The translations under genes and the position numbers were made by a program. A stretch of 64,000 bases of DNA from Chryseobacterium sp. (lineage in GTDB: Bacteria; Bacteroidota; Bacteroidia; Flavobacteriales; Weeksellaceae): contig JAITUA010000003.1 of the NCBI GenBank assembly GCA_031286615.1, positions 1-64,000 on the forward strand, read 5' to 3'. Of this stretch, positions 1-64,000 are shown in pieces. Numbering within the stretch: the stretch's first letter is position 1; each line of letters begins with the position of its first letter. The notes below the pieces were generated by a model, which worked only from the letters and a program-made list of their open reading frames with translations, searched no databases and was not told the origin of the DNA.

Positions 1-2
1 AT

Positions 3-818
3 GTAGCTAATAATCCTATATCAAACTTTGATGTAGATGGCAGATGGTTTAATGATGATGGAAGCATAGGGCAAGGCCCTGCTACATTTGATCTTCATGG
101 TTCTTCATATAGACCTATGATGACATTCAGCACGAATGATGGTATGCATACCAATGAAGGTGCAGGTGTACAATATACCCCATTTGGGGATACACAGGCT
201 TATACAGATCTAATGTATGCTTTTCATAATGGAGGAACCGGAGGAATATCTAATATCGGAGGGACATTAAGATGGTGGACAGATTATGAAGATCCTGATC
301 CTACTGTAACAGGGATAGGTGCTTTTGGTATATTGAAATTTCTAGATAAAGGTCTTACAGAAACTTTTAATACCTTAGATGGCATAGCCTATGATTTAAA
401 GCACTATCAAACAGAAAGTTTCTTTAAAGATATGGAAAAACATCTTAACGGTGGATTAGGAATAGCTTCTGCAGCTATCGCTGGGCAAAGTAAGTTACCT
501 GGCGGTTTGAAATATCTTGATAAAATAAAAGGGTTATCAAAATTCTCAAAAGTTTTAGGCAGAGCAGGAGTAGTAGGAACTGCTCTAACTGTAGGTGTTA
601 CTTTCTCTGAATACTATAATGATGAATGGACTGCTCATACAATCGTAAACACAGCTTTATTAGCAGGAACTTTAGCCGCAACAGTCTTTGGCGCTCCTGC
701 AATACTTACGGGAATAGCTATTTATGGAATTGCAGATTACACATTTGGTATTGGTGATAAATTAGATAGTGAGTTTGGAAGAGGATCAATATTTTGGAAT
801 ACACATATTGTAAATTAA
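3..818 (+). CDS. C-terminal end of an Rhs-type polymorphic toxin (5' end outside window)
   Basis: The frame is open from the first bases, so only the last 271 residues are seen. The visible start reads NPISNFDVDGRWF, which matches the end of an Rhs core (NP..x..DPDGR), so what follows is the variable toxin tip. The tip has a Gly/Asn-rich part (residues about 40-110) and a hydrophobic Gly/Ala-rich part (about 165-255) with helices that could enter a membrane. The gene next door, two bases downstream, encodes a multi-pass membrane protein, which fits an immunity protein against a pore-forming toxin. No nuclease or deaminase motif was seen. The Rhs assignment is by motif; the pore-forming activity is inference. 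Confidence 0.65.
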   Translation, partial: VANNPISNFDVDGRWFNDDGSIGQGPATFDLHGSSYRPMMTFSTNDGMHTNEGAGVQYTPFGDTQAYTDLMYAFHNGGTGGISNIGGTLRWWTDYEDPDPTVTGIGAFGILKFLDKGLTETFNTLDGIAYDLKHYQTESFFKDMEKHLNGGLGIASAAIAGQSKLPGGLKYLDKIKGLSKFSKVLGRAGVVGTALTVGVTFSEYYNDEWTAHTIVNTALLAGTLAATVFGAPAILTGIAIYGIADYTFGIGDKLDSEFGRGSIFWNTHIVN

Positions 819-820
819 TC

Positions 821-1450
821 ATGAACAATAAAAGAAAGATTAAAATAATTTTAAGAAATAGAGTAATTCTTTTCGTATTACTATTGGTTATTATATCTAA
901 TTTATCAGCAATACTTACTTATATTTATATTGCTAAAACTATTTATCCTGCAATAGCGTTTCTACTTTCTATAATATTAGTTTATATTTTTTGTCGAAGC
1001 AGCTTACAGCAAAATGTTGATCTTTATATTACAGAAAATAAGATATTTATTAATGATACTTATTACTTCTTATCAGATTTACAATATTATAGTTTTAATG
1101 AAACAAATTATGTTGGGACTATTACACTTAGCTTTATTAATAGAAAGGTAAAATTAAGTCTTTTTCGTAATAAAAATTTAGAATATCAAAAATTAAAAGA
1201 TGACATCTTAAAATTAATAGATATACATAATAAACACAATAACAAAAAAATTAAAGAATTTGATTGGTATTTTACCAGATCAGCAAAAATATATGGATAT
1301 ATAACTGTATTTATAATGATTTTGTGGATTGCTATAATGCTTATGCATCCAGAAAAATTAAAACTTTCAAATTTAGGATTGTTTTTAGTAGTTTCAGCAG
1401 GTCTTTCACCAATCTTATTGAGGATTTTTAGAAATAATAAATCTATATAA
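821..1450 (+). CDS. multi-pass membrane protein, candidate immunity protein for the Rhs toxin
   Basis: About 209 residues with two hydrophobic segments near the N-terminus (roughly residues 15-60), a soluble lysine-rich middle, and two more near the C-terminus (roughly 155-205). I chose the ATG two bases after the toxin stop; an upstream in-frame codon at 794 lies inside the toxin gene. Tight spacing behind a toxin tip and a membrane location are what is seen with immunity proteins of membrane-damaging toxins. I do not recognise the family. AT content is very high compared with the core genes further right, as is usual for toxin-immunity tails. Confidence 0.6.
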   Translation: MNNKRKIKIILRNRVILFVLLLVIISNLSAILTYIYIAKTIYPAIAFLLSIILVYIFCRSSLQQNVDLYITENKIFINDTYYFLSDLQYYSFNETNYVGTITLSFINRKVKLSLFRNKNLEYQKLKDDILKLIDIHNKHNNKKIKEFDWYFTRSAKIYGYITVFIMILWIAIMLMHPEKLKLSNLGLFLVVSAGLSPILLRIFRNNKSI

Positions 1451-1474
1451 AAGCTGATAGTTTTTATAATAAAC

Positions 1475-1696
1475 ATGGCAAAAATAATATTAGAAGGTTG
1501 GAATGAGGGGGCTTCAAAAAGTGTCTCCTACAAAACTCCAAATTGATTTACTTGGAAAATCATTAAGGAATCTAAATTAAATGTTGATTATCTTTTGGAT
1601 GATAAAGAAGTGATTATTGAGATTGAAAATTTAGACTTGACGAATGAATTTATTATAGAAGCGGAAAAGATTGGCGTAATTTGTAAATTAAGATAA
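1475..1696 (+). pseudogene. broken small gene resembling the C-terminal domain of ribosomal protein L7/L12
   Basis: Starts MAKIILEGWNEG and then hits TGA at 1544-1546. The next frame continues with LQKVSPTKLQIDLLGKSL, and the original frame resumes with KESKLNVDYLLDDKEVIIEI and ends EAEKIGVICKLR. Joined, the pieces make about 72 residues following the L7/L12 C-terminal pattern (K-x-x-x-I-K-x-(L/V) ... LKEAK..V(D/E) ... EAxxxGAxxxx). Two compensating frame changes are needed: near 1507-1510 (a G run) and near 1566. Stand-alone proteins of this shape occur near Rhs toxins in flavobacteria, so this may be a dead immunity gene. Sequencing error in the G run could explain one shift, hardly both. 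Confidence 0.55.
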
Positions 1697-1709
1697 TGTT
1701 GGGATAATA

Positions 1710-2051
1710 ATGAGAAATTTGGAAAAATGGGATTTAAAATATTCAATAGCAGAGTTTGTAGTTCCAAGGCTTGAAGCATATAAAAAAGAGGTGGAAAATG
1801 ATAATATTATGTCTATACCATTATGGGTAGAAGATCATAATTTGCCATTTATTTTAGATCAAAATAAAGAATATTCGAAAGAAGAAATAAGCTTAATAAA
1901 TAAAGAATGGGCTATCATATTACAAAAAATGATATGTTCATTTAAAAGTTTATTAATACCGAACAATGAAATAACCTTTGAAGAGTCGCAAAAGATACAG
2001 AACGAGGGTATTCAGTTATTTGCAAAATATTATTTTAACTTATGGGACTGA
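1710..2051 (+). CDS. uncharacterised protein of a phage-related type ending in LFAKYYFNLWD
   Basis: 113 residues, acidic and aromatic, no signal peptide or membrane segment. The pattern (WDLKYSIAEFVVPRLEAYKK at the start, a central EWAIILQKMICSFK helix, and GIQLFAKYYFNLWD at the end) resembles small proteins found in phages and plasmids whose members also end in a KYF/KYY..LWD motif. Their role is unknown to me. Here it sits between the broken L7/L12-like gene and further immunity-like genes, so it may serve as an immunity or anti-toxin protein; that is inference from position only. Confidence 0.55.
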   Translation: MRNLEKWDLKYSIAEFVVPRLEAYKKEVENDNIMSIPLWVEDHNLPFILDQNKEYSKEEISLINKEWAIILQKMICSFKSLLIPNNEITFEESQKIQNEGIQLFAKYYFNLWD

Positions 2052-2073
2052 GTATTATATAAAGTCTTTAAAA

Positions 2074-2472
2074 ATGATAAAGAATATAAATATTGTTAAG
2101 TCTAAATTCAATATAATAAAACAGGACTTTTTTAAGACAGGTTTATTTGAAAATTTTGATAAAAACTTACAATGTCAAATAAACGACAGTATCTTATTTT
2201 TAGCGAAGGAAATTCCTATCTTGGCCTATTACGAATCTAACAAGAATTATTGGCTATTAACAGATATTAGGCTTATTACAAACGATTTCATTATTTTTCT
2301 TGATGATATTGAAATAATTAACATCCCTGAAATTTTTGATGAAGGAAAAGAAAACTCAGAATGCGAAAGTTTAGAAATTGTTAAAAAGAACTCAGATATT
2401 TACACTTTAAAATTAGAAAAATTTACATGGTATGCAATTTTTAACGTTCTTAATTTTATTATAAGAGATTAA
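2074..2472 (+). CDS. small uncharacterised protein, immunity-like by position
   Basis: 132 residues from the ATG at 2074; a longer frame from 1978 would overlap the preceding gene by 74 bases and is less likely. The protein starts MIKNINIVKSKFNIIKQDFF, is rich in Ile, Asn and Lys, and has a region of alternating hydrophobic strands (YWLLTDIRLITNDFIIFLDD), suggesting a small alpha/beta fold. No family recognised. It is 22 bases behind the LWD-type gene and 3 bases ahead of the DUF2185-type gene, so the three are probably co-transcribed. Confidence 0.5.
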   Translation: MIKNINIVKSKFNIIKQDFFKTGLFENFDKNLQCQINDSILFLAKEIPILAYYESNKNYWLLTDIRLITNDFIIFLDDIEIINIPEIFDEGKENSECESLEIVKKNSDIYTLKLEKFTWYAIFNVLNFIIRD

Positions 2473-2475
2473 TTT

Positions 2476-3102
2476 ATGATAACATTCAATGGAATTCAAA
2501 TAAATGTAGTTGATAATCTGTACGTAGAAACAAAAGGATTAGATTCTTATATAACAAAGGAAATCAGAGTTAGCATTGGTGAAAATCAGCCAGAAAACTA
2601 TATAGATGTTATTAAATACGTCATAGATTATATTATAGATAATAAACCAATCATTTCTGAAAATCAAAATATCGGCTATTATTCCTGGCTTTTACAATTT
2701 AGGTTGGATGAAGATAACTGCTATGAACTTTATGAAGTAAACGCTGATGGCAGTGGATTCAATAAAGGTTGTGATACAGCAATTTCAGTTGTAAGGCAAC
2801 AAAGTGAAATATGTTGGAAACAAAATTTTATTCCTCAATTTCCAAATTTCAATCAATCAGTTGTTATATCAGATGGTGTTTATGAAGGAAAGGGTATTGA
2901 AGGAATTAGATATGATTCACCTCAAGATGAGAGTGGGTGGTACCTTATAACAGATGATTATAATAATGATATTAAATCATTAAAAATGGTACATTTTTAT
3001 CATATTGCTTTTGCTCGTCCTGATATTTTGAAATATTTAGCGATACCTTTCGGATACCGGTTTTTCATGGAAGATGACAGAATCATTGTCTCGAAGGATT
3101 AA
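2476..3102 (+). CDS. immunity-like protein with a C-terminal DUF2185 (Imm33-type) domain
   Basis: 208 residues. The last 90 or so (SDGVYEGKGIEGIRYDSP, DESGWYLITDD, HFYHIAFARPDILKYLAIPF, GYRFF) follow the DUF2185 pattern: a G-Y/R-EP strand, SGW(R/Y)hhsG/D and an I...DP(D/E)hhphLdhPhGsxF motif. DUF2185 is recorded as an immunity family (Imm33) in polymorphic toxin loci. The N-terminal 110 residues form a separate uncharacterised part. It closes the small immunity-like array behind the Rhs toxin tail and is followed by a clear terminator hairpin. Confidence 0.6.
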   Translation: MITFNGIQINVVDNLYVETKGLDSYITKEIRVSIGENQPENYIDVIKYVIDYIIDNKPIISENQNIGYYSWLLQFRLDEDNCYELYEVNADGSGFNKGCDTAISVVRQQSEICWKQNFIPQFPNFNQSVVISDGVYEGKGIEGIRYDSPQDESGWYLITDDYNNDIKSLKMVHFYHIAFARPDILKYLAIPFGYRFFMEDDRIIVSKD

Positions 3103-3129
3103 CAGATTACCATATATAAATTATACACC

Positions 3130-3153
3130 AAGTACCACATATGGTACTTTTTC
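3130..3153 (+). terminator. intrinsic terminator after the immunity-like array
   Basis: Perfect 8-bp stem AAGTACCA / TGGTACTT with a CATA loop, running into a T tract. It ends the array of small genes before the histidine kinase. Confidence 0.7.
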
Positions 3154-3251
3154 CTTCATAATAACCATTACTTCTTTCAAAATCCAAAATCCATTTCAAT
3201 TCATTTGAAATAAACAGAGATATACCTTTATTGTCAGATTTACTATAATGG

Positions 3252-3272
3252 AATACGAAATAATTTCGTATT
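3252..3272. promoter_or_regulatory. perfect 21-bp palindrome upstream of the hybrid kinase
   Basis: AATACGAAAT-A-ATTTCGTATT: two 10-bp arms around a single A, too tight for a normal hairpin, so more likely a protein-binding site. It overlaps TATTTTGG, one base off the TAnnTTTG -7 element, about 120 bp before the kinase start. The binding protein is unknown. Confidence 0.4.
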
Positions 3273-3395
3273 TTGGTTTACTTGTTAAAATAATGATTTA
3301 AAACACCTAAAAATGTTTAAAATATAAACTTTAAAGTTCTGATTATCATTTTTTAATAATCAAAAAAGAAAAATCTCTAATAGTTGAAATAACAT

Positions 3396-6300
3396 ATGAA
3401 GAAGTATCCAATTCCTGGGAATGAAGAAGCCCGAATGAGGAAACTGGAGTTTTTGGGTCTTTTAAACCTTGAAAAAGATCCCCAGTTAGACATTTTTGCA
3501 GAGACAGCATGCCTGGTGACCGACTGTCCTGCCGCACTTATTGCAATGATGGAAAGTGAAACCCAGACCATCCAAAGTTGTGTGGGGCTCGCTCTTGATT
3601 TTGTAGACAGGAAGAGTACTTTATGCCAATATTCTATTGCAAATGGAGATGTTGTTGTTATCAATGATACTTTATTAGATGAAAGATCTTTTGATAATCC
3701 GCTTATTTTGACTGGGGGAATCAGGTTTTACGCAGGAGTACCCCTGATTGATGACGAAGGATTCGTATTAGGAACCATCTGTGTTATTGATTATAAACCT
3801 AAAACAATTACAGACGATCAGATTTCAACCCTGAAGAAAATAGGAGAGACCATCACAAAAGTTCTGATGGGGAAAAGAAAAAATATTCAGGCCGAATATT
3901 TCCAGCAGACCTTTAGTATTTCCAATAACCTGATCTGTGTTTTGGATAAGGATTTCTCTATAAAAGACGTCAATCCGGCTTTTGAAAGCATATTTCAATT
4001 GGAGAAGTCTCAGGTTATTGATCAGAACTTCCTCAATATTTTAGGCAGCCACAACTCCCAACTGCAATTACTTACCAAAAATCTGCCCACTACAGATGAA
4101 GAAGTAACATTTACTACTTCTACAAACATAGATGATACACAGACTATTATTGTAGAATGGTATCTGAAATTAAATCAGAAACACTCTGAAATTTTCTGTT
4201 TTGGAATCAATATTACCCAGCGCATCGAAGAAAAACTCAAACTTGAAAGTTCTGAGCGCCGTTTCAGAAGCTTCTTCGAAAATGCTATAGGTCTTATGAG
4301 TATACATGATATGGAAGGAAATATCACTGCGGTAAACGAAAAAGGAAGAGAAACCCTGCAATATTCCTCAGAAGAAGTAGAAGGACTCAACCTGAAAGAT
4401 CTTGTCCCTGAAAAAAACTGGCCGCTACTGGAACAGTATCTGGAAAGAATCAACAAAAACCAGGAAGATTTCGGAACCATGATTCTGAAAACCAAAGGAG
4501 GTGAAGAAGTGATATGGATGTACCACAACCTGGTAGAAATCAACACAGAAGGACAACCTTATGTAGTAAGTACTGCTCTGAATGTTACCGAAAGAATGAC
4601 GTTGGAAAAAGATCTTGTTCACACCAAAAAAATGCTGGAACAGACAAATGCTGTAGCTCAGGTAGGAGGATGGGAAGTGAATCTTAAAAAGAATACCGTA
4701 TTTTGGTCACAGTCTACCAGAGAAATACACAAAATAGATAAAACATTCCAGCCTGATCTGGAAAATGCGCTGGGCTTTTACAGCGAAGACAGTCGCGAAA
4801 AACTAAAATTTTTATTCGAAAGAGCTGTAACGGAAGGTGTTCCTTACGATGAAGAATTACAGCTTGTCCGGAATGATGGTGTGACGATCTGGGTAAGAGT
4901 AAAAGGAATACCTGAGTTTGAAGACGGAATCTGTATGAGAATATATGGAATCATTCAGGATATTGATAATTTCAAAAATATCTACCTTGAGTTAGCCAAA
5001 AAAGAGGCAATGCTGCAGTCATTCGTCGCCTATGTTCCTGCAACAGTGGCTATGTTTGACAAAGAACTTAATTATCTTTCTGTAAGCAGCAGCTGGAAAG
5101 ATGAGTTCCAGATGAATGACATCAGGCTGATCGGAGAAAATATGTTCAAAATTTCTCCTGATGTACCGGATGAAAGAATAAGGATCTACCAGGATGCCTT
5201 GGAAGGAATTGCCTATAAAAATGAAGATATGGCCATAGAAATCCCTGATAAAGAAGTCATTCAGCATTACAATATAGAAGTTACGCCATGGTATCTTTCC
5301 ACCAATACAATAGGCGGAATCATTGTTTCTGCACAAAATATTACAGGATCGGTAAGAATCAATAAAGAGCTTAAAAATGCCAAGAAAATGGCTGATATGG
5401 CCAATAAAGCAAAATCAGAATTTTTGGCCAATATGAGCCATGAAATCAGAACTCCGCTGAATGGTGTCATCGGATTCTCTGATCTTCTGTTAAAAACTCC
5501 GTTGAATGAAATACAGACTCAATACCTCAATTATATTAACGAATCTGGAGAAAACCTGTTAAACATCATCAACGACATTCTTGATTTCTCTAAAATAGAA
5601 TCCGGAAAAATGGATCTTTCAATTGAAAAATCCAATGTATATGATATTGTAAGCCAGGTGATCAACGTGATTCTTTATCAATCTCAGAAAAAGGATATAG
5701 AATTACTGTTAAATATAGAGCCGGGACTTCCTGAAACCATCTGGGTAGACGAATCCAGACTCAAGCAGATTCTGATCAACCTTCTCGGAAATGCTGTCAA
5801 GTTTACAGCACAGGGGGAAATAGAACTTAAAGTAGAAAAGCTTAAGCTTGACCATAAAGATATCACATTAAGGTTTTCAGTGAGAGACACCGGAATTGGT
5901 ATTCCTAAAGAGAAACAGCAGTTTATTTTTGATGCCTTCACACAGGAAAACAGCTCTATCAGCAAACGTTATGGCGGAACAGGACTTGGACTTACCATTT
6001 CAAACAATATTTTGAAATATATGGGTAGCAGCCTGTCTCTGGTGAGCGAGGTTGATAAAGGTTCTGTTTTCTATTTTGACATTAAGGTTCCTTGCGAAAT
6101 GACAGAACACCCTGAAGATGAAGACCTGAAAATAAAAAGAGTTCTTATTGTTGATGATAACGAAGCCAACAGAGTGATTCTTCAGCACATGCTTGCCTAT
6201 AAAAACATAGATTCAAAGCTTGCTGCCAACGGTATGGAAGCTCTTCAGATACTTCTTGCAGGAGAGCGTTTCGATGTAATTCTTATGGATTACCATATGC

Positions 6301-7304
6301 CTATCATTTCAGGCCTGGAAACAATAGAAAAAATCAAGGAACTGTTTAATAAGCAAAACGAACTTTCACCTCTGATTATCCTTCATACTTCTTCTGAAGA
6401 ACATGATGTCATCAATTCTTTCCGTCAGGAAAACGATTCATACTTCCTGCTGAAACCTATCAAATCTGAAGAACTGTATAAAACATTGAAACAGGCCGTA
6501 AAATACACAGAAAAAGAAATAAGCCAAATTCCACAGCCGGAAACAGAAGCTTCATTACTGATGCAGGCTCCTCAGGTTTTGCTGGTAGATGACAATCCTG
6601 TAAATATGGTCCTGAACCACAAAATGATACGTTCATTAATTCCCGATGCAGAACTCACAGAATCTACAGACGGTCTTCAGGCATGGGAACAATGCAAAGA
6701 AAAAATATTCAATATCATTTTAATGGATGTTCAGATGCCGGTAATGGATGGTATTGAAGCAACAAAACAAATCCGTTTACTTCCTGGTTATGCCGATGTT
6801 CCGATTATTGGAGTCACGGCCGGAAATGTATTGGGCGAAAGAGAAAAATGTATGAATTCCGGGATGAATGATTTTCTGCCTAAACCTTTAAGACAGGCCG
6901 ATCTTCTGGAAATGCTGAAGAAATACATCATGAATAAAAATCATACCGTTTCTGAGGTTTCTATAGATCAGACAAAATATCTGGACATCAATCTTTTGAA
7001 TGAACAGATAGGCGATGATAATGAGGATTTCAGAAAAGTATTTTTGGGTCTCGTCATACAGCAACTCACCCAAGCTGAAGAAGATATTAAAAAAAGTACA
7101 GCTGAAAAAGATAGTACCAACCTGAAATTGATCCTTCACAAGCTCAAAGGAACAGCAGGAACAGCAGGATTGTTGAAACTTACAGAATATACAGCAGACT
7201 GGGAAAGAAAAACAGATCCGGATATGGATTTTGCTTCCATGGAAAAAGAAATTATCCAGGAAATAACAATAGGATTGCAATTAATTAACAACTTAATACA
7301 ATAA
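3396..7304 (+). CDS. hybrid sensor histidine kinase (GAF, four PAS, HisKA, HATPase, two receiver domains, HPt)
   Basis: 1302 residues, no membrane segments, so a cytoplasmic sensor. Order: GAF (about 20-160), four PAS/PAC units (about 170-655), HisKA with MSHEIRTPLNG and phospho-acceptor His682, HATPase with LLGNAVKFT (N box), DTGIGIP and GGTGLGL, receiver 1 (Asp965 in LMDYHMP), receiver 2 (Asp1111 in LMDVQMPVMDG) and a C-terminal HPt domain with His1248 in LHKLKGTAGTAG. It therefore carries a whole phosphorelay except an output domain. Phosphate would have to leave the HPt to a separate regulator; the only receiver-like sequence next to it is a short remnant at 7316. The signal sensed cannot be read from the sequence. 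Confidence 0.93.
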   Translation: MKKYPIPGNEEARMRKLEFLGLLNLEKDPQLDIFAETACLVTDCPAALIAMMESETQTIQSCVGLALDFVDRKSTLCQYSIANGDVVVINDTLLDERSFDNPLILTGGIRFYAGVPLIDDEGFVLGTICVIDYKPKTITDDQISTLKKIGETITKVLMGKRKNIQAEYFQQTFSISNNLICVLDKDFSIKDVNPAFESIFQLEKSQVIDQNFLNILGSHNSQLQLLTKNLPTTDEEVTFTTSTNIDDTQTIIVEWYLKLNQKHSEIFCFGINITQRIEEKLKLESSERRFRSFFENAIGLMSIHDMEGNITAVNEKGRETLQYSSEEVEGLNLKDLVPEKNWPLLEQYLERINKNQEDFGTMILKTKGGEEVIWMYHNLVEINTEGQPYVVSTALNVTERMTLEKDLVHTKKMLEQTNAVAQVGGWEVNLKKNTVFWSQSTREIHKIDKTFQPDLENALGFYSEDSREKLKFLFERAVTEGVPYDEELQLVRNDGVTIWVRVKGIPEFEDGICMRIYGIIQDIDNFKNIYLELAKKEAMLQSFVAYVPATVAMFDKELNYLSVSSSWKDEFQMNDIRLIGENMFKISPDVPDERIRIYQDALEGIAYKNEDMAIEIPDKEVIQHYNIEVTPWYLSTNTIGGIIVSAQNITGSVRINKELKNAKKMADMANKAKSEFLANMSHEIRTPLNGVIGFSDLLLKTPLNEIQTQYLNYINESGENLLNIINDILDFSKIESGKMDLSIEKSNVYDIVSQVINVILYQSQKKDIELLLNIEPGLPETIWVDESRLKQILINLLGNAVKFTAQGEIELKVEKLKLDHKDITLRFSVRDTGIGIPKEKQQFIFDAFTQENSSISKRYGGTGLGLTISNNILKYMGSSLSLVSEVDKGSVFYFDIKVPCEMTEHPEDEDLKIKRVLIVDDNEANRVILQHMLAYKNIDSKLAANGMEALQILLAGERFDVILMDYHMPIISGLETIEKIKELFNKQNELSPLIILHTSSEEHDVINSFRQENDSYFLLKPIKSEELYKTLKQAVKYTEKEISQIPQPETEASLLMQAPQVLLVDDNPVNMVLNHKMIRSLIPDAELTESTDGLQAWEQCKEKIFNIILMDVQMPVMDGIEATKQIRLLPGYADVPIIGVTAGNVLGEREKCMNSGMNDFLPKPLRQADLLEMLKKYIMNKNHTVSEVSIDQTKYLDINLLNEQIGDDNEDFRKVFLGLVIQQLTQAEEDIKKSTAEKDSTNLKLILHKLKGTAGTAGLLKLTEYTADWERKTDPDMDFASMEKEIIQEITIGLQLINNLIQ

Positions 7305-7315
7305 AAAATAAAACC

Positions 7316-7447
7316 ATGTTAATTCTAATCGTTGAAGACGGCGAGCTGATTCTAAAAACGATAGAGCACAAATTATTAAAAGAAGGGCACGAAGTAGGTA
7401 AAACATCACAACCCAGAGATTATTCGTCAAAACATATATTTTTTTAG
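7316..7447 (+). pseudogene. truncated response-regulator receiver remnant
   Basis: Reads MLILIVEDGELILKTIEHKL then KEGHEV and stops after 43 residues with an unrelated tail (TSQPRDYSSKHIFF). The start is the first beta strand and helix of a receiver domain (normally LIVEDD), but the second acidic Asp is Gly and the phospho-acceptor Asp, conserved Lys and any output domain are missing. It starts 11 bases after the hybrid kinase stop, where a cognate regulator would be expected. Probably the 5' end of a deleted regulator gene. Confidence 0.65.
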
Positions 7448-7541
7448 ATTATTTTTCAATTAAATAACCCATAAAAAGCAGTTATGATGGAATAATTATT
7501 GCCGTATTTAAAAAAATCTGATTTCTTCAAAAAATTCCATC

Positions 7542-8321
7542 ATGAAAATAGCCACTTATAATGTGAATGGAGTCAACGGACGCCTGCCTCTCTTACTGAA
7601 ATGGCTTAAAGAAGCCTCGCCGGATATTGTTTGTCTTCAGGAACTAAAAGCACCTCAGGAACGTTTTCCGGTAGAAGAAATTAATAAAGCAGGCTATGAG
7701 GCTATCTGGAATGGACAAAAAAGCTGGAATGGAGTTGCTATACTGGCGAAAAACAAAGAAATTACAGAGGTACAAAGATCTTTACCCGGAGATACCGAAG
7801 ACATTCAAAGCCGTTATATTGAAGCAATCATTGATAAAATGGTCATCTGCTGTCTTTATCTCCCGAACGGCAATCCTTATCCCGGACCAAAATTCGACTA
7901 TAAATTATCCTGGATTAAACGTTTTAAAAGAAGAACCAGCCAACTTATTACAATGGAGCTTCCCGCTCTCCTTATCGGGGATTTTAATATCATTCCGGAA
8001 TCTATTGATGTGTATAAACCTGAACGCTGGGAAAATGATGCCCTGTACAGAACAGAGGTAAGAAAAGCTTACAAAGATCTGCAGAAGAAAGGATGGCTTG
8101 ACTCTATACGAAGCCTTTATCCGGATGAAAAAATATATACCTTCTGGGATTACTTATATAAAGCTTACGACAGGAATGCAGGCATGAGATTGGATCATAT
8201 TTTACTGAGCCCTTATTTGCACAACCGGCTGCAGTCCGGTGGAGTAGACAGCCATGTACGTGGATGGGAAAAAAGCAGCGATCATGCTCCGGTATGGATT
8301 GAGCTCACAGACGAATTGTAA
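7542..8321 (+). CDS. xth: exodeoxyribonuclease III (AP endonuclease)
   Basis: 259 residues, the usual length for this family. Motifs of the Mg-dependent exonuclease/endonuclease/phosphatase fold are all present: MKIATYNVNGVNGRL at the start, LQELK (metal-binding Glu), YLPNG, GDFNIIPESIDVY (Asp/Asn pair) and SDHAPVWIEL (catalytic Asp-His) at the end. The enzyme removes nucleotides from 3' ends and cuts DNA at abasic sites in base excision repair. It stands alone, 94 bases after the receiver remnant and convergent with the repressor gene to its right. Confidence 0.93.
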   Translation: MKIATYNVNGVNGRLPLLLKWLKEASPDIVCLQELKAPQERFPVEEINKAGYEAIWNGQKSWNGVAILAKNKEITEVQRSLPGDTEDIQSRYIEAIIDKMVICCLYLPNGNPYPGPKFDYKLSWIKRFKRRTSQLITMELPALLIGDFNIIPESIDVYKPERWENDALYRTEVRKAYKDLQKKGWLDSIRSLYPDEKIYTFWDYLYKAYDRNAGMRLDHILLSPYLHNRLQSGGVDSHVRGWEKSSDHAPVWIELTDEL

Positions 8322-8349
8322 CTCAAGAAAGCAAGATCATACATAGTAA

Positions 8350-8384
8350 ATATACTCCCGGTTTATAAAATCAGGAGTATACTA
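8350..8384. terminator. bidirectional terminator-like hairpin
   Basis: Inverted repeat TATACTCC (8351-8358) / GGAGTATA (8374-8381) between the convergent xth and S24 repressor genes. No strong T run, so moderate support. Confidence 0.4.
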
Positions 8385-8405
8385 TATAATATGGTTGATT
8401 GAATA

Positions 8406-9194
8406 CTAAGACTGTTTGCGGCGGCGGCCGGAAACCTTTTTATCAAGATCCCTGATATCCTGTCTCAGTTCACGGAACATTTCTTTAAAATTATAGCTTT
8501 CATAATCTCCAGGCTCAAAATCTTCCGGAAAAATTCCTGAAGCATACTGCCAGATTTCTACAACTTCTTCAAACGGAATTTCATAAGGCTCATAAAAAGA
8601 ATTGTCAGCACTTACACAGATTGCATTTTCTTTTCTTTCCTTAAAACGTTTATATGTGATTCCATCATTCAATGTAACAAAAACATAGGTTTTTCCCTGC
8701 TTCAAATCATTGATTCCTTCCACATATTTTCCTACAATATAGGAACCGCTTCTGAATGGAGGCATAGAATCTCCATCTGCAGGGAATGCTCTGTATTTTC
8801 CGTTGGTAAGAAAGGGAAGAGCAATACGCTGAAGACTTTCAATATAATCTATATCACTGTAACCTTCCAGATATCCCATGGAAGCTTTTTGAGGGATAAT
8901 TTCTATAGTATCATTTCCGTGTGTATCTACCGCTACCGGAAGTACAATTCTGTTGTCCGGCAGTTTCAGCATATCATCCATAGGATATTTCTGAATATCA
9001 ACCGATAGCATAAGATCAATGCTTACATGAAAATATTTGGAGATTTTTACAAGCAGTTCGATAGGAGGTTCAGATATTCCGTTCTCATATTTTGAATAAC
9101 GAACTCTGGAAATCATCAGTTCATCAGCTACATTTTGTTGGGAGAGCTTTCTCTTGGCTCTTAAGAAGCGTATATTATTTGAAAAAATTGACAT
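8406..9194 (-). CDS. XRE-family transcriptional regulator with LexA/S24-type C-terminal domain
   Basis: 262 residues from the ATG at 9194; a longer frame exists but its extra 32 codons lie across the promoter. N-terminus (about 5-65) is a Cro/CI helix-turn-helix (NNIRFLRAKRKLSQQNVAD, ISRVRYSKYENG). The C-terminal half has the S24/LexA signature: GDSMPPFRSGSYIVG with the nucleophile Ser and, later, YKRF with the general-base Lys, so self-cleavage is possible. No clear Ala-Gly cleavage site was identified. A palindrome in its own promoter suggests autorepression. It could answer to DNA damage or other stress; no prophage genes are next to it. Confidence 0.85.
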   Translation of the reverse strand: MSIFSNNIRFLRAKRKLSQQNVADELMISRVRYSKYENGISEPPIELLVKISKYFHVSIDLMLSVDIQKYPMDDMLKLPDNRIVLPVAVDTHGNDTIEIIPQKASMGYLEGYSDIDYIESLQRIALPFLTNGKYRAFPADGDSMPPFRSGSYIVGKYVEGINDLKQGKTYVFVTLNDGITYKRFKERKENAICVSADNSFYEPYEIPFEEVVEIWQYASGIFPEDFEPGDYESYNFKEMFRELRQDIRDLDKKVSGRRRKQS

Positions 9195-9642
9195 TGATAA
9201 AAGTATGTAAGCAAAAATACAAAATTTGTATGCGTTATCAACCACCAAACCGGGTTTTACCATAAGATATAAGAAAATTTGGCAGCTCATCTCTCCATTT
9301 TTACTAAAAAGAGGAAATTTTCACACTTGAACACTCAATTTTTGCAGGCTAAAAACAGATTCCCGAACAAATATATCATGCTTTGCATAGGTTAAATAAT
9401 ATTCATTAATAAATAGAATTTAGTACAGAAATAATAACTCCAAATTTCACAAATTGAGTTATTATTTTTAACATTTAGTAAATCAATCACATATAAGTGA
9501 AAATCATATTTTTATTAAAATACATATATATTAATGAAATATTAAATAATAAAAACATATAATTAATTTATTGAAAATAATTTGTAATTGTAATATTATT
9601 ATTCATATATTCGTGATGTAATAATCATATAAAATTATAGTT
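9195..9642. other. AT-rich intergenic region, 448 bp
   Basis: Holds the promoter and operator of the S24 repressor at its left end. The rest is strongly AT-rich leader sequence for the peptide gene to the right; I found no convincing TTG/TAnnTTTG pair for that gene (TATATTCG at about 9605 is the nearest match) and no other gene. Confidence 0.5.
9212..9241 (-). promoter_or_regulatory. promoter and palindromic operator of the S24/XRE repressor
   Basis: On the minus strand TTG (9239-9241), a 19-bp spacer, then TATTTTTG (9212-9219), a full match to the Bacteroidota TTG-N19-21-TAnnTTTG promoter. A perfect 15-bp palindrome, ATACAAA-A-TTTGTAT, occupies 9217-9231 and overlaps the -7 box, where a bound repressor would block RNA polymerase. 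The repressor start codon is 17 bases downstream. Confidence 0.7.
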
Positions 9643-9927
9643 ATGAAAAACTTAAAAAAATTAGACAGAAACGAGTTAAAAGCTATTTCAGGTAACGGAT
9701 TACTAGATCCAATCGGCGGACTTCTAGGTGGACTGGGAGGTGTTGTAGGTGGAGTAGTAGGCGGAGTAGGTACTATCGTTGGTGGCGTAGTTACTGGCGT
9801 AGGATCTACAGTAGGTGGTGTAGTTGGCGGTGTAAGCACTGTTGTAACTAACGCTTTATGCCAGACACAATGTGTTGTTAATGGTGTAATCCACATCAAA
9901 TTACTTGAGTGCGGATCAACTTGCTAG
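9643..9927 (+). CDS. glycine-zipper peptide with a double-glycine-type leader (bacteriocin-like)
   Basis: 94 residues. The N-terminus MKNLKKLDRNELKAISGNG is the leader type seen on Chryseobacterium bacteriocin-like peptides and on substrates of C39-peptidase ABC exporters, normally cut after GG or GN/GA. The core is a run of GG-V-V-G-G repeats (about residues 20-65), a glycine-zipper pattern typical of membrane-inserting peptides. The tail has four Cys (CQTQC, then LLECGSTC), enough for two disulfides. The exporter is not in the window. It has its own strong terminator. Function as an antimicrobial or signalling peptide is inferred from leader and composition. Confidence 0.65.
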   Translation: MKNLKKLDRNELKAISGNGLLDPIGGLLGGLGGVVGGVVGGVGTIVGGVVTGVGSTVGGVVGGVSTVVTNALCQTQCVVNGVIHIKLLECGSTC

Positions 9928-9956
9928 TCAGCAAGCATTACATGTAAAAAAATCAG

Positions 9957-9983
9957 ACCGCTCTTTCCCAGAGCGGTTTTTTC
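9957..9983 (+). terminator. intrinsic terminator of the glycine-zipper peptide gene
   Basis: Perfect 8-bp stem ACCGCTCT / AGAGCGGT, loop TTCCC, followed by six T. Confidence 0.85.
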
Positions 9984-10049
9984 ATTCCCTTAAAACATTC
10001 TTATTTTTCAAATATTTACACTCATTCTAAAGTCTTTTTATAGGTTTTC

Positions 10050-10074
10050 AATAACGCAACAATGTTGCATTATT
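10050..10074. promoter_or_regulatory. 25-bp palindromic operator upstream of the TonB receptor
   Basis: Core GCAACA-A-TGTTGC flanked by AATAA.. / ..TTATT arms; only one base pair of twelve (10055/10069) is mismatched. The right half covers the -33 TTG of the receptor promoter, so a bound protein should repress. Size and symmetry suit a Fur-superfamily dimer site; which metal regulator binds is not shown by the sequence. Confidence 0.6.
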
Positions 10075-10095
10075 AAATTTAATTATCTAGCTTTG
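10065..10095 (+). promoter_or_regulatory. promoter of the TonB-dependent receptor
   Basis: TTG (10065-10067), 20-bp spacer, TAGCTTTG (10088-10095): exact match to the Bacteroidota housekeeping promoter, about 24 bases before the chosen start. Confidence 0.75.
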
Positions 10096-10118
10096 CCGGA
10101 TTATTAAAGTATATGCAT

Positions 10119-12503
10119 ATGAAAAAGACCGTTTATTTTTTGATGGGAAGCACACTGATGTATTCCTCATCCATTCTGAAGGCGCAGAAACTTAATCCCG
10201 AAAAAAAGACTGTAAAAGATATTGAATCTGTCCAGATACAGGGAAAAACCAATTACAATTCCGTCAATATTTCAAGAAAAAAACTGGATTTTATTCAGTC
10301 CGGTACATTGGGAGAAACATTAAGCAAAATTCCCGGGATTCAAAACTCAGGATATGGTCCCAATTCCGGAGCTCCTGTTATCCGAAGTCTGAGCGGAAAC
10401 CGGGTAAAAATACTGGAAAACGGAACAGCGGTAAATGATCTTTCGGGTATAAGTCCTGATTTTAATACGGACATCGAAATGAATAGTGTCCAAAATATTA
10501 CAGTATATAAGAGCTCTGCATCAGTTTTATACGGAGGAAAAGCTATTGGAGGAGCCATAGATATTGAAACCGATTATATTGCCCGACAATTACCTGATAA
10601 AAAAATAAATGCAAAAGGACTTCTTGAAGGCGGAAGCAATAGCGGACAGAAACAAGCGTTTGCTGCAAAAGGTGTCATTGCAAAAAACTGGGTATGGACT
10701 GTAGGAGGAAGCAATCACAAACAGGATATTGTAAGAATTCCGGGAAAATCTAAGGACAGCAGGTGCTATGATCCCAACCTGATGGGTTTCAATAGTATTT
10801 TACAATCATTATGTCAGGTAGATGTGGATTCCAGGCGTGTTTTAAACAAAAGCCTTTTTCCCTACATCAGCCAGTTTGCCAAAGATCATATGATAGACTA
10901 TGAACTGTCCGAAGATGATCTTTACACCTTCAGTTCTACCTATTATAATCCTGCAGACGGTAAAAATTATCCCAATCCCAAGAATGACCTTTACGTTCCA
11001 GGTCAGGACCCTTCGAAAGACCGCTACAAAAGTGAGGTAAACGGCATCAGGGATTATGTGGAAACAAAAGACGGCGTTATCCCCAACAGCCACTCGGAAA
11101 GCAATTCATTTTATGTTGGGACCAGCTATATCGGAAAATCTTTTTATGCAGGAGGAGCTTATCAAAATTCTTATTCTTATTTTGGAGTTCCTGGATATGC
11201 AATTGCTAAAATTCCCAAGCATACTCATGGAAAACCACAGCAAAAAATAGAATATCTTCCTATTAATATCAGAAGCTTATCCCATAAAGCTATGCTGGAA
11301 ACGGCTTACAGATTTACAAATTTTCCAATTTCCGGTATCAAACTAAATTATATGGGAGTATTCTCAAAAAATACGGAACTTCTTGATAATTTCAGAGCTA
11401 ATCAGTTTGCAGTAAACCAGCACAATGGACGTCTGGAAATCACACAGCAGAAATTAAAATTTCTAACAGGAACCACTGGTCTTGAAGTACAATACAGAGA
11501 TATGGAAGGAACTGGAAGCCAGAGATACCTGCCCAATAATATAAGCCGTGAAATCGGAATCTTTACGATGCAGCATCTTGATTTCAATACCATTCAGATG
11601 GATCTTGGGTATAGAAATGAACACGTACAACGCAGGGCTGAAGCAGATGATAAATACGTCAGAAGCCGCGGGCTTTCCGGTGGAAAACTCAGTGACAGAG
11701 ATTTTACACTTCATCAGTTCCAAAGTTCAGCACAATGGAATATCTTCAAAAAAGCCTATCTGAAAGTACAATACAACCATTCAGAAAGAGCGCCGGAAGT
11801 GAATGAGCTGTATGCAGGAAATAATCATTTTGCCATTCTTACAGAAGAAAACGGGGATGACAGATTAGATAAAGAAACGGTAAATACTGTTGAACTGGGA
11901 GGAGGTTTAAATCTGAAAAACCTACGGATATCTGCCAACTGGTACCATACTTCATATAAAAATTATATTTATCTTGCGCACACAGGACTTTCCAGAGAAG
12001 TTTTCCTTGTTAAAGAATGGCGTTCTGATGATACGGAAATCAACGGAATTGAAGCAGAAGCCGCTTACAAAGCAGATTTGGGAAAAATAGGGAAGTGGGA
12101 GATAGGCGGTTACTATGATTTGGTGAGAAATATAAGTGTAGCCGACAGCTCCATAAGAAAATGGAGTGATGGTGATTATATGCCCAATATGCCCACAAGC
12201 CGTTTTGGATTTAATCTGGAAGGAACTTTACAGAACTTCAGCCTGAATATAAGCTTAGACCATTATTTAAAACAAAAATATTTAGGGAAAAATATTAATC
12301 CTGAACTCCCTATGCCGGCATTTTCATTACTGAATGTCCGTTTAGCCTATAAAGACAGCAGTTTAGGTACTGGCGATCTGGAATATTATCTTATTGGAAA
12401 TAATCTGCTGAACACCGAAGCAAGACTTCAAAACTCTCAGTTAAAATTTCTAAGTCCGCTTCCTGGAATTAATATTTCAGCAGGAGTGAAAATAACAATA
12501 TAA
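10119..12503 (+). CDS. TonB-dependent outer-membrane receptor, possibly a zinc (ZnuD-like) receptor
   Basis: About 794 residues. Signal peptide MKKTVYFLMGSTL...KAQ; a second ATG two codons upstream is possible. The plug follows (SGTLGETLSKIPGIQNSGYG, PVIRSLSGNRVKILENG, ITVYKSSASVLYGGKAIGGA) and then a 22-strand-type barrel ending in a hydrophobic residue pattern. No carboxypeptidase-like repeat domain, so this is the small-ligand rather than SusC type. The plug wording (SLSGNRVKILENG with GISPDF) and a Cys-bearing extracellular loop (SRCYDPN...LCQVD) recall ZnuD-type zinc receptors, and control by a Fur-like palindrome fits metal uptake. The substrate remains inference. Confidence 0.85.
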   Translation: MKKTVYFLMGSTLMYSSSILKAQKLNPEKKTVKDIESVQIQGKTNYNSVNISRKKLDFIQSGTLGETLSKIPGIQNSGYGPNSGAPVIRSLSGNRVKILENGTAVNDLSGISPDFNTDIEMNSVQNITVYKSSASVLYGGKAIGGAIDIETDYIARQLPDKKINAKGLLEGGSNSGQKQAFAAKGVIAKNWVWTVGGSNHKQDIVRIPGKSKDSRCYDPNLMGFNSILQSLCQVDVDSRRVLNKSLFPYISQFAKDHMIDYELSEDDLYTFSSTYYNPADGKNYPNPKNDLYVPGQDPSKDRYKSEVNGIRDYVETKDGVIPNSHSESNSFYVGTSYIGKSFYAGGAYQNSYSYFGVPGYAIAKIPKHTHGKPQQKIEYLPINIRSLSHKAMLETAYRFTNFPISGIKLNYMGVFSKNTELLDNFRANQFAVNQHNGRLEITQQKLKFLTGTTGLEVQYRDMEGTGSQRYLPNNISREIGIFTMQHLDFNTIQMDLGYRNEHVQRRAEADDKYVRSRGLSGGKLSDRDFTLHQFQSSAQWNIFKKAYLKVQYNHSERAPEVNELYAGNNHFAILTEENGDDRLDKETVNTVELGGGLNLKNLRISANWYHTSYKNYIYLAHTGLSREVFLVKEWRSDDTEINGIEAEAAYKADLGKIGKWEIGGYYDLVRNISVADSSIRKWSDGDYMPNMPTSRFGFNLEGTLQNFSLNISLDHYLKQKYLGKNINPELPMPAFSLLNVRLAYKDSSLGTGDLEYYLIGNNLLNTEARLQNSQLKFLSPLPGINISAGVKITI

Positions 12504-12512
12504 ATCAATAAA

Positions 12513-12552
12513 AAAATCTGCAGTTATTATTAATTAATAGCTGCAGATTTTT
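12513..12552 (+). terminator. intrinsic terminator of the TonB receptor
   Basis: 11-bp stem AAAATCTGCAG / CTGCAGATTTT with a 17-base AT loop, followed by T residues. Confidence 0.7.
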
Positions 12553-12679
12553 CATTGCTTATCTATTCAAAATCAGCCTTATAAATATTTATTTATATGA
12601 TTTATTAAAAGGTGACAGTATTTTCTCAATAAAATAATCAAGCAATAAGAGATCAGCCAAGAGGCTATATATAAAAATC

Positions 12680-12711
12680 AGCTCTAAAATTTACGGATTT
12701 TGGAGCTTTTT
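12680..12711 (+). terminator. hairpin with T tract before the phosphotransferase
   Basis: AGCTCTAAAAT / ATTTTGGAGCT (one mismatch) with loop TTACGG and then TTTTT. It sits in a gene-free stretch of about 260 bp; either a second terminator or the end of a short untranslated RNA. Confidence 0.5.
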
Positions 12712-12763
12712 ATGGGTAAAATCGAAAAATGTTAGCGAAATTGCATAGTTTTTAAAACTAACT

Positions 12764-13771
12764 ATGAGCTACGAATCAATGACAGAGAAATTTCCTACCA
12801 TAAACAGTACACTTTCACCCAGTGGACTAGGTCAACTCATTCAACAAAAATATGGACTTACCGGCAAAACGGAGTGCAGCATATTTCGTCTGGCAATGAA
12901 CCATTTATACATTGTTTATGATGGAGAAAACAAATACGTTTTTAGAATTTACACCCATAATTGGCGGACTCAATTAGAAATTGAAGAAGAATTAAGACTT
13001 TTAATGCTTTTAAAAGAAGCAGACAGACAAGTTGCTTTTCCGATAGCCGATAAATCCAACAAGTTCATTCAAAAAATTGAAGCTCCGGAAGGTACAAGGT
13101 TTGGTGTTTTATTTTCGTTTGCTAAAGGCATAAAAACAGCAAAATTCTCACCCGAAACTAGTTTTCTGATTGGACAGGCATTAGCAAAAGTTCATCAATC
13201 GACAGAAAATATCGAACTGAGAAGAATGCCTTACAATGCTCAAAATCTGCTCAAGAACCCTGTTCTAAGAATAAAAGAATTCTATCATAAAGATAGCAGC
13301 GAAATTGAATTTTTAGAAACTCTTTCTGCTTTTTTAACGCTAAAAATGGAAAATATTGACCACCAGAAAATGAGATATGGAACTGTTCATCTTGACGTCT
13401 GGTTTGACAATCTTCACATTGATAATGAAAAAGACATAACATTTTTTGATTTTGATTTTTGTGGCAACGGCTATTTATGCTTTGATATTTCTTATTTCCT
13501 GTTTCAGCTATTCACAACCCATTTGAACGAAGAGGAATATCAGGCAAAAGCAGATAGTTTTATAAAAGGATATGAAACTGTAACTACTATCAGTAATGAA
13601 GAAAAAAAGTTTTTACCTTACGCATGTTTAGCAATTATGATCTATTACATCAGTGTTCAATGTGACAGATTTGATTATTGGACCAATATTTTTTTGAATG
13701 AAGATCATTTAAAAAGGATGGTTGGGAATTTAAAACGGTGGATGGCTTACCACAAAATTGAGGTTAAATAA
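12764..13771 (+). CDS. phosphotransferase of the aminoglycoside/homoserine kinase family
   Basis: 335 residues of the APH-like kinase fold. The N-lobe has the strand-turn-strand with NHLYIVYDGENKYVFRIY (Lys replaced in the usual position by the Y-V-F-R strand). The catalytic loop VHLDVWFDNLHI supplies the HxDxxxxN motif and FFDFDFCGNGYLCFDIS the metal-binding DFD. This resembles the SrkA/homoserine kinase type II branch, where real substrates vary (amino acids, choline, protein Ser). No antibiotic target can be claimed. Its stop overlaps a 9-codon ATG frame of no evident meaning. Confidence 0.75.
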   Translation: MSYESMTEKFPTINSTLSPSGLGQLIQQKYGLTGKTECSIFRLAMNHLYIVYDGENKYVFRIYTHNWRTQLEIEEELRLLMLLKEADRQVAFPIADKSNKFIQKIEAPEGTRFGVLFSFAKGIKTAKFSPETSFLIGQALAKVHQSTENIELRRMPYNAQNLLKNPVLRIKEFYHKDSSEIEFLETLSAFLTLKMENIDHQKMRYGTVHLDVWFDNLHIDNEKDITFFDFDFCGNGYLCFDISYFLFQLFTTHLNEEEYQAKADSFIKGYETVTTISNEEKKFLPYACLAIMIYYISVQCDRFDYWTNIFLNEDHLKRMVGNLKRWMAYHKIEVK

Positions 13772-13945
13772 TGACAGAAAAAGATTTATCACATTTATAA
13801 TTTTCGGTGATGAACTAATCAGAAATCTGTCTACAAGTTGAAATATTAGATTAATAAAATTTTGAGAATAAAATACAATTTATCTCGACTGTTAATTAAA
13901 GTTTTTTATATAGAAATAGCAATATTTCTGAAAATTAGACAAAGT

Positions 13946-14208
13946 AGAAAAAGACACCATGTAATTTTCAGGAGTACGAACTTTTAAAAGGAAAAAATGC
14001 TTTGCCCTATTTAGTTGAAAAATTTGGTTATCCTTGTTTTAAAGAAACACTGGAACAAGTAAACAGACAATACGACGCAATGCCTGATGCATTTAAAGGA
14101 CATTATAGAATTGATGAAAATGGAGACATCAAAATGCTGAAAAGCCCGGGAGAATCTAAAGCAATTATGGACAGATTTTGGGAAGAGGAGAGGAGCAAGC
14201 TAAAATAA
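13946..14208 (+). pseudogene. 5'-truncated or oddly started small gene
   Basis: The frame opens after TAG at 13945 and reads EYELLKGKNALPYLVEKFGY then CFKETLEQVN, ending WEEERSKLK. There is no ATG; the first possible start is TTG at 14002, but the amino-acid sequence already looks meaningful before it, so an upstream start has probably been lost. The 170 bp to the left is non-coding remnant. Protein family not recognised. If TTG is used the product is 68 residues. Confidence 0.4.
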
Positions 14209-14286
14209 TTCTTTTAAAGGGTATCAAAATCTCAAAAATGATCTAAAATTTTTGTGCTTAAATGCACCCCTTACATAATTATTAAT

Positions 14287-15525
14287 ATGGAGACAAAATC
14301 AATCAATCTCACCAATCAAAGAAATCGCAATGTTGTACTCCGTTTCCTGCATTTGTTTGTTATTTCTTATGTGTATCTTTTTATATTTACATCACAGTTT
14401 TCACCTTTAGAGGGAATATATAAGAATGGAGTCTTGTGGTTGTGTAAAAATATTTTTCACCAAAAGCAGGTAGAATATATTAAGATGACTGGCAGCGGCG
14501 ATACTACATTGGATTATTGGGTAGTGATTATAAATATTGGCTTAGCTGTGGTGGCTGCACTTGTTATACTTCTTGCAGATAAAAAACAACGAACATTTAA
14601 AGACCTTCATTGGTTTACGGTAGTAGTAGCACGTTACTATGTAGCTATGATAATGCTTTCGTACGGTTTTGCAAAACTGCACAACGGGCAATTTCCCGCC
14701 AACTCAATTGGCAGGCTGGAAGAAAAAATTGGGGATATGTCGCCAATGGGTGTGGTGTGGACCATGATGGGAGCTTCCACTGGTTATACATTTGTGTCCG
14801 GGTTATTGGAAACGATAGGTGGACTTTTGCTTCTTTTCAGGAGAACTAAAACTTTTGGTGCACTTTTTTCCATGACGGTGATGATCAATGTGGCTCTGTT
14901 GAATTTTTTTTATGATGTGCCGGTAAAAATATTTTCCAGTCATATTGTTTTGTTCTGTGTCTTTATTGTAAGCGGTGATGCCATTGCATTATATCGTTTT
15001 TTTATTTTGCATCAGCCATCGCAATTACGTTTTCAAAAAAGGACATCTGACAAAAAATGGAAGAGGATAACACTTACCGGACTTAAATGGCTCGTAGTGG
15101 CCTTTTTTATATTGAGCTCTTCATCAGCACTCTTCTATACACCGCCGGCTGTCCCAATGGAGGGTGCGTATAGTGTTGATAAATTTATAATAAACAACCA
15201 GGAAATACCTTCCAATGATTCTTTTGGCTGGAAAAAAATATTGATCAGCTATCCAGGCCGGACAAATATAATTCTTAACAATGACAGTACTAGAGCATTT
15301 CAGAGTGTCTTAGATACTGGAAAAAGAACACTTATGCTTCGTAAAACGGATGAACAAAACATCTATGCTTACCTGCATTACAATGCTCAAAAAGACAGTA
15401 TCATTTTTACTGGAAATAGAGGCAGTGATTCCATAAAAATAAAAACAATAAGAAAGAAAAAAGAAGATTATCCCTTAAACAAGAGAGGTTTTCATTGGAT
15501 TAATGAATATCCGTTTAACAAGTAA
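14287..15525 (+). CDS. DoxX-like multi-pass membrane protein
   Basis: 412 residues from the ATG at 14287 (a GTG start 33 bases upstream is possible). Six or more hydrophobic segments in the first 260 residues (VVLRFLHLFVISYVYLFIF; VVIINIGLAVVAALVILL; ARYYVAMIMLSYGFAKLHNG; TFVSGLLETIGGLLLLF; ...), with the YGFAKLHNGQF and GLLETIGGLLLLFRRT stretches typical of DoxX/DoxD-like proteins. After a last segment near residue 275 comes a soluble C-terminal domain of about 130 residues. Function of such proteins is poorly known. It overlaps no other gene; the small HTH gene follows by 13 bases. Confidence 0.6.
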   Translation: METKSINLTNQRNRNVVLRFLHLFVISYVYLFIFTSQFSPLEGIYKNGVLWLCKNIFHQKQVEYIKMTGSGDTTLDYWVVIINIGLAVVAALVILLADKKQRTFKDLHWFTVVVARYYVAMIMLSYGFAKLHNGQFPANSIGRLEEKIGDMSPMGVVWTMMGASTGYTFVSGLLETIGGLLLLFRRTKTFGALFSMTVMINVALLNFFYDVPVKIFSSHIVLFCVFIVSGDAIALYRFFILHQPSQLRFQKRTSDKKWKRITLTGLKWLVVAFFILSSSSALFYTPPAVPMEGAYSVDKFIINNQEIPSNDSFGWKKILISYPGRTNIILNNDSTRAFQSVLDTGKRTLMLRKTDEQNIYAYLHYNAQKDSIIFTGNRGSDSIKIKTIRKKKEDYPLNKRGFHWINEYPFNK

Positions 15526-15538
15526 TAGATATATATCA

Positions 15539-15790
15539 ATGAAATTTACAGAACAAGAAAAAATAATTGAACAGATATTGAAAGCTGTGGAATTACAAAC
15601 CGGTATTAACAGATCTGATTTTGTTTCTAATTCAAGAAAAGAAAGTTATCTGGACGCAAGAAAAAAAGCTACAGAACTTTTAATTAAAGAAGCTCATTTA
15701 AATGATGAAGGAATAGCAAAGGTTTTGGGAGTTTCAAAAAGTACAGCAAACATATATAGAAACAGCCTGCGCTATCAACACAAAAAGTAA
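15539..15790 (+). CDS. small protein resembling DnaA domain IV / Trp-repressor helix-turn-helix
   Basis: 83 residues from the ATG at 15539. SNSRKESYLDARKKATELLI followed by LNDEGIAKVLGVSKSTANIY matches the DnaA C-terminal DNA-binding layout (SxxRKxxxxxAR...A..L......S...IG...G.DHSTV), with the second helix-turn-helix altered to SKSTAN. A stand-alone domain of this kind binds DNA without the ATPase. It follows the DoxX-like gene closely and may be its regulator, but this is only position. Confidence 0.55.
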   Translation: MKFTEQEKIIEQILKAVELQTGINRSDFVSNSRKESYLDARKKATELLIKEAHLNDEGIAKVLGVSKSTANIYRNSLRYQHKK

Positions 15791-15943
15791 TAGCAAAAAC
15801 CTATAAGTGATAGCACTAAGGATTAAAAGATCATTTCAGAATTGAAAACCTAAAACATATACAATTTAACATAATATAAATTATAGGATTTTTATTATCT
15901 GTTCGAGAGAGAGTATTAAACGCCTCAGAATCCCTTATTCTTA

Positions 15944-16451
15944 TCATTTCCCATTCAAATATTCTTTAACCGTTTCTAATAACTCATTCTGGGTCATAAA
16001 CCGATCCAGAAAATCTTCCAGGCTTCCTTCGTTTTCAATCTCCTGAAAAATAACCGTAAAAATAAAATAGACAAATAAATTCCATTTCAGAGCCTTCTAC
16101 AATTTCTTTTACTTCGTGCTCGTCTATAAGTCCGTCCAATTCTTTGTAATCCTCTGTACCTTTCTTAAACGGCGTGAAAAACCAATTTCTAAGAAAATAT
16201 TGTCCATACGGCAATTCATGGCCAGAAAAATAATGTTCTAATAAATTCTTGTAAAAGCCTTCCTGATCATTATTATATTGGGTTTTATATTTTTCATAAT
16301 AATCATCAATTCCGTAAACATCCCAATCTCTGTCATAAAGATGATGTTCAAATCTAATACTCCGCCAGTTCTCGGCAAAATTCTTGTCAATACTTACAGC
16401 ATCTGTATTTCCTCCTAACTCTTTGATTTTATTTATAATACTCTCAGTCAT
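15944..16451 (-). pseudogene. frameshifted uncharacterised gene
   Basis: The minus-strand frame starts MTESIINKIKELGGNTDAV and runs to FICLFYFYGYFSGD, stopping at 16035. Directly behind, in the next frame, the sequence continues sensibly as EIENEGSLEDFLDRFMTQ then NELLETVKEYLNGK to a stop at 15944. The switch falls at a T5 run (minus strand, about 16042-16047). A single-base change joins the two into about 168 residues, though some internal residues may also be lost. Acidic soluble protein, family not recognised. Confidence 0.55.
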
Positions 16452-16599
16452 ATCCTATAATTTATTTTTTCCATATATTATGTTAAATTGAAACAATTAA
16501 GAACTCTCTCTGATCTTAAAATTACAAAATCTTGTCACATGACAGCTTTTATCATTATGAAACTCAATACCTTTATCCTAACCAAAAAAATAAAATAAT

Positions 16600-16995
16600 A
16601 TGAAACCTAAAATGATCTGGGCCAACCTGGCCGTAGCCGACCTTGAACGAACACAGAAATTTTACACCGAGCTGGGATTCAAACCCAATAATCCGCACAC
16701 TTCTAATGAGTTAGTAAGCTTTTTTGCAGGCGAAAATGAGTTAATCATTCACTTTTTCTTAAAAAATATCATAGAAAGGAATCTAAAAACAATGAAATTT
16801 GGAGATCCTCAAAGTTCAAATGAGATCATCTTTACCCTTTCTGCATCAAGTAAAGAACAGGTAGATGAATGGGCTCAAGAGGTTAAAAATGCCGGTGGAA
16901 CTATTGTTTCAGAACCTGAGAGTTTTGGAGAAAACTATTATGGATTTGTATTTGCTGATCCTGATGGGCACAAGTTTAATGTATTTTTTATGTAG
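16600..16995 (+). CDS. VOC (glyoxalase/bleomycin-resistance fold) protein
   Basis: 131 residues with two beta-alpha-beta-beta-beta modules. MKPKMIWANLAVADLERTQKFYTELGF opens the first module; EVKNAGGTIVSEPESFGEN and YGFVFADPDGHKFNVFFM make the second, ending in the DPDGHxxE/N-type metal-site motif (Asn replaces the usual Glu). Such proteins range from metal-dependent dioxygenases to drug-binding proteins; the substrate cannot be told. Single gene with its own upstream spacer. Confidence 0.8.
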   Translation: MKPKMIWANLAVADLERTQKFYTELGFKPNNPHTSNELVSFFAGENELIIHFFLKNIIERNLKTMKFGDPQSSNEIIFTLSASSKEQVDEWAQEVKNAGGTIVSEPESFGENYYGFVFADPDGHKFNVFFM

Positions 16996-17158
16996 ACTTT
17001 ACCTTACCCTATTTTCTCTTTATTTGATGTTCAACAGATAAATATGAATCGCTCGAACTGTCTGCCTCCTCCGGCACCTTAATATTTTCAAATTAATTTG
17101 AAGTGTACTTATGTTATTAATTAACAACATTGTTTATGCTTTTGTTTTCCTGTATTAA

Positions 17159-17593
17159 GATGTATTCTCTTCTGTAGTTGCTGCGCTTTATACTATTTAT
17201 AACGAACGTCTGGTTCAGCGTTTTGACAGTATTATTATCAACTATTACCAGATGCTTGCCGGCACTGTATGTCTCGGAGCAATTTTGCCCATATACCTCC
17301 TCTATTTCAAAGCAGATAGCATAGTTCCTGACTTAAAAGACACGGCTTATTTGGGGCTGTTAGCACTTTTTTGTACTGTAGGACTTTATGTGATATTTGC
17401 AGAAGTTTTAAAGAAAATTCCGGCCTTTACGGTTAACTTAACCTTCAATCTGGAGCCGGTATATGCAATTATTATTGCTTTTTTATTTTTCGATGAAAGC
17501 AAAAAAGTTAATATTTCGTTTTATATCGGATTGGCATTTATTATTGCGTCTGTGGTTGTGCAGGCATTGATTTCGATTAAGAAAGCAAAATAA
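17159..17593 (+). pseudogene. C-terminal half of an EamA/DMT transporter
   Basis: Frame opens after TAA at 17156 and reads SSVVAALYTIYNERLVQRFD, then four hydrophobic segments (LAGTVCLGAILPIYLLYF; AYLGLLALFCTVGLYVIFAE; FTVNLTFNLEPVYAIIIAFL; FYIGLAFIIASVVVQALI), which is the second five-helix repeat of an EamA transporter lacking its first helix start. The first half (about 150 residues) is absent upstream. No ATG before 17252. A deletion remnant rather than a complete gene; the family's normal length is near 290 residues, as in the intact copy at 59889. Confidence 0.7.
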
Positions 17594-17623
17594 TAAAGTA
17601 GTCTAAATCATTTTATTTAAACA

Positions 17624-17662
17624 AAAACCGGATACTTAAATTAACTTTAAGTGTCCGGTTTT
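17624..17662. terminator. bidirectional intrinsic terminator
   Basis: 17-bp stem AAAACCGGATACTTAAA / TTTAAGTGTCCGGTTTT with one non-Watson-Crick pair, between the convergent EamA remnant and the YdcF-type gene. Confidence 0.8.
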
Positions 17663-17684
17663 ATCTGTAATAATCTGAAAAATA

Positions 17685-18467
17685 TTATTTATTCACTCCC
17701 AAGCTATTATATAATTGTACCTGCCATATTCCCACGACCTCCTTAAGCATGACAAAAGTAAATGCTGCGTTATAGCTGTTGGGAAAAACTGTTATTTCAG
17801 TATCAATAAAATCTGATGCCTGCGGAATAGGTTTTAAGCCAAATATCTGAAACAGAGAAACAGATCTTTTCATATGAAAACCCGAAGTAACCAGATACAG
17901 ACTTGTAGGAGCCAGCTTCTTTATAATCGGGCTAGAGAATTTTGCATTTTGATACGTATTCATGCTTTTATCTTCCTTAATAATATCAGCATCTGATACT
18001 CCCATTTTTTTAAAGTTTTCACTGAATAATTCTGCTTCACTGGTATGGCCACTTCCCTTTCCGGAAATTAAGATTTTACAAGATGTATTATTTTTCCTGA
18101 ATTCATGATACAACTGATAAGCTGTGACCATTCTGGAATAAGACATCGTATGCAGTTTTTCTGTATTGTTAACGTCCACAACTCCGCCACCCAGGACAAC
18201 AATAACCGGACTCTGAGCAGTTGTATTCTTTACCTCCGAAGTGTTTGTATAACTATTCTGCAAATATCCTGAGATGAGTTTCCCCAGAAAACCATTTCCA
18301 ATAAAGATGATGATTAAAACTACCGATATACCAATTCCTATTCTCAGATTTTTGCGTTTATTTTTTCTTTTCAGCAGAGCGATTACAACTACCGCGAGAA
18401 ATAATAAGAAATAAGGTTCTGTAAAAAGCTGTAAAACACGAAATAAAAGGTCTAATAAAAATTTCAT
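17685..18467 (-). CDS. YdcF/SanA-type DUF218 membrane protein
   Basis: 260 residues with two N-terminal membrane segments (LFRVLQLFTEPYFLLFLAVV and IGIGISVVLIIIFIG), then a DUF218 domain: VIVVLGGG, SYSRMVTAYQLYHEF, ILISGKGSGHTSEAE, NTYQNAKF and LVTSGFHMKRSVSLF. This is the ElyC/YdcF layout, linked in other bacteria to envelope polysaccharide precursor handling. TACCTTTG (minus strand, 18508-18515) matches the -7 promoter box upstream of the start. Single-gene unit. Confidence 0.85.
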   Translation of the reverse strand: MKFLLDLLFRVLQLFTEPYFLLFLAVVVIALLKRKNKRKNLRIGIGISVVLIIIFIGNGFLGKLISGYLQNSYTNTSEVKNTTAQSPVIVVLGGGVVDVNNTEKLHTMSYSRMVTAYQLYHEFRKNNTSCKILISGKGSGHTSEAELFSENFKKMGVSDADIIKEDKSMNTYQNAKFSSPIIKKLAPTSLYLVTSGFHMKRSVSLFQIFGLKPIPQASDFIDTEITVFPNSYNAAFTFVMLKEVVGIWQVQLYNSLGVNK

Positions 18468-19019
18468 CTATAATAATATTGATTAATGTATAGAAAACAT
18501 AGGGTTGCAAAGGTAGGTATTTTCCAGAGGACTGCTTTTCTCAATTCCCTAAGAAGAAAATACTATAAATGATGTTATTTTTCTGCTAATCATAACAGGA
18601 TTTTTGCGTTTCCAAACAGCCATAAATGTATTGTAAGTAACAAATAGTTAAAATTATTGGAATATTTCGTTTAATTTATCTTTCTGTTTATACAATTATT
18701 TTATACATTTGCATTCACCGAACAACACACTTTTTAGTGTGCTAATGAAAATGACAAATACCTACCCAGTGAAAAAGCAGAAAAGCATCACCGTTTTTAT
18801 GACCGTAATCCATATATTTTTAGACCGACATTTTTGTAAAGAAAAAAACAAAAACTCATCCTTAAGTATAAAGAAACGATTTCAGCCATAAACAGCAAAA
18901 AGATTTCCAAACCTATTCATTATCAATAAAATACTCATCTACAGAGAAAATACAGAACTTCTCTCAACCAGATGATTATTTCTTCTACAATCGCTATAAT
19001 ATTTTCACAACAATATATA

Positions 19020-19044
19020 TTTCGGCCGCCTTTGGCGGCCGAAA
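19020..19044. terminator. strong GC-rich hairpin
   Basis: Perfect 11-bp stem TTTCGGCCGCC / GGCGGCCGAAA with loop TTT, very GC-rich against an AT-rich surround. No T tract follows directly on either strand, so it may be an RNA 3' end, a protein site or a repeat rather than a classical terminator. Confidence 0.5.
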
Positions 19045-19216
19045 CTATTTCTCCTCCACCATCTCATAATTTTATTACACCAATTTTATCAACCTAAAAA
19101 AGCACCTCATCACTTAAAAGCCTGTGCCAAATTACCGGATTATATTATTAAAAAATCTTGAACAGATTTAACATAAAAATTAATATTATCTCAATGCAAT
19201 ATGGATTTAAAAAAAA

Positions 19217-19224
19217 TACATTTG
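19217..19224 (+). promoter_or_regulatory. -7 promoter box of the methyltransferase gene
   Basis: TACATTTG matches TAnnTTTG; no good -33 TTG at the expected distance. It lies inside the longest reading frame of the next gene, arguing for the downstream ATG as the true start. Confidence 0.45.
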
Positions 19225-19251
19225 TCTTGTAACTTTAATATAATCAATGAA

Positions 19252-20016
19252 ATGTCAACAGTTCTCAAAACATTTGTAGCGTATCTCAAAAGGCCTGCTC
19301 TTTATCCTGAACTGGGCAGAAAAATCATTAAAAATACGGTAAGCAGAAGAAGCCCATTCAAAGGAAAAGCAAAAACAAATTCCTGGGCTGCATCAAGAGC
19401 AGTTTCTCAAAAAACAGCAGTTTCCAGGCTTTTCTCTATGGATACTGATCATTTCAGAAATACTTATGCTGACATTCTGGAAAAGGCAATTACAAAAGAA
19501 GCACAATGTCCTATTAAAATGGGTGGCCCTGGCGCACTGGAGCTTATTTATTATGCCTGTGAATATACAAAAGCTCAAAATGTCCTTGAAACCGGAGTTG
19601 CTTACGGATGGTCATCTTTAGCCATATTGCTTTCACTTCAAAAGAGAAACGGAACACTGTACAGCTCAGATATGCCTTATCTTGCTCAGGACGGTGATGA
19701 GTATGTAGGATATATTGTTCCTGAAAACCTTAAAAAATATTGGAAGCTATTCCGATTTGCAGATAGAGAATCTTTACCGAAAATTTTCAAACAGGCTTCT
19801 TCTTTTGATGTCTTTCACTATGATTCTGACAAAAGCTATCACGGAAGAATGTGGGCTTATCATCAAATTTATAAAAGATTAAAACCCGGTGCAGTCTTTA
19901 TCAGTGATGATATTGGAGACAATTCAGCTTATCAGGATTTTTGTGCAAAAAAAAATATTAACACTACTGTTGTAGAATATAGCGGAAAATACATTGGTGT
20001 TTTTATAAAACAATAA
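19252..20016 (+). CDS. class I SAM-dependent methyltransferase
   Basis: 254 residues from the ATG at 19252 (MSTVLKTFVAYLKRP). The SAM-binding motif I is VLETGVAYGWSS (hhExGhxxGxS), followed by LYSSDMPYL (acidic end of strand 2) and FDVFHYDSDKSY and RLKPGAVFISDDI, which is the order of O-methyltransferase-like class I enzymes (SSDxPY and HYDSDKSY like the sugar/CmcI-type group). Substrate unknown. Single gene, followed by the 290-bp repeat region. Confidence 0.7.
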   Translation: MSTVLKTFVAYLKRPALYPELGRKIIKNTVSRRSPFKGKAKTNSWAASRAVSQKTAVSRLFSMDTDHFRNTYADILEKAITKEAQCPIKMGGPGALELIYYACEYTKAQNVLETGVAYGWSSLAILLSLQKRNGTLYSSDMPYLAQDGDEYVGYIVPENLKKYWKLFRFADRESLPKIFKQASSFDVFHYDSDKSYHGRMWAYHQIYKRLKPGAVFISDDIGDNSAYQDFCAKKNINTTVVEYSGKYIGVFIKQ

Positions 20017-20069
20017 TCGCCCACTATTCACCAGATAGCTCAAATTATTATCTCTAAAAATACTGGACA

Positions 20070-20363
20070 AACGATCCACACCGCTTCATCAGGCAAGTGA
20101 ACTTGCCCACTCTTTGCTCCCTAAAAATGAATCACCTCATCACATAAAACTTTGCGTTTATAAAAATAAAAACGACGATAAAAAGTATACTATAAATTGA
20201 ACCATTAAGAATATATTAAGCCGTTAAGAATATTAAGAAAATATCTAAAGACATTTGTTAAGCACACCGCTTTATTCAAATTTATTTGAACCTTAATGTT
20301 CCTTAAAAACTTAAGTCTCCTTAATGGTTTAAAAAAATATTCTCCCGATATCACGCAAATATC
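20070..20363. repeat. 290-bp direct repeat, copy 1
   Basis: Begins AACGATCC...ACCGCTTCATC and ends ...CACGCAAATATC. Contains the perfect hairpin GGCAAGT-GA-ACTTGCC (20092-20107) and an internal element 20200-20329 bounded by inverted AACCATTAAG / CTTAATGGTT and full of TTAAG/CTTAA words. Nearly identical to copy 2, with scattered substitutions and a few indels. Confidence 0.85.
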
Positions 20364-20414
20364 TCAGATTAATAATACATTTCAAAAATCTGCTTAATCA
20401 CCAAATATGCGGAA

Positions 20415-20704
20415 AACGATCCCTACCGCTTCATCAGGCAAGTGAACTTGCCCACTCTTTGCTCCCTAAAAATGAAGCACCTCATCACATAAAGCTTTGC
20501 GTTTATAAAAATAAAGATTAGAATGAATCTATATATATTAAACCATTAAGAATATATTAAGCCGTTAAGAATATTAAGAAAATATCTAGAGACATTTGTT
20601 AAGCACACCGCTTTATTCAAATTTATTTGAACCTTAATGTTCCTTAAAAACTTAAGTCTCCTTAATGGTTTAAAAAAATATTCTCCCGATATCACGCAAA
20701 TATC
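20415..20704. repeat. 290-bp direct repeat, copy 2
   Basis: Same layout as copy 1: hairpin at 20437-20452 and internal element 20540-20671 with 11-bp perfect terminal inverted repeats AAACCATTAAG / CTTAATGGTTT. Copies are about 50 bp apart. The element could fold on itself as a long imperfect hairpin, MITE-like, with no coding capacity. Confidence 0.85.
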
Positions 20705-20760
20705 ACAAATTATTATATTCTAAAAACCCTCCAGAAAATCATCAAAATCCGTCAACATAC

Positions 20761-20994
20761 CTACAATTCATAACTCACTACCTCTTTTTCTAAAATAATC
20801 TGATTTTTGCTGACCGTCACCAGCACTTTATCTCCCGGCTCAAAACCACAATCCTGCAGCCACTTCCCTGCCATTCTGATCTCCGGAAAGAAAACGATTC
20901 TCCGGTAGGCTCTCTCAAATCCTTTATGGAAAACCGTAAGGTTACGATAGGTAATTATTTTATATTTACCCCGAATACTGATCATCTTTTTCAT
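20761..20994 (-). CDS. SymE-like toxin family protein (AbrB-like fold)
   Basis: 77 residues from the second in-frame ATG (MKKMISIRGKYKIITYRN). RRIVFFPEIRMAGKWLQDCG then FEPGDKVLVTVSKNQIILEK matches the SymE core (PxIxLxGxWLxxAGFxxGxxVxVxVxxGxIxI), an AbrB-derived fold. In E. coli SymE is a type I toxin now seen as a nucleoid-condensing or RNA-targeting protein, held down by an antisense RNA. An antisense promoter was not identified here. It lies between the 290-bp repeats and a divergent HTH/ATPase pair. Confidence 0.7.
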   Translation of the reverse strand: MKKMISIRGKYKIITYRNLTVFHKGFERAYRRIVFFPEIRMAGKWLQDCGFEPGDKVLVTVSKNQIILEKEVVSYEL

Positions 20995-21130
20995 CTTTGT
21001 ATTTTTCAGCAAATCAAGAAATAATTGCGGGGATATTATAGTTAGGAGAAGTATTTTTTATTCAGGAAGAGGAATATTTTAGAATATCATTTATTTTAAA
21101 ACGGAGCATTATTTTTTTGTTCTAAAGCTT

Positions 21131-21138
21131 TATATTTG
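21131..21138 (+). promoter_or_regulatory. -7 promoter box of the HTH gene
   Basis: TATATTTG (TAnnTTTG) 20 bases before the ATG at 21159. The alternative ATG at 21144 would lie at the expected transcription start, so the later ATG is preferred. Confidence 0.5.
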
Positions 21139-21158
21139 TTATTATGATTGACACAGAT

Positions 21159-21566
21159 ATGCAAAATAAAAAAATACACCAAGGTAGAAATATAAAGCGT
21201 TTTCGCGAAATGCTGGGCATCAAACAGGAAGTATTGGCTTTTGAGCTGGGTGATGACTGGAACCAGAAAAAAGTATCTCTTTTAGAACAAAAAGAAACCG
21301 TAGAATCTGATATTCTGGCACAGGTAGCAAAAATTTTGAAAGTTCCTGCGGAAGCGATTGAGAATTTCAACGAAGAGCAAGCAGTAAATGTTATTGCAAA
21401 TACTTATTCTTTCCAAGATTTCAAAGATAATGCTATAGCTTCAGGATTTAATTATCAACCTAGTTTCAATCCTATTGATAAAATGGTGGAACTTTATGAG
21501 CGTATGCTGGAGCAGCAGAAGGAGATGATTGAGAAGTTGGAGAGATTGATTGAGAAAAATAATTAA
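21159..21566 (+). CDS. XRE-type helix-turn-helix protein with C-terminal coiled coil
   Basis: 135 residues. An HTH of the Cro/CI type occupies about 8-65 (GRNIKRFREMLGIKQEVLAF, QKKVSLLEQKETVESDIL). After a linker, the C-terminus PIDKMVELYERMLEQQKEMIEKLERLIEKNN carries heptad spacing of a short coiled coil, so it probably forms dimers or trimers. This type is common in Chryseobacterium genomes. Followed 51 bases later by the AlbA_2 ATPase gene on the same strand, its likely partner or regulatory target. Confidence 0.75.
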   Translation: MQNKKIHQGRNIKRFREMLGIKQEVLAFELGDDWNQKKVSLLEQKETVESDILAQVAKILKVPAEAIENFNEEQAVNVIANTYSFQDFKDNAIASGFNYQPSFNPIDKMVELYERMLEQQKEMIEKLERLIEKNN

Positions 21567-21617
21567 CACATATTTTCTTAAATATTCATCTATAACTAAA
21601 TTTAATAATATATTTCC

Positions 21618-23006
21618 ATGAAAACATTTGATATCTATGATGATGAAATAAATAGGCTTTTGCAATTGCATGAAGATCATTTTAATGATTTTAAAAGTAA
21701 GCTGATTGCTCCAGCTAAACTTCAAGAAACTTTCGTGGCGTTTGCTAATTCGGATGGCGGAGACATTTATGTAGGCATCGAAGATAATTCTGTCAAAACT
21801 GAACGTATTAATGGTTTTAATGACCAAGAAGAAGCAAACGCCTTAATATCTGTGCTTTTAGAGTCAACAACTCCAGCCGTTGAAAATGTTATTACAGAAT
21901 TTTTAGATACAAAAGGTAAAGGACTTATTCTACATTTTAATATTCCTAAAAGCCCAAAGGTTCATTATACAGCAAATGGTGATTGTTTTATACGAATTAA
22001 TGCATCAAAAACAAAGATTAAAGGTGAACGAATTACTATTTTATCCTATGCAAAAGGTGCAGAACCATATGAAAAAAAAATAGTAGAGGATGCAGACATT
22101 GAAGATATTGTCCAAAGTAATTCTTTATCTGATTATATGACCCGCATAGCAACAAATATAACGCCAGAGTTATTTTTAAAAAAACAACAATTATTAACTA
22201 AAAGAGGTACTGAACGCTTACCAAATGTTGGTTGTATTTTACTTTTTGATGAAGATGCCCAGGCTACAATGAACACCCGATGTGCGGTAAAAGTATATAG
22301 ACTCAGAACTACTGAAAAAGAATATAAACGTGAACAGCTTCAAGAATTACCCGTAACAATTAATGGAACAACTGAAGACGTTATAAAAAGAACCGTTAAT
22401 AAAGTTGAAGAATATATCAATGGTGCTTCATTTAGTGATGGAGAAAAACTTATAAAACTTGTATATCCTTCTGAAGCTTTAAAAGAAATTCTAGTAAATG
22501 CTGTAATTCATCGTGACTATAGTTTAAATGATGATATTCATGTTCGAATTTTTGATAATAGAATAGAAATCCAAAGCCCCGGAAAATTACCAGGTTATAT
22601 GACAATAGAAAACTTATACACGGAAAGATTTTCCAGGAATCCAAATATAGTTAGAATGTTACATAATCTCCCTAATCCTGTTAATCATGATATAGGCGAA
22701 GGATTAGATACAGCAAAAAATGAACTTAAAAAGGCTGGGTTAGTAGATCCTTCTTTTGAAGAAAGAGAAAATGCATTTATTGTAACTATAAAACATCAAA
22801 GATTAGCATCTATTGAAGATGTAATTCTTAATTATTTTGAAGAGAACCCTAGCTCAATATTAACTAATAAATTGGTCAGACAACTTAGTGGAGAAGATGA
22901 TATGCAAAAAGTAAAAATTGCTTTACAAAAATTACGAGCAATGGGAAAAATAAAGGTTGAAAATGAAAATGTTAATGCTTTTAAATATAAATACATTAAA
23001 GCGTAA
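21618..23006 (+). CDS. AlbA_2 (Schlafen-like) domain protein with GHKL ATPase and winged-helix end
   Basis: 462 residues. N-terminal AlbA_2 domain (about 10-130): HEDHFNDFKSKLI, FVAFANSDGGDIYVGIEDN (the E-x-K and hGGxhxhGhxD signature). Middle holds an HATPase_c_4-type domain: LKEILVNAVIHRDYS, IRIFDNRIEIQSPGKLPG, IGEGLDTAKNELKKAGL. C-terminal about 70 residues look like a winged helix (LTNKLVRQLSGEDDMQKVKIALQKL). Proteins of this make-up act as putative transcription regulators and are also common in defence islands. A clear terminator follows. Confidence 0.8.
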   Translation: MKTFDIYDDEINRLLQLHEDHFNDFKSKLIAPAKLQETFVAFANSDGGDIYVGIEDNSVKTERINGFNDQEEANALISVLLESTTPAVENVITEFLDTKGKGLILHFNIPKSPKVHYTANGDCFIRINASKTKIKGERITILSYAKGAEPYEKKIVEDADIEDIVQSNSLSDYMTRIATNITPELFLKKQQLLTKRGTERLPNVGCILLFDEDAQATMNTRCAVKVYRLRTTEKEYKREQLQELPVTINGTTEDVIKRTVNKVEEYINGASFSDGEKLIKLVYPSEALKEILVNAVIHRDYSLNDDIHVRIFDNRIEIQSPGKLPGYMTIENLYTERFSRNPNIVRMLHNLPNPVNHDIGEGLDTAKNELKKAGLVDPSFEERENAFIVTIKHQRLASIEDVILNYFEENPSSILTNKLVRQLSGEDDMQKVKIALQKLRAMGKIKVENENVNAFKYKYIKA

Positions 23007-23021
23007 TTTTAAATACTATTC

Positions 23022-23055
23022 ATCCTCTTGTAAATTATTACAAGAGGATTTTTTA
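23022..23055 (+). terminator. intrinsic terminator of the AlbA_2 gene
   Basis: 12-bp perfect stem ATCCTCTTGTAA / TTACAAGAGGAT, loop ATTA, followed by six T. Confidence 0.85.
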
Positions 23056-23073
23056 TAATAGTTAAAAAAAAAC

Positions 23074-23104
23074 TTGCGTAGCTAAATAACTACACATATA
23101 TTTG
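23074..23104 (+). promoter_or_regulatory. promoter of the ArsR operon
   Basis: TTG (23074-23076), 20-bp spacer, TATATTTG (23097-23104): a full match to the Bacteroidota promoter, 19 bases before the ArsR start. Confidence 0.8.
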
Positions 23105-23121
23105 TAGTCAAATAACTACAC
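23079..23121. promoter_or_regulatory. paired operator sites around the ArsR promoter
   Basis: Two copies of TAG(CT/TC)AAATAACTACAC at 23079-23095 and 23105-23121, 26 bp apart, on either side of the -7 box. Each is itself a short inverted repeat GTAG-N8-CTAC. The arrangement suggests autorepression by the ArsR protein encoded directly downstream. Confidence 0.7.
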
Positions 23122-23122
23122 G

Positions 23123-23464
23123 ATGAATTTAAGAAGAGATGTTTTTCAGGCAATAGCAGATCCTACGAGACGATCTATATTGATGTTGGTGGCGGCACAG
23201 TCGATGACAGCGGGAGCCATTGCTTCAAATTTTGATACGGCGAGACCTACCGTTTCAAAGCATCTCCAGATCCTTACAGAATGCGAACTGCTAAGATCTG
23301 AACAAAACGGCCGCGAAATAATCTATCACCTAAATCCCAATAAAATGAAAGAAATAGCCGATTTTATAGAACCCTTCCGCAAAATGTGGGACGAGAAATT
23401 CAATAAGCTGGAAAGTGTAATGAAAGCGTACCAAAACAATAGTGATAAGAGAGAAAATAGATAA
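23123..23464 (+). CDS. ArsR-family winged-helix repressor
   Basis: 113 residues. [20 protein letters not shown] opens the winged helix; [11 protein letters not shown] and [18 protein letters not shown] form the recognition helix and its support; REIIYHLNP is the wing. No Cys-rich metal site (no ELCVCDL), so it belongs to the non-metal ArsR branch usually paired with SRPBCC (AHSA1) proteins. It leads a five-gene group and likely represses it through the paired sites upstream. Its stop codon lies inside the first copy of the repeated spacer. Confidence 0.9.
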
Positions 23465-23630
23465 TAGACGAAGAGATGAGAGACAATTAATGTCAATAGT
23501 CAATTTTGTTTCGCAAGTGAATCATCAATTACCTTTGAAAGGATAACAACGTTGAACATTAAACTTTAAACCTTGAACGATTGTATTCTCAAACTCTAAT
23601 ACTCAGAAAACCCTCAAACATCAAAACTCA
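23459..23630 (+). repeat. duplicated spacer, copy A
   Basis: Runs from the last codons of the ArsR gene (AGATAATAGACGAAG...) to just before the next start. Shares with copy B the blocks GATGAGAGACAAT, GAAAGGATAACAAC, TTGAACATTAAAC and CTCTAATACTC/CCTCAAACAT, with smaller indels between. Confidence 0.7.
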
Positions 23631-23634
23631 AAAT

Positions 23635-24096
23635 ATGGAACTTAAAACAAAAATCCACGCAGAAGACGGAAAACAGGAAATTTTCATCACCAGAGAATTT
23701 GATCTTCCGGTAGAACTTCTTTTCAAAGCGTATACAGAAGCTGAACTCTTTGAACAATGGATGGGCACCAAAGTGACAAAATTTGAAAACAAGCAACACG
23801 GAAGTTATCGTTTTGAAACCTCCAATCCACAAGGTGATGTAGTTTTCAGCGCCAATGGAACCATTCACGAAGTGATAGATAATGAGAAAATTATAAGAAC
23901 TTTTCAGATGGAAAACACTCCTTTTCCTGTTCAGATGGAGTTTTTAGAATTTGAAAAAATAACGGATACCACCAGCAAAATCACAATCCAGACAATCTAT
24001 AAATCCGTAGATTTCAGAGACCAGATGCTGAAATTGCCATTTGCACAGGGAATCAATATGGCTCATAATCGTTTACAGGAACTGTTAGATAGATAA
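23635..24096 (+). CDS. SRPBCC (AHSA1-like) ligand-binding protein
   Basis: 153 residues from the ATG at 23635; the longer frame starts in repeat DNA. FITREFDLPVELLFKAYTEA, LFEQWMG, GSYRFETSNPQGDVVFSANG, HEVIDNEKIIRTFQME and the C-terminal GINMAHNRLQELL helix give the full START/Bet v1-like cup seen in the AHSA1 family. Such proteins next to an ArsR repressor are common in Bacteroidota and are thought to bind small hydrophobic molecules; ligand unknown. Second gene of the ArsR group. Confidence 0.88.
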   Translation: MELKTKIHAEDGKQEIFITREFDLPVELLFKAYTEAELFEQWMGTKVTKFENKQHGSYRFETSNPQGDVVFSANGTIHEVIDNEKIIRTFQMENTPFPVQMEFLEFEKITDTTSKITIQTIYKSVDFRDQMLKLPFAQGINMAHNRLQELLDR

Positions 24097-24278
24097 TAGA
24101 CGAAGGGATGAGAGACAATGACCGACAAAGCTCAAATTGTAAACATAAATATTAATAGTAAATTTTGCTTTACAAGTGAATCGTCAATTACCCTTGAAAG
24201 GATAACAACCTTGAACATTAAACCTTGAATTCTAACACTCTCCCACTCTAATACTCTCAAACCCTCAAACATAAAACA
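24091..24278 (+). repeat. duplicated spacer, copy B
   Basis: Begins at the last codons and stop of the SRPBCC gene (AGATAATAGACGAAG) and ends one base before the next ATG, as copy A does. About 20 bases longer than copy A through an insertion after GAGAGACAAT. An 18-base part, ACTCTCAAACCCTCAAAC, recurs inverted at 52076-52093 before another start codon. Confidence 0.7.
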
Positions 24279-24279
24279 C

Positions 24280-24864
24280 ATGAATCCAAAAGTAAATTTC
24301 TTCTTTGATAAAAGCCAGCAATGGCACAAAGAATTTGAAAAATTAAGAACAATAGCCCTAAGCACTGAGCTTGTAGAAGATTTAAAATGGGGATGCCCAT
24401 GTTATACCTATGAAGGGAAAAATATTTTCCTTATCCACGGTTTTAAAGAATATTGTGCAATACTCTTCTTTAAAGGAGCTTTAATGAAAGACCCGGACCA
24501 TATTCTGATCCAGCAGTCTAAAAATGTACAGGCTGCAAGACAGGTTCGCTTTACAGAGGTAGAGCAAATTAATGATTTGGAAGATATTCTTCGCAACTAT
24601 ATGTTTGAGGCCGTTGAAATTGAAGAATCAGGTGCTAAAGTTGAAATGAAGAAAACTAAAGAGTTTGAAATGGCTGAAGAGTTTCAGAACAAACTGGATC
24701 AGGATCCGGCATTGCAAGAAGCTTTTAAAGCATTAACTCCCGGTAGACAAAGAGCATACCTACTCCACTTTTCCTCTGCCAAACAGTCCAAAACCCGGGA
24801 AACCCGCATTGAAAAATGCATTCCACAAATCATGGACGGAATAGGATTAAACGATTCACTATAA
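24280..24864 (+). CDS. YdeI/DUF1801 family protein with OmdA-type C-terminus
   Basis: 194 residues. N-terminal DUF1801 fold (KSQQWHKEFEKLRTIALSTE, LKWGCPCYTYEGKNIFLIHG, FKEYCAILFFKGALMKDP) and a C-terminal Omd A/YdeI helical part (ALQEAFKALTPGRQRAYLLH, AKQSKTRETRIEKCIPQI), with the TPGRQRxY..hxxAKxxxTRxxRIxK signature. The family is widespread but of unknown biochemical role; it may act in stress response. Third gene of the ArsR group, 12 bases before the DoxX gene. Confidence 0.85.
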   Translation: MNPKVNFFFDKSQQWHKEFEKLRTIALSTELVEDLKWGCPCYTYEGKNIFLIHGFKEYCAILFFKGALMKDPDHILIQQSKNVQAARQVRFTEVEQINDLEDILRNYMFEAVEIEESGAKVEMKKTKEFEMAEEFQNKLDQDPALQEAFKALTPGRQRAYLLHFSSAKQSKTRETRIEKCIPQIMDGIGLNDSL

Positions 24865-24875
24865 AAAAATAAATC

Positions 24876-25274
24876 ATGAACACACCACAACAATCACAAA
24901 AAAGAACAAAGATCATCTATTGGGTATTCACACTTTGGATGGCTCTGGGAATGGTTTCCACAGCAATTGTACAACTGATGAAAAGTAAAGATGAACTGCT
25001 CAACTTTACCAATTTGGGTTATCCTTCTTACCTGATGACCATTATCGGAATATGGAAAATATTGGGCGTTATTGCTATACTTATTCCCAAAAGTCTGCTA
25101 TTAAAAGAATGGGCTTATGCAGGATTTTTCTTCGTGATGTCAGGTGCTGTAATTTCCCATCTTATTGTAGGTGATACAGCAGGAAGAACTTTTCCCGCAA
25201 TATTATTATTAGTATTGGTTATTATTTCCTGGTATTTCAGACCTGCAGACAGAAAAATCACTATAATTGATTAA
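24876..25274 (+). CDS. DoxX-family small membrane protein
   Basis: 132 residues with four hydrophobic segments (IIYWVFTLWMALGMVSTAIV; IGIWKILGVIAILIP; WAYAGFFFVMSGAVISHLIV; TFPAILLLVLVIISWYF). The G(I)WKxLGhhAhLhP and EWAYAGhxFxhxGAhhSH stretches are the DoxX_2 signature. Fourth gene of the ArsR group, where this order (ArsR, SRPBCC, DUF1801, DoxX) recurs in many Bacteroidota. Role unknown, possibly membrane redox balance. Confidence 0.88.
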   Translation: MNTPQQSQKRTKIIYWVFTLWMALGMVSTAIVQLMKSKDELLNFTNLGYPSYLMTIIGIWKILGVIAILIPKSLLLKEWAYAGFFFVMSGAVISHLIVGDTAGRTFPAILLLVLVIISWYFRPADRKITIID

Positions 25275-25412
25275 TCTTTAGATGAAAAACACAGAAATTT
25301 TATCGAAGATAAAATCCTCGCGCCTTAAAAATATTCTCATTAGTATAATTTGCGCCTTTGCGATAATCCAACACTACAAACCAATTCAATCAATAATAAA
25401 TCAAAATTTGAT

Positions 25413-25967
25413 ATGAAAAAGAAACTGACACCAGAACAAATCAACGAACTTTTACAAACATTAAAAGCCCGTTTTGAAAAAAATATGAATCGTCACAAGG
25501 ACCTGAAATGGGAAAAAATCCAGCAAAAACTGGAAGCCAACCCTGAAAAAATATGGTCTTTACACGAAATGGAAACTACAGAAGGTGAACCCGACATCGT
25601 AGATTATAATAAAAAAACAGATGAATACTCTTTCGTTGACTGTTCTCCGGAAAGCCCGAAACGCAGAAGTCTTTGCTATGATTATCCAGCCTGGGATGCC
25701 CGAAAAGCCAACAAACCGGAAAGCAACGTCATCGACAAAGCTAAGGAAATGGGTATTGAACTTTTAACAGAGGAACAATACCGCAGCCTTCAGGAACTTG
25801 GAAAGTTCGATCAAAAGACCTCAAGCTGGATAAAAACGCCATCACAGGTAAGAGAACTCGGAGGTGCCCTTTTCTGTGACAGACGATACAATACTGTATT
25901 TACTTACCACAATGGTGCAGATTCTTATTATGCAGCAAGAGGATTTAGAGGAATCCTAAAAATATAA
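25413..25967 (+). CDS. DUF4256 family protein
   Basis: 184 residues from the ATG at 25413. Visible family hallmarks: LLQTLKARFEKNMNRHKDLKW, SLHEMETTEGEPDIV, FVDCSPESPKRRSLCYDYPA, TEEQYRSLQELGKFDQKTSS and GGALFCDRRYNTVFTYHNGA. DUF4256 members are around 185 residues and usually sit with DoxX/SRPBCC genes, as here. Biochemical function unknown. Spacer to the DoxX gene (138 bp) contains no promoter that I could identify, so it may belong to the same transcript. Confidence 0.85.
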   Translation: MKKKLTPEQINELLQTLKARFEKNMNRHKDLKWEKIQQKLEANPEKIWSLHEMETTEGEPDIVDYNKKTDEYSFVDCSPESPKRRSLCYDYPAWDARKANKPESNVIDKAKEMGIELLTEEQYRSLQELGKFDQKTSSWIKTPSQVRELGGALFCDRRYNTVFTYHNGADSYYAARGFRGILKI

Positions 25968-25992
25968 GGAGAATTATCTTTATCAGAATACA

Positions 25993-26952
25993 TTAGGAAT
26001 CTCTCAACCAGGGAGATTCCACACTCCAGAAGATAATTTTTACTCCAAGATAATTTTCAGCATATTCTACAAATTCTTCTTTGGTAAAAGGCTTTTTAGT
26101 TTTTGGATTTGTATAAGTGAGAGTAGGTTCCTGAACCGCCATGGCAACTAAAGACAGCTTTCCCTTGTATTGATTAAAAAAAGGATAAGAGTTTTTCATC
26201 TGCCCTTTTTTATTCGGAACAATATCTGGTCCTCCCAATCCTATATTATTTTTATAAGCAAAATCAAATAGCCTGGACATGTATTGATGGTCATTGTCCC
26301 ATTCACAGGGAAAGAAATTAACATACTGCAATACATTGGATTGATGGAAAGCATTTCTCGTAAACTTCAGATTTTCCAGTTCAGCCTGAAAATAACGGTC
26401 ACAGCTAAAACCTGTTTTATCTGCTTTCATTTCTATATCTATTGAAGTTTCAGGAAGATTAATTCCTTGAATTTTGCCGTCAAACTTTTGCGCCAATGCT
26501 CCTATAAGCTTCTGAAATCTCTCCCGGACAGCAGGATTCCATTGCTGGGTAACCCATCCGCTTCCAACAGCTTTATTTTCCCCCGGATTATCATATTGAG
26601 GAACCAACCCTCCCGTATATTCTTTATCATTCAACAGATAATCAGGAATATATCTGGCCTGTGGCTCAAAAAACCTGTCCTGAAGCTGAATAAATAACTT
26701 TCTATTGATGGAAGTTAAGTATTCCAGGTCTTTTTCAATCACAGAAAAATCATACACATCCTTTGAGGTTTCCAAAGCTCTCCAGTTATAAACAATCTGC
26801 ACTCCTCCTATATCCTGACGGCTAATCATTTTTTCTATTTTCCTAAGATCCCCTGATGAAGTATAAATATAATTCTGAGGAGTCTGCCCTGATATAAAAT
26901 GCAGACCAAGCATCAGCAATCCCAATCCCAGTACTTTAGTAATCTTTCTCAT
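25993..26952 (-). CDS. secreted glycoside-hydrolase-like (TIM-barrel type) protein
   Basis: 319 residues from the ATG at 26952, which begins a signal peptide (MRKITKVLGLGLLMLGLHFI). The mature part reads like a (beta/alpha)8 enzyme of the GH-A type: GVQIVYNWRALETSKDVYDF (strand 2, with the W-R-x-L-E motif), GINLPETSID (candidate acid Glu) and LVAMAVQEPTLTY with IIFWSVESPW near the end. I cannot place it in a CAZy family. The 30 residues upstream of the chosen start are basic and unlikely as a signal. Alone on the minus strand. Confidence 0.55.
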   Translation of the reverse strand: MRKITKVLGLGLLMLGLHFISGQTPQNYIYTSSGDLRKIEKMISRQDIGGVQIVYNWRALETSKDVYDFSVIEKDLEYLTSINRKLFIQLQDRFFEPQARYIPDYLLNDKEYTGGLVPQYDNPGENKAVGSGWVTQQWNPAVRERFQKLIGALAQKFDGKIQGINLPETSIDIEMKADKTGFSCDRYFQAELENLKFTRNAFHQSNVLQYVNFFPCEWDNDHQYMSRLFDFAYKNNIGLGGPDIVPNKKGQMKNSYPFFNQYKGKLSLVAMAVQEPTLTYTNPKTKKPFTKEEFVEYAENYLGVKIIFWSVESPWLRDS

Positions 26953-27067
26953 TAAAATCAATTTTGCATAGTCAATCATTTTCCGTGCCCAAACCCGTTT
27001 TTTATGTATAAAAGCTTTAAAACAGGCCTTATTTATCAACATTTTTTTAATATTTAAATAGTATTGT

Positions 27068-27075
27068 TATTTTTG
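27068..27075 (+). promoter_or_regulatory. -7 promoter box upstream of the secreted protein gene
   Basis: TATTTTTG fits TAnnTTTG, 32 bases before the start at 27108. No clear -33 TTG. The neighbouring gene at 27989 has a similar ACTATTGTTATTTTAG stretch before it. Confidence 0.4.
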
Positions 27076-27107
27076 GAATTCAAAATTTAATTGTATCAAT
27101 TTTGGAT

Positions 27108-27827
27108 ATGAAAAAAATATTTATTTTTATATCTGTACTCCTATCTACAGTATTCTACACACAAAAATGCACTGACTTACAGCAAAGTATAAATTCTAAT
27201 GGTCATTTCAATATATCTTTTACAGAAAAACTGTTTGATAGTTTCTCTGAAACCATTCCCGAAGTAATCAATATAGAAGAAAATAGTCAGGATAATCTTA
27301 AACTATTTCAAAATGAATTTCCAGAAATATATGATGGCAAGTGTTTAAAAATAAAGACGAAAAGATATACAGAATATTTTTTTTGTGACAAAGATCAAAG
27401 AGACCAAGTTCCCAAAGACCGTAATAATACTTTAGGAAAATTTAAGCTTATTTCTATAATAGATAATTTTTATTTTTTTAAATACTCTGGGTTTGAAATC
27501 AGTGGTTACCTAATGTATAATGCAAAGGATCATTCATTTTATTCTTTTGTGAGTAAGCCTATAATTTCACAAGACAAAAAAATCCTTTATTCCTATAATA
27601 ATGATTATTATGGATTTGAATTAAATATCTTAACTTTAGATAACTATAGTGAATTAACCTATCACTTAAATGGGGATTTTGATATCAAAGATCTTAAGCT
27701 CACACAATTAAAAAACACTGACCGTTATTCTATAATAATGAATCTAATACAAAAATTTATAAACAGAGATCAGGATAATAACATTACAGGAACACAGTAC
27801 TGTGATAGAAAAATAAAAATTAATTAA
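27108..27827 (+). CDS. secreted uncharacterised protein
   Basis: 239 residues from the ATG at 27108. The first 19 residues (MKKIFIFISVLLSTVFYTQ) form a signal peptide. The rest is rich in aromatic and acidic residues with two short Cys-containing parts (KCTDL near the start, QYCDRKIKIN at the end; also GKCLKIK and YFFCDKDQ), so disulfides are possible after export. No family recognised. It lies alone before the lipoprotein gene and may have arisen as a related secreted protein; there is no evident sequence similarity between the two. Confidence 0.6.
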   Translation: MKKIFIFISVLLSTVFYTQKCTDLQQSINSNGHFNISFTEKLFDSFSETIPEVINIEENSQDNLKLFQNEFPEIYDGKCLKIKTKRYTEYFFCDKDQRDQVPKDRNNTLGKFKLISIIDNFYFFKYSGFEISGYLMYNAKDHSFYSFVSKPIISQDKKILYSYNNDYYGFELNILTLDNYSELTYHLNGDFDIKDLKLTQLKNTDRYSIIMNLIQKFINRDQDNNITGTQYCDRKIKIN

Positions 27828-27988
27828 ACATACCAAACAATAATTAAAATTATTGTTTTTTCTTAAAAATCATTTTCTGAAATACTAATTTTCATCATAA
27901 AATAATTATCTCTTCATATCCTATTTTTAATATACAAATACTATTGTTATTTTAGCGGCATAGAAATTTGATTTTAACAATTAAGGAT

Positions 27989-28492
27989 ATGAAAAAATTA
28001 ATCTTATTGGGCGCTGTATCAGCTTTTTTAATCAACTGTAATAAAAAAACTGAAGCTCCGGCTCCCAAGGCAGTGGCAGATACCATCGCTGCTGAAGAAC
28101 CTGTAATAGATACTCTTGGACCAAAATCGTTCTGCTATATCGGGGTAACAGGAAAAGACAGTGTTTTTGCTTCTATTGATGACAATTTAGGAACCATCAC
28201 CGGAAAATTATCTTATAAAAACAGTGAGAAAGACAGCTCAAAAGGAGATGTTACCGGTTTCAAATCCGGAGATACCCTGAAACTGACTTATGAATTTGCC
28301 TCAGAGGGTAAAAAAAGCAAAAGAGATATTTACTTCATCCAGAAAGACAATGCTTTGACAGAAGGAATTGGAGATCATAAAGAGGAAGACGGACAGTCTA
28401 AATATGCGGATGAGAAAAAAATCAGCTATAAAGACGGACAGAAACTAAACACTGCAGACTGTAAAGTAGTGAGTGAAGCGTTAAAAAAATAA
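27989..28492 (+). CDS. lipoprotein of unknown function
   Basis: 167 residues from the ATG at 27989. MKKLILLGAVSAFLINC is a lipoprotein signal with LINC as lipobox. After an Ala/Pro/Glu linker the domain runs from SFCYIGVTGKDSVFASIDDN to the end and alternates beta strands (GKLSYKNSEKDSSKGDVTGF, GDTLKLTYEFASEGKKSKRD). The layout recalls small membrane-anchored beta-barrel proteins conserved in Chryseobacterium; I do not know a function. Ends in a terminator shared with the convergent aldolase gene. Confidence 0.7.
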   Translation: MKKLILLGAVSAFLINCNKKTEAPAPKAVADTIAAEEPVIDTLGPKSFCYIGVTGKDSVFASIDDNLGTITGKLSYKNSEKDSSKGDVTGFKSGDTLKLTYEFASEGKKSKRDIYFIQKDNALTEGIGDHKEEDGQSKYADEKKISYKDGQKLNTADCKVVSEALKK

Positions 28493-28506
28493 TTCATGAT
28501 AAATAA

Positions 28507-28535
28507 AAAAACAGCCTTATCTCAAGGCTGTTTTT
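28507..28535. terminator. bidirectional intrinsic terminator
   Basis: 12-bp stem AAAAACAGCCTT / AAGGCTGTTTTT with loop ATCTC, serving the lipoprotein gene and the convergent aldolase gene. Confidence 0.85.
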
Positions 28536-28538
28536 ATT

Positions 28539-29573
28539 TTATGGTAATTCCGTTTCAATGATTTCAATAAATCGGTTTACAGCTTCATCACCTGTATTCC
28601 AGGAAGTAATAAGACGAATTGCCGAGAAATTTTCATCTACTTTTTTCCAGACATAAAATTCAAATTTTTCAGACAGGATCTCAATAAGGTCATTATTCAG
28701 AATAGGAAAAATCTGATTGGTATACGTATCTGAAAGAAATGCTGCTCCTTTTTTCTGCAATGCATTCTTAATTTTCATAGCCTGCTGATTGGCATGTTTC
28801 GCCAGGTCAAAATAAAGATTATCTTTCATCAGTTCCATAAACTGTATTCCCAACAGTCTTCCTTTAGCTAATAACGCCCCTTTCTGTTTGATGTTAAATG
28901 CAAAATCCTCCTGAACAACAGGATTATTAATAACAATAGCCTCTCCTATCAAAGCACCGTTTTTAGTTCCTCCAAGATAAAAAACATCCGTCAGAAGTGC
29001 TACTTTTTCCAGAGTAAGATCGCTGATTTCTGAGGTCAGCCCGTGTCCCAGCCTCGCCCCATCCATAAACAGGTATAATTTCTTTTCTTTACAAAATGCC
29101 GAAAGCTCTTCCAGTTCTTTTGCCTGATAAATAGTTCCCAGCTCTGTAGAATTGGATATATACACCAGCTTAGGCATCACCTGATGCGGCACATTGCTAT
29201 GTCCTTCTAAAACAGGAATAATGTCTGACGGTCTTAGCTTTCCATCTGCAGTTTCAATACTCAGTACTTTATGGCCTGTAGCTTCAATAGCTCCTGTTTC
29301 ATTATTCAGAATATGACCGGGAGCGGCAGAAATCACGCATTGATAAGGCTTTAAAATTGCTGAAATAACAATTAAATTAGCCTGCGTTCCTCCTGAAACA
29401 AAAAAAACTTCAGAATTCTGATTGTTGATTTTTTCTTTAATTAATATTTTGGCTTTTAATGAATACTCATCTTCTCCATATCCGGCCTGCTGTTCAAAAT
29501 TACTTTTTGTAAGCGCTTGTAGAATATTCGGGTGACATCCCTCTGAATAGTCGTTTTTGAATGAAAATTTCAT
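28539..29573 (-). CDS. low-specificity L-threonine aldolase
   Basis: 344 residues, PLP fold type I. FFVSGGTQANLIVISAIL (cofactor-phosphate helix), GHILNNETGAIEATGH, LVYISNSTELGTIYQ, LYLFMDGARLGHGL (Asp that binds the pyridine N) and FYLGGTKNGAL with Lys204 as the PLP Schiff base. These are the beta-eliminating lyase / threonine aldolase motifs. It cleaves L-threonine or allo-threonine to glycine and acetaldehyde in the cytoplasm. Divergent from the DtxR-type regulator gene; no evident link. Confidence 0.85.
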   Translation of the reverse strand: MKFSFKNDYSEGCHPNILQALTKSNFEQQAGYGEDEYSLKAKILIKEKINNQNSEVFFVSGGTQANLIVISAILKPYQCVISAAPGHILNNETGAIEATGHKVLSIETADGKLRPSDIIPVLEGHSNVPHQVMPKLVYISNSTELGTIYQAKELEELSAFCKEKKLYLFMDGARLGHGLTSEISDLTLEKVALLTDVFYLGGTKNGALIGEAIVINNPVVQEDFAFNIKQKGALLAKGRLLGIQFMELMKDNLYFDLAKHANQQAMKIKNALQKKGAAFLSDTYTNQIFPILNNDLIEILSEKFEFYVWKKVDENFSAIRLITSWNTGDEAVNRFIEIIETELP

Positions 29574-29626
29574 AGAGTAAAAGTAAAAAAAGTTAAAATA
29601 ACAAGAGTGAACTTTTCATTTTATTT

Positions 29627-29656
29627 TGTTAGATTTGTATTGAAAATCATCTAACA
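29627..29656 (+). promoter_or_regulatory. promoter box and inverted repeat ahead of the DtxR-family regulator
   Basis: -7 box TAGATTTG (29630-29637) lies inside an inverted repeat TGTTAGAT (29627-29634) / ATCTAACA (29649-29656), separated by 14 bases, just before the TTG start. The overlap suggests autoregulation by the DtxR-type protein; the inner bases are not symmetric, so support is moderate. Confidence 0.5.
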
Positions 29657-29658
29657 TT

Positions 29659-30312
29659 TTGAAAACAACCCTAACAGAAGAGAATTACCTGAAAGCTTTG
29701 TTTCATTTAGTTGACAATGAAGGAAAGGTTACGATTAATGAGCTCAGCAAATTTTTGAATGTAAAAATGCCGAGTGTCAATAATATGATGAAAAAGTTTG
29801 CAGAGAAAAAGTGGGTCATTTATGAAACCTACAAACCTTTAATCGTTACCGAAAGCGGAAGACGGGAAGCTGCTCTGGTAGTCCGAAAGCACAGACTTAC
29901 CGAAATGTTTCTGGTTAAAAAAATGAATTTTGGCTGGGAAAACGTTCATGAGATCGCGGAACAGCTTGAGCACGTACATTCTCAAATCTTCTTTGATAAA
30001 ATGGACGAAATTCTGGATTATCCTAAATTTGATCCCCATGGAGAACCTATTCCTGATAAAGACGGCAATATTATTTCTCAGGATCTGCAGAAACTAAGCC
30101 ATTGTGAACCCGGTGAAAATGTTACTTTCGCCTCAGTCACTTTATCTGACGACGCTTTTTTAACCTATCTCAACGATCGGAAACTGCTTCTCAACACCAA
30201 AGTAAAAGTCGTTAAAGTGGAAAGCTTTGATAAATCAATGACTATAGAAATTGATGGAAAGACGGAAATTTTAAGCAAAAAAGCAACTGAAAAAATATTG
30301 GTTAAGAAATAA
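29659..30312 (+). CDS. DtxR/MntR-family metal-dependent transcriptional regulator
   Basis: 217 residues starting at TTG (two bases after the inverted repeat). N-terminal winged helix (TEENYLKALFHLVDNEGKVT, LSKFLNVKMPSVNNMMKKFA), then the dimer/metal domain with VVRKHRLTEMFLVKKMNFGW, HEIAEQLEHVHSQIF and MDEILDYPKFDPHGEPIPD (the HxxxExxx(E)H metal residues), then a C-terminal FeoA/SH3-like domain. Such proteins repress manganese or iron uptake when metal is bound. It stands alone with its own terminator, so its targets lie elsewhere. Confidence 0.88.
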   Translation: MKTTLTEENYLKALFHLVDNEGKVTINELSKFLNVKMPSVNNMMKKFAEKKWVIYETYKPLIVTESGRREAALVVRKHRLTEMFLVKKMNFGWENVHEIAEQLEHVHSQIFFDKMDEILDYPKFDPHGEPIPDKDGNIISQDLQKLSHCEPGENVTFASVTLSDDAFLTYLNDRKLLLNTKVKVVKVESFDKSMTIEIDGKTEILSKKATEKILVKK

Positions 30313-30331
30313 TCTTAACAATCGAAATAAG

Positions 30332-30364
30332 CCTCACAGACATTATAATCTGTGAGGTTTTTTC
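30332..30364 (+). terminator. intrinsic terminator of the DtxR-family gene
   Basis: 9-bp stem CCTCACAGA / TCTGTGAGG with loop CATTATAA, followed by six T. Confidence 0.85.
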
Positions 30365-30485
30365 ATTCCGGCAATATCACATTAAATATTTTCTTAATTT
30401 TTAGAAAAAGTGTATTTCCATTTCTGCAACTGTTAAAAAACGGTTAAACTCTCTTTTATAAAATACCTGAAAATTAATTTTTAAT

Positions 30486-30493
30486 TAGGTTTG
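30486..30493 (+). promoter_or_regulatory. -7 promoter box of the beta-lactamase gene
   Basis: TAGGTTTG fits TAnnTTTG; no good -33 TTG at normal distance. It implies transcription from about 30500 and a 60-base leader before the ATG at 30560. Confidence 0.45.
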
Positions 30494-30559
30494 CAGAATA
30501 TTCTACAGACTTTGTCTTTTCTGACAAATACCAACATTTTAATTATTACCAAAAAAATT

Positions 30560-31288
30560 ATGAAAAAAAGCATTCCGTTTTTTATTATTTCGATGTTATT
30601 AAGTCCATTTGCAAACGCTCAAGATACTAAGGTAAGAGATTTTGTGATTGAACCCCAGATTAAGCCCAACTTTTATATTTATAAAACTTTCGGAGTATTC
30701 GGGGGTAAAGAATATTCTACCAATGCTGTTTATCTGGTTACCAAAAAAGGAGTTGTCTTATTTGATGTGCCATGGCAGAAAACCCAATACCAAAGCTTGC
30801 TGGACACCATTCAAAAACGTCATAACCTTCCTGTTATCGCAGTATTTGCAACGCATTCACATGAAGACAGAGCCGGAGACTTAAGCTTTTATAACAACAA
30901 AGGAATTAAAACTTATGCAACAGAAAAAACCAATGAACTGCTGAAAAAAGACGGAAAAGCTACTTCTACAGAAATCATCAAAACAGGCAAACCTTACCGT
31001 ATTGGCGGGGAAGAATTTGTGGTAGACTTTCTTGGTGAAGGACATACAGCTGATAATGTAGTAGTATGGTTTCCAAAATATAAAATACTGGATGGAGGAT
31101 GTCTTGTGAAAAGCAAAGCAGCAGTTGACCTTGGCTATACAGGAGAAGCTAATGTAGCACAATGGCCGCAAACCATGACAAAACTGAAAAACAAATATTC
31201 ACAGGCAACCCTGATTATTCCGGGTCATGACGAATGGAAAGGAGGTGGACATGTTGAACATACGCTTGATCTTCTTAACAAAAAATAA
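30560..31288 (+). CDS. bla: subclass B1 metallo-beta-lactamase (IND/CGB-like)
   Basis: 242 residues from the ATG at 30560, the normal length; the longer frame upstream is leader. Signal peptide MKKSIPFFIISMLLSPFANA, exported to the periplasm. The B1 zinc ligands are all present: His99, His101 and Asp103 in ATHSHEDRAGD, His162 in GEGHTADN, Cys181 in DGGCLVKS and His223 in PGHDEWKGGGH. The wording (KTFGVFGGKEY, KKGVVLFDVPW, KKDGKATSTEIIKTGKPYRI) is that of the chromosomal IND and CGB carbapenemases of Chryseobacterium indologenes and C. gleum. It should open the beta-lactam ring, including carbapenems. The exact variant cannot be assigned. Confidence 0.93.
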   Translation: MKKSIPFFIISMLLSPFANAQDTKVRDFVIEPQIKPNFYIYKTFGVFGGKEYSTNAVYLVTKKGVVLFDVPWQKTQYQSLLDTIQKRHNLPVIAVFATHSHEDRAGDLSFYNNKGIKTYATEKTNELLKKDGKATSTEIIKTGKPYRIGGEEFVVDFLGEGHTADNVVVWFPKYKILDGGCLVKSKAAVDLGYTGEANVAQWPQTMTKLKNKYSQATLIIPGHDEWKGGGHVEHTLDLLNKK

Positions 31289-31327
31289 ATTAAAGAGCCC
31301 AGGCAAATGCCTGGGCTCTTTAATTTT
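31287..31327. terminator. bidirectional intrinsic terminator
   Basis: Long near-perfect hairpin with stem AAATTAAAGAGCCCAGGCA (19 bp) and its complement, loop of two to four bases, T run on either side. Shared by the beta-lactamase and the convergent class V aminotransferase; it begins at the lactamase stop codon. Confidence 0.88.
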
Positions 31328-31340
31328 AAAAATAAACCTT

Positions 31341-32516
31341 CTAATGATTGATATTTTCTAAAAGTTGTGATACTTTTTCAATTTCTTCCATCGTATTGAA
31401 ATAATGAGGAGATAACCGGATGGCATGATCTACATTTTTGGAGGTAAAATCAATTAATGCATCTCCTTTTTTATGCTCCTTAAAAAACACGTTGTTCTCA
31501 GTCAAAATTTTATGAACTTTTTCAACCCTTCCATCTGCCTGGCAAAAAGTAATAATACTGCTTAATCTATTTCCTTTATCCAAAACTCTGAAACCATTGT
31601 TTTGCAGATTATTCCTCAATGTATCTGCCAACGTACTATTGTACTGCTCAATCTTCTCCATACCAATAATATTGGCATATCGTAAAGCTTCTGCAAATCC
31701 CAACAAAGCAGCATAAGGCCTTTCAAAAAGTTCAAATCTTTTGGCTGAATCATTCAGCTGGAAATCATCAAAAGAACTCCATTGGGCTCCAATACTATCT
31801 AAAAACAAAGGATACATTTTCTGGTTTAACGCTTTGTCTGAAACATACAAAAACCCTGTTCCTCTCGGCCCTCTCATAAACTTCCTTCCTGTTGCCGTCA
31901 AAAAATCACAATTGATCTTTTCCACATCTACTATTATCTGACCTACAGACTGGCAGGCATCTACAAGATAAAGAACATCATATTGTTTACACAGCTTTCC
32001 TACTTCTTCTACATTCTGAATTAAACCGGAATTAGTAGGAATATGAGTTACCGCAATTAATTTAGGAGTATGTTTTTTGATTAATCTTTCAAAATCCTCC
32101 AGATCCAATTCATGGTCCGGTAGATTGGCAACCCTTATGATTTCAATATCATATCTTTTCTGCAAAGAAATAAAAGCAATCTGATTGGATATATAATCAT
32201 CATTGGTGGTAATGATAGAGTCTCCTTTTTTAAAAGAAATACTGGACAAAGCTTTTGCATAGCCATCTGTTGAGCTGCTTATAAATGCTATATTGGAAGG
32301 CCTGGTATTAATAAGTGCTGCGGTCTCTTCATAAAACTGATTGATAAGACCTGCGTTTTGTACCGCTGCAGCATAGCCTCCCAATTCCTGCTCTTCATAT
32401 AAAAACTTAACTGTAGCATCTACAACGGTCTTAGGCATTAATGAAGAACCTGCACTGTTTAAAAATATTTTATCTGAGCACCCTAAAGTATCCTGTCTTA
32501 TAACTTCTAAATTCAT
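31341..32516 (-). CDS. class V aminotransferase-fold PLP enzyme
   Basis: 391 residues. FLNSAGSSLMPKTVVDA (N-terminal), AFISSSTDGYAKALSSI (cofactor-phosphate loop), AVTHIPTNSGLIQNV, LYLVDACQSVGQI (PLP-binding Asp, Cys-Gln) and LTATGRKFMRGPRGTGFLYV with Lys212 as the PLP lysine. This is the cysteine desulfurase / isopenicillin-N epimerase / selenocysteine lyase branch, but no conserved desulfurase catalytic Cys loop was seen, so desulfurase activity is unlikely. Substrate unknown. It has a good promoter on the minus strand and is a single-gene unit. Confidence 0.8.
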   Translation of the reverse strand: MNLEVIRQDTLGCSDKIFLNSAGSSLMPKTVVDATVKFLYEEQELGGYAAAVQNAGLINQFYEETAALINTRPSNIAFISSSTDGYAKALSSISFKKGDSIITTNDDYISNQIAFISLQKRYDIEIIRVANLPDHELDLEDFERLIKKHTPKLIAVTHIPTNSGLIQNVEEVGKLCKQYDVLYLVDACQSVGQIIVDVEKINCDFLTATGRKFMRGPRGTGFLYVSDKALNQKMYPLFLDSIGAQWSSFDDFQLNDSAKRFELFERPYAALLGFAEALRYANIIGMEKIEQYNSTLADTLRNNLQNNGFRVLDKGNRLSSIITFCQADGRVEKVHKILTENNVFFKEHKKGDALIDFTSKNVDHAIRLSPHYFNTMEEIEKVSQLLENINH

Positions 32517-32533
32517 TTTGTCAATCCTTAAAG

Positions 32534-32565
32534 CAAATTTACTTTAGTTTTTCTGTATCCATCAA
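32534..32565 (-). promoter_or_regulatory. promoter of the class V aminotransferase gene
   Basis: On the minus strand TTG (32563-32565), 21-bp spacer, TAAATTTG (32534-32541), 18 bases before the start. Its upstream edge touches the terminator of tssK. Confidence 0.7.
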
Positions 32566-32566
32566 T

Positions 32567-32596
32567 AAAAAATCCCGAATTTTCATTCGGGATTTA
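32567..32596 (-). terminator. intrinsic terminator of the tssG-tssN-tssK unit
   Basis: Stem AAATCCCGAAT / ATTCGGGATTT, loop of four, followed by a T run on the minus strand, 20 bases past the tssK stop. Confidence 0.8.
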
Positions 32597-32616
32597 TATT
32601 TTAATGATGGGCTGTA

Positions 32617-33756
32617 TTAGTCTAATACACTCCAACCTCTTTTAGGGTTTGTATTGGTAGAAACTTCCTGTTCGTTAACGATGATATTTTCTTTTCTCTG
32701 ACCGATGTAGTCAAGTTCGCTCAGTTTAGAGAAAATAGTTTCAAGGCTTCTCAGCATCTGTTGAATATAAAGCAATGGTTCACCACAGTTATGATGATCG
32801 TAATTGGTTTCTGCTACAATAGAAAGCTGGTTTAATAAAGTATGAGGAGCAATTTCGCTCCATTCTAAGCTATAGTTCAGCATTTCTTCCAATTCAGCAG
32901 GAACAAGAAGCTGGGTTGAATTATATAAATGAAGGGCCAATCTAGCAAAAGACTCAATCAGAAATACAGGCGGCTGCCATGGAGTAATATTTCTGAACTG
33001 GAAATACATATCTCCAAAGGTATTTACCATTGTACTGCACAGGAACTTAACGTTTTGTGCCAAAGCTGTATTTTGATTTTTATGAGAAGTCTTCTGAATA
33101 ATTTTAAATGCATATTGCTGAAGATTCCCGATAGATTTTGCATAGCTGCTGTAATATTCCACTAACGCCGGATGACTCTGTACAGAAGTGCAAGGCGGGA
33201 TAAAGTTGGAATCTACCTGAGCAATATTCCCTTTTAAATCTACTTTTCCAATGATAAGGTAATTACCTCCCGAGTAGCTGCTGTTCAAAGAAGTTACAGG
33301 AAGCAGTTCAATATGATGATTCGGCTGTGCACTTGGATGGCGCGGCGGAATTTCTTCAGGGTCAATATCTCCAAAAGGAACTTTATCAAAAGGGTTTACA
33401 GAGATTAAGATATAATATTCTCCGTCTGCCTGCTCTTCGTTCATGGATTTCGCCAAAGACTTTACGCTGATTCTTCTGTCTGTAAGCTCAATACGGTAAC
33501 CTGCCATCGTAACAGCGCTGCAACGCTTGATAACAAGCTGTACATCATTGGTTGCTGTGTTGTGAACATCAAAAATGGTACGGTCTGTAAATTCATTGGA
33601 AATAGGCAGAAGTCCGTAGTTATATGTAGTAATTCCAAGGGAATTGGAATCTCTGATGGTATCAATTAAGAAATTATCCTGATCATTAAGGTGTCTCTGG
33701 GAAACCTTCATCCCGTCCACCCAATTGATTGCAAAATGTTTAATAGGCTGTATCAT
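32617..33756 (-). CDS. tssK: type VI secretion baseplate protein TssK
   Basis: 379 residues, no signal or membrane segment. INWVDGMKVSQRHLNDQDNF is the TssK N-terminal signature (W..G(M/L)....Q.H), and LGITTYNYGLLPI, IELTDRRISVKSLAKSMNE and the repeated C-terminal helices fit the family. TssK links the T6SS baseplate to the membrane complex. This is the Bacteroidota subtype iii version, shorter than the proteobacterial one (about 450). Last gene of a unit with TssG and TssN, 26 bases after TssN. Confidence 0.85.
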   Translation of the reverse strand: MIQPIKHFAINWVDGMKVSQRHLNDQDNFLIDTIRDSNSLGITTYNYGLLPISNEFTDRTIFDVHNTATNDVQLVIKRCSAVTMAGYRIELTDRRISVKSLAKSMNEEQADGEYYILISVNPFDKVPFGDIDPEEIPPRHPSAQPNHHIELLPVTSLNSSYSGGNYLIIGKVDLKGNIAQVDSNFIPPCTSVQSHPALVEYYSSYAKSIGNLQQYAFKIIQKTSHKNQNTALAQNVKFLCSTMVNTFGDMYFQFRNITPWQPPVFLIESFARLALHLYNSTQLLVPAELEEMLNYSLEWSEIAPHTLLNQLSIVAETNYDHHNCGEPLLYIQQMLRSLETIFSKLSELDYIGQRKENIIVNEQEVSTNTNPKRGWSVLD

Positions 33757-33782
33757 GTTTAATACTTTTTAATTTTTTGTGA

Positions 33783-34685
33783 TTATGATTTTCTTGCGAC
33801 TCCCTCCTCTTCATGCTGAATGACTCTCTTACAAATCACCACTTCATTTTCAGAAATGCTGTTTGTTGTAATGTCGTGGTCGAAATCTATATATTTTCTG
33901 AAACTGAAAAACGATTTTTTAGTGTAGAAGATCCAGTAGTAAGGTTCATTTCCTTCGTCTGAAAGATGAATAACAGACCCCGGATTCTTATGGTTGTAAT
34001 CATCCACTACCCTGTAGAACCAATCTCCAAAAGTAACTCCCGTTGGAAGGGTTTTCGCTTTAATTCTGAAACGGTTGGTATCTTCTAATTTTTTGCTTAA
34101 TTCAACATTCAATACCATTAATCTGTCAAAATCTGCCCCCTCAAAATCAGGCAGCTTTTGCTCCGGTGAATATCTCCATGTTTTATAAATATCAAAAGGA
34201 ATGGTGATAAACTGGATATAACAGTAATAAAATACCATTGGAACTACAAAAATCAGCATACTTGTTGCTGCCATTACAGCATATCCTGTTCCTTTACTCA
34301 TCCAGTTGAAGATCAAAGTGAAAAGATACCCTCCCAAAGCGATACACGTCAATGAAAGTAGAGACTCAAACAGAATACTCATTGCCAGAGATTCAATGTG
34401 CTTTTTGAAATATTTATGCAATAAATTCACATGAATAATCCCGAAAATAAGGTAAACAACCTGTGCGATGAGATACCAGTACGGATTAAAGAGGTTTCCG
34501 GCAAATCCAAAAAAACCAGGCATAGCCAGGCATAAACTGCACAGAAGCACGTATATAATAATTACTTTAATTTTGATCGCAGGTTTATTTCTCCTGATTA
34601 CACCCAGTATAACCATCATAATAATTGCGATTAAAGGCATTAAGATATACCTTAAAAAAATACCTTTTACTGAAGAAATTTCCAT
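33783..34685 (-). CDS. tssN: type VI secretion protein TssN (Bacteroidota-specific)
   Basis: 300 residues with five or more N-terminal membrane segments (FLRYILMPLIAIIMMVILGV; VIIIYVLLCSLCLAMPGFFG; YWYLIAQVVYLIFGIIHVNL; ILFESLLSLTCIALGGYLF; MLIFVVPMVFYYCYIQFITI) and a cytoplasmic C-terminal domain containing TLPTGVTFGDWFYRVVDDYN and EGNEPYYWIFYTKKS. TssN is a membrane protein found only in T6SS subtype iii, where it takes part in the membrane complex in place of TssJ/L/M. It is flanked by TssG and TssK. Confidence 0.8.
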   Translation of the reverse strand: MEISSVKGIFLRYILMPLIAIIMMVILGVIRRNKPAIKIKVIIIYVLLCSLCLAMPGFFGFAGNLFNPYWYLIAQVVYLIFGIIHVNLLHKYFKKHIESLAMSILFESLLSLTCIALGGYLFTLIFNWMSKGTGYAVMAATSMLIFVVPMVFYYCYIQFITIPFDIYKTWRYSPEQKLPDFEGADFDRLMVLNVELSKKLEDTNRFRIKAKTLPTGVTFGDWFYRVVDDYNHKNPGSVIHLSDEGNEPYYWIFYTKKSFFSFRKYIDFDHDITTNSISENEVVICKRVIQHEEEGVARKS

Positions 34686-34739
34686 TTGTTTCTTTTCGAA
34701 TTTATACTTTGTTGGTAGTTGTAAATATAATAAAATAAT

Positions 34740-35681
34740 TTAGAGGAATGTAGAGTATCCAAGGCGGCTGGCATTTCTTCCATCGTCTTCAAGGCTGAAT
34801 GAATATTCCTCTTTTTCTGTAACAAAATTCTCTTCCACATCCACTGTTACCGGAAGAAAATAATCATACAGTGACTGAAGTACATTTCTGAACGGGCTTC
34901 CCGGGATATATTTTTTCATGTCTTCATAAGGAATAGGACCAATATTTACCACCCAGTTTCGCTGTCCATCCATATGTGGACCACTTGGAATATAGGTTAC
35001 TCCTAATCTTGAATTACCCAATAACATGGAATTATCATTTTTCTCAATCTCATCAATGATGTTGGGTGAAAAAGTTACGGTTACCGGTACCTGCAGAAAA
35101 GCGGTCATACATCTTTCAAACCATTTTTTGTCCCCTCTTATCTGGTGGAAAAAAGGAAGAATATGCATGAAGATATAAGCACTCTGCTTATCCAGCATCT
35201 TTATCAGAGGCCAAAGTTCACTTACGGTTTCCAATAAAGAATCCGTATTGCTTGTAATATCAAATTCAGATTCTTTAAGTAAAGCACTGATTTCCGTAAA
35301 AAAAACTTCCAGCTCAAAAGGACGGAAAAACTTACGGGCATCATCTTCTACTCTTTTTTGTTTACGGATTTCCCGTACCACAGTATCTACATTCTTTCTG
35401 GAAGCTCCAAGAGACGGCGGATGGAATAAACCCTCCGGAAGATAGTCATAAATGCCTTCCCTGTAACTCTCTATGGTAAATACTTCTTCGTCAAATCCTA
35501 AATAACTGCTTGAAATACTCTTAATATCCTTCAGGTAAGCACGGTCGTTCACACCAACACGCTCAATGAATATATTGCTTACCGCACGGTGGTATTTCAA
35601 TAGATTAACAGCCACAGCTTCAGCCTTAAAGTCTGTCTGCAGCTTATTGTAATGCATATCTACAATATTAGTCTCATACAT
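34740..35681 (-). CDS. tssG: type VI secretion baseplate protein TssG-like
   Basis: 313 residues. AVAVNLLKYHRAVSNIFIER, GVNDRAYLKDIKSISSSY, DYLPEGLFHPPSLGASRKN and the later LLGNSRLGVTYIPSGPHMDG follow the Bacteroidota TssG pattern (LPEGLFHxP is typical). TssG joins TssF and TssK in the baseplate wedge. First gene of the unit, 54 bases ahead of TssN. The other T6SS genes (sheath, tube, VgrG, ClpV, TssF, TssE) are not in the window. Confidence 0.7.
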   Translation of the reverse strand: MYETNIVDMHYNKLQTDFKAEAVAVNLLKYHRAVSNIFIERVGVNDRAYLKDIKSISSSYLGFDEEVFTIESYREGIYDYLPEGLFHPPSLGASRKNVDTVVREIRKQKRVEDDARKFFRPFELEVFFTEISALLKESEFDITSNTDSLLETVSELWPLIKMLDKQSAYIFMHILPFFHQIRGDKKWFERCMTAFLQVPVTVTFSPNIIDEIEKNDNSMLLGNSRLGVTYIPSGPHMDGQRNWVVNIGPIPYEDMKKYIPGSPFRNVLQSLYDYFLPVTVDVEENFVTEKEEYSFSLEDDGRNASRLGYSTFL

Positions 35682-36147
35682 AGTGTTTCCTCTGATTATG
35701 ACTTGTAAAGATAATATATCTCATAAGTTTGAAAAAATATTTTACAAATAATTTTATCCTAAAAATAATAATTTATTGACATTAAAAGGAATAACTTCTA
35801 GCAAATTCCGTAAAAATACGGTAAATAAAAGGTTTATTTGTTTTTTTAAATTTAAAATTAACTATTCATAATCAGACAATTAAAGACTAAAAGCTTTAGG
35901 TGGGTGTAAGTTTTTTTATTTTATTTTCTCCTTATATATAAGGATACTATTCTCTCTTTCTACACTCCTATCTCTGATGCTATTGATTTCTCATCTTAAT
36001 CTGACAAAATGTTTTCAAACGTAGTACAATTGCATCTTTTATGCAGATTAAGTTTTATTAACATCATCTTATAGAATAAATTCAGGATAATGCATGCTCA
36101 TTCCGAAAGTGGGCCGTATCTTTGCAGACTGAAAATTGTTATTTAAA
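35682..36147. other. intergenic region between tssG and the P1 nuclease gene
   Basis: About 460 bp between divergent genes. Contains a TATCTTTA -7-like box for tssG (minus strand, about 35705-35712) and the promoter box for the nuclease near the right end. Otherwise AT-rich, no gene seen. Confidence 0.5.
36117..36124 (+). promoter_or_regulatory. -7 promoter box of the P1/S1 nuclease gene
   Basis: TATCTTTG fits TAnnTTTG, 23 bases before the ATG at 36148. No TTG at the usual distance. Confidence 0.5.
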
Positions 36148-36939
36148 ATGAAAAGTATTTATTCTAAAATTCTGATTTTAGCATTCATGGCCTCTTCACT
36201 TTATTCTTATGCATGGGGATTAACGGGACACAGGGTTATTGCAGACATTGCAGAAAACCATCTTTCCCGAAAGGCAAGAAGAGAAATTAAAAAGATTATG
36301 GGAAAAGAGCGTCTGGCTTACTGGGCGAACTGGCCGGATTTCATTAAATCTGATACTACAGGAGCATGGAAGCAGGCTTCATCATGGCATTATGTAAACA
36401 TTGATCCGATGACCGACTTTAAAGCTTTTGAACAAAATTTAAAAGCGCAGGCAGGACCAAGCCTTTACACTCAGGTAAACACATTATCCAGCCAGATCAA
36501 AGACAAAAACACTTCTGAAAAAGACAGAAAAATTGCTTTAATCTTCCTTATCCATATTATGGGAGATCTTGCACAGCCTCTTCACGTGGGAAGAGCAGAT
36601 GATCTAGGAGGAAACAAGATCAATGTAACGTATTTCGGAGAGAAAACGAATTTACATTCTGTTTGGGACGGAAAACTGGTAGACTCTCAAAAGTACAGCT
36701 ACACAGAATATTCTAAACTTTTAGATATTAAATCTAAGGAAGAAGTAGCACAGATACAGACGGGTACTTTAGAAGACTGGTTGTATGATTCTCATAAGAT
36801 TGCTAATAAAATCTATGCTCAGACGCCTAATGATTCAAAATTATCTTATGACTATCAGTACAAATTCAACGATACTGTAGAAAGACAGCTTCTTTACGGA
36901 GGATTGAGACTGGCGAAAATATTAAATGAGCTTTTTTAG
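36148..36939 (+). CDS. secreted P1/S1-type nuclease
   Basis: 263 residues from the ATG at 36148; a TTG four codons upstream is not needed. Signal peptide MKSIYSKILILAFMASSLYS with the mature protein starting around AWGLTGHRVI, where the new N-terminal Trp is the first zinc ligand in this family. Further ligands and landmarks: ADIAENHLS, WANWPDFIKSD, WHYVNI, LIHIMGDLAQPLHVGRADD(LGG), LHSVWDGKLV. The enzyme cuts single-stranded nucleic acid and acts outside the cytoplasm. Own promoter and terminator. Confidence 0.9.
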   Translation: MKSIYSKILILAFMASSLYSYAWGLTGHRVIADIAENHLSRKARREIKKIMGKERLAYWANWPDFIKSDTTGAWKQASSWHYVNIDPMTDFKAFEQNLKAQAGPSLYTQVNTLSSQIKDKNTSEKDRKIALIFLIHIMGDLAQPLHVGRADDLGGNKINVTYFGEKTNLHSVWDGKLVDSQKYSYTEYSKLLDIKSKEEVAQIQTGTLEDWLYDSHKIANKIYAQTPNDSKLSYDYQYKFNDTVERQLLYGGLRLAKILNELF

Positions 36940-37000
36940 TTGATAGTTATGAGTTGCTAGTTACAGGTTTATCTAACTTAAAATAGTAATCTTAAATATA

Positions 37001-37028
37001 AAAACGGGACTTCGGTTTCGTTTTTTTT
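37001..37028 (+). terminator. intrinsic terminator of the P1/S1 nuclease gene
   Basis: Stem AAAACGGGAC / GTTTCGTTTT (two G-T pairs) around a TTCG loop, ending in an eight-T run. Confidence 0.75.
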
Positions 37029-37029
37029 G

Positions 37030-37064
37030 TTTAGGGTTTAGGGTTTAGGGTTTAGGGTTTAGGG
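37030..37064. repeat. TTTAGGG heptamer microsatellite, five copies
   Basis: Five perfect, uninterrupted copies of the heptamer (35 bp), directly behind the terminator T run. Short tandem array with no coding role, prone to length change. Confidence 0.95.
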
Positions 37065-37293
37065 AAATTACTAAGTTTTCAAATGAATTTTACTTCTTTT
37101 ATTATTAATGTATATTTTAAATTTCAAACAAAAAACAAAACCAACTAACTTATTATCAGACAACTAAAATACTTCCACAAAGGAATTCATACATTTTACT
37201 GTATACATTGCACAAAAAATACTCTACCTCGTGTAACCTTTTTACCTTTTCATACGTATATATTATAGTAACTCTTTTTTGAGGATAAAATAA

Positions 37294-38160
37294 ATGAGAC
37301 AATTAAAAATCACTAAGCAGGTTACCAACAGGGAAACTGCTTCATTAGACAAGTATTTGCAGGAAATTGGTAAAGTGGAACTGATCACTGCGGACGAAGA
37401 AGTAGAATTGGCACAAAGAATACGTGCTGGCGACAGAGCCGCACTTGAGAAATTAATCAAAGCCAACCTTCGTTTCGTAGTTTCTGTATCCAAGCAATAC
37501 CAAAATCAAGGTCTTTCTTTACCCGATTTGATCAATGAAGGTAACCTAGGATTGATGAAAGCGGCAAAAAGGTACGATGAAACTAGAGGTTTCAAATTTA
37601 TCTCTTATGCAGTATGGTGGATCCGTCAATCAATTTTACAGGCATTGGCTGAGCAGTCAAGAATTGTAAGACTTCCGTTGAACAAAATTGGTTCCATCAA
37701 TAAAATTAATAAAGCATACGCTCACCTTGAGCAGGAAAATGAAAGACCACCTTCTCCGGAAGAATTGGCTGAAGTTCTTGACATGAGCGAGGAAGATATT
37801 AAAGAATCTATGAAAAACTCCGGAAGACACCTGTCTATGGATGCACCTTTAGTAGAAGGTGAAGATTCTAATCTTTATGATGTATTACGTTCAGGAGAAT
37901 CTCCAAGTCCTGATAAAGATCTGATGCTAGAATCTCTACAAATTGAGATTGAAAGAGCATTGAATACTTTGACGCCAAGAGAGGCTGATTTGGTAAGATT
38001 ATACTTCGGACTGAACGGAAAACACCCAATGACTTTAGAAGAAATTGGTGAAACTTTCGATCTTACAAGAGAGAGAGTTCGTCAGATCAAAGAAAAAGCA
38101 ATTAAGAGACTAAAACACAATACCAGAAGCAAGATCCTAAAATCTTATCTAGGTAAATAA
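37294..38160 (+). CDS. rpoD: primary RNA polymerase sigma factor RpoD
   Basis: 288 residues, the short form typical of Bacteroidota (no region 1.1). [20 protein letters not shown] starts region 1.2; region 2 has [20 protein letters not shown] and [20 protein letters not shown] (2.3/2.4), region 3 [20 protein letters not shown], region 4 [37 protein letters not shown]. It directs housekeeping transcription from the TTG-N19-21-TAnnTTTG promoters seen across this window. Single gene with a terminator. Confidence 0.96.
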
Positions 38161-38185
38161 TTTTTAGCGTAAAAAATTTTATAGG

Positions 38186-38214
38186 CGGAGTCTGGTTTCA
38201 GGCTCCGTTTTTTT
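38186..38214 (+). terminator. intrinsic terminator of rpoD
   Basis: 9-bp stem CGGAGTCTG / CAGGCTCCG (one G-T pair), loop GTTT, seven T. Confidence 0.88.
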
Positions 38215-38383
38215 ATTTACTTAGACGAGATCAATTACATTCAATCTGCAGACTTCTGTAACATTTTTCACCGTTTGTTCAACTAATTAAAATCATATCC
38301 TTTACTCATTTGCGATAAAATCTAAATGATTAATTTTAGTTGGTAGGATATGATGTTGATTATACACCAAAACAAAACAGACT

Positions 38384-38968
38384 ATGAAAAAAATACTTTT
38401 CGCCTCTATCCTGACATTATCTATACTTTCCTGCAAAGAAAATAAATCGCAAGACAATGATATTGTAGCAAAAGCCGCTGAGAACACGGAGTCCAGTATG
38501 CCAATAAAGAGGTTAAGCAAAACTCAGGATATATTTAACGGCATCTATTATGAAAAAATCAAAAATGATGATGAAATTAAGAAAGTAGATGAAAAAATAT
38601 CTTTAATGCAGGAAGATGCTCATAAAATGCAAGGTATATATAGCAGCGTCATTTCTAATTCAGAAGATTATTATTTGATTGCAAAAAATGAGGCAAAATC
38701 TATCAATGATTCGGTTTTAAGAAAGGAAATGATTAAGCTCATCGAAGAAAGTTCAGATAAATATGATCTAAAGGTTCAAAAAATAAAAGAACTTAAGCAT
38801 AAAATTAATCGTAACAAGCAAAGTATTTATAGCTTATATACTGCCTTTAAGATCAGAAAAACACTTCCTGAAATTGAAAAGTACCAGAAGACTCATCCTC
38901 TGAAAACAGACAGTCTCAATCAATTCATCAATAAGCAAAATCAACTGCTGGAAGAGTTGAAAAATTAA
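38384..38968 (+). CDS. lipoprotein of unknown function
   Basis: 194 residues. MKKILFASILTLSILSCKEN carries a lipobox (LSILSC). The mature chain is alpha-helical and charged, with long Glu/Lys-rich segments (QDIFNGIYYEKIKNDDEIKK, DKYDLKVQKIKELKHKINRN) suited to coiled coil. No family recognised. It is followed 20 bases later by the GNAT gene; a shared transcript is possible, but functions do not obviously connect. Confidence 0.65.
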   Translation: MKKILFASILTLSILSCKENKSQDNDIVAKAAENTESSMPIKRLSKTQDIFNGIYYEKIKNDDEIKKVDEKISLMQEDAHKMQGIYSSVISNSEDYYLIAKNEAKSINDSVLRKEMIKLIEESSDKYDLKVQKIKELKHKINRNKQSIYSLYTAFKIRKTLPEIEKYQKTHPLKTDSLNQFINKQNQLLEELKN

Positions 38969-38988
38969 AATAAATACCATTACACCTC

Positions 38989-39489
38989 ATGAAATATACT
39001 ACAAAATGGCTCACTGATAAAGCTCGCGTTAAAGAATTGGTAGACTTTTTTATTACCCATAAAACAGATTCTTATATTTCCCATGGCGAAATGATGTCCG
39101 GCAGAGCCATCGATTCTCATCATTGGAATCCGGATCTTGAACTGATTCTTACCGAACAGCTGATTACTGATTTTAATTCTGATGGCAGTTCCAAACTGAA
39201 TATTCTGATTGCAGAAAATGAAAATGGGGAAATTGTCGGAATGATGGTTTTTAATGTGATTAACAGTCCTTTTAAAAAGTATGCAATTTTAGAAGATATG
39301 CTTCTGGATCAGTCTGTAAGAGGCCAGTCGCTGGGAAGTAAACTTCTGGAAAAAGCCATTCATGAATCTAAAAACTGGAATATCAGTTTTATCTTATTAG
39401 AAAGTGGAGTCAACAATCATGGAGCGCACAACTTTTTTAGCAGATATGGTTTCAAAAAGGTATCGGAAAGCTATATTTTAACAATATAA
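38989..39489 (+). CDS. GNAT-family N-acetyltransferase
   Basis: 166 residues. Strand-helix core ends in ILEDMLLDQSVRGQSLGSKL, the acetyl-CoA pyrophosphate-binding motif A (V-R-G-x-x-L-G), followed by LLEKAIHESKNWNISFILLE and NNHGAHNFFSRYGFKKVSES (motif B), the usual GNAT order. Acceptor substrate cannot be told. Followed 15 bases later by the FAD monooxygenase, with which it may be co-transcribed. Confidence 0.85.
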   Translation: MKYTTKWLTDKARVKELVDFFITHKTDSYISHGEMMSGRAIDSHHWNPDLELILTEQLITDFNSDGSSKLNILIAENENGEIVGMMVFNVINSPFKKYAILEDMLLDQSVRGQSLGSKLLEKAIHESKNWNISFILLESGVNNHGAHNFFSRYGFKKVSESYILTI

Positions 39490-39504
39490 ATTAAATGATG
39501 TCTT

Positions 39505-40623
39505 ATGAACACCATCTCAATCATAGGAGCCGGAATTGGAGGACTTACCCTCGGAAATATACTGAAACAGCATCAGTATGATTTCACGATCTATGAATCC
39601 GCTCCCGAAATAAAACCTGTAGGAGCCGGAATTATGATGGCAGTGAATGCGATGCAGGTTTTTGATCAACTGGGATTAAAGGAAAAAATTGAAAAAGCCG
39701 GTAATAAAATTCATAGAATTGTTATTGCCAACGAATCTTTAAAAACCATCTCCAAGACAGAAATTCTGGAACTTGAAACAAAGTATAATTCATGTAATGT
39801 TGCGATCCACCGTGCAGAACTTCAAAAAATTTTAGCTGAAAACATTTCTTCCGATTCCATTAAGCTGAATCATTCTTTACAGAAAATTGAAAAAAAGGAA
39901 AACTATATTTTAGATTTTGAAAACGGGAATCAATTTGAAAGCCGAATTGTTTTTGGAGCTGATGGTATAAAATCCCCTATCCGAAACCAGATTTTAAAAA
40001 CCGGAACAATCCGTAATTCAGGACAGAAATGCTGGCGCGGTCTTTTAGATTTTGATCTGCCAGAGAAATATCATCAGGAAGCCTTTGAAATGTGGGGAAA
40101 AGGAAAACGTTTTGGATTTGTAAAAATTTCTGATAGAAAAGTATACTGGTATGCCTGTATCAATGAAAAAAGCTTCGGGAGATATCTTGAAATTGCAGAG
40201 ATTTTTAATGATTTTGATTCTTTGATTTTACAAATTATTGAAGCTACAGCAAACGAAAATATTATTTGTAATACGATTTCCGACCTCACTCCTATTCCCA
40301 AATGGTATTCTGAAAATCTATGCCTGATTGGAGATGCTGCTCATGCCACAACTCCCAATATGGGACAAGGTGCCTGCCAGGCCATTGAAGATGCTTATAT
40401 CATCGGAAAATTACTTGAGAAAAACAAGGATTTCAATGCCGTTTTTGAAGAATTTCAAAGTATCAGAAGAAAAAAAGTAGATTATATTGTCAGCACAAGC
40501 CGAACCATCGGAAAGGTTTCTCAATGGGAAAGAGGAAATTCAATACGTAATTTTCTCATGGGTATGATTCCTGAAAGTATGCATCAAAAAATGGCTAAAA
40601 AGATTATAGAACTGGAAATGTAG
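39505..40623 (+). CDS. FAD-dependent monooxygenase (aromatic hydroxylase type)
   Basis: 372 residues. N-terminal dinucleotide fold SIIGAGIGGLTLGNILKQ (GxGxxG), KPVGAGIMMAVNAMQVF, the DG motif in VFGADGIKSPIR, and GDAAHATTPNMGQGACQAIEDA (GD motif with its PNMGQG extension) define the class A flavoprotein hydroxylases, such as 3-hydroxybenzoate or salicylate hydroxylases and TetX-like enzymes. It would use NAD(P)H and O2. Which substrate is unknown, though TetX-like tetracycline degradation cannot be excluded without alignment. Confidence 0.85.
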   Translation: MNTISIIGAGIGGLTLGNILKQHQYDFTIYESAPEIKPVGAGIMMAVNAMQVFDQLGLKEKIEKAGNKIHRIVIANESLKTISKTEILELETKYNSCNVAIHRAELQKILAENISSDSIKLNHSLQKIEKKENYILDFENGNQFESRIVFGADGIKSPIRNQILKTGTIRNSGQKCWRGLLDFDLPEKYHQEAFEMWGKGKRFGFVKISDRKVYWYACINEKSFGRYLEIAEIFNDFDSLILQIIEATANENIICNTISDLTPIPKWYSENLCLIGDAAHATTPNMGQGACQAIEDAYIIGKLLEKNKDFNAVFEEFQSIRRKKVDYIVSTSRTIGKVSQWERGNSIRNFLMGMIPESMHQKMAKKIIELEM

Positions 40624-40698
40624 AAGTCTGTTTTAAGAAAAAAATAAAATTTCAAAAAAATTATATTCGATTTATTAATAACAACTAAAATTAAAAAC

Positions 40699-42729
40699 AT
40701 GAAAAAAATCTTTTACGTATTGCTCTTATTCATAGGAGTACATACAGCACGAGCACAGGAGGTCCCGGTACTGGACAGAGGATTATTTTTTGGAAACCCG
40801 GAAATTTCCGGCGGACAATTGAGCCCGGATGGAAAATGGATTTCGTTTACGAAAGAATATGGTGGTATCATGAATATATGGGTAAAAAAAATTGATGAAC
40901 CTTTTGAAAAAGCCCGCCTATTAACAGACAGCAAGCGCCCGATGAACGGATATTTCTGGTCTGAAGACGGAAAGTATATTCTTTATGTAAAAGATGGAAA
41001 TGGTGACGAGAACATGAATATTTTCGCCGTAGATCCGATGGCAAAAGTAACCACAGGAGTTCCGGAATCAAGGAATATAACACCCCTTAAAGAGGTTACA
41101 GCACAAATCTACATGGTAAGCAGAAAAGATCCTGATTTACTGATGGTTGGATTGAATAACCGTGATAAAGCATGGCATGATTTATATTCATTAAAGATCT
41201 CTACAGGTGAACTGAAAAAGATTTATGAAAATACAGACCGCATCACAAGTTATGAATTTGACTGGGATGAAAGATTAAGAGTTCTGTCCAAAACGGATGA
41301 TAAAGGAACTACTCAGTTTTTTTATAAAGAAGGAGATAAACTCACTCCTATTTATGAGACTTTGGTAACGGAAAGCGCCTATATCTCAAACTGGAATGAA
41401 GATAATTCTAAATTCTATCTGGTAACGAATAAAGGGAATCTTGATAAATCAACCCTATTCCTGATGGATCCGAAAACCAAACAGATTACAAAAATAGAAA
41501 GCGATCCTAAAGATAAAGTAGATTTTGGAGGACTGTTTCTGGACAGAAATACAAGAAAGATGATCTACACTTCTTACACCGGGGATAAAACAGAGTATTA
41601 CTGGAAAGACAAAACATGGGAAGACAATTATAAATTTCTGCAAAGTAAATTTCCTGGAAGAGAAGTTAATTTTTCAAGTTCTACCAATGATTATTCTAAA
41701 TTCTTAGTTGCTGTTGGAGGTGATAAATATGCTTCTGAAGCTTACTTTTTTGATGCAAAAACAAAACAGTTGCTATTTCAGTATACACCAAGAACAGAAT
41801 TGAAAAAAGTTGAAAAGTATCTGGCTGCAATGACTCCTATTTCTTATAAAAGCAGTGACGGACTTGAAATTCCAGCCTATCTGACTTTACCTGTGGGATC
41901 AAGTGGTAAAAATGTCCCTGTAGTTGTTCTCGTTCATGGAGGTCCGAAAGGTCCAAGAGATTATTGGGGATACAATTCAACCGTGCAGTTTTTGGCTAAC
42001 AGAGGATATGCGGTATTACAGCCTAACTTCAGAGCGAGCGGCGGATACGGTAAAAAGTTCCAGAATGGCGGAGATCTTCAGTGGGGAAAACTGATGCAGG
42101 ACGATATTACGTGGGGTGTAAAATACCTGATTGATCAGGGAATCGCAGACAAAAATAAAGTAGTAATCATGGGAGGAAGTTACGGTGGATATGCAACACT
42201 CGCAGGTTTAGCCTTCACTCCTGATGTATATGCTGCCGGAGTAGATATTGTGGGGCCAAGCAACCTCTTTACTTTATTGGATTCTGTACCTGCTTACTGG
42301 GAAGCTGCCCGTGCTTTCCTTTACGGAATGGTAGGTGATCCTAAAACTGAGGAAGGTAAAAAACGTATGCATGATGCCAGTCCGTTATTCAGCGTAGATA
42401 AGATCAATAAACCGTTACTGATTGTTCAGGGTGCTAATGATCCAAGAGTTAAACAGGCTGAAGCGGATCAGATTGTCATTGCACTACGTGATAAAGGTAA
42501 AAAGGTAAATTATATCCTTGCTGATGATGAAGGCCACGGATTCCGTAAGCCGGTTAACAGTATGGCCATGTATGCTGAAACCGAGAAATTCCTTTCTGAA
42601 GTCATAGGAGGAAGATATCAGAAAGAAATGCCTGATAATGTGGCAAAGCGTCTGAAGGAAATGACGGTTGATATTTCAAAAGTGACTTATACACCGAAAA
42701 GCGAAAAAACTGCGGGAGCTTCTAAGTAA
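40699..42729 (+). CDS. S9-family secreted serine peptidase (dipeptidyl aminopeptidase-like)
   Basis: 676 residues. Signal peptide [20 protein letters not shown]. Residues about 25-370 are a beta-propeller ([20 protein letters not shown] and similar TolB-like strands), residues about 380-650 an alpha/beta hydrolase with [20 protein letters not shown], nucleophile Ser494 in [10 protein letters not shown], Asp581 in GANDPRVK and His613 in EGHGFRKP. Acylaminoacyl or dipeptidyl peptidases of this family digest oligopeptides, here in the periplasm. Own terminator, convergent with the copper cluster. Confidence 0.93.
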
Positions 42730-42747
42730 AGTTTCTGTATTAATTAA

Positions 42748-42785
42748 ATAAAAGCCATCTCACTTTTACGAGATGGCTTTATTTT
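42748..42785. terminator. bidirectional intrinsic terminator
   Basis: 11-bp stem AAAGCCATCTC / GAGATGGCTTT with 8-base loop and T/A runs on both sides; ends the S9 peptidase gene and, from the other strand, the copper cluster. Confidence 0.85.
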
Positions 42786-42792
42786 TAAGTTC

Positions 42793-43257
42793 TTATTTTT
42801 TATTTTCAGCCTGCATCTGCTCTATCCAGCGGACCATTTCTCCTCTCTGTTTTTCGGAAAGTTTGGCTTCCGGATGAAGATAAGTGTAAGAGCTAAGCGG
42901 CATTTTTTTCTGCTGTATTTGATTAGCAATAGATTCTAATTTATTGGTCTGTTTACGATGGCTGTAACTACCCCATTCACTAAAATTTAATTCTTCTTTT
43001 CCTTTTTTAATATGCTTTTCAAGATAATAACTTAAAGGCTGTATATAAGAATAAAATGGATAATGAGTTGAATTACTGTGACAGTCATAACAGGAAGTTG
43101 TAAGAACAGACTGCACATTCTCAGGAAGTTTGTAAACCTTCGAAATATCTGTAGAAGGAACCTGCCCGTAATCAATATTACGGGCAGGCTGAATTATCTG
43201 AATAAGTAAAAAAATTAGAACAAACCCTAACAATATGTTTTTCATGTGTCGGTTCAT
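42793..43257 (-). CDS. haem-binding domain protein (c-type haem site)
   Basis: 154 residues; a second ATG four codons in gives MKNILLGFVLIFLLIQIIQP, a membrane anchor or signal. The mature part has TTSCYDCHSNSTHYPFYSYI, a CxxCH haem site with the YPFYSY tail, then KQTNKLESIANQIQQKKMPL and a YLHPEAKLSEKQRGEMVRWI helix, as in Haem_bd (PF14376) proteins. Such proteins probably carry electrons or sense redox state in the periplasm. Last gene of the copper cluster, 14 bases behind the DUF3347 lipoprotein. Confidence 0.8.
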   Translation of the reverse strand: MNRHMKNILLGFVLIFLLIQIIQPARNIDYGQVPSTDISKVYKLPENVQSVLTTSCYDCHSNSTHYPFYSYIQPLSYYLEKHIKKGKEELNFSEWGSYSHRKQTNKLESIANQIQQKKMPLSSYTYLHPEAKLSEKQRGEMVRWIEQMQAENKK

Positions 43258-43271
43258 CTCTTTTTATTATT

Positions 43272-43877
43272 TTAAAATACTTTTTTTACAGATCCGCAGT
43301 TAATCATTTTCTGTCCTTCATATGGATTGATAATCTCTTCCGACTCACTGATCCAGGTTCCGCCTTTTCCATTATTGTACATTGGACAGAAGTCCTGGTA
43401 TAATTTTAATCCGTCAGTTCCCTTTTCTTTTATTAAATCAGTAATATCATTACTCAAGGATAGCAGATGTTCTCTCTGATGAGCTATATCATCAGATTTT
43501 TCACCGATATGCTCTGCATCTTCCGCTGCACTTTCTAAAATATCCTTTATTTCAGAATCTAACTTACTTGCATCCTGTTTTTTTAAGACAGAATATAGTT
43601 TTTTGGCTTCCAATGAAGCTGTTTTAGAATCATCCTTCGTTAGAGCATTTTTTAAAGGAAGATAACTCTCAACAATTTGCTTGATTGAAAATGCTGAAGA
43701 AACTGCTGATTCTTCTTTATCCTTCTCAGAATCATTTTCTGTTTTTATCGGTGCAGCCGCTACGGATGGCTCTTCCTGAGTTTTAAGATCAGTTTCTGTT
43801 ACCTTTTCTGAGGAATTGTTTTTATTACACGAGTATAAAAGAAACCCTACTAAAAGAATGGTTAATACGTTTTTCAT
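43272..43877 (-). CDS. DUF3347 lipoprotein
   Basis: 201 residues. MKNVLTILLVGFLLYSC carries a lipobox (LLYSC). A charged linker leads to a DUF3347 helical bundle (VESYLPLKNALTKDDSKTAS, LSLSNDITDLIKEKGTDGLK) and then YQDFCPMYNNGKGGTWISES and YEGQKMINCGSV. The two Cys/Met-containing ends (CPMxxxxGxxW and M..CG) are the soft-metal-binding features of DUF3347. Such proteins accompany multicopper oxidases and CusB-type efflux; a copper chaperone role in the periplasm is inferred. Confidence 0.8.
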   Translation of the reverse strand: MKNVLTILLVGFLLYSCNKNNSSEKVTETDLKTQEEPSVAAAPIKTENDSEKDKEESAVSSAFSIKQIVESYLPLKNALTKDDSKTASLEAKKLYSVLKKQDASKLDSEIKDILESAAEDAEHIGEKSDDIAHQREHLLSLSNDITDLIKEKGTDGLKLYQDFCPMYNNGKGGTWISESEEIINPYEGQKMINCGSVKKVF

Positions 43878-43915
43878 TGTTTTGCTAATTAATTTTATAA
43901 AAATTCTACTGCTTA

Positions 43916-46654
43916 TTAGTACGTTAAAGTAACACCTGCACCCCAGCCCATTTCATTATCATAGTTTCCGGAAACGGATAACCATTTCTGAAGAATATAC
44001 CTCATTCCTGTTGAGAATTCACCATCAGAATTGACGCTGAAGTTTCCTCTCAGTCTTCTGGAAAGCGGAATATCCTCACGGCTCAGTTCTAACAGTACTT
44101 TTCCGTTTTGGTCTACGCTTGCATCAGCTGTAATCAACATGGGAAGTACATACTGCATACCCACCATAAATGCAAATTTGTTTTTTGAAGCTTTCTGCTG
44201 CCCGAACCAGGTCTTTTTCCCATGAAAATCCATACCCATATCTTCTGCCATCTGTCTTTCCATGATCTCATGATTTTTTTGAACCCGTACTCCTGCATAA
44301 GGAAGCGCCCATTGGAATTTCCCTAAAAATCGTCCTACTTTTGCACTTCCTTCAAAATGATCAAAATTCCAGTTGGAATGAAACTCATTAAGGTTAGCCC
44401 ATCTCGGTCCGAACATCGTCATCGTTTCTGCATGGATCTTATTGCTTGCTACATCCAGCATCGCCATAGAACTGGTCATTTTATTATCCTGTATAAAGTT
44501 TTTCCACGCTAATTTTCTGTTCGGAAGCTGTGGATTGGGTTTAGAGTTTTCATAGCTGAAGATTCTTCCCATTCCCGCCATCATATGGTATAAAATATGA
44601 CAGTGGAAAAACCAGTCACCATCCTGATTCGCTGCAAATTCTATCGTTACGGTTTCCATTGGCATGATATCTACCACGTTTTTCAATGGAGAATATTCTC
44701 CTTTTGAATTGATTAATCTGAAATCATGACCGTGAAGGTGCATCGGGTGGCGCATCATAGAATTATTATACATTTTAATTCTAAGAATTTCCCCTTTTTT
44801 TATCAGGATTTTATCTGTTTCCGTTACAGTCTTATTATCCAGAGTCCACAGATAATGGTTCATATTCCCTTCCAGCGTAAACTTCATTTCACGGATGCTG
44901 TCTGTAGGAAGAATTGTTTTCTCAGGAGACTTTAAAATATTATAAGACAATCTTTTAATGGTTTTTTCTTCTCCCATATCCATTCCTGAATGTTGAGAAT
45001 GATCCTCTTTCTTATCTTCTTTCGTCTTCACTCCCATCATCTCATTGATATGCTTTGCTGTAGTTTTTCTTTGATTTTCAGATAATTCCGGATACATTAC
45101 TTCGTTCATATCCATCATTTGATTTCCCATCGTCATGGTCATAGGCTTCATATTTCCGCTCATTTCCATCATGCCGTTCATCATTTTCATTCCTTCAAAA
45201 AGCATCAGCCTTGGAAGATTAGGAGCCTCTACTTTTTCACCTGAACCCAGCCAAAGGGAAGCATGTCCTATTCTGTCTTCTGAAGTTGCTCTGAATTCAA
45301 AGCTTTTATTTTCAGGAATCGTCACTTCAATATCGTAAGTCTCGGAAACCCCTACAATCAAGCGGTCAACTTCTGTCGGAACTACATCATTACCATCATT
45401 TCCGACTACTTTTATCTTTCCACCTCCGTAATTCAGCCAGAAATAGGTAGATGAACCTCCGTTGGCCACTCTTAATCTTACTTTATCTCCAGGTTTTAGA
45501 TTGGAATAATCTGAGCTGGGAGTTCCATTGATCAGGAATTTATCATAATAGACATCACTTACATCCATCGCTTCCATCCTTTTCCATTCATTCAGTGCTT
45601 TTGTTCCAAAGTTTCCGGACTTAATGGCTTCCCAATAACTCTGTACTGCATTTTTCTTTACAGCGTACCAATCTGTATTGGCCATGTGAAGCCTTCTCGC
45701 GATCTGCATCGGATCATCATCACTCCAATCTCCCAGCAATACCGGAATCTCTGCATTGTATTCAGTTTTCGGCTCGCCTTCTCTTTTCTTGAAAACCAAA
45801 ATTCCATTCATTCCTATCTGCTCCTGAAGGGATTCATGGGAATGATACCAATATGTTCCGTTTTGGGAAACTCTGAATTTGTATAAATGGGTTTCTCCGG
45901 GCGTTACGGGTTTTGTAGTAAGATATGGAACTCCGTCATGTTCATTGGGAAGAATTACTCCGTGCCAGTGCAATCCTGTATTTTCCTTAAGCATATTGTG
46001 CAGGTAAATTTCGGCTGTATCTCCTTCCGTAAAATATAAAGTCGGAGCCTGAAGTTTCCCGTTGATCGCAATCGCTCTTCTGTTTTTTCCGGTGAAATTG
46101 ACAATGGTATCTTTTACATACAGATCATAACGAACCGTTTTTCCACCGAAAGTAATTCTTCCGTTTTCTGAATTACGTTTTAAAATAGATTTTTCTTCTT
46201 TTGGATTTTCAGCCTGCATATGAGAATGATCTTCCTTTTCTACCAGATCCATCCCGCATTTAGGACATTTTCCGGGCTTATCCGAAACTACTTCAGGATG
46301 CATCGGGCATGTATAAGTAGTTTGAGCTTTAGAGGGTGATACAACTTTTTTTTCTGGTTGAACAGAAGGCTTTATTACTTTTGCTTGCTCAACCTTGGCT
46401 GTTTCCTTTACTTTATTTACTCTATTTATTTTTGTTTCTGTTGGTTTTGCCTTTGTTTCTGTTTTAGATGCAGGTTTCGCTACAGATTTTACAGCGGCTG
46501 TCTTTTTAACCAGAGTCATTCCACATTTCGGGCAGTCTCCAGGTTTTGAGGACACCACTTCAGCGTGCATCGGACAGGTATAATACGTTTTTGTATTTTG
46601 TGCGAAAGTAAAAACAGAGAATAAAAGCACCAGAAACATTATCAGTTTTTTCAT
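43916..46654 (-). CDS. multicopper oxidase (CopA-like) with two N-terminal metal-binding domains and barrel-like C-terminus
   Basis: 912 residues, against about 600 for CopA. Signal peptide, then two YTCPMHpEVVs.kPGkCPkCGM domains (about 24-49 and 113-138) joined by a Lys-rich linker. Cupredoxin motifs follow: GLHWHG, GTYWYHSH, MRHPMHLHGHDFRL and GDWFFHCHILYHMMAGM, giving the type 1 and trinuclear sites; a Met/His-rich stretch (GMKMMNGMMEMSGNMKPMT) lies between. After about residue 720 the sequence changes to amphipathic strands (FGPRWANLNEFHSNWNFD, GMRYILQKWLSVSGNYDNEM, WGAGVTLTY) ending in an aromatic residue, like CopB outer-membrane barrels. Cuprous-oxidase copper resistance in the periplasm. 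Confidence 0.9.
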   Translation of the reverse strand: MKKLIMFLVLLFSVFTFAQNTKTYYTCPMHAEVVSSKPGDCPKCGMTLVKKTAAVKSVAKPASKTETKAKPTETKINRVNKVKETAKVEQAKVIKPSVQPEKKVVSPSKAQTTYTCPMHPEVVSDKPGKCPKCGMDLVEKEDHSHMQAENPKEEKSILKRNSENGRITFGGKTVRYDLYVKDTIVNFTGKNRRAIAINGKLQAPTLYFTEGDTAEIYLHNMLKENTGLHWHGVILPNEHDGVPYLTTKPVTPGETHLYKFRVSQNGTYWYHSHESLQEQIGMNGILVFKKREGEPKTEYNAEIPVLLGDWSDDDPMQIARRLHMANTDWYAVKKNAVQSYWEAIKSGNFGTKALNEWKRMEAMDVSDVYYDKFLINGTPSSDYSNLKPGDKVRLRVANGGSSTYFWLNYGGGKIKVVGNDGNDVVPTEVDRLIVGVSETYDIEVTIPENKSFEFRATSEDRIGHASLWLGSGEKVEAPNLPRLMLFEGMKMMNGMMEMSGNMKPMTMTMGNQMMDMNEVMYPELSENQRKTTAKHINEMMGVKTKEDKKEDHSQHSGMDMGEEKTIKRLSYNILKSPEKTILPTDSIREMKFTLEGNMNHYLWTLDNKTVTETDKILIKKGEILRIKMYNNSMMRHPMHLHGHDFRLINSKGEYSPLKNVVDIMPMETVTIEFAANQDGDWFFHCHILYHMMAGMGRIFSYENSKPNPQLPNRKLAWKNFIQDNKMTSSMAMLDVASNKIHAETMTMFGPRWANLNEFHSNWNFDHFEGSAKVGRFLGKFQWALPYAGVRVQKNHEIMERQMAEDMGMDFHGKKTWFGQQKASKNKFAFMVGMQYVLPMLITADASVDQNGKVLLELSREDIPLSRRLRGNFSVNSDGEFSTGMRYILQKWLSVSGNYDNEMGWGAGVTLTY

Positions 46655-46743
46655 AATATTTCAAAGTTTTTAGAAGCTGCACAACTTAAAGTTAATTATA
46701 ACTTAAGCTATGCAACTTATTATTTTAAAGAACAATAGACTAA

Positions 46744-47217
46744 TTATTTAATCTCTGACTTTACGCTTCCGCATGAAAGCATAGACTTCCCGTAGTATGG
46801 GTTGGCAATCTGTTTTTCATCGCTCAGCCAGCTGCCGTCTGCCATGGGGCAGTATTGTACATAAACTGGTTTTTCAGAAAGTTTGAACTGCTTGGTTAGA
46901 GCGATCATATTGTCCGAAAGATTGAGGAAAGTTTCTCTTTGGGCAGTAACCGTTCTCGCCTCAGAAATAACAGAAGCATCTTTTCTAAGAACATTAAGGT
47001 TCCCTTCTGAAACCATTTTATAGTCAATGGTTGAAGCTGTTTTAATGAATTCCGTTGCGGCTTTTGAAGTTTTGTCAGCATCATCTGAGGCTAATGCTGA
47101 TTTGATTGCGATATAATTCTGATACAGCTTAGAAACCTGAGCATCCTTTTTAGATTGTGCTGATAATGAAATGATTGAGAATATAGATAATGCTGCTGTG
47201 ATGATATATTTTTTCAT
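46744..47217 (-). CDS. DUF3347 secreted protein
   Basis: 157 residues. Signal peptide MKKYIITAALSIFSIISLSA, then a four-helix DUF3347 domain (QVSKLYQNYIAIKSALASDD, TAQRETFLNLSDNMIALTKQ) ending VQYCPMADGSWLSDEKQI and YGKSMLSCGSVKSEI, with the CPM and M.SCG soft-metal sites of the family. Shorter relative of the lipoprotein two genes on. Between the HYC_CC_PP gene and the multicopper oxidase, it likely hands copper over in the periplasm; this is inferred from motif and context. Confidence 0.8.
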   Translation of the reverse strand: MKKYIITAALSIFSIISLSAQSKKDAQVSKLYQNYIAIKSALASDDADKTSKAATEFIKTASTIDYKMVSEGNLNVLRKDASVISEARTVTAQRETFLNLSDNMIALTKQFKLSEKPVYVQYCPMADGSWLSDEKQIANPYYGKSMLSCGSVKSEIK

Positions 47218-47337
47218 TGTTTTAAATTTTAGAATTAATTTTTAATAAAGAATAATGGGTAACGCATCAGGAATATGCGTCAGGACATGTCGCCCGTAAC
47301 TGTATATGGTAATGATACAGAAAACGACAGACGGATT

Positions 47338-47718
47338 CTAAATTCTAAAATTACAATGATTGATGTAGATTGGAACCGGCCGGTATTCAGGTGGTCCATT
47401 AATCTGGATTTGAGTATACTTGGTTGCTGAAAAAGATTTATCAATAACAGGAAACTGATGTTTCACAGGAATTACTGAAATCTGGCCTAAAAAGTCAATT
47501 TTAAGCAGATCTGATTTCTGGGAATCATCTACTTTTACTACTTTGATCTCCGTTTTGCAGCATCCTTTTTTGTCTTTAACGCCGCATTTAGCACAGATAC
47601 CATCTGTTTTCTGACTCACAGAAACAAATTCCTTCATGCAATAATGAATGCTAAAAGCTGCTCCGGAAGAAAATCCGAAGTAGAAAATAGAAAACAATAT
47701 GGCAAGAATCTTTTTCAT
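47338..47718 (-). CDS. HYC_CC_PP family protein
   Basis: 126 residues. Signal-like start MKKILAILFSIFYFGFSSG; then the three features that name the family: SIHYCMKEF (HYC), KKGCCKTE (CC, with CAKCG before it) and INGPPEYRP (PP). It is a Cys-rich small secreted or membrane-tethered protein, common in flavobacteria next to a TonB-dependent receptor and copper genes; metal binding by the five Cys is likely. A -7 promoter box lies 10 bases upstream, so the run from here to the haem-binding gene may be one transcript. Confidence 0.8.
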   Translation of the reverse strand: MKKILAILFSIFYFGFSSGAAFSIHYCMKEFVSVSQKTDGICAKCGVKDKKGCCKTEIKVVKVDDSQKSDLLKIDFLGQISVIPVKHQFPVIDKSFSATKYTQIQINGPPEYRPVPIYINHCNFRI

Positions 47719-47726
47719 TGATAGGA

Positions 47727-47734
47727 CAAAGTTA
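47727..47734 (-). promoter_or_regulatory. -7 promoter box of the copper cluster (HYC_CC_PP gene onward)
   Basis: TAACTTTG on the minus strand, a full TAnnTTTG match, 9 bases ahead of the start. No TTG at 19-21 bp. A metal-sensor site was not identified. Confidence 0.45.
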
Positions 47735-47796
47735 AAAATATCTCTGAAACCGTTGTTATAAAATTTGGTAATGTTGTTACAAAATTCGGGTAAAAT

Positions 47797-47827
47797 AAAA
47801 AGCTTCCGAATTTTTCCGAAAGCTTTT
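47797..47827 (-). terminator. terminator-like hairpin after the copper-cluster TonB receptor
   Basis: Imperfect stem AAAAGCTTCCGAA / TTCCGAAAGCTTTT with a short T loop, on the minus strand between the receptor gene and the HYC_CC_PP promoter. Confidence 0.5.
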
Positions 47828-47870
47828 ATTTATTTTTTGAGAGATTAGCATCAACCTCATCTTTTCATTT

Positions 47871-50108
47871 TTACAGTTTGAATTCAAGTTTCACATTAAA
47901 GAAACGCCCTGTAAGACGTACCGGAACAGGATACATATAATTGCTGTTATAATCTGTGATCCATTGGTTTGCTATGGTATTGTTAATATTGAATGCGTTG
48001 AAAACCTGAACACCTAATGTCAGTTCCTCAAAATTACCCCAGAATCCTGATCTCTTATTTTTTTCTTTCGGATCAATAAATACTTTTGTCAATCCCAAAT
48101 CTACTCTTTTATAAGAAGGAAGGGTCTGCTGATAATTATATGCCGCATTAAAATCCGGCTGCCCATTACTGTTGAATAATACAGGAGCACCTGTAGGCAA
48201 TCCCATAGCATATACTAAAGTAAGGTTTACGCGCATTGACGGGAAGCTTGGCATATAATCCTGATAGAACATAGCAAATCTTAATCTCTGATCTGTAGGT
48301 CTTGGAATATCACCTTTTCCATCAATATTTTCGTACACTCTGGCATAACTCGCAGATAACCATGAATCTACACCAGGTACAAATTCACCAAATAATCTTG
48401 TATCAATCCCATAAGCATATCCTTTGGAATTATTCTGCCCGGAATAACGGATTCTCACATTGTCCATATAATACGGAATCAGATTATCCATTTTCTTGTA
48501 GTAAAGCTCTGTAGTCAGTTTGAATGGTCTGTCATACATCTGGAACTCATAATCATTGGCAAGAATCACCTGAATAGAGCGTTGTGATTTTATATTGGAG
48601 TTAAAATTACCATCCAAATCTTTAATTTCTTTATAGAAAGGTGACTGATAGTAGATTCCTCCTGAAATTTTGAACAACATATCGCTGTCCCAATCAGGTT
48701 TTATCGCAAACTGGGCTCTTGGAGAGAATATCGTTTCTTTATTGAAACTCCAATTCGCAACACGTACTCCGGCATTTACAAATACTTTACTTGCTCCCCA
48801 ATAGAATTTCTGTGAATATTGCGCATATGCCGAAACTCTTGTAGGTTCAATATTATTCTGTCCTGCAATATAATAAGCCAGTTTAAGATCACCGGTATTT
48901 CCTGTTCTCGGATCGATAATTTCCGGTCTTGGAAGGCTGTATCCTGCTGCATCTACCAATTTCCATTCATTAGTAAGATCTTTCAGGTTTTCTTTCTCAT
49001 ATTTAAATCCAACTTCAAAGTCTGTGTTTACATTAGGAGAAAATTTGGCTCTGAACTGTGTTCCGTATGTTCTTACAAATAAATCATTTCTTGCATGTTC
49101 TATCTGTCCTCCAACATCGAAAGAGGTCACAGGCTGCTGTGTTACCGGATCAAACGTCTGAAGTTCATATGCTGACTGTATGGTATAATATTCTCTTTCT
49201 CTGTTCTGATAGGCAAAAGCATCTAATGTAAGCTTCCAGTTGTCAGCAGGCTTATAATTCATGGAGAATGTCCCCATCATATTTTTATACTGGTCATTTT
49301 CTTTACCCGCATATCCTATATTTACGGTTATAGGCTGCTGAAGACTTCCGAAAGTAACACTTTTTGCCTTAGGAATCATCTCGTAATCATTCTTGGAATA
49401 ATATCCGATAAATGACATGGAGAATTTATCACTGACATGGTAATTCAGATAAGACTGAAAATCCCAATAGGTAGGGTTAAAGTCTGTATCTTCCTTTAAG
49501 GTATTAAGAACGAGATTGGTATTTCTGTATCTTCCCGAAAATAAGGCTGTAAATTTTTTATTTTTTGAAGCCAGACCTGTTGTCAGTCTACCTCCAATTA
49601 AACTGGCCTCTCCTGAAACTTCAAATTTTTCAGGTTCACGGTAATAGATATTTAAAGCAGAAGACATTTTATCACCATACTTAGCTTCAAATCCTCCTGC
49701 AGAGAAATTCACTGCAGAAACCATATCCGGATTGATAATACTCATTCCCTCCTGCTGTGAGTTTCTGATCAGGAAAGGTCTGTAGATCTCAATATCATTG
49801 ATGTAGATAAGGTTTTCATCATAGTTTCCACCACGAACCATATATTGTGAAGACAGCTCGGTATTGGAGTTTACGGAAGGAAGTGTCTTAAGCAATCCTT
49901 CAATTCCACCGTTAACAGAAGCCACAGATTTTGCTTCTTTTGCTGAAATTCTCACATTGGTAAGGTCGTTTGTTCTTCCTGTTGATTTTTTTTGGAAGAC
50001 AACTTCCTCTATATCGGTTACTCTAGTGGTCGCTGTATCCTTTTTTCTTTGTTGGGAGAAAATCAGAAACGGGACCATAAGGCTTAGCGGTAAAACTAGT
50101 TTTTTCAA
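47871..50108 (-). CDS. TonB-dependent outer-membrane receptor of the copper cluster
   Basis: 745 residues. Signal peptide MKKLVLPLSLMVPFLIFSQ. Plug domain contains DIEEVVFQKKSTGRTNDL, GGIEGLLKTLPSVNSNTELS, YMVRGGNYDENLIYINDIEI and FEAKYGDKMSSALNI; the rest is barrel with a C-terminal strand NVKLEFKL. There is no SusC-type beta-sandwich. Position next to HYC_CC_PP and DUF3347 genes suggests that it brings a metal complex through the outer membrane, plausibly copper; the substrate is inference. Its own terminator separates it from the next gene. Confidence 0.82.
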   Translation of the reverse strand: MKKLVLPLSLMVPFLIFSQQRKKDTATTRVTDIEEVVFQKKSTGRTNDLTNVRISAKEAKSVASVNGGIEGLLKTLPSVNSNTELSSQYMVRGGNYDENLIYINDIEIYRPFLIRNSQQEGMSIINPDMVSAVNFSAGGFEAKYGDKMSSALNIYYREPEKFEVSGEASLIGGRLTTGLASKNKKFTALFSGRYRNTNLVLNTLKEDTDFNPTYWDFQSYLNYHVSDKFSMSFIGYYSKNDYEMIPKAKSVTFGSLQQPITVNIGYAGKENDQYKNMMGTFSMNYKPADNWKLTLDAFAYQNREREYYTIQSAYELQTFDPVTQQPVTSFDVGGQIEHARNDLFVRTYGTQFRAKFSPNVNTDFEVGFKYEKENLKDLTNEWKLVDAAGYSLPRPEIIDPRTGNTGDLKLAYYIAGQNNIEPTRVSAYAQYSQKFYWGASKVFVNAGVRVANWSFNKETIFSPRAQFAIKPDWDSDMLFKISGGIYYQSPFYKEIKDLDGNFNSNIKSQRSIQVILANDYEFQMYDRPFKLTTELYYKKMDNLIPYYMDNVRIRYSGQNNSKGYAYGIDTRLFGEFVPGVDSWLSASYARVYENIDGKGDIPRPTDQRLRFAMFYQDYMPSFPSMRVNLTLVYAMGLPTGAPVLFNSNGQPDFNAAYNYQQTLPSYKRVDLGLTKVFIDPKEKNKRSGFWGNFEELTLGVQVFNAFNINNTIANQWITDYNSNYMYPVPVRLTGRFFNVKLEFKL

Positions 50109-50151
50109 AAGAAATGTTTTAGAATTTCTAAAATTAATGTTTTTTTAACAA

Positions 50152-50961
50152 TTACAAAATCGATTCTCTAATTCTTGTCAATTTTTGTAACAAATCTTCT
50201 AATAAATCTAATCTTAACATGTTGGCACCATCAGATAAAGCGGTTTCCGGTGTAGGGTGTGTTTCAATGAAAATTCCATCTGCTCCTACTGCAATTCCTG
50301 CTTTAGCAACAGTTTCAATAAGGTCCGGTCTTCCACCTGTAACCCCTGAATTCTGGTTAGGCTGTTGTAAAGAGTGTGTAACATCTAAAATAACGGGAGC
50401 ATATTCTCTCATTGTAGGAATTCCTCTGTAATCCACGATAAGGTCTGTATATCCGAAAGAATTTCCTCTTTCAATGATCGCTACTTTCTGGTTATCAGAA
50501 TCTGTTACTTTCTGAACCGCAAACTTCATTGCTTCCGGTGAAAGGAACTGCCCTTTTTTCAGGGTAACACATTTTCCGGTTTTTGCAGCTGCGATTAATA
50601 AATCAGTCTGACGAACAAGGAACGCCGGAATCTGCAGAACATCTACATATTGTGCTGCCAGCGCTGCATGCTCATTTTCATGAATATCCGTTGTTGTAGG
50701 AATATTGAACGTCTCCCCGACCTTTTTAAGGATTTCAAGAGATTTTTCTTCACCAATGGTTGTGAAAGAGTCTACACGGCTTCTGTTAGCCTTTTTGAAA
50801 CTCCCTTTGAAAATATAAGGAATATTATATTTATCTGTGATATTGATTACTTTTTCAGCAATTCTCAATGCCATATCTTCCCCTTCAATAATACAAGGTC
50901 CGGCAATAAGGAAAAAGTTTTTTGAATCTTTGTGCGAAATATTATCTAAATACTGAATCAT
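50152..50961 (-). CDS. kdsA: 3-deoxy-8-phosphooctulonate synthase (Kdo8P synthase)
   Basis: 269 residues, normal length. FFLIAGPCIIEGED, IPYIFKGSFKKANRSRVDSF (substrate loop with the KANRSS/R motif), IPTTTDIHENEHAA, LQIPAFLVRQTDLLIAAAKT, LKKGQFLSPEAMK, VTGGRPDLIETVAKAGIAVG and IFIETHPTPETALSDG are the catalytic and metal-binding stretches. It joins phosphoenolpyruvate and arabinose 5-phosphate for Kdo, the inner-core sugar of lipopolysaccharide. Cytoplasmic, single gene here. Confidence 0.95.
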   Translation of the reverse strand: MIQYLDNISHKDSKNFFLIAGPCIIEGEDMALRIAEKVINITDKYNIPYIFKGSFKKANRSRVDSFTTIGEEKSLEILKKVGETFNIPTTTDIHENEHAALAAQYVDVLQIPAFLVRQTDLLIAAAKTGKCVTLKKGQFLSPEAMKFAVQKVTDSDNQKVAIIERGNSFGYTDLIVDYRGIPTMREYAPVILDVTHSLQQPNQNSGVTGGRPDLIETVAKAGIAVGADGIFIETHPTPETALSDGANMLRLDLLEDLLQKLTRIRESIL

Positions 50962-51090
50962 TTTGTTGTAATTAAAAAGTTCAGTAAAAATACTGAGAAA
51001 GTTTCATAAATGGAAATTATTTGATTGCTTTAACAGGCTATGGCTGCAATAGTTTTTGAGTTTTTTGGATTTTTAAATTTCCGGTTATAA

Positions 51091-51370
51091 ATTGGTAGAT
51101 GCTTCGACAGGCTCAGCATGACAACTCTAATACTATGTGTTTTATTAACGCATATCAGACGATTGAGAATCAAAAGAAGACTGAATTTCTGATTATTAAT
51201 TGGTAGATGCTTCGACAGGCTCAGCATAACAACTCTAATACTATGTGTTTTATTAACGCGTATCAGACGATTGAGAATCAAAAGAAGACTGAATTTCTGA
51301 TTATTAATTGGTAGGTGCTTCGACAAGCTCAGCATTACAACTCTAATACTATCTGTTTTATTAACGTGTA
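51091..51370. repeat. 108-bp tandem repeat, two full copies and one partial
   Basis: Units start at 51091, 51199 and 51307 with ATTGGTAG(A/G)TGCTTCGACA and differ at a few positions; the third ends near 51370. Each contains the dispersed flavobacterial motif GCTTCGAC(A)GGCTCAGCAT. Period is exactly 108. Confidence 0.9.
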
Positions 51371-51474
51371 CCTTACAATAGGCAACACGAGAATCAATAA
51401 TTTATAATTGTTTTATTCAAAAAATGAATATTCTGAATGATAATGTCATTATAAACAAGATTAATTATAGCGAC

Positions 51475-51499
51475 GTCATGCTGAGCCAGTCGAAGCATC
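51475..51499. repeat. inverted copy of the repeat core
   Basis: GTCATGCTGAGCC then AGTCGAAGCATC, the reverse complement of the core in the first tandem unit (51098-51122) with one mismatch, 25 bp. With that copy it forms a long inverted repeat around the other units. Confidence 0.85.
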
Positions 51500-51512
51500 C
51501 GCAATATTTTAT

Positions 51513-52037
51513 TTAGAATTTCTTCAAAATCTTCTCAAATGTATTTACATTTCTGCTGGTAAACTGATCTTTAAGACTTTTCTTTCCTAAAACTTTTCCA
51601 AAGGTAGAATCTAATGTATTTCCTTTCGGAACCTGCCAATAAAATATATCATTGATAATCTGTGCCTTTTCATCTTCTGCCTGGGCTGCTTTTTGAAACT
51701 CTTCCATCAAAACTTTTTCTACACCCGGAATACCGACAAAACTATAAATATGGAAGCTTTCATTCTTTTCAAAAGGAATACTGTTCCAGAAAACCTCTGT
51801 CTCTGCCTGAGATTTTACAAACAAAAAAGCTTCATAAGAAAAATGTTCAGACATCGCTTTTTCAAGAACGGTCTTTAAATCCTCTACACTTTTATCTGAA
51901 TAAAATACAATATTTCCGGAAGCCAATATTGAGCTCACATCTTTCATACCGGCATCTTTAAAAACCTGGCAGACATCAGCCATTTTCATATTGGTTCCTT
52001 TTACATTGACACCACGGAGAAAAGCACAGTATTTCAT
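51513..52037 (-). CDS. DUF1697 family protein
   Basis: 174 residues. KYCAFLRGVNVKGTNMKMAD then VCQVFKDAGMKDVSSILASG and NIVFYS are the DUF1697 signature (hhLRGhNVGGxxxhxMxxLxxxhxxhGhxxVxThhxSGNhhF). Function unknown; this is a widespread single-domain soluble protein. Start chosen at the ATG next to a stretch of T residues; an 18-base spacer motif (52076-52093) lies upstream. Confidence 0.9.
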   Translation of the reverse strand: MKYCAFLRGVNVKGTNMKMADVCQVFKDAGMKDVSSILASGNIVFYSDKSVEDLKTVLEKAMSEHFSYEAFLFVKSQAETEVFWNSIPFEKNESFHIYSFVGIPGVEKVLMEEFQKAAQAEDEKAQIINDIFYWQVPKGNTLDSTFGKVLGKKSLKDQFTSRNVNTFEKILKKF

Positions 52038-52142
52038 TTTTTTTTGGGGATTAGGGATTAGATAATAGGTTGTAAGTTTGAGGGTTTGAGAGTAAAAGAG
52101 TTAAGGGGTCTTATTTTTTAAATGCTTAAATATTTCAATCTT

Positions 52143-53636
52143 TTAATCAACCCTAATGTACAAATTATAGTCTGTTCCGGAAGGTTTCAGGTTGTAAATT
52201 TTTTCCAGAATCTTATTATCACTTTTCAGATGATCTTTCACCCTGAATTCCTTCAAAAGTCTATAATGGGTTTGATAATACAATGAATTCGCATTGTTCC
52301 CTTCGTAAAGGTTTTGGTAAGAAAGAAGATATTTCGGTTTTCTTGTTTTTACTGTATTGATCCAATAGTTTACTTTATCTTTTTTAATCTCTTCCTGAAT
52401 CTGTTTATCAACCAATCCAACTTCATCAATTGTTTTTAATCCTGAAAAATAAGGTACATAGCCCGCCGGTTCCAGTAAGATCCATTGGTTTTTATCTTTT
52501 TCATATTGGTTTAAAAAGGTTCCAATTGTTCTGCGGTAGTTCCACTCTCCGTTTCCTGTTGCAATACAGTGAACAGTCTGGAAGACAAGCATCGGGAAAA
52601 TATAAAATACAACAAGTAATGACAGCCATAGGTTTCTCTTTTCCTTCTGCTCTAATACAAAAATAAGAACCGGAACAAAAAGCAAAAGCTGCGGCACCCA
52701 GTAATACCAGTCGAACAAGCTCTTTTGAGAAATAAAAATTATTTGTTTTACCCATCCGAAAATAAAGATCATCCATAAGAAATAGTTTCTCTTTTCTTTT
52801 TGTCTGATCAGATAAATGAAGCAAAGCAGTTCAAAAATCAATACCACAACCGTTACCGGATTAAAATCTCCGGGAAGTTTCAGCATTCCCCAAAAGTTTC
52901 CAAAACTCTTAAAAAAGTAACCGATATGCTGCTGGATTGTAAAATTTTCGCTATAAAGTAGTTTTTTGGCTGTAATGGTATTATTAACCAACTCGCCAAA
53001 GTAAAACCAGTTGAAAGCAACTGTTGATAAAACACCCAGAATACCACCAAAAATATAATTCCATCTGATTTTTCTGTTCCAGAAGATATCTACAAGAAAT
53101 ACAATTCCCAGGAATATTACCGTATCAATTCTTGTAAACATAATTAATACCGGAAGAAGGGTCAGTACCCATTTTTTCCCTTTATGGAAACCATAATACA
53201 GCAATGCCATCTCAAGAAAAAACAGGATTCCGTATTCCATTCCGAGGATTGATATTTTAATGGCTGGCGGCAAAATACCGATCAGAAATATAAAGATTAC
53301 TTTATGCCACGAATTTTTAAGAACCAAATGGGAAAGCAGTAAAGTTCCTATCGTAAACAGTATGGAATTAAAAATCAAAAGAGGTTCAATAAAGTTTTCT
53401 TTTCCAAAAACAAAATTGAAAAGATAAGATACAAACACATAAAAATGGGTGGTAGATGCAGAGATTTTAGTATCTCCATTAAAACCAATTACACCATAAT
53501 CCAAAAGATTCTGGGCTACTCTCCAGGTAATAAATGCATCTTCCTGAATGTAATGCGTTAATAAAAAAAGAAGTTTAAAAAGAACCGTAATGATTACGGC
53601 ATAGATTGGGAATTTACTATTTTGTGTTTCAGCCAT
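52143..53636 (-). CDS. multi-pass membrane protein, glycosyltransferase (GT-C fold)-like
   Basis: 497 residues with about ten to eleven membrane segments. After the first segment (YAVIITVLFKLLFLLTHYI) comes QEDAFITWRVAQNLLDYG, the acidic D/E-x-x-x-x-x-R loop expected of GT-C lipid-sugar transferases, with ISASTTHFYVFVSYLFNF following. The last about 110 residues are soluble and contain PAGYVPYFSGLKTIDEVGLV. Donor and acceptor unknown. The next gene upstream is another large membrane glycosyltransferase-like protein. No gene name can be given. Confidence 0.65.
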   Translation of the reverse strand: MAETQNSKFPIYAVIITVLFKLLFLLTHYIQEDAFITWRVAQNLLDYGVIGFNGDTKISASTTHFYVFVSYLFNFVFGKENFIEPLLIFNSILFTIGTLLLSHLVLKNSWHKVIFIFLIGILPPAIKISILGMEYGILFFLEMALLYYGFHKGKKWVLTLLPVLIMFTRIDTVIFLGIVFLVDIFWNRKIRWNYIFGGILGVLSTVAFNWFYFGELVNNTITAKKLLYSENFTIQQHIGYFFKSFGNFWGMLKLPGDFNPVTVVVLIFELLCFIYLIRQKEKRNYFLWMIFIFGWVKQIIFISQKSLFDWYYWVPQLLLFVPVLIFVLEQKEKRNLWLSLLVVFYIFPMLVFQTVHCIATGNGEWNYRRTIGTFLNQYEKDKNQWILLEPAGYVPYFSGLKTIDEVGLVDKQIQEEIKKDKVNYWINTVKTRKPKYLLSYQNLYEGNNANSLYYQTHYRLLKEFRVKDHLKSDNKILEKIYNLKPSGTDYNLYIRVD

Positions 53637-53692
53637 TATGTATTTTTACTTTCACAAATATAGTTTTAATATTCAGGAATCCCAATAATAAA

Positions 53693-53721
53693 AAAACGGG
53701 ACCGAAGTCCCGTTTTAAGTA
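53693..53721 (-). terminator. intrinsic terminator of the DUF2723 gene
   Basis: Perfect 10-bp stem AAAACGGGAC / GTCCCGTTTT with loop CGAA; T run on the minus strand. Confidence 0.85.
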
Positions 53722-53723
53722 TT

Positions 53724-56700
53724 TTATTTTGTTGCTTTGATAATCGCAGTAGTAATCTGATTTTCTTTTTCTTTTGAATAAGTAGAATCATAAGGTTCCA
53801 TGACATCAAATAAATACTGATAGAATGGCGTGATCTGCTGTACATTTTCAGACTCTTTCATCGCCTTCTCTTTGCCCATTTCCTGAAGATCTTTAACAAA
53901 TACATTGAACTTCTTATCAATAGGCTCTATAGATTTTACAAGATAAGCATATGCTTTTTCTTTCTGTCCGATCTTTGTGTAAGCATCCGTTACAGCAGCT
54001 ACTACAAGAGAATATTCCATTGGTTTTGTTCTCATTTGTCTTCTCAGATAGCTTTGATCTGCTTTGGAAAGGCTTAAATAATAATCATATTCTTCAAAGA
54101 TTCCTTTTTTAAGTACTTCAGCAATCTGAAGACCTTTCTGCTCCTGCCCTGCGATGATATATCCAGATACAATTGAGCTTAATGAACGAGGGTCGTTATA
54201 TTTCTCAGCAGGAATCTCTTTTGCTGCAAGATCCAGAATTTCTAACGCTTTTGCTTTTTGTCCGCTCAATGCAAGGGCTGCTGCAGCTCTGCTCGCTGAC
54301 ATTCTGTAGCTGATGATATTGGACGTAGCCGTTTCATCAAAATGAGCATTTAAGTCTTTGAAGTTCCCCCATCTGAAGTTTTTCACTACATTATAAAGAG
54401 AATTCGTATCTACTCTTCCCATATCTCCATCAGCCGTCGGAGGTGTTTGGATAGGGATTAATCTGTAACTGAATCCATCAAACTGAAGGTAATCGTTAAG
54501 ATAGAAAATGTTTTCACTGTCATAAATACCTCCTGACGAGAAGTTGATCGGACGTTTCCAGTCGAAGTTCGCTAAAAGATCCATCAAAATCAGGTTGTTC
54601 TTATACAATGTATTTCCTTTGTAAGTAATCATAATCTGATTGGCTACATTAGGAAGGTCTTCTTTATTGATGATTCCTGCTTTTAAAGCATTTTCTTTAT
54701 TTACAGGAAGAATGAATTTGTTTACCGGAAGGATATTGTATTTTTCAAATTTCTCCTCACCGAAGTACATTTTCAATAATTCATCTTTTTCAGGAGATTT
54801 GAATTTAATGAATTCAATTGCCTGCTTCAAGGTTAAAGAATCCTGAGTAAGATACTTTCTGAAAGACTGGAATTCTGTTTCCGGAGCTCCCTGTTCTTTT
54901 AACATAGAGAAAACACCTTCCCAATCTTCTTTCTTCATCATGTAGATCTGGTCATTTACACCATCTCTGTAATCTTCGTGCGTCAACTGGCTGGGGATTC
55001 CCATAGCGTTGTAAGTTCTTCTCTTGATCTGATCAAGGTTCCAAGGCGTTGAAGCAAGGGTAAAGTTCACTACCTTCACATCATCTCTGAATCTTTCTGT
55101 TTCCTGAATTGCCCAAACCGGATAAGTATCGTTATCTCCGTAAACGAAAAGGATGTCGTTTTTCGGTAATGATTTTAAAACTGAATATGCATAATCGTAA
55201 GCGGTATATCTGTTGCTTCTGTCATGAACATTGTAGTTCTGGAAGCCCATCATGAAAGGAATTCCTAATAAAACCACACCTAGAGCAATATTAGCTCCGT
55301 TTGATTTTATTTTAGACTGCAAGAACCATAAAATTGCTCCTGCTCCCATACCAATCCATATCGCAAATGCGTAGAATGAGCCTACCATCGCATAATCTCT
55401 TTCTCTCGGTTCGAAAGGTTTTACCCCTGTATAGAAAATAATTCCTACACTTGTTAATATAAATAAAGATAACAATGCATAGAATCTTCCGAAGTCTCTG
55501 TTTAACTGGAAAAAGAACCCAATCAGACCTAAAATTAACGGAAGGAAGAAGAATTTTACCGTACTTTCATTTTTGAATTTAGCAGGCAGTTTATCCTGGT
55601 TTCCTACATTTACATTATCTATGAAAGGAATTCCGGAAATCCAGTTCCCTTTTGTGCTTTCCATGTTTCCTTCAAGGTCGTTCTGTCTTCCTACATAGTT
55701 CCACATAAGATATCTTACAAAGTAATATCCGTTCTGGAAAGAAATGAAGTACTCCATATTCTGAAGGAATGAAGGCTTCTGAACATTGATAAGGTTATAA
55801 GGTTTTACTTTCAGATAATCTGCAGCAGTGATCGACTTGTCTTCGTATTTTGCTCTTAGCTCATCAAAGATCTGTTTAGCCTGTGGATTGTCTGCCACAT
55901 CTTCATTTCCATAATTGAATGTAAAATCAGGAGCTCCATACATTGAAATATAGTTAGCCATTACATCCTTATCTTCATTAAACATTCTCGGCATTAAGCT
56001 TACCTGAGATTTGTTGAAGACATAATTGAAACGGTCTCCTGTCTTTCTGTACGTTCCGGTTTTTTCGTCTTTTTCATAGATCTCACCGGTTTTTTGTGTC
56101 TTAAAGCTTCCGTCTTCATTTTTCTCGATTCCGTTAGCATCAAGGAATGCTGTATAGTTCTGTCCGTAGATCGTAGGCCAGTCACCATACTGCTCTCTGT
56201 TATAATAATCCAGCATACCAATTGCAGTATCAGGATCATTAAGGTTCATCGGCGGATTAGCATTTGCTCTGATAGGAATAACCATCCAGCAAGAGAATCC
56301 GATCATCATGAAAACCACAGATAATGCTGCAGTCTGATAGATGTTTTTCTTTGCTTTTCTTGCATATTTGATTAAGAAATAGCAGATCGCTACCATTAAA
56401 ATAAAAGCGGCAATTGTTCCGGAGTGGAAAGGAAGTCCAAGACCATTCACAAAGAAAATTTCAAGTCTTCCGAACATCGTCATAATCAAAGGGAAGATAA
56501 TTTTGAAAACAATAATCAAAATTCCCAGTGTAATAAGGTTTGCCCAGATAAAGTTTTTCCAGGTAAACTTATAGTTTCTTGCATAATATACCAGACATAC
56601 TGCAGGAATTGCCAGCATACCCATCATATGCACTCCTACAGAAAGTCCCAGAACGAAGAAAATAAGAATAATCCATCTTTCACTGTCTCCCGCTTTGTAC

Positions 56701-57209
56701 TCATTTTCCCATTTGGTGATTAACCAGACCAAAAGCGCGATAAACATAGAAGCCATAGAGTAAACCTCTCCTTCTACTGCTGAGAACCAGAATGTATCTG
56801 AGAAGGTAAAACAAAGTGCTCCTACTGCTCCTGCAAATAAAATAGAGATTTCCTGATGTTTTGTAATTTCTTCAAAATCTTTGTTTAGGAGTCTTCTCAC
56901 AAAATGTGTGATCGTCCAGAACAAAAATAAAATAGTCAGCGCACTGAACAATGCAGACATCGCGTTGATCACGATGGAATAATTTTCGCCTTTCCCTAAT
57001 GCAAAAATGGCTGCCACGGCACCCACTATCTGGAATAAAGCAGCTCCGGGAGCGTGCGTTACTTCAAGTTTTACTGCAGAAGAAATGTACTCGCCACAAT
57101 CCCAAAAACTGAAATTGGGTTCTATGGTGGACAAGTACGTGAAAAACGCAATGACGAAAATCACCCATCCTGAAACGGTGTTCCATTGCCTAAAAGTCCA
57201 ATTTTTCAT
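53724..57209 (-). CDS. DUF2723 family membrane protein (GT117 / TMEM260-like)
   Basis: 1161 residues. N-terminal half holds about ten membrane segments with DUF2723 hallmarks: TYLSTIEPNFSFWDCGEYIS, HAPGAALFQIVGAVAAIFAL, CFTFSDTFWFSAVEGEVYSM and PFEPRERDYAMVGSFYAFAI. The rest is a large periplasmic part including LPKNDILFVYGDNDTYPVWA and TPR-like helices toward the end. The WDCGE motif is the acidic GT-C catalytic site; human TMEM260 is an O-mannosyltransferase, so a protein-glycosylation role is likely but not shown. Upstream of the smaller GT-C-like gene on the same strand. Confidence 0.88.
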   Translation of the reverse strand: MKNWTFRQWNTVSGWVIFVIAFFTYLSTIEPNFSFWDCGEYISSAVKLEVTHAPGAALFQIVGAVAAIFALGKGENYSIVINAMSALFSALTILFLFWTITHFVRRLLNKDFEEITKHQEISILFAGAVGALCFTFSDTFWFSAVEGEVYSMASMFIALLVWLITKWENEYKAGDSERWIILIFFVLGLSVGVHMMGMLAIPAVCLVYYARNYKFTWKNFIWANLITLGILIIVFKIIFPLIMTMFGRLEIFFVNGLGLPFHSGTIAAFILMVAICYFLIKYARKAKKNIYQTAALSVVFMMIGFSCWMVIPIRANANPPMNLNDPDTAIGMLDYYNREQYGDWPTIYGQNYTAFLDANGIEKNEDGSFKTQKTGEIYEKDEKTGTYRKTGDRFNYVFNKSQVSLMPRMFNEDKDVMANYISMYGAPDFTFNYGNEDVADNPQAKQIFDELRAKYEDKSITAADYLKVKPYNLINVQKPSFLQNMEYFISFQNGYYFVRYLMWNYVGRQNDLEGNMESTKGNWISGIPFIDNVNVGNQDKLPAKFKNESTVKFFFLPLILGLIGFFFQLNRDFGRFYALLSLFILTSVGIIFYTGVKPFEPRERDYAMVGSFYAFAIWIGMGAGAILWFLQSKIKSNGANIALGVVLLGIPFMMGFQNYNVHDRSNRYTAYDYAYSVLKSLPKNDILFVYGDNDTYPVWAIQETERFRDDVKVVNFTLASTPWNLDQIKRRTYNAMGIPSQLTHEDYRDGVNDQIYMMKKEDWEGVFSMLKEQGAPETEFQSFRKYLTQDSLTLKQAIEFIKFKSPEKDELLKMYFGEEKFEKYNILPVNKFILPVNKENALKAGIINKEDLPNVANQIMITYKGNTLYKNNLILMDLLANFDWKRPINFSSGGIYDSENIFYLNDYLQFDGFSYRLIPIQTPPTADGDMGRVDTNSLYNVVKNFRWGNFKDLNAHFDETATSNIISYRMSASRAAAALALSGQKAKALEILDLAAKEIPAEKYNDPRSLSSIVSGYIIAGQEQKGLQIAEVLKKGIFEEYDYYLSLSKADQSYLRRQMRTKPMEYSLVVAAVTDAYTKIGQKEKAYAYLVKSIEPIDKKFNVFVKDLQEMGKEKAMKESENVQQITPFYQYLFDVMEPYDSTYSKEKENQITTAIIKATK

Positions 57210-57392
57210 AGTATTAAATCAATTATGCGAAAATAAGGCTTTTATCTTATTTTATGCGGGTTTTAACAAAATTTAAAAATTTTGGCGTAGTATTTGCGAA
57301 TATAGACCTGTCAAACTGCAAATAAGAAAATAAGTTTTATAAAACTAAGCCCTAGAAATCAAACAAAAGTTTAGTAATTATTTATTTTTTTG

Positions 57393-57400
57393 TATTTTTG
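57393..57400 (+). promoter_or_regulatory. -7 promoter box of the cysteine-synthase-like gene
   Basis: TATTTTTG fits TAnnTTTG, 30 bases before the start; -33 region not conserved. Confidence 0.45.
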
Positions 57401-57430
57401 CAGTCAGATTTTTATTGAAAATAACAAATA

Positions 57431-58468
57431 ATGAGTAATGTTTACGATAATATTCTTGGCCTAATAGGAAATACTCCTATGGTGAAGCTAAATACTGTGA
57501 CAAAAGATATTCCAGCAACCGTTTATGCCAAGTTAGAATCATATAATCCTGGACATTCCACCAAAGACCGAATCGCACTTCACATTATAGAGAACGCAGA
57601 GAAAAAAGGCCTTTTAAAAGAAGACTCTGTAGTTGTAGAAACTACATCCGGCAATACTGGGTTTTCTATTGCGATGGTATGTATCATTAAGGGATATAAG
57701 TGTATTCTTGCAGTAAGTGATAAAACAAAACCTGAGAAAATTGCTTATCTGAAAGCATTGGGTGCTACGGTGTATATATGCCCAGCCAATGTACCGGCAG
57801 ATGATCCAAGATCATACTACGAAGTTGCTAAAAGAATCGCCCAGGAAACTCCTAATTCTATTTACATCAATCAATATTTTAACGAGCTGAATATTGATGC
57901 GCACTATCAAACTACAGGTCCCGAGATCTGGGAACAGACGGAAGGTAAGATCACTCACCTTTTTGCCTGCACCGGAACCGGAGGTACGCTATCGGGCTCA
58001 GCAAAGTTTTTGAAAGAGAAAAACCCTGATATCAAGATTATCGGAGTAGATGCGGATGGCTCTATACTAAAAAGCTATCACGAAACAGGAGAAATTCACA
58101 AAGAAGATGTACATCCTTATCAGATTGAAGGAATGGGTAAAAACCTGATTCCTGCTGCTCTGCTTTTCGACAAGGTGGATGAATTTGTAAGGGTAAATGA
58201 TGAAATGTCGGCGTACAGAACCCGTGAAATTGCTTTGAAGGAAGCCATTATGGGAGGTTATACTACCGGAGCTGTAACACAGGGATTGATGCAGTACGCC
58301 CAGTCTCATGAACTTACAGAAAACGACATAGTTGTTTTAATATATCCTGACCACGGTTCAAGATACATCACTAAAGTTTACAGTGATCAATGGATGGCCG
58401 AACAGGGATTTGTCAACAACTGTGTTCACAATTATGACGAAGTTTTCAAAACTGAGTTTATCAAATAG
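57431..58468 (+). CDS. cysteine-synthase-family PLP enzyme, likely cysteate synthase
   Basis: 345 residues, fold type II. NILGLIGNTPMVKLN, NPGHSTKDRIAL with PLP Lys45, VVETTSGNTGFSIA (substrate loop, residues 71-77) and LFACTGTGGTLSG (phosphate loop), and IYPDHGSRYITKVY near the end. Together these identify a CysK/CysM relative. The next gene is an Spt/Kbl-type acyltransferase; in sulfonolipid-making Bacteroidota such a pair makes cysteate from O-phosphoserine and sulfite and condenses it with a fatty acyl thioester to give the capnine precursor. That role is inferred; plain cysteine synthase is the alternative. Confidence 0.85.
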   Translation: MSNVYDNILGLIGNTPMVKLNTVTKDIPATVYAKLESYNPGHSTKDRIALHIIENAEKKGLLKEDSVVVETTSGNTGFSIAMVCIIKGYKCILAVSDKTKPEKIAYLKALGATVYICPANVPADDPRSYYEVAKRIAQETPNSIYINQYFNELNIDAHYQTTGPEIWEQTEGKITHLFACTGTGGTLSGSAKFLKEKNPDIKIIGVDADGSILKSYHETGEIHKEDVHPYQIEGMGKNLIPAALLFDKVDEFVRVNDEMSAYRTREIALKEAIMGGYTTGAVTQGLMQYAQSHELTENDIVVLIYPDHGSRYITKVYSDQWMAEQGFVNNCVHNYDEVFKTEFIK

Positions 58469-58485
58469 AAACGAATAAAATCACG

Positions 58486-58523
58486 ATACAAATAAAGCCT
58501 TTTGCGTATACAGACAAAAAAGG
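58486..58523 (+). promoter_or_regulatory. hairpin between the two sulfonolipid genes
   Basis: AATAAAGCCTTTT and AAAAAGGCTTTATT flank a 13-base loop, forming a 12-13-bp stem in the 81-bp spacer. It may terminate or weaken transcription into the second gene, or be a processing site. No long T run follows. Confidence 0.5.
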
Positions 58524-58549
58524 CTTTATTACTTAAAAATTACGATACA

Positions 58550-59824
58550 ATGTTGGATATTTTTGAAAGAATAAAAGAAAATCCAGGACCACTTGGACAA
58601 TTTGCAGATTATGGTGAAGGCTATTTTATTTTCCCGAGATTAGAGGGACCTATCGGCCCTAGAATGCAGTTTCAGGGGAGAGAAGTAATTTTCTGGAGTG
58701 CCAATGACTATTTAGGATTGTGTAATCATCCTGAAGTAATAGAAGCGGATGCTAAAGCGGCTGCAGAATATGGAATGTTCTATCCAATGGGTGCAAGAGC
58801 GATGTCTGGAGAAACAGATCAGCACCTTCAGCTGGAAAGAGAATTGGCAGACTTCGTACAAAAAGAATCAGCATACTTATTGAATTTCGGTTACCAGGGA
58901 ATGGTTTCTACCATTGATGCTTTAGTAAGCAGAAATGATGTAATTGTTTATGATATGGATTCTCATGCCTGCATCGTGGATGGAGTAAGGCTTCATTCCG
59001 GTAAAAGATTTACCTACAAGCACAACGATATGGCAAGTCTTGAGAAAAACCTTCAGAGAGCAACTAAGGTAGCTGAAGAAACGGGAGGAGGTATTCTTGT
59101 TATTACAGAAGGAGTTTTCGGGATGAGAGGACAGCAGGGAAAAATCAAAGAAATCTGCGATCTTAAATCTAAATACCAGTTCAGACTATTAGTAGATGAT
59201 GCCCATGGTTTCGGAACACTTGGTAAAACAGGTGCCGGTGTAGGTGAAGAACAGGACTGCAATGATCAGATTGATGTATACTTCTCTACGTTTGCTAAAT
59301 CAATGGCTGGTTTCGGAGCATTCCTTGCGGGTGACAAAGAAATCATCAGATATCTGAAATTCAACCTTAGATCTCAAATCTTCGCAAAATCTCTTACGAT
59401 GCCAATGGTAATCGGAGGATTAAAAAGACTGGAGCTGTTGAGATCAAAACCTGAGATCAAAGCTAAACTTTGGGAGAATGTTTACAAACTACAGAACGGA
59501 CTTAAGGAAAGAGGATTCAATATTGGAGATACCAACACTTGTGTAACTCCGGTAATGATGCAGGGAACTCCGGTAGAAGCAACTTTACTGGTAAAAGACT
59601 TAAGAGAAAATTACGGTATCTTCACATCTGTGGTGGTATATCCGGTAATTCCGAAAGGAATGATTCTTTTAAGATTGATTCCTACCGCTTCCCATACAGA
59701 CGCAGAGATTAATGAAACTCTGGCCGCGTTTGAAGCAATTCATGATAAATTAGTAAGTGGTTACTATAAAGAGCAGGAACAAAAATTACTGCAGGAACAA
59801 GGATTAAGTTTTAAACCAATTTAA
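58550..59824 (+). CDS. alpha-oxoamine synthase (Spt/Kbl type), likely cysteate acyltransferase
   Basis: 424 residues from the ATG at 58550 (MLDIFERIKENPGPLGQFAD); the longer frame crosses the hairpin. Family motifs: FWSANDYLGLCNHPEVIEAD, GARAMSGETDQHLQLERELA, LNFGYQGMVSTIDALV, DMDSHACIVDGVRL, LLVDDAHGFGTLGKTGAGVG, and STFAKSMAGFGAFL with PLP Lys250. The enzymes join an amino acid and an acyl thioester with decarboxylation: serine palmitoyltransferase, Kbl, or in Bacteroidota the cysteate-fatty acyltransferase of capnine synthesis. The neighbour upstream favours the last. Cytoplasmic face of the membrane. Confidence 0.88.
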   Translation: MLDIFERIKENPGPLGQFADYGEGYFIFPRLEGPIGPRMQFQGREVIFWSANDYLGLCNHPEVIEADAKAAAEYGMFYPMGARAMSGETDQHLQLERELADFVQKESAYLLNFGYQGMVSTIDALVSRNDVIVYDMDSHACIVDGVRLHSGKRFTYKHNDMASLEKNLQRATKVAEETGGGILVITEGVFGMRGQQGKIKEICDLKSKYQFRLLVDDAHGFGTLGKTGAGVGEEQDCNDQIDVYFSTFAKSMAGFGAFLAGDKEIIRYLKFNLRSQIFAKSLTMPMVIGGLKRLELLRSKPEIKAKLWENVYKLQNGLKERGFNIGDTNTCVTPVMMQGTPVEATLLVKDLRENYGIFTSVVVYPVIPKGMILLRLIPTASHTDAEINETLAAFEAIHDKLVSGYYKEQEQKLLQEQGLSFKPI

Positions 59825-59836
59825 TTTAAAAATAAA

Positions 59837-59866
59837 AAAAACCACTGATTGATTCAGTGGTTTTTT
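59837..59866 (+). terminator. intrinsic terminator of the sulfonolipid pair
   Basis: Stem AAAACCACTGA / TCAGTGGTTTT with a five-base loop and six T. Confidence 0.88.
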
Positions 59867-59888
59867 ATTTAAATACCGATAACAATAC

Positions 59889-60767
59889 ATGAAACTTAGA
59901 GGTTATGCATTGGGGATTTTATCAGCTGTTTCCTATGGGCTGATTCCAATTTTTATTCTGCCTATCAAGCAGGCACATTTTTCATTGGATATTACTCTTT
60001 TCTATAGATTTTTCTTTTCAGCCTTAATGGTTGGAGGATATTTGCTGTATTCCAAAGAAAGTTTTAAAATCAATAAAAAAGAAGCCTTAATCCTGGCCAT
60101 ACTTGGAGTTTGCTATGCGCTCTCTTCGGAGTTTCTGTTTTTAGGGTATGACTTCCTTACTCCCGGAATTGCTTCTACCGTTTTATTTATCTATCCGGTT
60201 ATTGTAGCCTTGATTATGTTTTTCTTTTACAAGGAGAAGCTTACCAGATTATCCGTTATTTCTTTACTTCTCGCTTTTACAGGAGTCATTGTATTATGCC
60301 TGAAAGGTAACGGATTGGGAATTAATTTTACAGGATTGGGAATTGTAATGCTCAGTTCATTATTCTATGCGCTGTATATGGTTATTGTTAACAAATCGAA
60401 TATGAAGGTTTCCGGATTTAAGCTTACTTTCTACTCTATGCTTTTCACATCCACGTTCTTTATGACCAAAGCGATGGCGGCTCATGAGTCGTTCGCTATT
60501 CCTTCAGCAGAAATCTTTTTTAACTTCCTTATTTTTGCATTCCTCACTACAGTGATCTCCAGCCTTTGCCTTGTATATGCAATAAAGTATATCGGATCTA
60601 CTCCTGTATCTATTTTAGGCGCTCTTGAACCGGTAGTTGCTGTACTGATCAGTGTATTGATATTCCATGAAAAGTTCACCAACAACTTAATGATCGGGAT
60701 TACTCTTATTTTGATGGGTGTTACTTTAAATGTCATTACAGACCGTAAAAATCTGAATCATGCATAA
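59889..60767 (+). CDS. EamA-family (DMT) transporter
   Basis: 292 residues with ten hydrophobic segments in two EamA repeats. First repeat: GYALGILSAVSYGLIPIFIL, FYRFFFSALMVGGYLLYSKE, LGVCYALSSEFLFLGYDFLT and PGIASTVLFIYPVIVALIMF; second repeat from about residue 150, ending GSTPVSILGALEPVVAVLIS and ILMGVTLNVI. Full length, unlike the half gene at 17159. Exports or imports small metabolites; substrate unknown. It follows the sulfonolipid pair after a terminator. Confidence 0.9.
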   Translation: MKLRGYALGILSAVSYGLIPIFILPIKQAHFSLDITLFYRFFFSALMVGGYLLYSKESFKINKKEALILAILGVCYALSSEFLFLGYDFLTPGIASTVLFIYPVIVALIMFFFYKEKLTRLSVISLLLAFTGVIVLCLKGNGLGINFTGLGIVMLSSLFYALYMVIVNKSNMKVSGFKLTFYSMLFTSTFFMTKAMAAHESFAIPSAEIFFNFLIFAFLTTVISSLCLVYAIKYIGSTPVSILGALEPVVAVLISVLIFHEKFTNNLMIGITLILMGVTLNVITDRKNLNHA

Positions 60768-60989
60768 TCTGCTGGTAATACTTCTTTCTTTGAATAGCGT
60801 CTTTATGATACAAATAAGATCAGTTCATTAATTAAAAAAGAACTTATCCGTATCTTTTTATCTGATTTGAAAAATATTAAAAAATAAGGCTGTCTCTCTG
60901 GCATAAAAAAATTTATCTGACTATATTGCAATTGTCTATTGATGGGCATTCTCTCCTATAACAGATCAATGCATTTAGTTTAAAAGCCG

Positions 60990-61751
60990 ATGAAAGAATT
61001 ACAAAAACTCACGAAAGATCAACTATACAAAAGACTCAAAGAAAAATCCGAAAATCTATATACGATCGCTCACGAAGCACTGGAAAACAATTTCTTCAAT
61101 GAAAGCTCTTTAGATGAAGAAAGTCTTGCCGAGTTTCTTGAAATGCTGGATGATGAAACTGCAGAAAAAATAAAAGACGCTTCACTTCACATTAATAATG
61201 AAGATGACGCTCCCGAAATTGTCCTTATAGAGAATGAAAACAGCGTTTCTCTTGAACTCGTTACCGAAGAAGGCGAAGGTTATAAAATCATTTTCATAGA
61301 AGATGATATTCATTTATCCAAAACCCTATTTGTTGAAGACTATATCGTGCTCATTGCAACAGGTAATATACAGGCAGAAAATATCATCATCAACGGTTCA
61401 CTTTACTGTGCAGGAAATGTTACCAGCAAAGTATTATTCGGGGCATCAGGCAATGATAATGAAACGTACATCGGAGGAAGTATTATGACTTCTCTCATTG
61501 CAGAAAACGGACATTATACTGTTGCAGAAGGCAATATATATTCCAGATATTTAATTAGTTTTCATAATGAAATAACAGGAAAAACAGGAAAATTCATCGA
61601 GAATATCAGCCTGGAAAAACCTAGTGAAATTGGATTACTGAACCCCGAAATTCTGGACGAAGACGGATATTTTGATGAAGATTCTTTTTTAAACTTTATT
61701 GATCACAATCCTCCGGATGCATTATTTGTTAAACCCAATGACTTATTTTGA
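60990..61751 (+). CDS. uncharacterised acidic protein with a beta-rich middle
   Basis: 253 residues, soluble, no signal. N-terminal helical part (KELQKLTKDQLYKRLKEKSE, ESLAEFLEMLDDE), then a strand-rich middle (about 75-200) with regularly spaced glycines: VLIATGNIQAENIIINGSLY, CAGNVTSKVLFGASGND, YIGGSIMTSLIAENGHYTVA, EGNIYSRYLI. The spacing suggests a right-handed beta-helix of the bactofilin-like kind, but no bactofilin signature is certain. Function unknown. Single gene 220 bp downstream of the transporter. Confidence 0.55.
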   Translation: MKELQKLTKDQLYKRLKEKSENLYTIAHEALENNFFNESSLDEESLAEFLEMLDDETAEKIKDASLHINNEDDAPEIVLIENENSVSLELVTEEGEGYKIIFIEDDIHLSKTLFVEDYIVLIATGNIQAENIIINGSLYCAGNVTSKVLFGASGNDNETYIGGSIMTSLIAENGHYTVAEGNIYSRYLISFHNEITGKTGKFIENISLEKPSEIGLLNPEILDEDGYFDEDSFLNFIDHNPPDALFVKPNDLF

Positions 61752-61844
61752 TATATCAATGATTCTCAGAAACCAAAGCACTAAAGACTTTTCCTCACTG
61801 TTTATAATCAGGAGAAAAAATTTTTTTCTAAAAAAACTTTAGAA

Positions 61845-61852
61845 TAACTTTG
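61845..61852 (+). promoter_or_regulatory. -7 promoter box of the radical SAM gene
   Basis: TAACTTTG fits TAnnTTTG, ending 13 bases before the TTG used as start, which supports a very short leader. No TTG at the -33 distance. Confidence 0.45.
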
Positions 61853-61865
61853 CAAAAAATTTCTG

Positions 61866-64000
61866 TTGAAAGACCTGCTTCTTATTACTCCGCCTTTTAC
61901 CCAACTTAATACTCCTTATCCTGCAACGGCTTATATTAAAGGATTTTTAAATACCAAAAATATTTCCGCTTATCAGATAGATTTGGGGATTGATGTTATT
62001 TTGGAATTATTCTCAAAAGACAGCATACAGAAAGTTTTCAGCAAAAAAATTGATCTTCAGAATATCTCTGAAAATTCTCAGAGAATCTTTGCCTTAAGAG
62101 AAGAATATATTAAAACCATAGATCAGGTTATTCTGTTTTTACAGGATAAAACGCCTACATTGGCAAGACAGATCTGCAGTATGAATTTCCTTCCCGAAGC
62201 TTCCCGTTTTAACCAGCTGGACGATATGGAATTTGCTTTTGGAAATATGGGGCTTCAGGATAAAGCCAAACATTTAGCAACTTTATACTTAGAGGACATA
62301 TCAGATTATATTGTTGAAAATATAGATTCTGATTTCGGTTTCAGCAGATACGCTGAGCGTCTCGGAAAAAGTGCCAATTCTTTTGATGAATTATATTCAA
62401 AATTATCTGGCGGTCAAACGTTTATTGATGAATTTACATTAAAAATTCTTCGTGAAAAAATAGAAATGGTTCAGCCGAAATTGGTTTGTTTTTCAATCCC
62501 ATTTCCCGGAAATCTTTACTCTGCTTTTAAATGTGCACAATGGATCAAAAAGAATCATCCACACATTAAAATTGCAATGGGCGGTGGTTTTCCTAACACT
62601 GAATTAAGGGAAATTAAAGACCAGAGAGTTTTTGAATTCTTTGATTTTATTACCTTAGATGATGGTGAGCTTCCTATTGAACTTCTTCACCAAAATTTAG
62701 AAATTGCCAATGAGGAAGGCGAATTTAAAAGAACTTTTCTCATCGAAAATCAAGAAGTTGTTTATAAAAATAATTCTAAAAAACATGATTATAAACAGGC
62801 TGATATTGGTACTCCGGATTACACAGACTTAAGACTGGATCAATATATTTCTGTTATTGAAATTGCCAATCCTATGCACAGTTTATGGAGTGACGGAAGA
62901 TGGAACAAACTCACGATGGCTCATGGATGCTATTGGGGAAAATGTACATTTTGTGATATTTCATTAGATTATATAAAAATCTACGAGCCTATTTCTGCTA
63001 AAATTCTGGTAGACCGGATTGAAGAATTAATTAAAACAACGGGGGAAACCGGATTCCATTTTGTGGATGAAGCTGCACCGCCTGCGCTGATGAGAGAAGT
63101 TGCTCTGGAAATTCTCCGAAGAAATCTTGTCGTTACCTGGTGGACGAATATCCGTTTTGAAAAAAGCTTCACCCGTGATTTATGCTATCTTTTGAAACTT
63201 TCAGGGTGTGTTGCTGTTTCCGGAGGGCTTGAAGTCGCTAGTGACCGATTGTTAAAATTAATTGACAAAGGAGTTTCTGTGGAACAGGTTGCCAATGTAA
63301 CAAGAAATTTTACAGAAGCCGGGATTATGGTGCATGCTTATCTGATGTATGGCTACCCTACCCAAACTGTTCAGGAAACAGTTGATTCTTTGGAAATGAT
63401 TCGGCAGATGTTTGAAATGGGAATTCTTCAAAGTGGTTTCTGGCATCAGTTTGCAATGACAGCCCATTCACCTGTTGGAATAAAGCCTGAAGATTTTGGA
63501 GTTGTTCCGGTAAAACAAGAAATTCTGTTTGCCAATAATGATATAGACTTTCAAGACAAAACCGGAATTGATCACAGCAAGTTCAGCTTCGGATTAAAAA
63601 AATCTTTGTTCAATTTTATGCATGGAGTGAATTTCGAATTGCCGCTTCAGGAATGGTTTGATTTTAAAATTCCAAGAACAACTATTCATCCGGATTATAT
63701 TCACGACTGTCTTTTGGATGATGGCCAGTTTCAATTGAAGACCAACTCCAAAGTTGTCTTTCTGACAAAAAATGTAATCGCTGAGAATCGCGTAAAAAAT
63801 AAAAAGAAATACTCTGGTACATATACGCTACTTACATTCCACTTAAAAACCAATATTGTGAAGGTTGAACTGGAACAGGAAAAAGCAGAATGGCTGATGA
63901 ATGTATTGGAAGAGAATTCTATTGAAAACACAAAAAAACCTACTATTCAGCAACTTAAGAATCAATTTGAAGAGAATTTTGAAGATTTTGAACTGTTCTG
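61866..64000 (+). CDS. B12-binding radical SAM protein (3' end outside window)
   Basis: At least 711 residues, open to the last base. The frame has no ATG near its beginning; TTG at 61866 gives LKDLLLITPPFTQLNTPYPA, the cobalamin-binding domain start. VCFSIPFPGNLYSAFKCAQW and AMGGGFPNTELREI belong to that domain. The radical SAM cluster is MAHGCYWGKCTFCDISLD, a CxxxxCxxC form of the Fe-S motif, followed by FHFVDEAAPPALMR and CVAVSGGLEVASDRLLKLID. The later LMYGYPTQTVQETVDSLEMI is the usual C-terminal helix. Reaction unknown (methylation or C-C chemistry are typical for the class). Confidence 0.85.
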   Translation, partial: MKDLLLITPPFTQLNTPYPATAYIKGFLNTKNISAYQIDLGIDVILELFSKDSIQKVFSKKIDLQNISENSQRIFALREEYIKTIDQVILFLQDKTPTLARQICSMNFLPEASRFNQLDDMEFAFGNMGLQDKAKHLATLYLEDISDYIVENIDSDFGFSRYAERLGKSANSFDELYSKLSGGQTFIDEFTLKILREKIEMVQPKLVCFSIPFPGNLYSAFKCAQWIKKNHPHIKIAMGGGFPNTELREIKDQRVFEFFDFITLDDGELPIELLHQNLEIANEEGEFKRTFLIENQEVVYKNNSKKHDYKQADIGTPDYTDLRLDQYISVIEIANPMHSLWSDGRWNKLTMAHGCYWGKCTFCDISLDYIKIYEPISAKILVDRIEELIKTTGETGFHFVDEAAPPALMREVALEILRRNLVVTWWTNIRFEKSFTRDLCYLLKLSGCVAVSGGLEVASDRLLKLIDKGVSVEQVANVTRNFTEAGIMVHAYLMYGYPTQTVQETVDSLEMIRQMFEMGILQSGFWHQFAMTAHSPVGIKPEDFGVVPVKQEILFANNDIDFQDKTGIDHSKFSFGLKKSLFNFMHGVNFELPLQEWFDFKIPRTTIHPDYIHDCLLDDGQFQLKTNSKVVFLTKNVIAENRVKNKKKYSGTYTLLTFHLKTNIVKVELEQEKAEWLMNVLEENSIENTKKPTIQQLKNQFEENFEDFELF

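Follow-up and report, generated by a model that had tools for sequence, protein, structure and literature searches.

A Chryseobacterium gene pair predicted to encode the first two steps of sulfonolipid synthesis

Described systems and the present gene pair

According to PMC11211663, earlier work on Chryseobacterium gleum DSM 16776 had assigned the first two enzymes of the sulfonolipid route, a cysteate synthase (Cys) and a cysteate fatty acyltransferase (CFAT). Sulfonolipids including sulfobacin are reported from this species in PMC10191378. The latter source, a review, also reports CapA, CapB and CapC of Capnocytophaga, of which CapA and CapB convert phosphoserine to cysteate and then condense it to 3-ketocapnine, and attributes an archaeal-type cysteate synthase to Alistipes and Odoribacter. 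The CFAT of Flavobacterium johnsoniae is Fjoh_2419, and sulfonolipids are stated to have been lost on its deletion (PMC9304779, citing Vences-Guzman et al.). The protein structure 7u7h is given as SulA of Alistipes finegoldii (PMC9304779).

The window, the whole stretch of 64,000 nucleotides analysed here, belongs to a Chryseobacterium genome of 4.88 Mb that is 99.92% complete. Two neighbouring genes are considered:

57431..58468, forward strand: capA-type cysteate synthase gene (345 aa, PF00291; named from the best NCBIfam match, CapA, and the tree grouping)
58550..59824, forward strand: cysteate fatty acyltransferase gene (CFAT/CapB/SulA; 424 aa from ATG, PF00155; named from PDB matches and residues)

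The first-pass annotation had described a cysteine-synthase relative followed by an alpha-oxoamine synthase, and both open reading frames (57431-58468 and 58502-59824) were found in place on the forward strand with no other ORF of at least 100 aa separating the two. The CFAT frame is open from a TTG at 58502 (440 aa), 16 codons upstream of the ATG at 58550; the latter is the better start, since residue 1 of PDB chain 28eh aligns with residue 17 in the 440-aa numbering. Over these 440 residues the protein is 100% identical to those of C. sediminis (L054) and Chryseobacterium sp. GVT01B (L055).

As judged by sequence comparison, the pair very probably forms a two-gene unit for the two opening steps of sulfonolipid (capnine/sulfobacin) synthesis. 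This agrees with the earlier annotation, which had proposed a cysteate synthase and a cysteate-fatty acyltransferase, and is supported by the PDB matches, by the lysine at the position of SulA Lys281 and by the scores of CapA against those of cystathionine beta-synthase (CBS) and CysK. Chance is not the explanation, with E-values of 2.6e-164 for the first protein against the CapA model and 5.9e-193 for CFAT against 28eh, and with the recurrent gene order described below. As far as the published description extends, the pair is likened to Cys and CFAT of C. gleum, being of the same genus and comprising the same two kinds of enzyme. The likeness to CapA and CapB of Capnocytophaga, for which the same two reactions are described as are predicted here, is also one of description, and the window protein scores under the NCBIfam cut-off for CapA. 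Fjoh_2419 is by its description a CFAT like the product of the second gene. Alistipes differs in that its cysteate is attributed to the archaeal-type synthase, with no CapA homologue according to PMC10191378.

By family, the first enzyme would be a pyridoxal phosphate (PLP) enzyme of the cysteine-synthase/CBS fold in which the phosphate of O-phosphoserine is replaced by sulfite to yield L-cysteate. Family and conserved residues suggest that the second, a PLP-dependent alpha-oxoamine synthase, would form the external aldimine of cysteate at Lys266 (SulA Lys251) and condense it with acyl-ACP, with loss of CO2, yielding 3-ketocapnine.

Identity of the cysteate synthase

The best NCBIfam match of the first protein was CapA (NF053679) at 545.7 bits, 54 bits below a cut-off of 600 that is a database threshold and no biochemical property; the name CapA-type is used for this reason. 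That cut-off was passed in 26 of 247 genomes sampled across the phylum, all of them from f2, another family of the same order, and, in a sample of 148 genomes from the window's own family, in just one. Scores against CBS (TIGR01137, 364 bits, cut-off 510.25) and CysK (TIGR01139, 258.6 bits, cut-off 350.95) lay below the respective cut-offs. The best PDB match was 9k2p with 443.5 bits. The protein carries a KDR motif with lysine 45 and TSGNTG at 72, both of which have PLP-related roles.

A tree of 21 hand-chosen rows placed the window protein with two orthologues of its genus (support 100/100). A nine-row group (100/98) comprised these three, 9k2p and five f2 proteins above the CapA cut-off, and a ten-row group (100/99) added the CFAT-adjacent protein of genome G037; the CBS-like paralogue of the window genome (L021) and the other CBS-like rows fell outside. 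The first protein thus groups with over-cut-off CapA proteins, apart from CBS-like proteins and CysK. Only the inner groups are trustworthy, because just three of 18 branches were starred and four rows were long-branched (CysK, G065 of f23, G037 and 9k2p). Twenty-two positions were invariant in CapA (eight rows) and never so in CBS-like proteins (ten rows); 9k2p shares 15 of these and the CFAT-adjacent protein of G037 shares 9, which leaves the latter doubtful.

The occurrence of CapA across the phylum was assessed using two thresholds of our own: a protein was termed CapA-grade above 500 bits, a line exceeded in 31 genomes with the next score at 492.6, and CFAT proper at 385 bits or more, the next match scoring 257; the counts for the phylum and family samples were tallied by hand from tables. 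The 31 of 247 CapA-grade genomes consist of the 26 over-cut-off f2 genomes, four of the window's genus and G037, and CFAT proper was present in 89 of 247.

It is very unlikely that the first gene encodes a cysteine synthase or CBS lying beside CFAT by happenstance, with cysteate derived from elsewhere. Consistent with such an arrangement are the sub-threshold CapA score, an identity of 47.5 to 52.5% to CBS-like proteins and the 58 of 89 CFAT-bearing phylum genomes that manage without a CapA-grade protein. Against it, identity to the five over-cut-off CapA proteins with which the protein groups is higher, at 59.9 to 62.4%; all 31 CapA-grade genomes also hold CFAT; and the genome already possesses both a separate CysK gene (L022, 412.4 bits, above the cut-off) and the paralogue L021 (CapA 444.6 bits, CBS 431 bits, neither above the cut-off). 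The window CapA would be expected from its family to make cysteate from phosphoserine and sulfite. We consider it very improbable that CapA proteins of the Chryseobacterium family, whose scores lie between those of f2 CapA and CBS-like proteins, form a sub-family of their own with a serine donor or sulfur nucleophile unlike that of Capnocytophaga CapA.

Identity of the acyltransferase

The best PDB sequence match of CFAT was 28eh, 'Cysteate-C-fatty acyltransferase', at 644.8 bits, followed by 7u7h at 569.7 bits; all other PDB matches, serine palmitoyltransferases (SPT) being next, scored 230.1 bits or less. The protein is therefore nearer, by PDB bits, to the characterised cysteate enzymes than to SPT, Kbl, BioF or ALAS. 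In the alignment with 7u7h, 251 of 420 aligned residues were identical. Comparison of the active site with SulA, as the first-pass annotation had proposed, found ten of ten residues kept (Asn53, Gly115, Tyr116, His140, Asp217, His220, Thr248, Lys251, Lys281 and Arg376), and the same ten were conserved in all 80 named relatives, the best 80 of 258. The counterpart of Lys281 is Lys296 in the 440-aa numbering. This lysine, an alanine in SPT, is described as the sole clear difference between the active sites of SulA and SPT and as a possible means of distinguishing them (PMC9304779).

Eleven NCBIfam models matched CFAT, all below cut-off and with no CFAT model among them. Three of these were SPT models, at 289 (cut-off 640), 271.6 (cut-off 500) and 199 bits (cut-off 670). 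Searching the whole genome with SPT model NF047600 gave zero matches above cut-off, and none of the genome's four alpha-oxoamine synthases scored above cut-off with the two others. That the second gene encodes an SPT, the pair serving sphingolipids or ordinary serine and cysteine metabolism, is very unlikely: CFAT belongs to the same superfamily and an SPT model does match at 289 bits, but this is far from its cut-off of 640, the SPT structures score well below both cysteate enzymes, and the protein has lysine rather than alanine at the Lys281 position, the meaning of which is taken from PMC9304779. A closer match to true cysteine synthase or SPT was looked for and not seen, CapA and the cysteate enzymes scoring higher; both readings were rejected on PDB bits, Lys281, model cut-offs and the separate CysK. 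The window CFAT would, from its family and residues, make 3-ketocapnine from cysteate and acyl-ACP.

Elsewhere in the same genome, contig C19 carries a 418-aa alpha-oxoamine synthase (L017:1408-2661, forward strand) that scores below every NCBIfam cut-off and has, by eye, alanine at the Lys281 position.

Two further relatives, from genomes of the phylum sample and 46-47% identical to CFAT, follow an AMP-binding ligase and a phosphopantetheine domain within one fused frame, with the Lys281 equivalent kept by eye:

L152:3574-6912 (G219), reverse strand: fused CFAT relative, 1113 aa
L153:2337-5849 (G179), forward strand: fused CFAT relative, 1171 aa

Their domain order suggests that these proteins may load their own fatty acid. 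Synthesis of a halocapnine-like sulfonolipid is a guess; the halocapnine route is referred to as not well defined in PMC6508672.

Pairing, gene order and transcription

CapA and CFAT are not always paired, as the 58 phylum genomes with CFAT and without a CapA-grade protein demonstrate; the archaeal-type cysteate synthase may account for some of these. The two genes are neighbours in 16 of the 31 CapA-grade genomes: all four of f1, 11 of 26 of f2, and G037. We take f1 to be Weeksellaceae and f2 to be Flavobacteriaceae, which is our inference. Throughout g2, a large genus of the same order that is perhaps Flavobacterium, the genes lie apart (14 of 14 genomes), seven times on the same contig at more than 100 kb and seven times on different contigs.

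Within the window's family (148 genomes, CapA accepted at E up to 1e-145), CFAT was present in 147 genomes and CapA in 142, of which 141 hold CFAT; the exception, G264, is 80% complete with 7% contamination. Six genomes had no CapA at that level. CFAT of G344 and G296 starts less than 950 bases from the edge of its contig, which would leave capA outside the assembled sequence. Completeness is 76-81% in G256, G327 and G336. The sixth, G346, belongs to the window's genus and is assembled as one contig; in it capA is split over two frames beside CFAT (G346:C1:1541945-1542980), either by a lesion or by an assembly error.

In 77 of the 80 named loci CFAT is immediately preceded by a capA relative, a count biased to close kin because these loci were the top 80 from a set of 258 relatives. 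Two of the exceptions have CapA elsewhere in the genome (Riemerella anatipestifer, L117, 570.1 bits; L120, 555.7 bits), and the third, L108, a 1.5-Mb metagenome assembly, yielded no CapA match in that genome.

Three genomes of one genus of the family (g129) possess an additional CFAT relative that shares 61-62% identity with the window CFAT; at L155, the only one of these loci inspected, no capA lies beside it:

G259:C1:3763251-3764441: second CFAT relative
G326:C3:461400-462590: second CFAT relative
G343:C6:1042940-1044130 (L155:4941-6170): second CFAT relative

The window pair is flanked by two candidate transcription signals:

57393..57400, forward strand: promoter-like motif TATTTTTG (TAnnTTTG), starting 38 nt upstream of the ATG of capA
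59836..59866, no strand assigned: terminator-like hairpin in the gap that separates CFAT from the EamA gene, a 13-pair stem with a T tail on the reverse strand

TAnnTTTG, which we take to be the Bacteroidota-type promoter consensus, is present in the 70 nt upstream of capA in 73 of the 74 loci that could be used (of the 80), compared with 152 of 1480 single-base shuffles; being related, the loci are not independent. By eye, the hairpin has its palindrome and a T run on the forward strand too, and it probably closes the two-gene unit; from this arrangement capA and CFAT probably share one transcript. A sigma-70-type scan, which does not cover Bacteroidota promoters, found no site on the forward strand from 57280 to 57500, and its five sites overall were fewer than in shuffles (mean 10.0). 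Rfam gave no match to the window at gathering scores.

Relatives of the neighbouring genes were also present among the 80 loci: the EamA gene in at least 44, the next ORF in at least 23, the radical SAM gene in at least 52 and the divergent TMEM260-like gene in at least 73, these being lower bounds because several loci end early. Separately, an ORF at 51030-51335 (reverse strand) consists of three copies of a unit beginning MLSLSKHLPI, and is perhaps an intergenic DNA repeat and not a gene.

Later steps and significance

Genes for the ketoreductase and N-acylation steps would sit elsewhere in the genome; the ketoreductase genes of C. gleum are described as not adjacent to those for cysteate synthase and CFAT (PMC11211663). 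A search for short-chain dehydrogenases returned 43 matches in 30 loci. Nine of the 30 loci were run on NCBIfam, with the 25 best families taken for each, and four of the nine matched the 3-ketodihydrosphingosine reductase model; a 3-ketocapnine reductase was not singled out among these nine, the best score being 182.5 bits (L042) against a cut-off of 400.

Enzymes of both kinds have already been studied in a sister species. Given the reports of Cys and CFAT (PMC11211663) and of sulfonolipids (PMC10191378) in C. gleum, the window genes are very probably orthologues of known enzymes of Chryseobacterium, and they add little, since Chryseobacterium already has known enzymes of both kinds and the pair occurs throughout much of the family. 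For the strain itself, the pair marks a likely producer of sulfonolipids, lipids reported to matter in gliding of F. johnsoniae, rosette formation by a choanoflagellate and the responses of macrophages (PMC10191378).
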